This document shows, piece by piece, positions 1-33,032 of a DNA stretch of 33,032 nt; positions within the stretch are counted from its first letter, which is position 1; the number at the start of each line of letters is the position of its first letter. The position numbers and the translations under genes were made by a program. The stretch is from Anaerolineales bacterium (GTDB taxonomy: Bacteria; Chloroflexota; Anaerolineae; Anaerolineales; Villigracilaceae): the NCBI GenBank assembly GCA_016934715.1, contig JAFGSI010000081.1, positions 1 through 33,032 on the forward strand, read 5' to 3'. The notes under the pieces are model-generated. The model was not told the origin of the DNA. It worked only from the letters and a program-made list of their open reading frames with translations, and searched no databases.

Positions 1-234
1 AGAGGATACTGAAAGCCCAGGCTGCACGCGGGTCTGACACGATCTCTCCCAGTTCCAGTCAGACCGATCCGAGAGAGGATACTGAAAGTTTTTTGAGCCG
101 CCGGTGAACATACCAGTCGCGTTGGTTCCAGTCAGACCGATCCGAGAGAGGATACTGAAAGTTTTGACAGTAACAGCTGATTATCTTCATCGTCTGCGTT
201 CCAGTCAGATCGATCCAAGAGAGGATACTGAAAG
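1..234 (+). CRISPR. CRISPR array, leader-distal end (3 full repeats plus a partial one)
   Basis: Three 37-bp repeats lie at 52-88, 125-161 and 198-234. The last 15 bp of a further repeat are at 1-15, so the array continues to the left of the window. The spacers (16-51, 89-124, 162-197) are all exactly 36 bp and unrelated to one another. Repeats begin GTTCCAGTCAGA and end GGATACTGAAAG; the ACTGAAAG end resembles the 8-nt crRNA 5' handle of type I/III systems. The repeat at 198-234 carries two substitutions (C to T and G to A), as is usual for the leader-distal terminal repeat. The leader is therefore inferred to lie to the left, with transcription on the + strand. No cas gene is in the window, so the subtype cannot be set. 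Confidence 0.96.
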
Positions 235-522
235 TCTACGATCGCGGCAGGAATGAAGCCTTGGCTCAAGCAGGGATGCAGCCGCCAATTGAGCCAGGCT
301 CTGGCACATCCATTCTGGATGATAGGCAGCGATTGCCTTGAATACCGAGGTATGCTCCCGCCGAAAACAAGTCTCCAGACTGAGCTCTACCACAGACCGC
401 GCCTGGCTGTTGCTGCTTAAGGCATCCAGCAAGTCCATGATTGCAACGGCTCGTTTGTTACAGTTCTGGTGAACTTGTTTCCGGAACTGCTTCAGGTGAG
501 TGGCATGTTCATCCCTGTTCAT
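205..522 (-). pseudogene. Truncated transposase, N-terminal fragment
   Basis: This 105-codon frame reads as the N-terminal region of a DDE-type transposase. It has a helical segment rich in basic residues (FRKQVHQNCNKRA), then LLDALSSNSQARSVVELSLE and FRREHTSVFKAI, a pattern I recall from IS701/ISNCY-like transposases common in Chloroflexota. Only about 95 residues are present, whereas such proteins are normally around 400. The frame runs straight into the last CRISPR repeat (its final codons are repeat sequence), so the catalytic DDE core is gone. The ATG at 520-522 has only a weak upstream purine stretch. It is probably the remnant of an insertion sequence cut off at the CRISPR boundary. 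The family assignment is from memory and only moderately secure; a small hypothetical protein is the alternative. Confidence 0.5.
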
Positions 523-597
523 GCTCTCAGTTTGATGCAGTTCCTATCTTTTATAAAGTTTAGTCCAAAGTCCAATCAACTATAAAGAGGAGAACCT

Positions 598-1011
598 ATG
601 GCTCTGGATATTCTGCAAGTTGAATACTACACCACAACGGTTGATGGTCAAATCACCAGTGCATCCAAATTGCTTTCTACAGTAGCTGGGGCTGGGGTTG
701 ACTTCCATGCTTTCAAGGCAATCCCTGTGGCGCCTGATCGGACACAATTCACTCTCTTTGCGAAAGACAGCTCAAAGATGGTGGACGGGGCGAAAAAGTC
801 GGGATTGGAATTAGATGGCCCTTCCTCTGCTTTATTGATCAAGGGGGATGAAGAAGCGGGAGCCCTGGCCGAAATATACGAAAAATTATCTCAGGCAGGG
901 ATTCAAGTTGATGAGGCATGTGGAATTGCAGATATCCACGCCGGATATGGTGTCATTCTCTACCTGAAGCAAGAAGATTGCGGGAAAGCACGGGCTGTTT
1001 TGAAAATGTGA
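598..1011 (+). CDS. ACT-domain-like small regulatory protein
   Basis: A 137-residue soluble protein with two similar alpha/beta halves (about 1-70 and 76-137). The first opens with an LQVEYYTTTVDGQ strand followed by a helix (ASKLLSTVAGAGV); the second repeats the layout (ALAEIYEKLSQAGIQVDEACG, then a strand GYGVILYLKQ). This is the beta-alpha-beta-beta-alpha-beta pattern of tandem ACT domains, which usually bind amino acids or other small ligands and act as sensors. The start is supported by a strong AGAGGAG ribosome-binding site 5 nt upstream (586-592). The gene stands alone between the transposase remnant and a converging gene. No catalytic motif is visible, and the ligand is unknown. Confidence 0.7.
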   Translation: MALDILQVEYYTTTVDGQITSASKLLSTVAGAGVDFHAFKAIPVAPDRTQFTLFAKDSSKMVDGAKKSGLELDGPSSALLIKGDEEAGALAEIYEKLSQAGIQVDEACGIADIHAGYGVILYLKQEDCGKARAVLKM

Positions 1012-1254
1012 AGGCTTGGGGTTCTCAGCAGCTGCAAACCGCAAGAGCAGTGCTGCACGACACCGGCTTGTGGGTCCTGGAAGATCATCCTCTGCGCAGC
1101 GGTGGAAGGCCGGTCCGGCAGCGGTCAGGTAGCAGGCAACCGGTAGCATCCGGATGACCGGGTGGGCGGAACATGAGAACCAGCACTCTGGAAAACCCCC
1201 CACCGATCCACTGCAGTGTCAGGGGGAAAAAGGAAAACTGGGTAGAACGAACGC

Positions 1255-1282
1255 AAACCGGTCCTTCAGGCGGCCGGTTTTT
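1255..1282 (+). terminator. Probable rho-independent terminator of the ACT-like gene
   Basis: A perfect 7-bp inverted repeat AAACCGG (1255-1261) / CCGGTTT (1274-1280) runs into a T5 tract (1278-1282). It lies 240 nt after the ACT-like gene and overlaps the last codons of the converging AI-2E-type gene. Confidence 0.5.
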
Positions 1283-2567
1283 GCTTTCGGGGGCCGTTTT
1301 TTCCTTTTGGCTCGTTGGCGGGCGGTTTCTGCCTCGGGCCCTTCCTGCGGGAAGCGCCGCGCTTCCCTGCGCGGGCCTGCCACCAGGCGCGCACCCGCTC
1401 GAAGACGCGGCTCCCGGGCGGGGGCGGCGGTGCCTGCTCCTCTTCCGGCCAGGGGTCACGGTCGAGCATCTTGCGGGTGATGTACTGGCCGAGCAGCTGC
1501 AGCGTGGCCAGCAGGGGGGCGGCCAGGATCACGCCGATGACCCCGAACAGGTTGGCGGCCAGCAGGGCGGCAATCAGGACGAAGGCCGGGTGGACCCGCA
1601 GGGCCGTGGCCAGGATGCGCGGAATGATCAGGTTGTTGAAGATCTGATCGATGACAATTGCCGTGATGATCACTACCAGGGTGAAGCCGAACGGCGTCAG
1701 GCCGAAGATGTTGGCCGGTTGAAGGTAGGTCACCAGGCCGAGCACCACCCAGTTGATCGCCGGGCCGACATAGGGCAGGAAGTTGGCGAAGCCGGTGATC
1801 AAGGCCAGCACCACCGCGAAGCGCACCCCCAGGGCACTCAGCACAGCGGCGTAGACGGCGGAGGTCAGGAAGAAGATGATGATCTGGCCGCGCAGGAAGG
1901 CATTCCAGATCTGGCTCAGCTCGCGGCTCATCCGGCGCAGGTCCTGGGCATAGACCGGGATCTCGATCTGGATGATGCGCTCGCGCAGCCCACCGCTCTC
2001 GAACAGGAAGAAATAGGAGACGATGAAGATGAATACGGTCCAGCCGAAGACCGAGGCCGCGCCGCCGGCAATCGTCGCCACCAGGCCGCCCAGTTGGCCC
2101 AGGGCCGGATCGACGTAGCTCAGGACCTGATCGCCAATCGGTCCCCAATCGTTCTCCGAGATGATCTCCGACATGTCGATCGTCAACGGCCCGAAGGAGT
2201 AGACCTCGCTGGCGATGGTTTCGAAGAAGGTTGGGATCGCGTCGATGTTGTTCCGGATGAAGCGGATCAGGTTCTGAACCTGGGTGACGATGCCGACCCC
2301 GCTCAGGGTCAGCAGGCCGCCCAGCAGCAGCAGGATGGCCAGGTAGACCAGGTTGACGCTCAGCTTCCAGGACAATCGGGCCCGGGTGGCCAGAAAGTTG
2401 ACCAGCGGGTGCAGCAGGTAGGCGATCACGAAGGCCATCAGGATCGGGGCGATCAGGCCCTTGAAGCGCAGCAGAAGGGCGCCGAGGATGACCACGACCG
2501 TCAGGGAGATGACCAGCTTGGTGATTGCGCTCCAGCGCGGCGATTGGGGAGGGGCGGATTCTGTCAT
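1266..2567 (-). CDS. AI-2E family membrane transporter (PerM/YdgG-like)
   Basis: A 433-residue polytopic inner-membrane protein of the AI-2E transporter family (PF01594). The first membrane pair is at about 19-55 (ITKLVISLTVVVILGALLL, then APILMAFVIAYLLHPLV). An extracytoplasmic helical region follows, and then the conserved C-terminal core: FLRGQIIIFFLTSAVYA, GFANFLPYVGPAI and FVLIAALLAANLFGVIGVIL. Members are predicted exporters or permeases; some export autoinducer-2 and others are Na+/H+ antiporters, so the substrate is open. The C-terminus (about 375-433) is a proline-, lysine- and arginine-rich cytoplasmic tail. No Shine-Dalgarno precedes the ATG. A good promoter ends 9 nt upstream, suggesting a nearly leaderless mRNA. 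The gene is divergent from the metalloprotease gene. Confidence 0.9.
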   Translation of the reverse strand: MTESAPPQSPRWSAITKLVISLTVVVILGALLLRFKGLIAPILMAFVIAYLLHPLVNFLATRARLSWKLSVNLVYLAILLLLGGLLTLSGVGIVTQVQNLIRFIRNNIDAIPTFFETIASEVYSFGPLTIDMSEIISENDWGPIGDQVLSYVDPALGQLGGLVATIAGGAASVFGWTVFIFIVSYFFLFESGGLRERIIQIEIPVYAQDLRRMSRELSQIWNAFLRGQIIIFFLTSAVYAAVLSALGVRFAVVLALITGFANFLPYVGPAINWVVLGLVTYLQPANIFGLTPFGFTLVVIITAIVIDQIFNNLIIPRILATALRVHPAFVLIAALLAANLFGVIGVILAAPLLATLQLLGQYITRKMLDRDPWPEEEQAPPPPPGSRVFERVRAWWQARAGKRGASRRKGPRQKPPANEPKGKNGPRKQKPAA

Positions 2568-2576
2568 TTTGCGTTG

Positions 2577-2605
2577 ATTCTATCTGCAAGGGGCGGATTA
2601 TGCAA
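2577..2605 (-). promoter_or_regulatory. Promoter of the AI-2E-type gene
   Basis: On the minus strand, TTGCAT (2600-2605), 17 bp, TAGAAT (2577-2582). The -10 box ends 9 nt before the ATG at 2567, which predicts a 5' leader of only about 2-4 nt. Confidence 0.6.
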
Positions 2606-2623
2606 CCATCCTGCATCACCGTT

Positions 2624-2629
2624 TATAAT
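2624..2629 (+). promoter_or_regulatory. -10 box for a leaderless metalloprotease transcript
   Basis: A perfect TATAAT is followed by only 6 nt before the ATG at 2636, so transcription would start at or next to the start codon. No good -35 hexamer is seen. The expected -35 position overlaps the -35 of the divergent AI-2E-type promoter. Confidence 0.55.
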
Positions 2630-2635
2630 GCAGGC

Positions 2636-4000
2636 ATGCGCCGTATGCTCTTGCCTGTGCTGTGTATCCTGCTGGCTGTCGCGCCCTCTGGCGGGGCCCT
2701 CGACCGGGATCCACCCGCCCATGAGGTCATTCCCCACCCCGATGGGCCGCTGTACGTCAGCGACCTGGTCAGTTTCGAGGTCCTGATCCCAGAAGAGGCG
2801 GTCGACGGCCAGACCGTCCAGGTGCGCTTTGACGACCGGCTGCTCGGGGAGGCGGGCTTCGGCCCCTACGGGGTCGGCGGGCGGATGCAGGCCTCCTTGT
2901 GGTGGGTCTGGGACACATCCGGGCTGGCTCCGGGGAGCTACACCCTGCGCTTCAGCCTGTCGGGCGGTACCGCCTGGGAGCAGGACTTCAGCCTGCGCCC
3001 GGTCAGCACCGTCCCGCCGCCCGAGCCGGAGGCCCACTGGGACTACACCACCACGGACTGCTGCACGATCCACTACATCACCGGCACGGATGCCGAACGC
3101 GATCTCGAGATCCTGATGGCGATGGTCGACGCCCAGGCCGTCTCGGTCGAGACCCGCATGCAGGCGCCGCTTGAAGAGAGCATCATGGTCGTCTTCCTGC
3201 CGCGCACCCTTGGACACGGCGGCTTCGCCACCGACGGGATCTACATCTCCTACCTGGATCAACACTACGCTGGCGGGACGGTTGAGAGTGTCATCCACCA
3301 CGAGATGGTCCACGTGGTGGACTACCGCCTGGGTGGAGCCTACCGCCCGGCGATGCTGGTCGAGGGGCTGGCGGTCTATGTCACCGGCGGGCACTACAAG
3401 CCCGAGTCGCTCGGCCCGCGGGCCGGGGCGATGCTCGAACTGGGCTGGTACATCCCGCTGGATCTTCTCGCCGAGGATTTCTATCACCAGCAGCACGAGA
3501 TCGGCTACCTCGAGGCCGGGGCGCTGGTTGGCTACCTGGTCGAGACCTACGGTTGGGATGCCTACAACGTTTTTTATCGGACCATCCCCCCACCGGACGG
3601 CGAGAGCATTGCCGTGACCCTTGACCGGGCGCTGCAGGCACATTTCGACCTGACCCTGGCCGGGCTGGAGGCGGATTTCCGCCTCTACCTGGACCGTGAG
3701 CCGGTCACCCCGGCCGATCGGGACGACCTGCGCCTGACGGTCGCGCTCTACGATACACTGCGCCGCTACCAGAGCCGGCTTGACCCTTCGGCCTATTTCC
3801 TGACTGCCTGGCTGCCCGACGGCCGGACGATGCGCGACCGCGGCATCGTCGCCGACTACCTGCGCCGCCCGACCGGCTGGCGCAATTACCTGCTCGAGTC
3901 GCTGCTGCGCGAAGCCCACGCAGCCCTGCTGGATGGGGATCATGCCCGGGTTGAACAAGTCCTCGGCTGGGTGAACCGGCTGCTGTCTCTCCTGACCTGA
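2636..4000 (+). CDS. Secreted HExxH zinc metalloprotease-like protein
   Basis: A 454-residue protein. It starts with a typical signal peptide (MRRMLLPVLCILLAVAPSGG) and is predicted to be exported. An N-terminal beta-rich domain (about 30-125) is followed by a catalytic region with HEMVH at 222-226. A third zinc ligand candidate, Glu243, sits in LVEGLAVYV, giving the HExxH...E arrangement of gluzincin peptidases such as the peptidase MA-like group. The C-terminal part is helical. I chose the ATG at 2636 because it begins the signal peptide and sits 6 nt after a TATAAT box. The same frame is open further upstream, but that would bury the signal peptide behind 37 polar residues. Substrate unknown; activity is inferred from the motif alone. 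Confidence 0.82.
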   Translation: MRRMLLPVLCILLAVAPSGGALDRDPPAHEVIPHPDGPLYVSDLVSFEVLIPEEAVDGQTVQVRFDDRLLGEAGFGPYGVGGRMQASLWWVWDTSGLAPGSYTLRFSLSGGTAWEQDFSLRPVSTVPPPEPEAHWDYTTTDCCTIHYITGTDAERDLEILMAMVDAQAVSVETRMQAPLEESIMVVFLPRTLGHGGFATDGIYISYLDQHYAGGTVESVIHHEMVHVVDYRLGGAYRPAMLVEGLAVYVTGGHYKPESLGPRAGAMLELGWYIPLDLLAEDFYHQQHEIGYLEAGALVGYLVETYGWDAYNVFYRTIPPPDGESIAVTLDRALQAHFDLTLAGLEADFRLYLDREPVTPADRDDLRLTVALYDTLRRYQSRLDPSAYFLTAWLPDGRTMRDRGIVADYLRRPTGWRNYLLESLLREAHAALLDGDHARVEQVLGWVNRLLSLLT

Positions 4001-4003
4001 TGC

Positions 4004-4036
4004 AAAAATGTCCCGCAGGTTCAAAACCTGCGGGAC
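4004..4036 (-). terminator. Rho-independent terminator of the FHA gene
   Basis: A perfect 11-bp stem (4010-4020 with 4026-4036; GTCCCGCAGGT / ACCTGCGGGAC) has a 5-nt loop and is followed on the minus strand by A and a T5 tract (4004-4008). It sits 22 nt past the stop of the FHA protein and lies just beyond the stop of the converging metalloprotease gene. Confidence 0.85.
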
Positions 4037-4058
4037 CCTGTCGCGGACCGGTTTTGGA

Positions 4059-4646
4059 TTACGGGCAGGCGCCGGGGAACAGGAACGGCACCGTGGCGCA
4101 ATAGAACGATTCGGGGGCGAACCACAGGATGGCGCTGACCAGGCAGACACACACCAGGACCACCGCCGCGACGATGATCATGATCGTCCGGTTGGAGGTC
4201 TTTTTCGCCGGGTCGGCCATTTCGGGCGGCGGGCCGGCGGGAACCTGGCCTGAATAGACCGGCCTGGGGGCCGGAGCAGGAGCCGGGGCAGGCTGGGCGG
4301 TCACGTTGCGGGGCGCCTTGGCCGAGATCATCGTGGCGTTCGGGTCGGCGGTGGCCTCGTAGGCCACGACGATGTTCTCGCCGAAGGAGATCAATTCGCC
4401 GGCCCGCAGGGTGCGTGGCGCGGTGATGCGCTGCCCGGAGACGAAGGTCCCGTTGGTCGAGCCGAAATCTTCGATGATGTATTCGTTCCCCTTGAGGATC
4501 AGCCGGGCGTGCTTGCGCGAGATTTCGGCGTCGTTGATCGGGATGGTGTTGGTCGTGTCGCGGCCGATCGTGACCTCGGGCTGGTCCAGTGGATAAGTCT
4601 TGCCGGCGTTGGGTCCCGAGCGCATGACGAGTTGGAATTCAGCCAT
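4059..4646 (-). CDS. FHA-domain single-pass membrane protein
   Basis: A 195-residue protein. Residues 1-96 form a forkhead-associated domain that recognises phosphothreonine peptides: GRD (28-30), SRKHARL (43-49) and GSTNGTFV (62-69) are the conserved binding-loop motifs. A Pro/Ala-rich linker (about 112-148) leads to one membrane helix (about 154-176) and a short C-terminal tail with two cysteines (183, 194). The FHA domain would face the cytoplasm. Partners are usually Ser/Thr kinases of the PknB type, but none is encoded nearby. The start is fixed by an AGGAGG site just before the ATG. It has its own consensus promoter and a strong terminator, so it looks monocistronic. Confidence 0.9.
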   Translation of the reverse strand: MAEFQLVMRSGPNAGKTYPLDQPEVTIGRDTTNTIPINDAEISRKHARLILKGNEYIIEDFGSTNGTFVSGQRITAPRTLRAGELISFGENIVVAYEATADPNATMISAKAPRNVTAQPAPAPAPAPRPVYSGQVPAGPPPEMADPAKKTSNRTIMIIVAAVVLVCVCLVSAILWFAPESFYCATVPFLFPGACP

Positions 4647-4685
4647 ATTTCCTCCTGAGATGAGTCCTTTCGAGAATCTGATACT

Positions 4686-4714
4686 AGTGTACAGAGATTC
4701 CGGAGAAATGTCAA
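4686..4714 (-). promoter_or_regulatory. Sigma-70-type promoter of the FHA gene
   Basis: On the minus strand, a perfect TTGACA (4709-4714), 17 bp, TACACT (4686-4691). The predicted start is near 4679, leaving a leader of about 33 nt that contains the AGGAGG ribosome-binding site. Confidence 0.8.
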
Positions 4715-4796
4715 ATTGACTAAAGTACTCCTTTAAATTGGGTGGTTGATCCTCGGGTGCGCGGGAGCTCTCTTGAAATGGCCTGTCGAGGAAACC

Positions 4797-6206
4797 TTAT
4801 TCCCCAAACACCCGCCGGTAGAGGTCCGACTCGAGCAGATTCTTGGGATCGCAGCGTCTCTTGAGGGCCTTGAACCTGGTCACCACGTCCTGGCCCAGGA
4901 AGAGCCGGGCGGTGGCAGCGGTCGTCTCGCTGTTCTTGGCAAAGTAGAAGCGCCCGCCGGCGTCGACGACGATGCGGTCGAAGTCCTGCAGCAGCCCGGC
5001 CAGGCGGGTGCGGTTGCGCCCGGTGACCTTGAAGTCGAGGGCCAGCGAGAAACCGTCCACGGCATGGGTCAGCAGGAACTTGTCAGGGCGGTGGCGCTTG
5101 GTCACGCCCAGGTAAGAGGGCAGGCCGCGGCGCTGGGAGAGGGCCAGCATCTCGGTCCAGGCCTCCAGGGCGGTGGCGCGCGGCAGGAAGGACTGGTACT
5201 GGATCAGCCCGCTCCGGCCGTAGGCCAACTCCCAGTCGGGGATGTAATCGAGCAGGAAGTGAAAGGCCGCGTGCGCCTGGCGGTAGGTCTTGGCCCGGCT
5301 GCCCATGTAGTACTTGGCGGTGTTGACCCCCCATGTGCCGAGGTTGTTCATGAAAGGCGCCATGAAGTAGTGTAAGAGCGACTTGGGCATCAACCCGAAG
5401 AAGGTCGATGGCAGGGTCTGATAGTCGATCTGCAGGGTCCGGGCGGCGGCGGGATCGTCACCTTCATGCAGGTAATCAGCCGCATGCAACTGGCCACGCC
5501 CCAGGCCCCGGCCGCGGGCGGTGGCGTCCAGCCAGCCGACGAAGTAGTCGTGCTCGGATGCGCCGGTCTCGATCTCGTCCAGGTGGGAACGCAGGTGGGG
5601 GACGTTCCAGGCGCGCACTGTGAGCAGGCCGGAGTGCGTGCGCTTCATCTGCAGGGTGATCGTGGTGAAGACGCCCAGCATGCCCAGCCCGCCGATCATC
5701 GCCCGGAACAGGTCGCCATTCTTCTTCGGGCCGCAGACGATCTCCAGCCCGGTCGGCAGCAGGACGGTGAACTCGATCACATGCTCGCCGATCGTGCCCA
5801 TGCGAAAGTTGTTCTTGCCATGGATGTTCATCCCCAGGCAGCCGCCCAGGGTGGTGGTCATCGTTCCGGAGACGACCGGCGGCCACCAGCCGTCGGGCAG
5901 GACGTGCTGCCACAGCTGGTGGATGGTCACGCCAGGCTCGACCTTGATCAAGCCGCTTGCGGGGTCCCACTCCAGGATGCGGTTCATCCCTTGTAGATCG
6001 AGGACGATGCCCCCGCCGTTCAGGGCGGCATCATTGTAGCTCTTGCCGGCCCCGCGCAGGGTGATGGTCAGGCCCTGTTTTCGGGCAGTCTCGAAGGCCT
6101 TTTCGATCTCGGCCACGTTCTGCGGCTGGAACAGGAATGAAGGCGCGTGGTGCGAGTGGCCATAGTTTTCCAGACGGGTCAGTGTATTGTAGATGGATGG
6201 TTTCAT
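4797..6206 (-). CDS. FAD-dependent oxidoreductase, DprE1-like
   Basis: A 469-residue flavoprotein of the VAO/PCMH fold. The FAD-binding half has LRGAGKSYNDAALNGGG (50-66), the PPVVSGTMTTTLGGCLGMNI stretch and HGKNN (129-133), closely matching the motifs of mycobacterial DprE1 (decaprenylphosphoryl-ribose 2'-oxidase). The C-terminal half has YGRSGLIQYQSFLP and FYFAKNSETT, also DprE1-like; Lys424 sits where I place the active-site Lys418 of DprE1. It follows a DprE2-like SDR with a 12-nt gap, so the two probably act together: the oxidase makes a 2'-keto intermediate and the reductase reverses it with inverted stereochemistry. The polyprenyl sugar acted on here is unknown. No clear ribosome-binding site is seen, so translation may be coupled to the upstream gene. 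A lactone or aldose oxidase is the alternative. Confidence 0.8.
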   Translation of the reverse strand: MKPSIYNTLTRLENYGHSHHAPSFLFQPQNVAEIEKAFETARKQGLTITLRGAGKSYNDAALNGGGIVLDLQGMNRILEWDPASGLIKVEPGVTIHQLWQHVLPDGWWPPVVSGTMTTTLGGCLGMNIHGKNNFRMGTIGEHVIEFTVLLPTGLEIVCGPKKNGDLFRAMIGGLGMLGVFTTITLQMKRTHSGLLTVRAWNVPHLRSHLDEIETGASEHDYFVGWLDATARGRGLGRGQLHAADYLHEGDDPAAARTLQIDYQTLPSTFFGLMPKSLLHYFMAPFMNNLGTWGVNTAKYYMGSRAKTYRQAHAAFHFLLDYIPDWELAYGRSGLIQYQSFLPRATALEAWTEMLALSQRRGLPSYLGVTKRHRPDKFLLTHAVDGFSLALDFKVTGRNRTRLAGLLQDFDRIVVDAGGRFYFAKNSETTAATARLFLGQDVVTRFKALKRRCDPKNLLESDLYRRVFGE

Positions 6207-6218
6207 GGTTGGATGTGC

Positions 6219-7016
6219 TCAGGCCAGGAATTTCAGGCGGCGGAAGACGAAGGACGGGATGTGGCGCAGAATCAGCATGACCAGCCCCCAGCGGGCCGAG
6301 GTGTAGATGGTCTGCTTGCGGCGCTGGATGGCTTTGTAGATATCGCCGGCGGCCTTTTCGGGTGGGATGACCCAGAAGGCCCGCTTGGCGGCTTTGAGCA
6401 TCTCGGTATCGACGAAGCCCGGCTTGACGGTCAGCACGTGGACCCCTGCGCTGCTCAAGCGGTTGCGCAGGGCCTCCAGGTAGCAGCTCAGGGCGGCCTT
6501 GGAAGACGTATACCCCGGGTTGCCCGCCCGGCCGCGGTCGCCAGCCACCGACGAGATGCCGACGATCTGCCCGGCCCCCAGGCTTTCGAACAGGGTCGCA
6601 ACCGGGTTGAGCCAGGCCAGGGCGCCCTGGTAGTTTACGGCCGCCATCTGGCAGTCGGTTTCGACGTTGGTGCTGCCCTTCTCGGGCGGGAGATTGACCC
6701 CCGCGTTGTAGATCACCAGGTCCAGGCCGCCCAGGTCGGTCAGGATGCGGTTGAGCAGGGTGGGAACTGCCTGGTGGTCCAGGACGTCATGGACGTAGAT
6801 CCGGGCGCGCTGTTCGTTGTGCTGGTGGTTGATTTCGTCGGCCAGGGCCTGCAGCAGGTCGGCCCGCCGGGCCAGCAGGGCCACCGTATAGCCCTGGCGG
6901 GTCAACTTGTGGGCCAGGGCGGCGCCGATGCCGCTCGAAGCGCCCACCAGGATGGCCTTGCGGCGCGGCGCGAGCGGCGTGCCGCGTGAAGGCAGCGGGT
7001 ACGTTGATTTAGACAT
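6219..7016 (-). CDS. Short-chain dehydrogenase/reductase, DprE2-like
   Basis: A 265-residue SDR. The NAD(P)-binding motif GASSGIG is at about 25-31, the NAG motif is in IYNAGVN, and the catalytic YxxxK is in GYTSSKAAL after the ISSVAGDRGRAG serine loop. The C-terminus (RWGLVMLILRHIPSFVFRR) closely resembles that of DprE2, the reductase that turns the keto sugar made by DprE1 into the arabino epimer. It is the first gene of a two-gene operon with the DprE1-like oxidase. I chose the ATG at 7016 because GGAGGT lies 7 nt upstream; a GTG three codons earlier falls within that ribosome-binding site. General SDRs are hard to assign, but the pairing and C-terminus support the call. Confidence 0.8.
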   Translation of the reverse strand: MSKSTYPLPSRGTPLAPRRKAILVGASSGIGAALAHKLTRQGYTVALLARRADLLQALADEINHQHNEQRARIYVHDVLDHQAVPTLLNRILTDLGGLDLVIYNAGVNLPPEKGSTNVETDCQMAAVNYQGALAWLNPVATLFESLGAGQIVGISSVAGDRGRAGNPGYTSSKAALSCYLEALRNRLSSAGVHVLTVKPGFVDTEMLKAAKRAFWVIPPEKAAGDIYKAIQRRKQTIYTSARWGLVMLILRHIPSFVFRRLKFLA

Positions 7017-7044
7017 GCTGTCCACCTCCGGTTTTGTTGCCTGG

Positions 7045-7050
7045 ATTATA
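7045..7050 (-). promoter_or_regulatory. -10 box for the SDR/oxidase operon
   Basis: A perfect TATAAT on the minus strand, with its downstream edge 28 nt before the ATG of the SDR gene. The -35 region is GC-rich and shows no good match. Confidence 0.5.
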
Positions 7051-7132
7051 CCCTCAGGCGCAGAACCCGGCGCCGGTAGTTGACAGATTTGTCCAGTCTT
7101 TGTAAGAGTATCGAAAGGTCCCGAAATCGAGA

Positions 7133-7162
7133 TTGTTCTTATAATAAAAGTAAAGGTATACT
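7133..7162 (+). promoter_or_regulatory. Promoter of a leaderless diguanylate cyclase transcript
   Basis: TTGTTC (7133-7138), 18 bp, TATACT (7157-7162), then 6 nt to the ATG at 7169. The spacing puts the transcription start at the start codon. There is no Shine-Dalgarno sequence. Confidence 0.6.
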
Positions 7163-7168
7163 ATTAAC

Positions 7169-8398
7169 ATGGTACAGATCAAGGCGACAGTTCCTCACGT
7201 GGTGCTCGACCGGCTGGATAAAAGCGAGCTCTCCAGCGCCGAGAAACGCTGCCTGCTTGAACTCTTCTCCCTGGTGGTCGGCACGATCGGCGATTCGAAC
7301 TGCGTCCAGGATCGCTCCAAACTCTATGACCGCCTGGTCGAGGCCATGCTTGACGATACCAATCTGCTGGCTCCCATCCGCCAGCAGGCCGCTGAACTGG
7401 ACGCCCTCAAGCGCATCTCGTACAACCTGACCTCCAGCCTCGACCTGTCGGTGATCTTCGAGGGGGTGGTGGAGGAGGCCCTCAAACTGGTCCGCCACGC
7501 CCAGAATGCCCATATCTTTATGTACCAGGACGGAAGACTGACCTTCGGCGCGGCCCTCGACACGAGTGGCAAGCGCGAGATGTTCTCCGAGCCGCGCCCC
7601 GGAGGGCTGACCTCTACGGTGGCCAGAGAAAAACGGATGATCATCGTGGAAGACATGACCGAGCACCCACTCTTCGCCGAAAAGAAGGGCAGGTGGGAGG
7701 GCTCGATCGTGGGCATTCCGCTGATGATGGGGACGCGCGTGGTCGGGGTGATGAATCTGGTCCGCAACAACAAGGGGACGTTCCCGCCGGCTGACATCCG
7801 CCTGCTGACCCTGCTGGCTGACCAGGCGGCGATTGCCATTGTCAATGCGCGCTTGCACGAGGCCGTCAGCCGCCTGGCCCGCATCGACGGCCTGACCGGC
7901 CTGCCTAACCGCCGGGCCCTGGATGAGCGCCTGGAACAGGAAATCGCCCACGCCAATCGCAGCGGCTCGTCGTTTGCGGTGGTGATGATGGACCTGGACG
8001 GCTTCAAGAAGATCAACGATACCCACGGCCACGAGGTGGGCGATGACGTCCTGCGGCAGGTGGCCGCCGGGCTCCAGAGTACGGTCCGCTCGACTGATTT
8101 CCTGGCCCGCTATGGGGGTGATGAGTTGACCCTGATCCTGATGGGCACCAACCTGCAGCAGGCCCAGTTCGTAGCCGGGAAGATCAAGAAGTTCATGTCC
8201 CAGCTGGCCATCAAGCTGCCCGGGGCAGCCAAGACCACGATGGGCCTTTCGGGTGGGATCGCCTTGTATCCGAAGGACGGGGAATCGGCCACCCGCCTGC
8301 TGCGCGCCGCTGACGAAGCCCTCTACCGGGCGAAGAATGCCGGCCGCGATCGTTTCCTGGTGGCGGGTCAACGGGGGAAGAAGAGCACGACAAAGTGA
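7169..8398 (+). CDS. GAF-GGDEF diguanylate cyclase
   Basis: A 409-residue cytoplasmic signalling protein. A short helical N-terminus is followed by a GAF sensory domain (about 85-228) and a GGDEF domain (about 236-400) that would make cyclic di-GMP from two GTP. The domain starts with DGLTGLPNRRAL (240-251), and MDLDGFKKIND holds the metal-binding aspartate. The signature is GGDEL (316-320): Leu replaces the last Phe, a variant compatible with activity. RSTD (307-310) lies five residues before it, matching the RxxD inhibitory product-binding site. The GAF ligand is unknown. The gene appears leaderless and monocistronic, with a strong terminator directly after the stop. Confidence 0.93.
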   Translation: MVQIKATVPHVVLDRLDKSELSSAEKRCLLELFSLVVGTIGDSNCVQDRSKLYDRLVEAMLDDTNLLAPIRQQAAELDALKRISYNLTSSLDLSVIFEGVVEEALKLVRHAQNAHIFMYQDGRLTFGAALDTSGKREMFSEPRPGGLTSTVAREKRMIIVEDMTEHPLFAEKKGRWEGSIVGIPLMMGTRVVGVMNLVRNNKGTFPPADIRLLTLLADQAAIAIVNARLHEAVSRLARIDGLTGLPNRRALDERLEQEIAHANRSGSSFAVVMMDLDGFKKINDTHGHEVGDDVLRQVAAGLQSTVRSTDFLARYGGDELTLILMGTNLQQAQFVAGKIKKFMSQLAIKLPGAAKTTMGLSGGIALYPKDGESATRLLRAADEALYRAKNAGRDRFLVAGQRGKKSTTK

Positions 8399-8402
8399 AG
8401 AA

Positions 8403-8430
8403 GATCGGCCATCCGGCCGGTCTTTTTTTT
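8403..8430 (+). terminator. Rho-independent terminator of the diguanylate cyclase gene
   Basis: An 8-bp stem (8403-8410 with 8415-8422, one G-T pair) with a 4-nt loop is followed by T8 (8423-8430). It begins 4 nt after the stop codon. Confidence 0.9.
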
Positions 8431-8513
8431 AGGAAACCCGGAATTTTCCATCACCATTCCCCTCCTGCGGCGTTAATACATGTGAAATCATTCCAACAAT
8501 GTGAGGTGACGCG

Positions 8514-9431
8514 ATGGCTCGTAAAGTCAAACTGATCTTCAACCCGGTGGCCGATATGGGCCAGGCCTGGCGGGTCGCCAATGACCTGCGTCCGATCATC
8601 GCTGACTATGGCCAGGCGGACTGGAGCGGCACAGTCTATCCGACCCACGCCGTCGAACTGGCCCGCCTGGCGGGCGAGCAGGGGTATGACATGGTCATCG
8701 CTCTGGGCGGCGACGGGACCGTCCACGAGGTGGTCAATGGCCTGATGCAGGTCCCGGCGGCAAAACGTCCGGTCCTGGGGGTCGTGCCGATCGGCTCGGG
8801 CAACGACTTCGCCCACGCCATCGGCATCCCGCTCGAGGCGAACGCGGCCCTCGTCCACGCCCTGCACACCGACCCGCTGCCGATCGACCTTGGCCTGCTG
8901 ACCGACCAGTCCGGGCGTCGCGAATACTTCGACAACACCCTCGGCATCGGCTTCGATGCTGTCGTTACCATCCGGTCGCACAAGCTGCCCCTGCTGCGCG
9001 GATTCTTGATGTACCTGACGGCCGTCATCCAGACCATCCTTCTGAATTTCCATCCCATGAACCTGCACGTCGAGACCGACCAGGAGACCTGGGACCTGCC
9101 GACCCTGATGCTGACGGTCTGCAACGGCAAGCGTGAGGGCGGCGGCTTCCTGGTGGCGCCGCAGGCCGTCAATGACGACGGCCTGCTCCACTACGCCACC
9201 ATCCAGAAGGTCTCGCGCCCGATGATGTTCCGCCTGGTGCCGGAGGTGATGAACGGCACCCACGGCCGCTTCAAGCAGGTCAAGATGGGCACCCTGCGCC
9301 ACCTGCGCCTGACCTCGGACCGGGCCCTGTACATCCACGCCGACGGGGAGATCTTCACCGGTTTTGGCAGCGATCTGCGCAGCCTGTCGATCGAGGTCCT
9401 CCCGGGTGCGCTCCTGGTGGTGCGCGGCTGA
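8514..9431 (+). CDS. Diacylglycerol/lipid kinase family protein (YegS/DagK-like)
   Basis: A 305-residue protein of the DAGK catalytic family. It opens with KVKLIFNPVAD, followed by the nucleotide-binding GGDGTVHEVVNG (65-76) and the IGSGNDFAHAIGIP segment (about 92-105), both diagnostic of the family. GFDAVVTI and the C-terminal HADGEIF fit the second beta-rich domain. It would phosphorylate diacylglycerol, a sphingoid base or another lipid alcohol at the membrane face using ATP. Family members act on different lipids, so the substrate is not fixed by sequence. The start has a GAGGTGA ribosome-binding site 4 nt upstream. It appears to be a single gene. Confidence 0.92.
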   Translation: MARKVKLIFNPVADMGQAWRVANDLRPIIADYGQADWSGTVYPTHAVELARLAGEQGYDMVIALGGDGTVHEVVNGLMQVPAAKRPVLGVVPIGSGNDFAHAIGIPLEANAALVHALHTDPLPIDLGLLTDQSGRREYFDNTLGIGFDAVVTIRSHKLPLLRGFLMYLTAVIQTILLNFHPMNLHVETDQETWDLPTLMLTVCNGKREGGGFLVAPQAVNDDGLLHYATIQKVSRPMMFRLVPEVMNGTHGRFKQVKMGTLRHLRLTSDRALYIHADGEIFTGFGSDLRSLSIEVLPGALLVVRG

Positions 9432-9444
9432 TCTGGTTGAAGGT

Positions 9445-9474
9445 TTGCGAAGCCTCTCGCGAAACGAGTACAAT
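9445..9474 (+). promoter_or_regulatory. Candidate promoter upstream of the helicase-C-like gene
   Basis: TTGCGA (9445-9450), 18 bp, TACAAT (9469-9474). The predicted start near 9481 leaves a leader of about 130 nt before the ATG at 9614. Confidence 0.5.
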
Positions 9475-9613
9475 ACAGGTGACTCGTTCCTTTTTTGATT
9501 CAGCCCCGTGAAGGTTCCCACACTGCCTGGGGCTGGCCGGGCCCGACGTTTCCTGCAACCTGTCGTTCGGACCCTTCCCGACCCTGGCATGCATCCTGGA
9601 TGAGAGCAACGCC

Positions 9614-11299
9614 ATGCCCGATCTCGAAAAAAGCCTGCAGGATCGCGACATCGGCCACCTGCGCATCGTTGCCCGGCTGTGGGGGGTGGATCTGTCGGCC
9701 TCGCGCCCGGAGACGGCCGTAGGAGAACTATCCGCCGCCCTCCTGGACCCTGCGCTGGTCGCCGAAATCTGCGAGACGCTCTCCGCCGAGGCCCGCACTG
9801 CCCTGGCGGCCCTGATCGAGTCCGAGGGCCGCATGCCCTGGGCGTCCTTTACCCGCCGTTTTGGCGACCTGCGCCTGGCCGGCCCCGGGCGGCGCGATCG
9901 GGAGAAGATCTACCGCAACCCGGTCTCGGCCGCCGAGGTGCTCTTTTACCGCGCCCTGCTGGGGCGGGCTTTCTTCGACACTTCCTCCGGGGCCCAGGAG
10001 TTCGCCTACGTGCCGAAGGACCTGCTGCCCCTCCTGAACCAGGCAGGCTGCGCCCTTCAGACTGCGGGGACAGGCACAAGAAGAGGCGAAAAGGAAAATG
10101 GCGGCGAGACGCCCGGGCCCTTTGTATCCAGAAAGGACGCTGAGCCGCTCGGCCGCCCGGCTTCGCCGCGCGAGCGTGAGAACCCCGTGCCGGCCGACGG
10201 CCGGCTGCTCGACGACGCCACCACGATCCTGGCCGCGCTGCGCATGGGTCTGGAACCACCTGCAACGACCATCCCGGCTGGTGTGGTGGCGGCATTCCTG
10301 CGGGTGGCCGGGATCCTGGCTGGCGAGACTCCCCGGCCGGCAGAGGTCAAGAATTTCCTCGAAGGGTCCCGGCCGCAGGCCCTGGCCATGCTGGCCGAGG
10401 CCTGGCGGGCCAGCGAGACCTTTAATGAACTGCGCCTGCTGCCCGGCCTGATTTGCGAAGGGGAATGGAGCAACCAGCCGCTGGGGACGCGCGAATTCGT
10501 GCTCGACCTGCTGGCCGCTGTTCCCGTGGCGAAGTGGTGGTCGCTGCCGGCCTTCGTGCGTGCTGTCAGGGAAAAGCACCCCGACTTCCAGCGTCCGGCC
10601 GGAGACTACGATTCGTGGTTCATCCGGCGCACCTCGGATGGGACCTACCTGCGCGGCTTCGATGCCTGGGACGAGGTCGACGGGGCCCTGGTGCGGTTCC
10701 TGATCGGAGGCCCGTTGTTCTGGCTCGGGCTGGTTGACCTGGCCTGTGCCGGGCCCGGCGGGGAGCCGACCGCCTTCTTGATCAACCCGGGGCCCAAGCC
10801 CACCCTCGAGACGGGGAAGTTGACCGTCGCTTCCAATGGGCGGATCAGCGTGCCGCGCCTGGTGTCGCGCGCCACCCGTTACCTGATCGCCCGCTTCTGT
10901 GCCTGGGAGGACCAGAGACCCGACGAGTACCGCTACCGGGTGACGACCCAATCCCTCCAGAGGGCAAATGCGCAGGGGCTGAAGGTCAGCCAGTTGCTGA
11001 CCCTGCTGGCGAAGAACGCTTCCGCTGACCTGCCGCCGGCTTTTGTCAAGGCGCTCAAGCGCTGGGAGGCCCGGGGCACCGAGGCCCGGGTCGAGACCCT
11101 GACTGTGTTGCGCCTCAGCCGTCCGGAAGTCCTGGAGGAATTGCGCAAGTCGAAGGCCGGACGTTTCCTGGGCGAAGCGCTCGGCCCGGCGGCGGTCGTC
11201 GTCAAGCCGGGGGCGGGAGCCAAAGTCCTGGCCGCGCTGGCCGAGCAGGGTCTGCTGGCCGAGGATGTCGCCGAAGCGAAGGAAGAGGGCCATGCCTGA
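9614..11299 (+). CDS. Helicase-associated (XPB/Ssl2-like C-terminal) domain protein without motor
   Basis: A 561-residue protein resembling the helicase-associated proteins of Chloroflexota and Actinobacteria that carry a Helicase_C_3-type (XPB/Ssl2-like) domain. Visible segments are an N-terminal helical region (LSAEARTALAALIESEGRMPW), a central region with WWSLPAFVRAVREKHPDFQRP and RGFDAWDEVDGALVRFLIGG, and a C-terminal part with KLTVASNGRISVPR followed by helices. No Walker A or DEAD/DEAH box is present, so it is not itself a helicase. A role with DNA or a partner helicase is inferred from the family. Residues about 148-198 are a charged, gly/pro-rich linker that looks unstructured. The ribosome-binding site is weak. 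The assignment rests on family resemblance recalled from memory. Confidence 0.6.
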   Translation: MPDLEKSLQDRDIGHLRIVARLWGVDLSASRPETAVGELSAALLDPALVAEICETLSAEARTALAALIESEGRMPWASFTRRFGDLRLAGPGRRDREKIYRNPVSAAEVLFYRALLGRAFFDTSSGAQEFAYVPKDLLPLLNQAGCALQTAGTGTRRGEKENGGETPGPFVSRKDAEPLGRPASPRERENPVPADGRLLDDATTILAALRMGLEPPATTIPAGVVAAFLRVAGILAGETPRPAEVKNFLEGSRPQALAMLAEAWRASETFNELRLLPGLICEGEWSNQPLGTREFVLDLLAAVPVAKWWSLPAFVRAVREKHPDFQRPAGDYDSWFIRRTSDGTYLRGFDAWDEVDGALVRFLIGGPLFWLGLVDLACAGPGGEPTAFLINPGPKPTLETGKLTVASNGRISVPRLVSRATRYLIARFCAWEDQRPDEYRYRVTTQSLQRANAQGLKVSQLLTLLAKNASADLPPAFVKALKRWEARGTEARVETLTVLRLSRPEVLEELRKSKAGRFLGEALGPAAVVVKPGAGAKVLAALAEQGLLAEDVAEAKEEGHA

Positions 11300-11347
11300 A
11301 CCGCGCGGATGTGGCGGCGAGATCCTGTCCGAGAAGACCCGGTCATC

Positions 11348-11455
11348 ATGAAGCTGACCTTCTGGTTGGAGGACAAGTCGATCCTCGAAGACGGTGAGAG
11401 CAATGTGCGAAAATGGCGGTTGTCACTCTTAAAACGTGACAACCGTTCCTGTTGA
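11348..11455 (+). CDS. Possible small ORF after the helicase-C-like gene
   Basis: A 35-codon frame (starting MKLTFWLEDKSILEDGESNV) begins 48 nt after the previous stop. No ribosome-binding site precedes it, and its last third runs through a perfect inverted repeat. I do not recognise it; it could be chance or the remnant of a downstream helicase partner. Confidence 0.2.
   Translation: MKLTFWLEDKSILEDGESNVRKWRLSLLKRDNRSC
11417..11445. repeat. Perfect 10-bp inverted repeat overlapping a promoter region
   Basis: CGGTTGTCAC (11417-11426) and GTGACAACCG (11436-11445) form a perfect inverted repeat with a 9-bp spacer. It ends 16 bp before a TATAAT box, so it covers the -35 region and looks like an operator for a dimeric regulator. 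As RNA it would be a hairpin without a U tract, so it is a poor terminator. Confidence 0.6.
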
Positions 11456-11461
11456 AATGGC

Positions 11462-11467
11462 TATAAT
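11462..11467 (+). promoter_or_regulatory. -10 box upstream of the acpS cluster
   Basis: A perfect TATAAT with the inverted repeat at 11417-11445 just upstream. No consensus -35 is present at 17 bp, which would fit activator or repressor control through the inverted repeat. A transcript from here would have a leader of about 275 nt before acpS. Confidence 0.5.
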
Positions 11468-11597
11468 TGTCAGGCAGGGAAAGCATGATCCCTGGCGTGA
11501 AGAAGGCCACGATGATCATTTTGATCGCCCTCATGGATTGCTGCTGCCCCGCCCCGTTCCCGGTGGCCTGCGGCGCGCCAGGGCAGAGCTGCCGGAC

Positions 11598-11632
11598 CGC
11601 CCCGGATGTCCTTGGGGTGTCGCCTTTTTTTT
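11598..11632 (+). terminator. Possible terminator or attenuator in the acpS leader
   Basis: CGCCCC (11598-11603) can pair with GGGGTG (11614-11619) and is followed by TCGCC and a T8 tract (11625-11632). It lies between the TATAAT at 11462 and acpS at 11750. It would either end a short RNA of about 160 nt or attenuate the downstream genes. The stem contains one G-T pair and the U tract is 5 nt off the stem, so confidence is limited. Confidence 0.35.
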
Positions 11633-11749
11633 CGAACCGGAGCCGCTGGCCGTTATGGTGATCGAAGCCGTTGTGCGAGTGGACCTTCCAGGATACTGCG
11701 CTGCCTGGGAGGGTTCCGAGGTGCCAGCCTGAGCGGGAAGGAGCGCAGC

Positions 11750-12124
11750 GTGATCCACGGCATGGGAACCGATATTTTCGAGACGGAAAGAATGGCGAAA
11801 CTGGTTGCCAGGGGCAGGGCATATCTGGACACCATCTTTACCGAAACAGAGATCACCTATTGTGAAAGCAAAGCAAGGCCCTCTGAGCATTACGCGGCCC
11901 GTTACGCTGCCAAGGAAGCCGTCTTGAAAGCACTCGGCACCGGCTGGCGTGACGGCCTTGCCTTTTCCGACATCGAGATCCGCAACGACGAACTGGGCAG
12001 GCCACAGGTGAACCTGCAGGGCAGGGTAAAGGAATTCTGTGACCGCCAGCAGATCACCAGGGCCTTGATTTCCCTGTCCCACACGCGTGAAATTGCCATC
12101 GCGGTCGCCATCCTGGAGAAATAA
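11750..12124 (+). CDS. acpS: Holo-[acyl-carrier-protein] synthase (4'-phosphopantetheinyl transferase)
   Basis: A 124-residue AcpS-type enzyme that moves 4'-phosphopantetheine from CoA to a serine of an acyl carrier protein. Motifs are GMGTDIFETERM near the N-terminus (metal-binding Asp), AARYAAKEAVLKALGTG in the middle (Mg2+/CoA-binding Glu and the catalytic Lys region) and SLSHTREIAIAVAI at the C-terminus. The length is normal for the family. I chose the GTG at 11750 because AAGGAG lies 6 nt upstream and the motif starts at once. The frame is open further upstream, but that adds arginine-rich sequence unlike the family. It is followed after 22 nt by an AMP-forming ligase, and an acyl carrier protein lies 1.8 kb downstream, its likely substrate. 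Confidence 0.93.
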   Translation: MIHGMGTDIFETERMAKLVARGRAYLDTIFTETEITYCESKARPSEHYAARYAAKEAVLKALGTGWRDGLAFSDIEIRNDELGRPQVNLQGRVKEFCDRQQITRALISLSHTREIAIAVAILEK

Positions 12125-12146
12125 ACCAACAAAGGAGAGCCAGTTT

Positions 12147-13847
12147 ATGTCGAATATCGGGTCTTACGAGGAAAGGATTGAGAATTTCGATTGGTCGATT
12201 TCGGAGGAAGAACTGGGCTACAAAGAAGGCGATGTGATCAACATCGGCTGGTACTGCTCGGACCGGATCTGCGCGCAGGGCAAGGGGGACAGACCGGCAC
12301 TTCTTTGGGAGAACTCCACGGGGGAGGAAAAAAGCTACACCTACGATGACCTGCGGGTCTGCAGCAACGGGATCGGCGCTTTCCTGCGCAGCCTGGGCCT
12401 GAAAGAGGGGGACCGCATCTGCCTGTTCATGGACCGCATCCCCGAACTGTACATCGGCCTGCTGGGTATTCTGAAGATCGGGGCGATCGCCCAGCCTCTC
12501 TTCTCGGCCTTCGGGGACGAATCCCTCTTCGTGCGCCTGGAAAACGCCGGCACCTCCGCCGTGATCACCCAGCGCAAACATGCCTCCAAGCTGCACAAGA
12601 TCCTCGACCGGCTGCCGGACCTGAAGCACATCATCATCGTGGATTACGATGAAACCCGACCCCTGAAGGAAAAGGAAGTCGCCTTTTCGATGGATGCCCG
12701 GCGGCAGGACCAGCTGGAAATCTTCCCGACCAGGGCCGAGTCGCCGTCCCTGCTGCACTACACCTCCGGGACGACCGGCATGCCCAAGGGAGTTCAGCAC
12801 GTCCACTATTCGCTCATCTCCCAGTACCTGACCGCCAAATGGGTGCTGGATATCACCGAGGACGACATCTACTGGTGCACGGCGGACCCGGGTTGGGTCA
12901 CCGGGACCTCCTACGGGATCATCGCCCCCTGGGCGCTGGGCGTGACCCAGGTGGTGCTCGATTCCGGCTTTTCGGCCGAGAACTGGTATCGTTTCATTCA
13001 AAAATACAGGGTCACGGTCTGGTATTCGGCGCCGACCGCCATCCGCTCGCTGATGAAGGCCGGCGAGGAGATCGTCAAGCAGTTCGACCTGTCCTGCCTG
13101 CGCCACCTGGTCAGCGTCGGCGAGCCGCTCAATGCCGAGGCCGTCACCTGGTCCGAGAAGGTCTTTGGCCTGCCCTTCCTGGATTCCTACTGGCAGACCG
13201 AGACCGGCTCGATCATGATCACCAATTTCCCCGGTATGAAGATCAAGCCCGGATCGATGGGAAAGACCTTCCCCGGCATCGTCGGCACGGTGGTGGATCC
13301 ACAGACCTATGAGCCGCTCCAGGAACCCGGGCGGATCGGCCTGATCGCCTTCCGTCCTGGCTGGCCGGCGATGATGCGCACCTATTGGAAGAACGAGGAG
13401 ACCTACCAGGGCAAGTTCAAGAACGGCTGGTACATGCCCGGAGACCGGGCCCGGATCGACCCGCAGGGCTATTTCTGGTTCATCGGGCGCGACGACGATG
13501 TCATCAACACGGCCGGGCACCTGGTCAGTCCCTTCGAGGTTGAATCGGTGCTGCTCGAACACCCGGCGGTGGCGGAATCGGCGGTCGTTTCCAAGCCCGA
13601 CGAGATCAACATGGAGGTCGTTAAGGCCTTCGTGACGCTCAAGCCAGGCTTTGCTGTCTCCGAGGAGCTGGAATTGGAGATCATGAACTTCATCCGCAAG
13701 AAACTATCGTCCCTGGCGATGCCGCAGGAGATCGAGTATGTCGATTCGCTGCCCAAGACCCGCAGCGGGAAGATCATGCGCCGCCTGCTGCATGCCAAGG
13801 AATGGGGCGAGGAGATCGGCGATACCTCGACCCTGGAGAACGACTAG
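12147..13847 (+). CDS. AMP-forming acetyl/acyl-CoA ligase
   Basis: A 566-residue adenylate-forming enzyme of the acetyl-CoA synthetase type. It activates a carboxylic acid with ATP and transfers it to CoA (or possibly to holo-ACP). Motifs: P-loop YTSGTTGMPKG (205-215), YWQTETG (348-354), hinge GRDDDVIN (447-454) and the C-terminal SGKIMRRLL with catalytic Lys542. Trp349 sits at the position that narrows the acyl pocket in acetyl-CoA synthetases, which argues for a short acid. The A8 segment reads NTAGHLVSPFEVE, with Leu where many relatives have Arg after GH. The ATG at 12147 has AAAGGAGA 8 nt upstream. It is in an operon with acpS and is followed by acyl carrier protein and alpha-oxoamine synthase genes. 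Confidence 0.85.
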   Translation: MSNIGSYEERIENFDWSISEEELGYKEGDVINIGWYCSDRICAQGKGDRPALLWENSTGEEKSYTYDDLRVCSNGIGAFLRSLGLKEGDRICLFMDRIPELYIGLLGILKIGAIAQPLFSAFGDESLFVRLENAGTSAVITQRKHASKLHKILDRLPDLKHIIIVDYDETRPLKEKEVAFSMDARRQDQLEIFPTRAESPSLLHYTSGTTGMPKGVQHVHYSLISQYLTAKWVLDITEDDIYWCTADPGWVTGTSYGIIAPWALGVTQVVLDSGFSAENWYRFIQKYRVTVWYSAPTAIRSLMKAGEEIVKQFDLSCLRHLVSVGEPLNAEAVTWSEKVFGLPFLDSYWQTETGSIMITNFPGMKIKPGSMGKTFPGIVGTVVDPQTYEPLQEPGRIGLIAFRPGWPAMMRTYWKNEETYQGKFKNGWYMPGDRARIDPQGYFWFIGRDDDVINTAGHLVSPFEVESVLLEHPAVAESAVVSKPDEINMEVVKAFVTLKPGFAVSEELELEIMNFIRKKLSSLAMPQEIEYVDSLPKTRSGKIMRRLLHAKEWGEEIGDTSTLEND

Positions 13848-13849
13848 CC

Positions 13850-13868
13850 GACCCGTTTCGAACGGGTC
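13850..13868 (+). terminator. Hairpin after the ligase gene
   Basis: An 8-bp perfect stem (13850-13857 with 13861-13868) with a 3-nt loop lies 2 nt after the ligase stop codon. There is no T tract, so it may be a weak or rho-assisted end or an mRNA-stabilising hairpin. Confidence 0.35.
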
Positions 13869-13883
13869 CTGGACGGGACCGGC

Positions 13884-13912
13884 TTGTCCCAGGCCCGGTC
13901 CTTCAATATAAT
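13884..13912 (+). promoter_or_regulatory. Promoter of the acyl carrier protein gene
   Basis: TTGTCC (13884-13889), 17 bp, TATAAT (13907-13912). The predicted start is near 13919, giving a 24-nt leader that contains the AAAGGAG ribosome-binding site. Confidence 0.7.
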
Positions 13913-13942
13913 GAAAACACATTTCATTCAAAGGAGTGCAAA

Positions 13943-14185
13943 ATGGACGACCTGAAAGATGTCATTCTTGAGTACGTCATCGCCGAGTATGCGGACGAAG
14001 ACGACAAGGTCACCTTCGATACCCCGCTGATCTCGGGCGGCCTGGTGGATTCCTTTTCCATGGTATCACTGAAGCGATTCCTGGAAATGAAGTACAAGAT
14101 AACGATCCCGGACGCTGAGGCGACGCCAGAGGCCTTCGACTCGGTCAACAAGATCGTCGAGCTGGTGCGGCGCTTCATCTCCTGA
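13943..14185 (+). CDS. Stand-alone acyl carrier protein
   Basis: An 80-residue acidic four-helix carrier protein. Ser37 in GGLVDSFSMVSL is the expected phosphopantetheine site (DS motif), and the rest (FLEMKYKITIPDAEATPEAF, then NKIVELVRRF) matches the carrier fold. The motif differs from the DSLDxVEL of housekeeping fatty-acid ACPs and resembles specialised stand-alone carriers. AAAGGAG lies 6 nt before the ATG, and a promoter of its own is present. It sits between a ligase and two alpha-oxoamine synthases, and a dedicated AcpS is upstream, so it probably carries the acyl or aminoacyl group used by one of these enzymes. Confidence 0.9.
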   Translation: MDDLKDVILEYVIAEYADEDDKVTFDTPLISGGLVDSFSMVSLKRFLEMKYKITIPDAEATPEAFDSVNKIVELVRRFIS

Positions 14186-14281
14186 AGGCCGGCTGGAAGG
14201 CTGCCGCGACTCTCCAGGCTGCTTCCCCGAGGAGCAGTCGACCGGGAGGGTCTGCGGAAGCATTGTTGGAAGGAGAAACGG

Positions 14282-15529
14282 ATGAGTTACAACGATCGCG
14301 TACGCGGCATCTATCAACAGCAGTTGAGCGATATTCGGGAGGCGGGGCTGTTCAAGCAGGAACGCTTTATCCACTCCCCACAGGCAGCCGATATCGAGGT
14401 GGAATTCCCCTCCGGGGCGAAGCTGAAGAAGGTGATCAATGTCTGCGCCAACAACTACCTGGGGCTGTCCAGCCATCCGGAGGTGGTCAGGGCTGCCCAC
14501 GAGGGTCTGGATGCGCGCGGCTATGGCATGTCTTCGGTGCGCTTCATCTGCGGGACGCAGGATATCCACCGCGAGCTTGAGCAGGTGGTCACGGAGTTCC
14601 TGGGCACGGAGGATACGATCCTCTTCCCCTCCTGCATGGACGCCAACGCCGGCGTGTTTGAAGCCATCCTGACCAAGGAGGATGTCATGATCTCCGACCG
14701 CCTGGTGCATGCGTCCATCGTCGACGGGATGCGCCTGTGCAGCGCCGAGCATGATACCTACAAGCACGGGGACATGCGCCACCTGGAGCAGAAACTGCAG
14801 CAGTGGAAGGAGAAACGCCTGCGGGTCATCATCAACGACGGCGTCTACTCGATGGATGGGGACGCGGCCAAGCTCGATGAGGTGGTCAAGCTGGCGGAGG
14901 CCTATGACGCTTTGGTATTCGTGGACGATTCGCATGCCAGTGGTTTTATTGGCAAGACCGGGCGCGGCACGCACGAAAAATGCGGTGTCATCGGCAAGAT
15001 GGACATCATCACAACCACCTTCGGCAAGGCCCTGGGAGGCGCCTCCGGGGGCTGCGTCTCCGGGCGCAAAGAGATCGTCGAGATGTGCCGGCAGCGGGCC
15101 CGCCCCTACCTGTTCTCGAATGCCATGGCCCCCGTGATCATCTCCGGTGTTCTGAAGGCCTTCGAGATCCTGAAGGGCTCGACCGAGCTGCGTGACAAGT
15201 TGGAAGAGAATGCGCGCTACTGGCGCAGCGGGCTGACCGAGGCCGGGTTCGTACTCAAGAAAGGCGACACCCCGATCGTCCCGGTCATGCTCTTCAATGC
15301 CAAGCTGGCGCAGAATTTCTCGCGCGATCTGTACGCCGAGGGCATCTACGCCATCGGGTTCTTCTTCCCGGTGGTGGCGAAGGGCCAGGCGCGCATCCGC
15401 ACCCAGCTTTCGGCCGGCCACGACAAGCACCACCTCGATCAGGCCCTTGAGGCGTTCATCAAGGTCGGAAAGAAGTATAATATCCTCGGCAAGACTGAGG
15501 AAGAGATCATCGCGGCGTACGGGCTGTAA
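14282..15529 (+). CDS. Alpha-oxoamine synthase, glycine C-acetyltransferase (KBL)-like
   Basis: A 415-residue PLP enzyme very close to 2-amino-3-ketobutyrate CoA ligase, which condenses glycine with acetyl-CoA. Conserved features: CANNYLGLSSHPEV (55-68), GMSSVRFICGTQDIHRELE (82-100), SDRLVHASIVDG with the PLP-stacking His143, FVDDSHASG with Asp215, and the Schiff-base Lys249 in TTFGKALGGASGG. The C-terminal KGQARIRTQLSAGH is also typical. Val142 replaces the Asn that usually precedes the stacking His. The C-terminus (about 395-415) extends past that of E. coli KBL. AAGGAG lies 6 nt before the start. It follows the carrier-protein gene by 96 nt, so an ACP-bound acyl donor instead of CoA is possible. 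Confidence 0.9.
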   Translation: MSYNDRVRGIYQQQLSDIREAGLFKQERFIHSPQAADIEVEFPSGAKLKKVINVCANNYLGLSSHPEVVRAAHEGLDARGYGMSSVRFICGTQDIHRELEQVVTEFLGTEDTILFPSCMDANAGVFEAILTKEDVMISDRLVHASIVDGMRLCSAEHDTYKHGDMRHLEQKLQQWKEKRLRVIINDGVYSMDGDAAKLDEVVKLAEAYDALVFVDDSHASGFIGKTGRGTHEKCGVIGKMDIITTTFGKALGGASGGCVSGRKEIVEMCRQRARPYLFSNAMAPVIISGVLKAFEILKGSTELRDKLEENARYWRSGLTEAGFVLKKGDTPIVPVMLFNAKLAQNFSRDLYAEGIYAIGFFFPVVAKGQARIRTQLSAGHDKHHLDQALEAFIKVGKKYNILGKTEEEIIAAYGL

Positions 15530-15558
15530 AGCCCGGCACTCTAAAAACTGACGGGTCA

Positions 15559-15592
15559 AGCATCTCCCGGCCTCAGGGGAGGTGCTTTTCCT
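15559..15592 (+). terminator. Rho-independent terminator between the two oxoamine synthase genes
   Basis: A 10-bp stem (15559-15568 with 15577-15586, one G-T pair) with an 8-nt loop runs into a T-rich tract. It ends about 33 nt before the next ATG, so the second synthase gene needs read-through or its own weak promoter. Confidence 0.75.
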
Positions 15593-15624
15593 TTCGTTGG
15601 TATCCTTTATCCGTGAGGTGAAAG

Positions 15625-16809
<1,185 letters not shown>

Positions 16810-16926
16810 CCTCCTCTTGGCGGATCCATCCGGGGGCTTCCGCGCCGGGATCTTGGGTAGCACCGCTCCATGCCCCTGATAGGCTCCGGTCAATCGCACG
16901 ACCGGGACAGATGTGCGGGCGGAAGG

Positions 16927-17349
16927 TCAGGATCTCCCGGCGCCCTTGCTGTTCGCCGAGGGTGGGCGCGCCTTGTGCCACGGTTGGAAATTTCTGAGAA
17001 AATCCACCTCGGGCCACTGCCCGGTAAACGTTATCGCCCGATCATCAATGCTGACAAAGGCGGCCGGCTTTTCTGTCGGAAATGATATTGTATATTTCTC
17101 ACCCCCCTGGCCCCCCTCGGCCAGCCACTTGCTGCGCTGCTGCTCGAACCAGACCTGCATGGCCTTCATACCGCCCGGCTGGAGGCTGCGGGACGAAAAT
17201 ACCTGGATCTCAAAATGGGGCGCGGCTTGTTCCAGGAATTCGAATAATCCGGCAACTGCGTCATCAGGGATCACTTCGGCACCTTTCCAGCCGCTCGTGT
17301 AGGAATGGCAGACGCCATCGAAATCGAGGCATAAGATAGGCTTGCTCAT
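16927..17349 (-). CDS. Small HAD-like hydrolase-type protein
   Basis: A 140-residue protein beginning MSKPILCLDFDGVCHSY, the DxDG motif I of HAD phosphatases. SSRS fits motif II, and VSIDDRAITF near the C-terminus fits motif IV. Such short HAD-like proteins occur in bacteria and phages, and their substrates are mostly unknown. It lacks a cap domain of any size. I chose the ATG at 17349 because GAAGGAG lies 4 nt upstream. The frame is open for 64 more codons upstream, but that stretch is arginine-rich and contains the gene's promoter. It is transcribed away from the PDE operon. Confidence 0.75.
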   Translation of the reverse strand: MSKPILCLDFDGVCHSYTSGWKGAEVIPDDAVAGLFEFLEQAAPHFEIQVFSSRSLQPGGMKAMQVWFEQQRSKWLAEGGQGGEKYTISFPTEKPAAFVSIDDRAITFTGQWPEVDFLRNFQPWHKARPPSANSKGAGRS

Positions 17350-17428
17350 CAGACTCCTTCTATCCCTGCAGGTTGGATGAGAGAAGAGGTTGCATTCATT
17401 CGTGCCTGGTGTGAAGCTTGGCAACCTG

Positions 17429-17457
17429 ATTCTACTGTACTTTGATCGTAGGGGCAA
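17429..17457 (-). promoter_or_regulatory. Promoter of the HAD-like gene
   Basis: On the minus strand, TTGCCC (17452-17457), 17 bp, TAGAAT (17429-17434), with a leader of about 73 nt. Confidence 0.6.
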
Positions 17458-17550
17458 AACAGCCCATGCACTACGGATCAGGGCGTTTGCCTGTTCTTTG
17501 GGGATTCGGGGATCTCCCCGGCGAATTCCTGAACATTGCACCGAGCAATT

Positions 17551-17579
17551 TTGACTTTAACATCACCTTGACTTAAGAT
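17551..17579 (+). promoter_or_regulatory. Promoter of the phosphodiesterase/ABC operon
   Basis: TTGACT (17551-17556), 17 bp, TAAGAT (17574-17579). The predicted start is near 17586, giving a leader of about 57 nt with GGAGA before the ATG. The rest of the gap 17350-17550 shows no other clear element. Confidence 0.65.
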
Positions 17580-17642
17580 AAGTGTCACTTGAATAATGCA
17601 AATCCAGTTGGTATAAGTTGATATTACGGCATTGGAGAAACG

Positions 17643-19526
17643 ATGGCAAAGCAAAGTCGATTGTTGTCCACTGCAGTATTACTTCTATTGTTGGTCCAGG
17701 GATGCCTGCAGGCAGCACCCACCCAGACGCCTGCTCTTCCCACGACCGAATCCCCTCCCACAGCAACCAGTGAGCCCTCCAGACGGTCCGTGGTCCTGAT
17801 TTCCTGGGATGCTGCCCGCGCGGATACGGTATACGGCCTCATGGACGCCGGACTTCTGCCGACATTTGCTGCCCTGGCGGCGGGAGGAATGCGCGCCGAA
17901 TATGCCCAGACCATCGATCCCTCCCTGACCGCGGCAGCCCACAACAGCATATCATCCGGCTCGTATCCAACCCACACCGGGATCACGTCCAACAGCTTCC
18001 ATGTAGCCGGGGATGATTTCTATTGGTATCGGCGTGGTTTTGAAGAACCCATGGATGATGCTGAGCCGATCTGGGTCACAGCCTCCAGAAATGGCCTGAC
18101 CACCGCAGCGGTCTTCTTCCCGGGCGGGACGCCGGCCCTGGGCGAACAAATGGCCGATTACACCATTGGCTACGGGATCGAGGATGCCTACTCGGACCAC
18201 AGGCGGATTGACCTTTCCGAAGCCCGGGGGTGGAGTGACACGCCGGGGTCCTTCAGCCTCCCCCTGGCTGGCAGTTTTACGATCCAGAATGTGGGCCCGG
18301 TATATCTCTATGTTGTCGATTCCACGGATGACAATACCCCCAATTATGATACCGTCATTTTGAACACCGAGCGTTCGGGGGGCGCGCCGGCCCAGACCCT
18401 GCAGGAATCCGAGTGGGGTTCGCTGGTCCTGCTGAGACGCGCCTACGCCGGCGCAGATTTCCTCATCCAGGAGATCACGGCGGAGGCGGTGACCCTGTAC
18501 CATACCGGCGTTGCGCGGAACGTTGCTTTCCCCGCCGAATTGCACAACGCCCTGAATGAGGAATTTGGGTGCTTTCCTGCCGGGGGAGACTATTACGCCC
18601 TGGAACACGGCTGGATCAGCGGGGAAGACTTCCTGTACCTGTTGGAACGCCAGTCCGTGTACATGGCCGAAGTGACCGCCTGGGTCTATTCCACCTACCA
18701 TCCTGACCTGTTGCTCACCTGGCAGGACCCGTTCGATTCCGCCGGCCACCAGTTCTTCCTCTCCGACCCGCGCCAGTTGAACTACTCTCCAGAGCTGGCA
18801 GAGCGCTACCAGGGGTATTACAACCAGGCAGCTGCGGTCGCGGATCGTTCCCTGGGCATCATGCTGGCGGCGTTCGACCTGGACAATACAACCGTCCTGC
18901 TGGTGGGCGATCACGGCATGGCTCCCATTCACACGGTCGTATACGTCAACACCCTCCTGGAGCAGGCCGGGCTGTTGACCCTGGATCTGCAGAATGCTGT
19001 CGTCGTGGACCAGACCAGGGCCTTCGCGATCGCTTCGGGCGGCGCGGTGCATATCTACATCAACCTGGTGGGGCGGGAGGTAGGGGGGGGCACGGTCAGC
19101 GCAGAGGAATACCCTGCCGTCCAGGAACAGATCATCGATTTGTTCGAAGAGGTCGTCGACCCTGTCACGGGCGAACCGGTTTTTCAACGGGTTCTGCCAC
19201 ACAGCGCGCTTGGAGCCCTGGGCCTGGATCATCCGAACTCGGGAGATGTATTTGCCCAGGCAGTCCCCGGTTACCAGCTGGATGCATGGCGGGGAAATGA
19301 TCCCCTCTTTGCCCCGGCCGATTTTTATGGTCAGCATGGGTATGACAGCAGCCTGCCGGAAATGCACGCCATCTTCATCGCTGCTGGAGACGGAATACCC
19401 GTACCCGGTGCAGTGATCCCACCCATCAGGGTGGTGGACTACGCTCCCACCATCGCCTGGCTGCTCTCTTTTCCGCCGGCCGACACCGTGGATGGCTCCT
19501 TGATCCCTGCATTCGTACAACCATGA
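17643..19526 (+). CDS. Alkaline-phosphatase-superfamily phosphodiesterase lipoprotein
   Basis: A 627-residue exported lipoprotein. The signal peptide ends in VQG-Cys21, followed by a Pro/Thr-rich linker (24-45) that would tether the enzyme outside the membrane. The catalytic domain resembles type I phosphodiesterases/nucleotide pyrophosphatases (PF01663). SWDAARAD supplies a metal-binding Asp, DPSLTAAAHNSISSG lies where the Ser/Thr nucleophile sits, DPFDSAGHQF carries the Asp/His pair, GDHGMAP the second Asp-His, and GQHGY a late His. It would cleave a phosphodiester or phosphomonoester outside the cell. GGAGA precedes the ATG. Its stop overlaps the start of the DHH gene (ATGA), so the two are translationally coupled. 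The substrate is unknown. Confidence 0.87.
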   Translation: MAKQSRLLSTAVLLLLLVQGCLQAAPTQTPALPTTESPPTATSEPSRRSVVLISWDAARADTVYGLMDAGLLPTFAALAAGGMRAEYAQTIDPSLTAAAHNSISSGSYPTHTGITSNSFHVAGDDFYWYRRGFEEPMDDAEPIWVTASRNGLTTAAVFFPGGTPALGEQMADYTIGYGIEDAYSDHRRIDLSEARGWSDTPGSFSLPLAGSFTIQNVGPVYLYVVDSTDDNTPNYDTVILNTERSGGAPAQTLQESEWGSLVLLRRAYAGADFLIQEITAEAVTLYHTGVARNVAFPAELHNALNEEFGCFPAGGDYYALEHGWISGEDFLYLLERQSVYMAEVTAWVYSTYHPDLLLTWQDPFDSAGHQFFLSDPRQLNYSPELAERYQGYYNQAAAVADRSLGIMLAAFDLDNTTVLLVGDHGMAPIHTVVYVNTLLEQAGLLTLDLQNAVVVDQTRAFAIASGGAVHIYINLVGREVGGGTVSAEEYPAVQEQIIDLFEEVVDPVTGEPVFQRVLPHSALGALGLDHPNSGDVFAQAVPGYQLDAWRGNDPLFAPADFYGQHGYDSSLPEMHAIFIAAGDGIPVPGAVIPPIRVVDYAPTIAWLLSFPPADTVDGSLIPAFVQP

Positions 19527-20404
19527 TCCAGACGGTCTGTTTCCATCACAATGATCTGGATGGCCGCGCCAGTGCTGCGATCATTCGTTATGCCCTGGGT
19601 GGCGACATCCAGTTATTCGAAACGGATTATGATGATTTGACGATCCCCTGGGACAGGGTTTCCGGGGCCGGTCGGGTCATCGTTGTGGATTTCTCGTTCC
19701 CCGCCCAGGTGATGCAAGAATTGGCCGCTGGTCGGGAACTGATCTGGATCGACCATCATAAGAGCGCCCTGATCGAATTGAAGGAAATCTCCAGGGACTG
19801 GCCCGGTTTGCGCGACCTTTCCGAGGCGGCCTGCGTGCTTGCCTGGAAAACCTTCTTCCCCGTGCGCCCGGTACCACGCGCCGTTACACTGATCGGTGAC
19901 CGCGACATCTGGCGCTGGGCGGAAGCGGATACGGGCGCTTTCACCGAAGGTCTCCATGTCCGGGATACGCGTGCGGACAATGATGCCCTGTGGGTCGCTC
20001 TTCTGGAAGAGGACCCCTCCATCATGCGAGTGATCCTGGATGAGGGGTCTCGGCTTCGGGAGATCCGTCTGGCGGAAATGAAAGACCGGGTTGCGAGGCG
20101 CGGTTTTGAGGTTGCGTTCGAGGGCTACCGGACGCTGGTCTTAAACGCGCCTGGCAACGGAGATCTGGGGCAGCGTGGGCGGGACCTTGGGTATGAAATT
20201 GTCTATTGCTATGAAGATCAGATGCAACGGGACACCTTAACGACGAAAGTGACCCTTTTCTCCAGGCAGGCGGATGTTTCCGTGATCGCCCGCCGCTATG
20301 GAGGGGGGGGGCATGCCCATGCGGCAGGCTTTTCATTTCCGCGCGCAGCCACACCCTTTCCCCCTGAAGCTGATGTAAAATGGTCACAAGAAGATTCGCA
20401 TTGA
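19523..20404 (+). CDS. DHH-family phosphoesterase
   Basis: A 293-residue cytoplasmic protein of the DHH/DHHA1 family. HHNDLDG (8-14) carries the first Asp metal ligands, VVDFS the second motif, IDHHKS (76-81) the family signature, GDRDIW the fourth motif, and GGGGHAHAAGF (260-270) the DHHA1 substrate-binding glycine-histidine segment. Relatives include nanoRNases such as NrnA/NrnB and cyclic-dinucleotide phosphodiesterases. The layout is closest to an NrnB-like exonuclease, but the substrate is not set by sequence. The start overlaps the previous stop by 4 nt, so it is coupled to the lipoprotein gene and placed before two ABC permeases. Confidence 0.9.
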   Translation: MIQTVCFHHNDLDGRASAAIIRYALGGDIQLFETDYDDLTIPWDRVSGAGRVIVVDFSFPAQVMQELAAGRELIWIDHHKSALIELKEISRDWPGLRDLSEAACVLAWKTFFPVRPVPRAVTLIGDRDIWRWAEADTGAFTEGLHVRDTRADNDALWVALLEEDPSIMRVILDEGSRLREIRLAEMKDRVARRGFEVAFEGYRTLVLNAPGNGDLGQRGRDLGYEIVYCYEDQMQRDTLTTKVTLFSRQADVSVIARRYGGGGHAHAAGFSFPRAATPFPPEADVKWSQEDSH

Positions 20405-20429
20405 GCGTGCATTCGGGAGGCGACAGACG

Positions 20430-22124
20430 ATGAAGGCACACGAACCTCAACGCCCCGGCCTTGGCGGCATCCGTTCCCGCTTGATCTCGCACTGGCTGCA
20501 TACCTGGCGCGAGTACCTGACCGGGTATCTGATGATCGCTCCTTCCGTCCTTCTGATATTCGTTTTTGGCATCTTCCCGGTGGGGTTTGCGCTTTTCGTC
20601 AGCGTGCACAGATGGCGCCTCAGGCGTGGTGATATCATCGGACTGGATAACTACACGAGCATCATCGGCAACCTGGCCTACCTGCTGGTATTTGCGCTTG
20701 CAGTTGGCGCCCTGGTGTGGGCTTTTTTCCAATTTCGCAGGATCTACCGCAGCCTGGCTGATACCCCGGTGTGGTTCTGGCTGTTGAATATCCCAGGTGC
20801 CCTGCTCGCGGCAGCCAGCCTGGGCTTTGTCCGTTGGACAGTTGTGCTGCTTCCCAACATCCTTGATATCGCCAATAAAATTCCCGGGGCGGAGAGAACC
20901 CGCGAGCTGTTCATGCAATTACTCGGGGAAGCCTTTCGCGTCCCGGAGGTGGTCCAGGCGCGTTCGGTGATGTTCTGGCTGATCGGGGCAAGCCTTGTCG
21001 CGTTCAGTGTTGGCCTTTATTTATGGCGTACGCCGGTGAACCTCCAAAGCCAGGGATGGTTGGCCACTGCCTGGGCCGGAGTGGGGATTGGCGGCGTTCT
21101 CCTGAAATACGTGTATGCAGAAATGATGACGGATTTTAACGAGGCCGTCCAGGCGGGTGTTGACCCCGGGATATTCCCGCAGTTGATCAGTATTTCCACA
21201 GGGGTCATCCTGCTCTTCATCGGATGGAAGATCTGGCAGCGGGCCAAAGACCAGCCAACTACGTTCCTGTTCTTTCTGCGCTTGTTCGGAGCCATGGTCT
21301 TCATCGTTGGCGGTTGGATCATGGTGGGAGAATTACCGGTGATCGTAGCTGCCGGGGATCCCGATCTGTGGGTTGGTCTTCGGGCAACACTTTTTTACTC
21401 GCTTGGCACCATCCCCTTCCAATTGAGCATCTCGCTCTTCCTGGCCATCCTGCTTTTCCAGAACTTGAGAGGCTCCCAGTTCTTTCGGATGATCTTCTTC
21501 CTGCCGTATGTAACCCCGACTGTTGCCAGCGCAGCCATTTTCCGCCAGTTGTTTTCGAACCGCCAGCAGGCTCCGATCAATGCTGGTCTAAAAATCCTGG
21601 GTCTTGAACATCTACAGTGGTTGTGGGAACCCAAAGGCGTCTTCCAGCTGATGGCCGGTTCCTTGGGAGTGGAAGCCTGGCCATCCTGGGCAAATGGGCC
21701 GAGTCTGGCGCTGGTCGTCATCATGATCTACTCCATCTGGGTGTTCGTCGGCTATGACACCATCATCTATCTGGCGGGGCTGGGCAACATCCCCAGGGAG
21801 ATGAGCGAGGCTGCAGAAGTGGATGGCGCCAGCCGCATGCAGGTATTTCGATTCATTACTTTTCCGATGCTTTCTCCCACGACCTACTTCCTGACCATTA
21901 TTTCGGTCATCGGAACATTCAAAGCCTTCAATCACATCTGGGTGATGCGTCTCGAAGCGGCACTGGGGACGGCCGATACGATCAGCGTGGTCATCTTCAC
22001 CGAATTCTTCGAGAAGTTGCGCTATGGCTATGCCTCGGCGATGGCGTTTGTCCTCTTTGCCATCATCCTGTTCCTGACTTTCCTCAATTCGAAAATCCAA
22101 GGATCGAAGGTGTTCTATGGCTAG
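20430..22124 (+). CDS. Carbohydrate-type ABC permease (MalF-like) with large membrane insertion
   Basis: A 564-residue inner-membrane permease of the binding-protein-dependent sugar transporter type. The N-terminal anchor (about 30-58, TGYLMIAPSVLLIFVFGIFP) and the GLDNYT segment (71-76) are standard. The core resumes at about 312 (DLWVGLRATLFYSLGTIPFQ), and the EAA loop (EMSEAAEVDGASRMQVF, 457-473) contacts the ATPase. Between them, residues about 77-310 hold some six extra hydrophobic segments (roughly 81-101, 114-141, 180-199, 209-229, 249-268, 278-306) absent from ordinary relatives of about 300 residues. GGAGG lies about 9 nt before the ATG. Its stop overlaps the start of the second permease by 8 nt. 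No gene for an ATPase is nearby, so a shared one is likely. Confidence 0.9.
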   Translation: MKAHEPQRPGLGGIRSRLISHWLHTWREYLTGYLMIAPSVLLIFVFGIFPVGFALFVSVHRWRLRRGDIIGLDNYTSIIGNLAYLLVFALAVGALVWAFFQFRRIYRSLADTPVWFWLLNIPGALLAAASLGFVRWTVVLLPNILDIANKIPGAERTRELFMQLLGEAFRVPEVVQARSVMFWLIGASLVAFSVGLYLWRTPVNLQSQGWLATAWAGVGIGGVLLKYVYAEMMTDFNEAVQAGVDPGIFPQLISISTGVILLFIGWKIWQRAKDQPTTFLFFLRLFGAMVFIVGGWIMVGELPVIVAAGDPDLWVGLRATLFYSLGTIPFQLSISLFLAILLFQNLRGSQFFRMIFFLPYVTPTVASAAIFRQLFSNRQQAPINAGLKILGLEHLQWLWEPKGVFQLMAGSLGVEAWPSWANGPSLALVVIMIYSIWVFVGYDTIIYLAGLGNIPREMSEAAEVDGASRMQVFRFITFPMLSPTTYFLTIISVIGTFKAFNHIWVMRLEAALGTADTISVVIFTEFFEKLRYGYASAMAFVLFAIILFLTFLNSKIQGSKVFYG

Positions 22125-22992
22125 ACGACCCGGTTCCGCCCACCGCCACCAAAAACCCTCCTTTGTGATCCTGCGCACCATTTTTACATATCTTATCCTG
22201 TGTGTCGGGGTCTGCATTGCCATCTTCCCGTTCTTCTGGATGATCTCGACCTCGCTGATGTCGCTCGGGGAAGCCCAGGGCACGCGCATGATCCCGTCCG
22301 AAATCCACCTTGAAAACTATGTCGACGCCTGGAACGAGGCTGACTTTTCCGTATATATGTGGAACAGTACGCGTATCACGCTCCTGACCCTGGCTGGAGA
22401 ATTGACCTTCAGCATCCTGGCCGCGTATGCTTTTGCCCGCATAAAATTCCCGGGCCGCGACCTGATCTTCACCATCCTGCTGAGCACAATGATGATCCCT
22501 GCCATGGTCACCATCATTCCCAACTTCCTGACCGTGACCTGGTTGGGGCGGATCGGCCCGATCGGGTGGATCAACAACTGGCCGGCACTGACGATCCCTT
22601 TCATGGGGAGTGTCTTCTCCATCTTCTTGCTGCGCCAGTTCTTTGCCCAGATCCCTGATGAGCTCTACGATGCCGTTCAAATGGACGGAGGAGGTCACCT
22701 GCGCTTTCTGTGGAGCATCGTGTTGCCGCTTTCCAAGGCTCCCCTGATGGTGATCATCGTCCTGTCTTTCATCGGCACCTGGAATGCGCTGGCCTGGCCG
22801 ATGCTGGTGACCAATTCTCCTGCCTGGCGTCCCATCGCTGTCGGCCTGTACAGTTTTATCGGGGAAGCCGGGCAGAGGACCAACCTGATGATGGCGGGCG
22901 CTTTTATTGCTGTCATCCCGATCCTGGTCCTGTATTTCTTCACGCAAAGACAATTCACCGAAAGCATCGCTCGCAGTGGATTGAAGGGCTAG
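22117..22992 (+). CDS. Carbohydrate-type ABC permease (MalG-like)
   Basis: A 291-residue inner-membrane protein with about six helices and the features of the second permease of sugar importers. It has an N-terminal helix (about 19-47), HLENYVDAWNEADF, then RITLLTLAGELTFSILAAYA and the EAA loop (ELYDAVQMDGGGHLRFLWSI) followed by VLPLSKAPLMVIIVLSFIGTWN. It would form the translocation pore with the upstream MalF-like subunit and dock on a cytoplasmic ATPase. The 8-nt overlap with the previous gene indicates translational coupling. The solute is unknown; the binding protein downstream belongs to the same system. Confidence 0.95.
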   Translation: MARRPGSAHRHQKPSFVILRTIFTYLILCVGVCIAIFPFFWMISTSLMSLGEAQGTRMIPSEIHLENYVDAWNEADFSVYMWNSTRITLLTLAGELTFSILAAYAFARIKFPGRDLIFTILLSTMMIPAMVTIIPNFLTVTWLGRIGPIGWINNWPALTIPFMGSVFSIFLLRQFFAQIPDELYDAVQMDGGGHLRFLWSIVLPLSKAPLMVIIVLSFIGTWNALAWPMLVTNSPAWRPIAVGLYSFIGEAGQRTNLMMAGAFIAVIPILVLYFFTQRQFTESIARSGLKG

Positions 22993-22998
22993 AGTTTG

Positions 22999-23078
22999 AT
23001 CACAAGGAGGTGATGCAGGATCGTCGTATTCTTTCGCAGATCCAATCCCAATCTTTTTTTATCCAACCATTTCCATAA
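22999..23078 (+). promoter_or_regulatory. Shine-Dalgarno hairpin and 21-codon ORF before the binding-protein gene
   Basis: ATCAC (22999-23003) and GTGAT (23010-23014) flank the loop AAGGAG (23004-23009), placing a near-perfect ribosome-binding site in a small hairpin. An ATG at 23013 opens a 21-codon frame (MQDRRILSQIQSQSFFIQPF...) whose TAA (23076-23078) touches the GGAGAGAG of the next gene. The ATG is very close to the site (about 3 nt), so translation is uncertain. It may be a leader peptide coupling permease and binding-protein synthesis, or a ribosome stand-by site. Confidence 0.35.
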
Positions 23079-23093
23079 GGAGAGAGAGATACC

Positions 23094-24497
23094 ATGTCTA
23101 AGAATATCCTGAAAGTGGTCTTCCCGGTTGCCGTGGCCTTCATGCTGCTGCTGGCCGCATGCGGACCGGCCGAGACGGCCGTTCCCGAACCCACCCAGCC
23201 GCCGGAAGAGCCGACTGAAGTGGCTACTGAAGTGGCGACCGAAGAACCCGTTCCTTCTGTTGACCCCACCGGCCAGACGGTGACCTTCTGGCACGTCTGG
23301 GGCACCGGACTGCCCAACGAGACCATGCTGGCGATCGTGGATGAATTCAATGCCACCAATGAATGGGCCATCACGGTTGAGGCGCTTGACCAGGGCAATT
23401 ACAGCAACCTCGAAGATGCCTTCAATGCGGCGGTACAATCCGGTGACCTGCCCGACCTGGTCACCGGCTATACCAACGCGATGGCCAACTGGTATGCGGT
23501 GGATGCTGTGGTTGACCTGACCTCCTACGTGAACGACCCGTTCTTCGGCCTGACCGATGCTGACTGGGCCGCCTTCTACAAAGGGGCGATCGAAGGCGGC
23601 AAGGCGCCGGACGACGCATTCTTCGCCTTCCCGATCAGTCAGTCGGCCAACGTGATCTTCTACAACTCCCAGTGGGCACAGGAGCTTGGCTTTGCCAATC
23701 CTCCCACCAACTACGAAGAATTCAGAGCCCAGGCATGCGCAGCTGCGGATGCAAACAACGCGGACGACAATCCTGATAACGATGGCACGGGCGGCCTGGT
23801 GCTCTATGCGGGCGCCTCCAATGTCGCCTCCTTCGTGTTCGCGAATGGCGGCAGCATGCTGACCCCCGACCGGACCGGGTATGACTTCACCGATCAAACC
23901 GTGGTGGATGTTGCTGAATTCTTCAAGGATCTGTGGGACAACGGATGTGCCTATCCGACCGAATCCTACCCGAATCCGGAGTTCGCCACCCGCCGGGCGC
24001 TGTTCACCATCAGTTCAACCGCCGGTCTGCCGTACCAGCTTGCCGCTTTTGAGGCAGAAGGGGCCATCCAGGATGAATGGACCCTGATCCCGTTCCCTGG
24101 CAAGGACGGTGGCCAGGCTGTGGATCTGTTCGGCCAGTACGTTGCCATCGGCAACACCAATCCGGAACGCATGATGGCTACCTGGGTGTTCCTGCGCTAC
24201 CTGACCTCCCCCGAGGTGCAGGCCCAGTGGATCGCGGGCAGTGCCTACTACCCGACCCGCAGCGACACGCTTCCGTTCCTGGATGCCTACAGCCAGGACA
24301 ACCCGATCTGGTCCTACGGGCTCTCCTTCCTGCAGTATGGCATGGCCGAACCCGCCTGGCCGTCCTGGACCTCTGTCCGTCGGTCTGTCGGTGATACCTT
24401 CTATGCCATCCTCCAGGGCACACCTGCTGAAATCCCGGCCTTGCTCGAAGCCCTGAACGCCGAGGCCGAACAGGCCATCGCCGAGACACAAGAGTAG
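23094..24497 (+). CDS. ABC solute-binding lipoprotein (family 1, carbohydrate type)
   Basis: A 467-residue lipoprotein that captures solute outside the cell for the two upstream permeases. The signal peptide ends in LAA-Cys23, followed by a Pro/Glu/Thr-rich linker (25-60). The mature part begins TVTFWHVWGTG and contains the family-1 pattern: YYPTRSDTLPFLDA near the C-terminus, LPDLVTGYTNAMANW, a Ca-like acidic stretch DNADDNPDNDGTGG, and FLRYLTSPEVQAQW. The fold is that of UgpB/MalE-type proteins, so an oligosaccharide or a glycerol-phosphate-like solute is plausible. An AAGGAGAGAG site precedes the ATG. It is the last gene of the operon and is followed by two hairpins. Confidence 0.95.
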   Translation: MSKNILKVVFPVAVAFMLLLAACGPAETAVPEPTQPPEEPTEVATEVATEEPVPSVDPTGQTVTFWHVWGTGLPNETMLAIVDEFNATNEWAITVEALDQGNYSNLEDAFNAAVQSGDLPDLVTGYTNAMANWYAVDAVVDLTSYVNDPFFGLTDADWAAFYKGAIEGGKAPDDAFFAFPISQSANVIFYNSQWAQELGFANPPTNYEEFRAQACAAADANNADDNPDNDGTGGLVLYAGASNVASFVFANGGSMLTPDRTGYDFTDQTVVDVAEFFKDLWDNGCAYPTESYPNPEFATRRALFTISSTAGLPYQLAAFEAEGAIQDEWTLIPFPGKDGGQAVDLFGQYVAIGNTNPERMMATWVFLRYLTSPEVQAQWIAGSAYYPTRSDTLPFLDAYSQDNPIWSYGLSFLQYGMAEPAWPSWTSVRRSVGDTFYAILQGTPAEIPALLEALNAEAEQAIAETQE

Positions 24498-24541
24498 AAG
24501 GTCCGAAACGCCCCCGGGGTTTCCTGTGGCGGCGGTCACAA

Positions 24542-24569
24542 AAACCAGGCCTGGGGGAGTACCTGGTTT
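24542..24569 (+). terminator. First hairpin after the binding-protein gene
   Basis: AAACCAGG (24542-24549) pairs with CCTGGTTT (24562-24569) around a 12-nt loop. The T tract is short, so it is weaker than the next hairpin. Confidence 0.5.
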
Positions 24570-24599
24570 GAAAGAGGGCCCGAAAGTGGGCTGAGGCAA

Positions 24600-24629
24600 A
24601 AAACTGGCGGCCTTCCGACCGCCAGTTTT
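24600..24629 (+). terminator. Rho-independent terminator of the PDE/ABC operon
   Basis: A perfect 11-bp stem (24600-24610 with 24619-24629) with an 8-nt loop is followed by a pyrimidine-rich tract. A-tract and T-tract on both sides make it potentially bidirectional. Confidence 0.85.
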
Positions 24630-24786
24630 CCTTCTCTTTCTCTTTGGACGGGGGTTCTTTTGGCGCGGTTTTCTCCGTGTCCTACTCTCTCCGCGCGCAA
24701 ATCCCCCAAGACCTTTCCCGGCCGGTTGTAGTACAATTATCCGGGCAGCCCACAGGGATGCCTGTTTTTCTCAACCGGAGGTTATG

Positions 24787-25419
24787 ATGTTCATTTTCAC
24801 ACCTGAAGACCTGATCAAACTGGCCTGTGCTGTGCTGGTCGGCGGGGTCATCGGTATGGAGCGCGAAGTCCATGCCAAGGCTGCCGGCTTGCGGACGATC
24901 ACCCTGATCACGATCGGGGCAACCCTCTTCACGATCCTCTCGACCCGTTTCCAGGATGCTGACCGCGTGGCGGCCAACATCGTCACCGGGATCGGCTTCC
25001 TCGGTGCCGGTGCAATCCTGTTTGCTGAAGGCAAGGTCAAGGGCCTGACCACCGCCTCATCGATCTGGGCGGCGGCGGCGATGGGCATGGCCATCGGGCG
25101 CGGTGAGTACCTCCTGGCCGGAGCGGCGACCCTGATCGTGGTGGTCGTGCTGGTCATCTTTGCCCGCCTCGACCGGCTGATCGACCATTTTGGCCGCGAG
25201 ACCCGCACCTACGAGATCGTCTTCCCGCTGCGGGAGGAGAAATATCAGGAACTGGAGACCTTTTTCTACCAGTGCCGCATGCGCATCCGCACCCACAAGC
25301 GCCTCAAGCAGCGCGACGCCCTGGTTGGTGTCTGGGACCTGGAGGCGCGCGCCCGCGACCACATCTGCCTGGCCGACACCCTTCTGGCAGACAAGGAAAT
25401 CATCGAGTTGACGTATTAG
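24787..25419 (+). CDS. MgtC/SapB family membrane protein
   Basis: A 210-residue protein. The N-terminal half (about 1-126) is an MgtC-type membrane domain with four or five helices and the family motifs GGVIGMERE, AGLRTITLITIGATLF and the glycine-rich NIVTGIGFLGAGAIL followed by GLTTASSIWAAAAMGMAIG. The C-terminal part (about 139-210) is a soluble ACT-like region (YEIVFPLREEKYQELETFF). MgtC proteins affect Mg2+ adaptation and membrane energetics; they are probably not transporters. GGAGG lies 5 nt before the ATG at 24787, and an ATG one codon earlier is too close. The stop codon overlaps that of the converging kinase gene. Confidence 0.92.
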   Translation: MFIFTPEDLIKLACAVLVGGVIGMEREVHAKAAGLRTITLITIGATLFTILSTRFQDADRVAANIVTGIGFLGAGAILFAEGKVKGLTTASSIWAAAAMGMAIGRGEYLLAGAATLIVVVVLVIFARLDRLIDHFGRETRTYEIVFPLREEKYQELETFFYQCRMRIRTHKRLKQRDALVGVWDLEARARDHICLADTLLADKEIIELTY

Positions 25420-26387
25420 CGCAAAGGGGGGCGCTTATTTTGGGCGGGCCCGAGGCCTGCCCTTTTTTTCCGTAGGTCCAGGAAGGATTCGCCGCAGGCC
25501 AGGGTGGACTCGCCCCCGGTATTATCCTCTGACAGGTCCCACCAGGCCGAGAGCAGGGTGTGGCAGATGGCCCAGGCGTGCAGGCAGTCTTGCTCGATTC
25601 CCAGGACCTCGCTCAGGACCTCCAGCCTCCGGATGGCGATCTCTTTTGCATCCGGCGGGCGGGTGAACGCATCCCACGGGTTGAGCATCAGCGGCCCGAC
25701 TTCGTACCCGGGCGGGCCGACCACGCCTTTGGGGTCGATGATCAGCCAGCCGCGCTCGGACTTCAGGATGTTGTAGTGGTGGCAGTCTCCGTGCAGCAAG
25801 ACCCGTTCGGAGGTTTCGCCGAACAGGTCGGGCAGCAGGGCCTCGACCGACTCTACCAGCCGGGGAGGAAAGGGGCCCGTTCCACCGCCAAAGCGCGGAC
25901 GCAGGTTGCGCAGTTCATTGAACCAGCTCTCGAGCGTGATCAGCGGCTCGTCCGGCGGGGCGGGGCGCCAGATGCGCCGCATCACCTGGGCAGCGACAGC
26001 AGTCTGGGCCTCGTCGGACAGGCCGTCCTGGTGGAGCATGGTGCCGGGGCGCAGGCGCTCCTCGAGCAGCATGCCGGTCTCGGGGTCAGAGTCGTACAGG
26101 CGGCAGGCGCCCTCCCCGGCGTACAGGCGCAGGGCGGCCATCTCGGAGGTCAGCTCGTGGTTGGGGACGCCGATCTTGAGCACGACATCCTTCGCATAGC
26201 CGCGGGCTGTTTTTTGCCGGGCGAAGGCGGCGAAGTTGTACGAGAGGATCGGGACGGCCTGGATTGCGGTCAGGTTCCAGCGGCGGGCGGCTGCGGCGAT
26301 CAATTCCGGCAGGTCGGCCAGGAAGCGGCGCCCGGGCTCCCCAAAGGCCTGGGTGACGTTGTTGATGAAAACGGCGGGCAGGTCCAT
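25416..26387 (-). CDS. Aminoglycoside/hydroxyurea kinase-like phosphotransferase (APH(6) family)
   Basis: A protein of about 323 residues resembling streptomycin 6-kinase/hydroxyurea phosphotransferases (PF04655). LLHGDCHHYNIL is the Brenner-type catalytic loop (HGDxHxxN), and LIIDPKGVVGPPGYEVGPLM carries the metal-binding Asp and the family-typical GVVGPPGYE. The N-terminal lobe has FGEPGRRFLADLPELIAAAA. Whether it confers resistance or phosphorylates a cell metabolite cannot be told; many environmental members have no known resistance role. The start is ambiguous. The ATG at 26387 lies 1 nt after the GNAT stop and matches family N-termini; one at 26414 would overlap the GNAT gene. It is the last gene of a five-gene minus-strand run. 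Confidence 0.85.
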   Translation of the reverse strand: MDLPAVFINNVTQAFGEPGRRFLADLPELIAAAARRWNLTAIQAVPILSYNFAAFARQKTARGYAKDVVLKIGVPNHELTSEMAALRLYAGEGACRLYDSDPETGMLLEERLRPGTMLHQDGLSDEAQTAVAAQVMRRIWRPAPPDEPLITLESWFNELRNLRPRFGGGTGPFPPRLVESVEALLPDLFGETSERVLLHGDCHHYNILKSERGWLIIDPKGVVGPPGYEVGPLMLNPWDAFTRPPDAKEIAIRRLEVLSEVLGIEQDCLHAWAICHTLLSAWWDLSEDNTGGESTLACGESFLDLRKKRAGLGPAQNKRPPLR

Positions 26388-26388
26388 G

Positions 26389-27270
26389 TCAGCGGGAAGG
26401 GTGGCGCTTTTCATACAGGTAGTGAGTCTCGTCGTCTTCGGGGCGGAAACCGGCCGAGTCCAGGGCGGCGATCAAGTCGGGGTGCCGGGAGGCGAAGAAA
26501 CCAGCCCTGGAGAAGGCAAGCGCTGCGCTCAGACGGCGGAAGTCTCGCAGCAGGCCTGGCAGGTCGGCGCCTGCGCAGGCGGCCACGCCGACCATGGTGA
26601 AGCGTTCACCGGCCTCCTCATCGTCCCAGATAGCCAGCAGGCCGCGCCTTCCAGCCCACCAGTACAGGCGCTGCCGGGCGAGGAAGAACTCCAGGGTGAC
26701 GACCTCTGGTGTTGCGTAACACCAGCCCAGGTCCAGCAGGCCGCCCATCCAGGCCAGGGTCGGGGCGCTGGCGAGGAAGTCCAGCGCGGCGGGCAGGCCG
26801 GCGGGCAGGAGCGGGGTGAGGGCGGTTGGCGCCTCGTCCAGGGCAGGGGCGAAGCGGCAGGACAGCTCGGCGATCCGGGCGAAGCCATCCTGCTCGCAGA
26901 GGTGGTGGACTTTAACCCGGGTGCTGGCTGTCATCAGGCGGACGAATCCGCCGCCGTGTTCTAACCAGTAGGCCAGCAGGTGGGCATGCAGTGCCGAGCC
27001 TATTTTGCGATCCTGGTGCTGCGGGTCGACGCGCAAACCCTCCAGCCACCACTGGTTGGGGGCCAGTTGGTTCAGCCGTCCCAGGCCGACGGCGTGCCCG
27101 GCGTATTCGGCAGTGAACATCCGGCCGCGCGGGTCGGAGAGCCAATCGTCCCAGACATAGGAGATATAGTCGCCGCCATCCCAGATGAAGCGGCAGAAAC
27201 CGAGCACCTCGTCTTTGTCCGATGGCAGGCTCGGGCGGATGGTCAACTGGGAAGGGCCGGGAGTGGGCAT
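26389..27270 (-). CDS. GNAT-family N-acetyltransferase
   Basis: A 293-residue protein. The N-terminal half (about 8-135) is a GNAT acetyltransferase domain: LTIRPSLPSDKDEVLGF opens it, and LEGLRVDPQHQDRKIGSALH holds the acetyl-CoA-binding R-K-I-G-S-A turn. The C-terminal half (about 150-290) may be a second, degenerate GNAT-like domain (TLEFFLARQRLYWWAGRRGLL). It would acetylate an amine using acetyl-CoA; the substrate is unknown. It lies 3 nt after the nitroreductase gene and 1 nt before the kinase gene, so the three are co-translated. Confidence 0.87.
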   Translation of the reverse strand: MPTPGPSQLTIRPSLPSDKDEVLGFCRFIWDGGDYISYVWDDWLSDPRGRMFTAEYAGHAVGLGRLNQLAPNQWWLEGLRVDPQHQDRKIGSALHAHLLAYWLEHGGGFVRLMTASTRVKVHHLCEQDGFARIAELSCRFAPALDEAPTALTPLLPAGLPAALDFLASAPTLAWMGGLLDLGWCYATPEVVTLEFFLARQRLYWWAGRRGLLAIWDDEEAGERFTMVGVAACAGADLPGLLRDFRRLSAALAFSRAGFFASRHPDLIAALDSAGFRPEDDETHYLYEKRHPSR

Positions 27271-27273
27271 CCA

Positions 27274-27792
27274 TTATCCATACGTGTCACGGTGCACCCG
27301 CTTGGCATCGTACTGTGTCCGGGCGGGTTTCTCCTCATCCGGGTAGCCGACGTAGATCAGCCCCAGCGGGGTGACGTGGCGCGGCAGGCCGGTCACCTGG
27401 CGAACGATGCGCACGAATTCGCCCACCGGATGGACGCCGACCCAGACCGTCCCCAGCCCCAGGCTGACGGCGGCGATCAGGATGTTCTCGGCCGCGGCCG
27501 AGCAGTCCTGGACCCAGAACAGGCGCGCGGCCGGGTTGGGAGAGAGGCGTGGGTTTCCGCAGACGACGATCGCCACCGGGGCATTGCGGTTCCCGAAGAT
27601 CAGCCGCTTGCGGAACTGGGCCAGCCGCTCGGGGTCGGTCACGACGACGAATTCCCACGGTTTGCAGTTCATCGCCGACGGTGCTGCCATCCCGGCCTGC
27701 AGCAGCAGGTCGAGCTTCTCGGCTTCGACCGGCTGGTCGCGGTAGTGTCGGATCGAGCGGCGGCGGAAGATGGTCGCGAGGATCGGATTCAT
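27274..27792 (-). CDS. Nitroreductase-family FMN protein
   Basis: A 172-residue small nitroreductase-like flavoprotein. RRRSIRHY near the N-terminus (9-16) binds the FMN phosphate, AAPSAMNCKPWEFVVV (about 36-51) is the second flavin contact, and SLGLGTVWVG (about 121-130) the third. Members use NAD(P)H to reduce nitro groups, quinones, flavins or other small oxidised molecules. I chose the ATG at 27792 because family motifs start at once. The frame is open for over 100 codons upstream, but that stretch is the antisense shadow of the GH1 gene end. It sits 46 nt after the GH1 gene. Confidence 0.88.
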   Translation of the reverse strand: MNPILATIFRRRSIRHYRDQPVEAEKLDLLLQAGMAAPSAMNCKPWEFVVVTDPERLAQFRKRLIFGNRNAPVAIVVCGNPRLSPNPAARLFWVQDCSAAAENILIAAVSLGLGTVWVGVHPVGEFVRIVRQVTGLPRHVTPLGLIYVGYPDEEKPARTQYDAKRVHRDTYG

Positions 27793-27838
27793 GGATCCAT
27801 CCGGTGCCGGCCAGCTTTCCGGTGATCTTCGCAGCCGG

Positions 27839-29164
27839 TCATTCGGGGAACAACCTGGCGAAGACCTCCGGGCAGTACTGCTGGACCATTTCAGAGGTGA
27901 TGCCGTTTTCCCTGCAGATGGCAGCATACAGGTCGGCCGATGGACGCCTGGTGCGCTTCTGGGTCTCGAGGTCCAGTTCCCACAGGCCGAAGCGTTGGGT
28001 CCAGGCTCGCTCCCATTCGAAGTTGTCGACCAGCGACCAGAAGAAGTAGCCCTTGACCGGCCAGTTGAAGTTGACCGTCCGCCAGACCTGGTGCAGGTGT
28101 TGGACCAGGTAGCGCGGCCGCAGGCTGTCGTCGGCATCCTCGATGCCGTTCTCGGTGATCAGGATTGGCACATCCGGGTAGAGCCGCGTGGCCCACTTGA
28201 TGGCGGCGAAGATGCCCTCCGGGATGTTGGCGTTCATCCCCCCCACGGCCACGTCGCTGCCCTCGGGATAATAACGCCGGCCGAACAGTTCGGCAGGCCG
28301 GGTCAGGTCGAAAGCGACCGTGTCCATCGAATAATAGTTCAGGCCGAAATAGTCCTGGGTCCCTTTGGCCTCGGGGATGCGTACACTGCCGACCGGGGTC
28401 TTCATCACCCCGGTACTGATCCCGCTGGGGAAGGCCAGGTTGATGCCGTTGAACTGGATGTTGCGCATCAGCCGGTCGAGCGGGAACCACGCCCGGGCCG
28501 GGACCATCGGGCGGATCTGCACGGCGAAACCGACGCGCGCCTCGGGCTGGAGTTCATGGATGGTCCGGTAGGCAGCCGCGTGGCCGCGCAGCAGATTGGC
28601 CTGAACAACCGCCGCCCGCTTGAGGCTGTGGGCTCCGGGCGGAAAATCTCCTGCCACGTAAGCCAGCAGGGCATAGACATTCGGCTCGTTGACCGTGCAC
28701 CACAGGCTGCAGTACTCGCGCAGCGCCTCGACCGTTTTGCGGACGAACTTTTCGAACAAGGCTGCGCTGGTCTCGTTTTCCCAGGCCTTCCTCTCCTCCA
28801 ACCAGAGCGGGTTGGTGAAGTGGTGCAGGGTGACCATGGCGGTCAAGCCGCGCTCGCGCAGGCCGCGCAGCATGGTCCGGTAGCGCTCGAGGGCCTCCTC
28901 GTCCCAGGTGTCGGGGGTCGGCTGGATGCGGCTCCACTCGACGGACAGGCGGTGGGCATTCTGGCCGGCCTCGGCGGCCCGGTCAAAGTCCTCCTTCCAG
29001 CGTCCGCCCCACCAGTCGCAGGCCAGGCCGGCCTTGCCCTGGGTGTGGCCTTCCTGCTCCCAGCGGTGCCAGTTGTTGTTGGCATTGTTGCCTTCCACCT
29101 GGTGGGCGGCGGTGGCCGTGCCCCACAGGAAGCCTTTCGGGAAGTGGTACGATGCGGTTGGCAT
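27839..29164 (-). CDS. Glycoside hydrolase family 1 (beta-glucosidase-like)
   Basis: A 441-residue cytoplasmic GH1 enzyme, a retaining beta-glycosidase. FPKGFLWGTATAAHQVEG near the N-terminus, the acid/base Glu160 in TVNEPN and the nucleophile Glu338 in ITENG are all present, as is the C-terminal YFFWSLVDNFEW aglycone-site segment. Length is normal for the family. It would hydrolyse short beta-glucosides, beta-galactosides or similar sugars. GGAGG lies 5 nt before the ATG at 29164; an ATG four codons earlier starts inside this site, so I use the later one. It follows rlmB with a 69-nt gap. Confidence 0.94.
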   Translation of the reverse strand: MPTASYHFPKGFLWGTATAAHQVEGNNANNNWHRWEQEGHTQGKAGLACDWWGGRWKEDFDRAAEAGQNAHRLSVEWSRIQPTPDTWDEEALERYRTMLRGLRERGLTAMVTLHHFTNPLWLEERKAWENETSAALFEKFVRKTVEALREYCSLWCTVNEPNVYALLAYVAGDFPPGAHSLKRAAVVQANLLRGHAAAYRTIHELQPEARVGFAVQIRPMVPARAWFPLDRLMRNIQFNGINLAFPSGISTGVMKTPVGSVRIPEAKGTQDYFGLNYYSMDTVAFDLTRPAELFGRRYYPEGSDVAVGGMNANIPEGIFAAIKWATRLYPDVPILITENGIEDADDSLRPRYLVQHLHQVWRTVNFNWPVKGYFFWSLVDNFEWERAWTQRFGLWELDLETQKRTRRPSADLYAAICRENGITSEMVQQYCPEVFARLFPE

Positions 29165-29233
29165 GGTTTCCTCCATCGGGGGGCACAGCGTTCCTTCAAC
29201 GTACTCAGGGCTGTGTTGTGCCCATAAAGATCG

Positions 29234-29968
29234 TTATTTGTGTCGCGCCAGATACGCCAGGTAGAGCGCTACCGAACCGGCCACGGAAGCGTTGAGCGAC
29301 TCGACCCGGCCCTCCATCGGCAGGCGCAGCAGGAAGTCACACTTCGATTTGACCAGCGGGCGGATGCCCTCGCCCTCCGCGCCGACCACCAGTGCCAGTC
29401 CGCCGTCCCAGCGGACCTCGGACGGGTGGCGCGATTCCAGGCCCTCGTCCAGCCCGACGGTCCAGACATCGGCCTCCCGCAGCAGGGCGATGGCCTGCGA
29501 CAGGTTGTTTTGAGCGACGAGCAGGTGTTCGACCGCCCCGGACGAGGCGTTGACCACCGCTGGCGTGACCATGGCCGTTCGGGCCAGCGGCAGCAAGATC
29601 CCATGCACCCCGACCGCTTCGGCCGTGCGCAGCAGCGTTCCCAGGTTCTGCGGGTCCTGCAGGGTGTCGAGGACCAGCACGAAGGGCGGCTGGCCGCGCT
29701 CGCCAGCCAGGTCGAGGATGTCGTCCAGGTTGCGGTAAGGGTAGCCGCTGGCTTCCAGGATCACGCCCTGGTGGGCGGGGTGGATCTTGTCCATCCCGAG
29801 GCGCGGGGCTCGCAGGATCGGGATCTTGCGCCGCTCTGCCAGTTGCAGGATCTCGGCCAGCCGGCCCTTCTCCTGGACCCCGTCGGCGACCTGCAGGCGG
29901 AAGACGTCCCGCCGCCCGGCGCGCAGGGTTTCGTAGACGGCATTACGGGAGTAGATGAACTCTTTCAT
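29234..29968 (-). CDS. rlmB: SpoU-family RNA 2'-O-methyltransferase (RlmB-like)
   Basis: A 244-residue TrmH/SpoU-type methyltransferase, best matching RlmB, which methylates the 2'-OH of G2251 of 23S rRNA. The N-terminal substrate-binding domain (1-75) is followed by a SPOUT knot domain with motif 1 DTLQDPQNLGTLLRTAEA (101-118), motif 2 VVGAEGEGI (194-202) and motif 3 LPMEGRVESLNASVA (216-230). The gene has no Shine-Dalgarno. A -10 box lies 7 nt before the ATG, so the mRNA is probably leaderless. A TrmH-like tRNA methyltransferase is the alternative. Confidence 0.92.
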   Translation of the reverse strand: MKEFIYSRNAVYETLRAGRRDVFRLQVADGVQEKGRLAEILQLAERRKIPILRAPRLGMDKIHPAHQGVILEASGYPYRNLDDILDLAGERGQPPFVLVLDTLQDPQNLGTLLRTAEAVGVHGILLPLARTAMVTPAVVNASSGAVEHLLVAQNNLSQAIALLREADVWTVGLDEGLESRHPSEVRWDGGLALVVGAEGEGIRPLVKSKCDFLLRLPMEGRVESLNASVAGSVALYLAYLARHK

Positions 29969-29975
29969 TGGTCGT

Positions 29976-30006
29976 ATTCTAACATGATGCCAACACGAAT
30001 AAGCAA
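29976..30006 (-). promoter_or_regulatory. Promoter of a leaderless rlmB transcript
   Basis: On the minus strand, TAGAAT (29976-29981) is 7 nt from the ATG, with a TTGCTT 19 bp further upstream (30001-30006). The spacing is wide, so the -35 is tentative. Confidence 0.5.
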
Positions 30007-30016
30007 GAAATGGAAC

Positions 30017-30113
30017 TGTGTCGTTGCGAGCCGCGCTCTATGCGCCGAAGCAATCCCCGAACAGATCAGGAGATTGCTTCGGCCCGGAAAAGCGCCGTGC
30101 CTCGCAACACACA
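30017..30113. repeat. REP-like imperfect palindrome
   Basis: The outer arms TGTGTCGTTGCGAG (30017-30030) and CTCGCAACACACA (30101-30113) are inverted copies with one extra base. The inner arms CCGAAGCAATC (30045-30055) and GATTGCTTCGG (30072-30082) are perfect. Such elements recur between genes in many genomes and fold into long hairpins. Only this copy is in the window. Confidence 0.75.
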
Positions 30114-30148
30114 AGAACGATCCCCCATAACTCGCACCAACACGAGCG

Positions 30149-30181
30149 CAGGCGGCCCATGCCAAAGACATGCGCCGCCTG
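30149..30181 (-). terminator. Hairpin downstream of the LuxR-type gene
   Basis: An 8-bp perfect outer stem CAGGCGGC (30149-30156) / GCCGCCTG (30174-30181), with an inner CATG/CATG pairing, lies 21 nt past the stop. It lacks a U tract, so its role as a terminator is uncertain. Confidence 0.4.
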
Positions 30182-30201
30182 TCGAATCTTGGGGACAGGA
30201 C

Positions 30202-31548
30202 CTACGGTGTGACCGTCAGTTCAAAGTAGAACGGCACGGGATCGGGGATCGCGTAGAAGGGGTCGAAGGTGATCCAGATGATGATCGGAATGACCTGCCC
30301 CACTTCGATCGGGGAAAGCACCCGGAAACCCCTCACCCGGTTGAGCAGGAAGATCTCCCCCTCCCCGGGACCGGAGCCGCCGCCGGCGAACGGCTCCATG
30401 TCGAACGCCAGCGTCTGGTCCGGGAACTCGACCTGGAGATCATCGAAAGCGGAGACGGGCGAGTTGGCCGGATCGGGCCCAAGCAGGCGCATCGGCCCGC
30501 TGGCGTCGACGTTGATCATCAGCTCCGACCGGCTCAGGACGGGGGTGACGGCAATCGTCACGTTGTCAGAATTGGTGATGGCATTGTCTGCGCTGGCGTA
30601 GTAGGGCATGGCCGTGGGGAGCGGACAGTTCTCGACCAGGAGATGGAATTCGAACGTCACCGGATCCGGGATGCCGACGTAATCGTTGAAGGTCACGGTG
30701 GAGGTGACCTGCACCGTCTGGCCCTCGATCAGCGGCTGGACCACGTGTAAGGACACCCCCTGCCCGAGATCATCGAAGTCCCCGATCTCGCCGCCCCCGC
30801 CCCCGCCGCCGAAGGGCTCCAGTTGCAGCGGCTGACCGTCCAGCGTGATGACGTGCCTGTCGCTGATGAAGATGGGCGGGATCTCGTTGTTCGGGAACTG
30901 GTCCGAGAAGCCGTCCGGGAAGGTGCCGTTGATGTTGAAGGTGAAGTCGTTGCAAACCAGGTGGCCGGTTGCTTCGAAGAGCATGCCATCCCTGGTGATC
31001 ATCGTCGAGCTGATGACCTGGTAGGACGGGGGCTCCGTGGCGGCGGTCTCACCGGCGGTCGGGGGGAGCGGCTCCTCGGTGGCGATGGTTTCGCCACGGT
31101 CCCGGAGCACGGACGCGGCTCCGACGATCAGGGTGATCGACAGTGCACCAGCGAACAGGATGAACAGGACACGCATCAAGATTCTCATGGGTTTCCTCCG
31201 CAGTTGAATTTGGACCCCGCCATTGTCGGCGGATTCGCCCGTCTTTTCAACTGCGGAATCCCGCAGCCCCCCGGGGGCCGGGGCACCTGTGGATTCCCGC
31301 AGGTCCCCCGCGGAGAGCTTCAGGACCGCCTCGGTGCGCGAGCTTACCCCCAGCTTGGCATAGATGTTGCTGAGGTGGAACTCCACCGTGCGATTGGAGA
31401 CGCCCAATGCCGCGGCGATCTGCTTGTTGCTCTTGCCCTGCAGCAACAGCTCGATGACTTCCTTTTCGCGGATGCTGAACATTTCGTCGGTCACCGAAAC
31501 AGGCTCTAAAATTCGTTCACCGGTGATGAACGGTGATGGACAGGACAT
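30202..31548 (-). CDS. LuxR-type HTH protein with membrane anchor and duplicated outer domain
   Basis: A 448-residue protein. A LuxR-type helix-turn-helix (about 24-80: SIREKEVIELLLQGKSNKQI, SNRTVEFHLSNIYAKLGV) is followed by a low-complexity linker and one membrane helix (about 121-147). About 300 extracytoplasmic residues then contain two tandem copies of a repeat ending PDPVTFEFHLLV and PDPVPFYFELTV. Each copy starts near a glycine-rich EPFGGGGG-type loop. This fits a one-component, membrane-tethered transcription regulator sensing an outer ligand. An in-frame ATG at 31188 has an excellent GGAGG 6 nt upstream, so a shorter secreted or anchored form is likely too. No site is seen for the first ATG (31548). 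Ligand and target genes are unknown. Confidence 0.7.
   Translation of the reverse strand: MSCPSPFITGERILEPVSVTDEMFSIREKEVIELLLQGKSNKQIAAALGVSNRTVEFHLSNIYAKLGVSSRTEAVLKLSAGDLRESTGAPAPGGLRDSAVEKTGESADNGGVQIQLRRKPMRILMRVLFILFAGALSITLIVGAASVLRDRGETIATEEPLPPTAGETAATEPPSYQVISSTMITRDGMLFEATGHLVCNDFTFNINGTFPDGFSDQFPNNEIPPIFISDRHVITLDGQPLQLEPFGGGGGGGEIGDFDDLGQGVSLHVVQPLIEGQTVQVTSTVTFNDYVGIPDPVTFEFHLLVENCPLPTAMPYYASADNAITNSDNVTIAVTPVLSRSELMINVDASGPMRLLGPDPANSPVSAFDDLQVEFPDQTLAFDMEPFAGGGSGPGEGEIFLLNRVRGFRVLSPIEVGQVIPIIIWITFDPFYAIPDPVPFYFELTVTP
31186..31199 (-). promoter_or_regulatory. Strong internal ribosome-binding site and ATG inside the LuxR-type gene
   Basis: GGAGG (31195-31199) lies 6 nt before ATG (31186-31188) in the same frame. 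The protein from here starts MRILMRVLFILFAGALS, a signal-anchor-like sequence. Confidence 0.6.
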
Positions 31549-31597
31549 TGTCTGGATGAATGGCGGATTATCAACACTGATCCCATTTGGTCTCCGT

Positions 31598-31774
31598 TCA
31601 TCTCCGGCGAATTTCAGGCCGAGGCACCTGGCGTGTACCGCCGACCGAGCCGCCCTGCTGGTCCGCCACCGTCGACCAGACCACCCGGTAGATGACCGGC
31701 TCGGCGATCATGCCGATCATGGTGAAGTAGTTCTGCGCCCGGTACCGGAACTGTTGCAGCAGGGCCAGCTTCAT
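31598..31774 (-). pseudogene. ABC-2 family permease, N-terminal remnant
   Basis: A 58-residue frame starting MKLALLQQFRYRAQNYFTMI and continuing AEPVIYRVVWSTVADQQGG, which reads like the N-terminus of ABC-2-type export permeases with an N-terminal amphipathic segment and first membrane helix. A full protein would be about 260 residues, so more than three quarters are missing. Its ATG overlaps the stop of the ATPase remnant (ATGA), the normal coupling of such pairs. Truncation is at about 31620, where unrelated sequence begins. Confidence 0.6.
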
Positions 31775-32024
31775 CGAGACCAGGTAGAAATCGACGGGCC
31801 GCTTCCTGCCGCCTCGGCACCTTTATTGGCGAAGACCTTCTCGATCACGTCCTCGATCGGCGGGTTCTCGACCGTCAGGTCATCGACCGGCTGTTCGGCC
31901 AGGATGCGGGCTGTGTGTAGGTGCGCTTGAACAGGCTCGTGGTGGCCGCTTTCAGCCCGGCCTCGCGCACCGGGACCTTGCCATGCCTGGAAAGCTTGTC
32001 GGTGGCGATCACTGGGGGAGTCAT
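31771..32024 (-). pseudogene. ABC exporter ATPase remnant (internally deleted, frameshifted)
   Basis: From ATG at 32024 the frame reads MTPPVIATDKLSRHGKVPVR then EAGLKAATTSLFKRTYT, like the N-terminus of ABC-2-type exporter ATPases. Near 31920 similarity jumps to another frame reading RILAEQPVDDLTVENPPIED then VIEKVFANKGAEAA, the C-terminal end of the same kind of protein. The Walker A, signature and Walker B regions are missing, so some 230 codons were lost by an out-of-frame deletion. It is followed directly by the permease remnant. Confidence 0.65.
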
Positions 32025-32048
32025 GCCGATCCTTTGGGAAGATCAGGC

Positions 32049-32684
32049 TCAAACCTGGAGTGTGAATACCCCGGCGCAGGCGGAAACAGGGCTATAGTCT
32101 ACCCGCAAACCGGCCTCCTGGATGGCCGGGACGGCCTCGTCAGCCAGCCAGTAGTATTCGTCCTCCCACTCGTCGCCGGCAGCGGATTTGACCTTATCCA
32201 GGGCGGATTGATTGGGGAAGGAAATATCAGCGATCACAATACGACCGCCGGGTGACGAGAGACGGGGGACGAGTGACGTTACGATACGGACCTTTTCGTC
32301 GAGGACGAAGTGATGGAAGACGTAGCCCGAGACGATGCGGTCGAAGGGTCCGGCCAGTTCGGGCGGCAGGTTGTCGCGCAGGTCGTGCAGGAAGAAACGC
32401 GCTGCGGGGAGTTTTTCGCGGGCCTTTTGCAACATCGGCAGAGAGAAGTCGGTGCCCCAGATTTCACAGCCCAGGGCGGCGAAGCGCAGGGCCAGGTTGC
32501 CGGTCCCGGTTCCCAGGTCCAGAAGGCGCATGCCGGGCCGGGCTTCTGCACGGGCGACGACCGTCTCCAGGGCGGCCGTGTAGCCGGCGAAGGGGAAGCC
32601 CGTGGTAGTCGGAACGGTCTGATCGTAGCTCTCGGCCCAGTCGTCGAAGTCTTCAGCGGGGAATGGATCTTGAGGGGTGGACAC
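32049..32684 (-). CDS. Class I SAM-dependent methyltransferase
   Basis: A 211-residue Rossmann-fold methyltransferase. The N-terminal DFDDWAESYDQTV is typical of small metabolite methyltransferases. LLDLGTGTGNLALRFA (about 54-69) is the SAM-binding motif I, WGTDFSLPMLQKARE motif II-like with acidic Asp, and FDRIVSGYVFHHF the motif IV region. The substrate is unknown. I use the GTG at 32684. A TACAAT box lies 7 nt upstream and no Shine-Dalgarno is seen, so it fits the leaderless pattern of other genes here. Confidence 0.88.
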   Translation of the reverse strand: MSTPQDPFPAEDFDDWAESYDQTVPTTTGFPFAGYTAALETVVARAEARPGMRLLDLGTGTGNLALRFAALGCEIWGTDFSLPMLQKAREKLPAARFFLHDLRDNLPPELAGPFDRIVSGYVFHHFVLDEKVRIVTSLVPRLSSPGGRIVIADISFPNQSALDKVKSAAGDEWEDEYYWLADEAVPAIQEAGLRVDYSPVSACAGVFTLQV

Positions 32685-32691
32685 GCTCCCA

Positions 32692-32697
32692 ATTGTA
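32692..32697 (-). promoter_or_regulatory. -10 box for a leaderless methyltransferase transcript
   Basis: TACAAT on the minus strand, 7 nt before the GTG start. A possible TTCCAC -35 lies 19 bp further upstream and is weak. Confidence 0.45.
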
Positions 32698-33032
32698 CAG
32701 CATTTTGACTTGCACAGTGGAATCAGGCCAGGTCCTCCCGGTTGGAGGAAGTGCCAGGGTATCTATTGCCCGGATTCTACGTCGCGCGCTCAGTAAAGGA
32801 AAGGCTTACGAAGGGAAAAACCGTCATTTCTATGCAAAATGAGGCCATTTGAGCCGATTTTTGGTCATTTTTCGAGAAAAAACCGCCGTTTTGTGACATT
32901 TTGTAAGCAAATTCAATGCCTGGATTCAGGCCCAATTTTTCACCCATTGGGTGAAAGGAAAACAGTTGAATGACTGCGTGTTAAAATGCGGAATCAGGAA
33001 CAATCATGCCCCAAAGGATGTGGATGTGATCA
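32698..33032. other. AT-rich non-coding right edge
   Basis: No gene is supported in these 335 nt. The stretch 32800-32990 is much richer in A+T than the genes, with repeated CATTTT-type runs. It holds a perfect 8-bp palindrome TTTCACCC/GGGTGAAA with a 3-nt centre (32938-32956) and a smaller GCCTG/CAGGC hairpin at about 32918-32932. It may be the upstream control region of a gene beyond the window; an AAAGGA-type site near 33012 is followed by several ATG/GTG codons at the very end. Confidence 0.5.

Follow-up and report, generated by a model that had tools for sequence, protein, structure and literature searches.

A membrane-tethered LuxR-type regulator gene of an Anaerolineales bacterium with a putative promoter nested in its own reading frame

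The reading frame, its domains and its starts

The window analysed here is a stretch of 33,032 nucleotides from an Anaerolineales bacterium (contig JAFGSI010000081.1 of assembly GCA_016934715.1). A 448-aa open reading frame on its minus strand (30202-31548) contains no stop codon, including the segment between a helix-turn-helix (HTH) domain and a membrane helix. The protein and its long transcript are described by the following features.

30202..31494, minus strand: full-length product of ~430 aa from GTG 31494, with a LuxR HTH, a linker, a membrane helix and two outer repeats
31321..31479, minus strand: LuxR/GerE-type HTH (Pfam PF00196, GerE, residues 24-76, E=2.9e-21)
31105..31188, minus strand: membrane helix, first part of the short product (hydropathy; model helix 2-33)
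30610..31044, minus strand: outer repeat 1, strand-rich, with modest structural matches to Ig-like folds
30205..30609, minus strand: outer repeat 2, strand-rich, with modest structural matches to Ig-like folds
31547..31574, minus strand: promoter-like site TTGATA-N16-GACAAT, which by consensus match only is a candidate for driving the long mRNA

The solved sequence nearest to the HTH of the window is GerE (1fse, E=3.9e-10). A simple hydropathy scan (L021) places a strong hydrophobic stretch at residues 121-148 and a weaker second segment downstream, and the structure model of the protein (mean pLDDT 76.8, pTM 0.43, 3 sequences) shows a single long helix and two strand-rich domains. Aligned to each other, the two outer repeats are 28% identical across 134 columns (E=4e-9, a single comparison). 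Pfam, hydropathy, repeat alignment and structure model agree with the arrangement proposed by the sequence-only reading, in which a LuxR-type HTH is joined in frame to a membrane helix and two tandem outer repeats. A known DNA-binding domain and at least one membrane helix are thereby combined in one chain, as is characteristic of transmembrane one-component regulators. No autoinducer-binding domain was found N-terminal to the HTH; Pfam gave no match at E≤1 outside the HTH, which is itself N-terminal. We infer an N-in orientation of the membrane helix, and the full-length protein is presumably a membrane-tethered LuxR-type transcription factor with the outer repeats as its sensor. No family is claimed for the fold of the outer domain, for which the top Foldseek match had E=6.6e-5 at TM ~0.2 and the best VIA-align match (3fbq, Z=7.3) lies within the usual background.

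Three start codons precede the HTH (31548, 31494 and 31482), none of them with a Shine-Dalgarno (SD) sequence. The gene had been taken to begin at ATG 31548. This start is probably too early, because the likely starts of the two congeners directly precede the HTH and because the promoter-like site overlaps ATG 31548; the true N-terminus is probably at GTG 31494 or ATG 31482. Directly upstream of the HTH gene, the minus strand of 31600-32060 holds, by eye, apparent remnants of an ABC-2 ATPase C-terminus and of its permease N-terminus in different frames, resembling a decayed transporter operon. The ATPase-side piece gave only a weak, unrelated match in Pfam.

Conservation of the fusion and of its internal start

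Both congeners compared with the window genome (G001 and G002) retain the whole fusion, the frame being open over 499 and 447 aa, and have internal starts at the same place (CTGCGGAGGCAACCG-ATG and CGGCGGAGGCAACCG-ATG). The sequence 5' of the fusion differs among the three, being by eye a transporter remnant in the window, small DNA-binding-like ORFs in L012 and a cysteinyl-tRNA-synthetase-like end in L013, so that the fusion gene seems to change place. The outer part was searched in 61 genomes and matched at E≤0.01 in seven, including the window genome. The outer repeat also occurs in other proteins, since four of the matching genomes (G043, G028, G037 and G029) carry it with no HTH in frame; three of these four matches (L014-L016) are lipoprotein-like by eye.

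The HTH-linker module is recurrent in the Anaerolineae (Chloroflexota), where the outer or membrane parts fused to it are of many kinds, and a large family shares the layout seen in the congeners. A profile built from the three full-length sequences matched 77 of 152 family genomes at E≤1e-15, with many HTH-only matches, and an HTH-linker-helix profile matched 123 of 400 order genomes at E≤1e-18, many of these matches spanning the HTH alone. Among 63 loci from named genomes, the best 40 (L204-L243) all bear Chloroflexi or Anaerolineae names and the lower-ranked ones are mostly HTH-only matches from other phyla. The parts that follow the HTH in 10 scanned proteins were N_BRCA1_IG (1), CARDB (2), propeller-like DPPIV_N (2), DUF805 (1) and nothing known (4). 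Fusions of the HTH to a membrane helix that lack the linker motif are present in the order too, which argues that tethered LuxR proteins are a real design there. The 149-aa protein L230/L088 of Longilinea arvoryzae KOME-1 consists of a LuxR HTH and a C-terminal membrane helix, lacks an outer domain and has only the first of the dyads in its gene.

A second translation start, predicted to yield a product of ~329 aa devoid of the HTH, lies within the gene.

31195..31199, minus strand: internal SD GGAGG, by eye the best in the gene
31186..31188, minus strand: internal ATG, start of the HTH-less product (SD CGGAGGAAACCC-ATG, first base 31188)

The GGAGG stands six bases 5' of ATG 31188, in agreement with the earlier proposal that the best ribosome-binding site of this gene is internal. 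Synonymous-codon shuffling of the window gene alone leaves the SD unremarkable (p=0.18), and over the family the same procedure gave p<0.05 in 19 of 90 rows, so that for any single gene the evidence is weak. What makes the SD remarkable is its conservation, with GGAG invariant across 20 aligned members. An SD match of at least 5 bases before an in-frame internal start was found in none of 13 HTH-helix fusions without the linker motif, used as controls from the same order, versus 59 of the 77 other rows. The phase of the SD varies by subfamily (RRxP-M versus KExx-M) while GGAG remains constant; L037 has ATA in place of the internal start codon.

Members were divided by leader length (50 nt) into class I and class II. 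Primary starts carry an SD in 5 of 28 class I cases and in 33 of 50 class II cases, and a TANNNT six bases 5' in 11 and 5, respectively. This is a sign that class I long mRNAs may be leaderless, which may explain why the best-looking SD is internal, yet the window's own starts show neither SD nor TANNNT.

One gene with two products is the best reading, because both congeners retain the fusion together with the internal start and the layout recurs widely. A second product without the DNA-binding part had been proposed as a free sensor or decoy; the product itself stands as the favoured reading, but the word free does not apply, as the membrane helix is kept and the product would be anchored.

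The linker DNA, its open frame and split relatives

In the window, the DNA between the HTH and the internal start carries the following elements, and it looks like an operator with a sigma-70-type promoter.

31285..31304, minus strand: element 1, near-palindrome ACCTGCGGGAATCCACAGGT, possible second operator copy (class I members)
31251..31266, minus strand: element 2, dyad CTGCGGGATTCCGCAG, proposed operator adjoining the -35
31245..31250, minus strand: -35-like TTGAAA
31222..31227, minus strand: -10-like GACAAT, 17 bp from the -35 (generic promoter scan)
31198..31256, minus strand: 11-bp RNA stem CCGCAGUUGAA / UUCAACUGCGG of the long mRNA, linking the -35 region and the internal SD, of uncertain role

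The sequence-only reading treated the site as a ribosome-binding site. Its SD and start appear real, but the site is more likely a nested operator, promoter and ribosome-binding site. The general layout of the linker is a dyad CTRSGG-N4-CCACAG, TTGNNN, 17 bp, NANAAT, a leader, SD and start, and the dyad, the TTG, the 17-bp spacing, NANAAT, SD and start are conserved as DNA among the members compared. The hexamers of the window (TTGAAA-17-GACAAT) agree with the sigma-70 consensus at 9 of 12 positions, and a generic scan of 31100-31700 returned two promoter-like sites, one of them the linker site, against a shuffle mean of 0.2. The dyad behaves as an inverted repeat, pairing on average at 4.04 of 6 positions versus 1.52 at control offsets; a left half-site CTNNGG/TTNNGG occurs in only 67 of 89 members, and only 26 of 89 dyads pair at 5 or 6 of 6 positions.

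When 124 HTH rows were scored for the motif, its best place was within the ORF in 109, of which 90 scored at least 10, and past the ORF end in 15, of which six scored at least 9.5. The motif is missing in L039, and L088/L230 carries element 1 only. L088, being in the wrong phase, was left out of the codon-fixation counts, which reduced the 90 rows to 89. The codon alignment of the linker (71 rows, among which L129 is spurious) reads TCC ACA GTT, seven codons, NAN AAT. In the 89 in-phase members serine is encoded by TCC in 81 of 83 cases (19% elsewhere in the same ORFs), threonine by ACA in 73 of 73 (26%), alanine by GCA in 8 of 8 (25%), valine by GTT in 80 of 86 (31%) and asparagine by AAT in 86 of 86 (53%); binomial p-values for such counts overstate independence, because the members are related. 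The codon directly before AAT is NAN in 88 of 89 members versus 37% elsewhere in the linker, and encodes E, D, H, Y, Q, N or K. At the first -10 base the 90 fused rows have G 75 times, C 9 times, and A and T 3 times each, so that the consensus T is absent from 87, as expected if in-frame TAA or TAG must be avoided.

Nucleotide differences by codon position, summed over 51 pairs with equal-length linkers and 60-97% identity, were 394:201:1079 in the HTH and 543:459:525 in the linker. There is no visible amino-acid constraint on the linker, because its differences lack a third-position excess. A protein-level motif 'STVE..[ED]NG' was rejected, given the fixation of synonymous codons and the absence of codon-position bias. 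Integron attC sites, DnaA boxes and LexA-like boxes were dropped as resemblances only.

The linker could also act as RNA. Dual translation from one mRNA, with the internal SD yielding the short protein and the linker forming a hairpin that gates this SD, would fit the folding of region 31160-31330 (-87.8 kcal/mol, z=-4.2), where the 11-bp stem ends at the SD. It would also fit the long-mRNA regions of class I (mean z=-1.97, 12 of 29 below -2; short transcripts 0.29) and class II (mean z=-1.57, 21 of 54 below -2; short transcripts -1.01, 9 of 54), which fold beyond their shuffles. However, SD accessibility was the same as in controls with swapped upstream arms (p=0.88 in class I and p=0.2 in class II), and RNAalifold on the 20-member alignment paired element 1 with element 2 and did not recover the stem. 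SD sequestration was rejected as the main function on these two results. Moreover, a hairpin leaves unexplained both the fixed 17-bp TTG/NANAAT spacing and the TTGACA promoters of the split relatives described below, and RNA gating as the sole basis of the two products is unlikely. A known RNA family in the linker was likewise rejected, as the six Rfam matches at E≤10 in 30100-31900 all fall far below gathering. Two small hairpins between the -10 and the SD were seen in class II leaders (22 sequences, e.g. L042, L091 and L121), with 85.3% of cells paired versus 83.9% when shuffled and modest covariation (9 double-change cells versus 4.5; 8 of 500 shuffles as high).

Searched with nothing but the DNA pattern, 152 genomes gave 53 sites, spread over 42 of them, and the reversed pattern gave none. 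Among the 52 sites that were read, a short protein motif located an HTH in frame 0 at 45; four further sites (L155, L160, L163 and L268) coincide with the HTH-profile members L099, L121, L115 and L111, L164 is cut by a contig end, and 2 of the 52 (L182 and L202) have no HTH. None of the 52 has an HTH in a frame other than 0. The exact family pattern has no match in the window genome and its two congeners, because these read TCCGCAG. A class-level pattern search gave sites in 20 of 298 genomes, versus one with the reversed control. Eight of its 15 new sites lie in HTH-linker-DUF805-like fusions with one open frame, and 7 of 15 have no HTH nearby. L277-L280 and L285-L288, from other orders of the class, are HTH-linker-DUF805-like fusions with the complete motif, and DUF805-like membrane proteins could be a frequent partner of the HTH of this family. 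At L274:780 (minus strand) a perfect dyad CTGTGGATTTCCACAG is followed by TTGTCA-N17-TATAAT, with no HTH gene found nearby; this site is possibly another kind of promoter, or chance.

Over the 96 nt from TCC onwards, the 45 pattern sites contain no stop in 1440 frame-0 codons versus 64 and 107 in 1395 codons of the other two frames; frame 0 is open in all 45, the others in 7 and 3 of 45. A wider set of 62 distinct sites gave no stop in 1674 frame-0 codons versus 94 and 111 in 1624. The wider set is less frame-blind, many of its loci having been fetched by protein profiles, and the 45-site count repeats the test on pattern-only sites. An SD-start was detected in 50 of the 62, always in phase, and 12 had none by the rule used. 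Broken or out-of-frame cases are L097, L126, L152 and L229.

Eight relatives (L146, L147, L153, L184-L187 and L191) have an ORF that ends after the HTH, with related dyads and promoters between the genes. These ORFs measure 69-103 aa from stop to stop (129 in L191) and end a few codons past the HTH in L146, L147 and L184-L187. A TTCGGGAATCCGTAG dyad precedes TTGACA-17-TATCTT in L146, TTGACA-17-TAATCT in L147, TTGACA-17-TATTAT in L184 and TTGACA-17-TATTCT in L185, as well as, by eye, TTGACG-16-TATGAT in L186 and TTGCAA-16-TATTAT in L187. L153 (TAGACA-17-TATTAT, by eye) and L191 (TTGAAA-17-CATACT) have related dyads. In these split forms T is mostly present at the first -10 position, where it is rare in fused ones. 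An SD-bearing ORF comes next in all but L191, and six of these seven begin with a hydrophobic or signal-like segment by eye, L147 being the exception. In a tree of 111 HTHs (57 columns) six of seven split rows make up a single clade, whose position among the fused class I members is weak, and L153 groups with motif-less fusions. Short ORFs that end after the HTH and lack the motif were L040 (at a contig edge), L107, L141, L142, L188 and L189.

Relatives with a stop codon separating the two parts had been named as the sign of a chance read-through fusion. Such relatives exist, but they are not evidence of chance read-through, because their HTH is followed by a related dyad and by a promoter laid out alike, and because the fused forms keep the frame open to a degree that the other two frames do not approach. 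The corresponding alternative, of two ordinary neighbouring genes for a regulator and its target, an intergenic promoter that is open by chance and a fusion protein that is a functionless by-product, draws on these split relatives and on the linker without amino-acid constraint. It is quite improbable in view of the stop-free frame 0 beside mostly closed other frames, the lack of any off-frame HTH, the contrast in the first -10 base between fused and split members, and the motif-less HTH-membrane fusions of the order.

A second fused subfamily (L127, L131 and L135) carries another dyad, AGGGATWTTCCCCA, with TAACAT, TAGAAT and TAAAAT as the -10, 17 bp from the -35. Here the -10 is in codon phase 1, in which T cannot give an in-frame TAA or TAG, and this different phase separates the DNA signal from any protein motif. 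L292 and L293 show TAAGAT twice at 17 bp (by eye). The AGGGATWTTCCCCA subfamily is small, as its profile matched 6 of 400 order genomes. That another HTH subfamily carries another dyad is suggestive of binding of the dyad by the family's own HTH; it is possible that some other factor binds the dyad.

Very improbably, the dyad/TTG/AAT has no part in transcription and serves binding or recombination, for instance to swap outer domains behind a constant HTH, as the very different C-terminal parts behind the constant HTH-linker (N_BRCA1_IG, CARDB, propeller-like, DUF805) and the sequences upstream of the gene, which by eye differ between the window and its two congeners, might suggest. Against this, the motif is succeeded by an SD and a start codon in most members, and the split relatives have near-canonical hexamers at 16-17 bp.

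Proposed mechanism and comparison with known systems

The preferred reading, which we consider fairly likely, is that one gene gives two products and that the HTH-less, membrane-anchored one arises from the nested promoter, probably under control of the protein's own HTH. Two translation units would share one frame. The long mRNA would encode the tethered HTH regulator; RNA polymerase starting at the linker promoter (TTGAAA-N17-GACAAT) would make a short mRNA with leader, SD and ATG, translated into the membrane helix and outer repeats with no DNA-binding domain. The tethered HTH would read an outer signal and act on the dyad in its own gene, switching the nested promoter on. From the spacing, and assuming a start site 7 nt after the -10, the dyad centre is near -43.5, a placement like that of LuxR-type activators, which act at lux boxes, 20-bp dyads centred near -42.5. 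The HTH-less product may serve as feedback, competing with the full-length protein for the signal or for dimerisation, or may be the output itself. Transcription from the site, binding of the HTH to the dyad, the two products, activation rather than repression and the feedback role are all what we infer from the sequence comparisons.

To a design common to the Anaerolineae we give about even credence. In that design the linker would be spacer, operator and promoter at once, and the tethered HTH would switch the nested promoter in a one-gene feedback with an exchangeable outer domain. As a part of it, the linker would be constrained as DNA and by the avoidance of stop codons, not by its amino acids.

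If correct, this would be a membrane-tethered transcription factor that regulates itself inside a single gene, and a widespread, testable case of translatable regulatory DNA, with ~130 bases serving as linker, operator, promoter and leader. It would account for the internal position of the best ribosome-binding site in such genes. Many Anaerolineae genes may then encode a second protein overlooked by annotation, and targets could be predicted from the candidate operator that each HTH subfamily would have.

The ingredients are already known singly, namely tethered one-component regulators, LuxR HTHs and intragenic promoters; no description of their combination in one reading frame across many genomes of a bacterial class was found in the open-access literature searched. 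Transmembrane transcription regulators sense the outside and act on DNA from the membrane, and the ToxR/CadC-like ones likewise unite a DNA-binding domain, a membrane segment and an outer domain in one chain (PMC10269533). The window gene differs in its N-terminal LuxR/GerE HTH: 'LuxR' and 'GerE' are absent from the main text of that survey, in the consulted passages of which no mention was found of an operator, promoter and ribosome-binding site nested in linker DNA.

GerE (1fse) is a stand-alone LuxR-type HTH of ~74 aa, and the split relatives are likewise short ORFs; compared with GerE, the HTH of the window continues in frame into its apparent target gene. The dyad resembles lux boxes of the LuxR family in size and ends (ACCTG...CAGGT, element 1) and in its position adjoining the -35. 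Unlike the sites of LuxR activators, this putative operator is inside the coding sequence of the regulator itself, which has no autoinducer domain. SigI/RsgI of Clostridium thermocellum similarly combines a constant cytoplasmic module, one membrane helix and a variable outer sensor, but reportedly works through an anti-sigma factor, a separate sigma gene and proteolytic signalling, whereas the window gene has a DNA-binding domain and a predicted nested promoter. Intragenic promoters for shorter isoforms likewise place the starts of transcription and translation inside an ORF; the cases in PMC10653884 were created by recoding, whereas the arrangement described here has been kept in many genomes and is bound up with the reading frame of the regulator itself.
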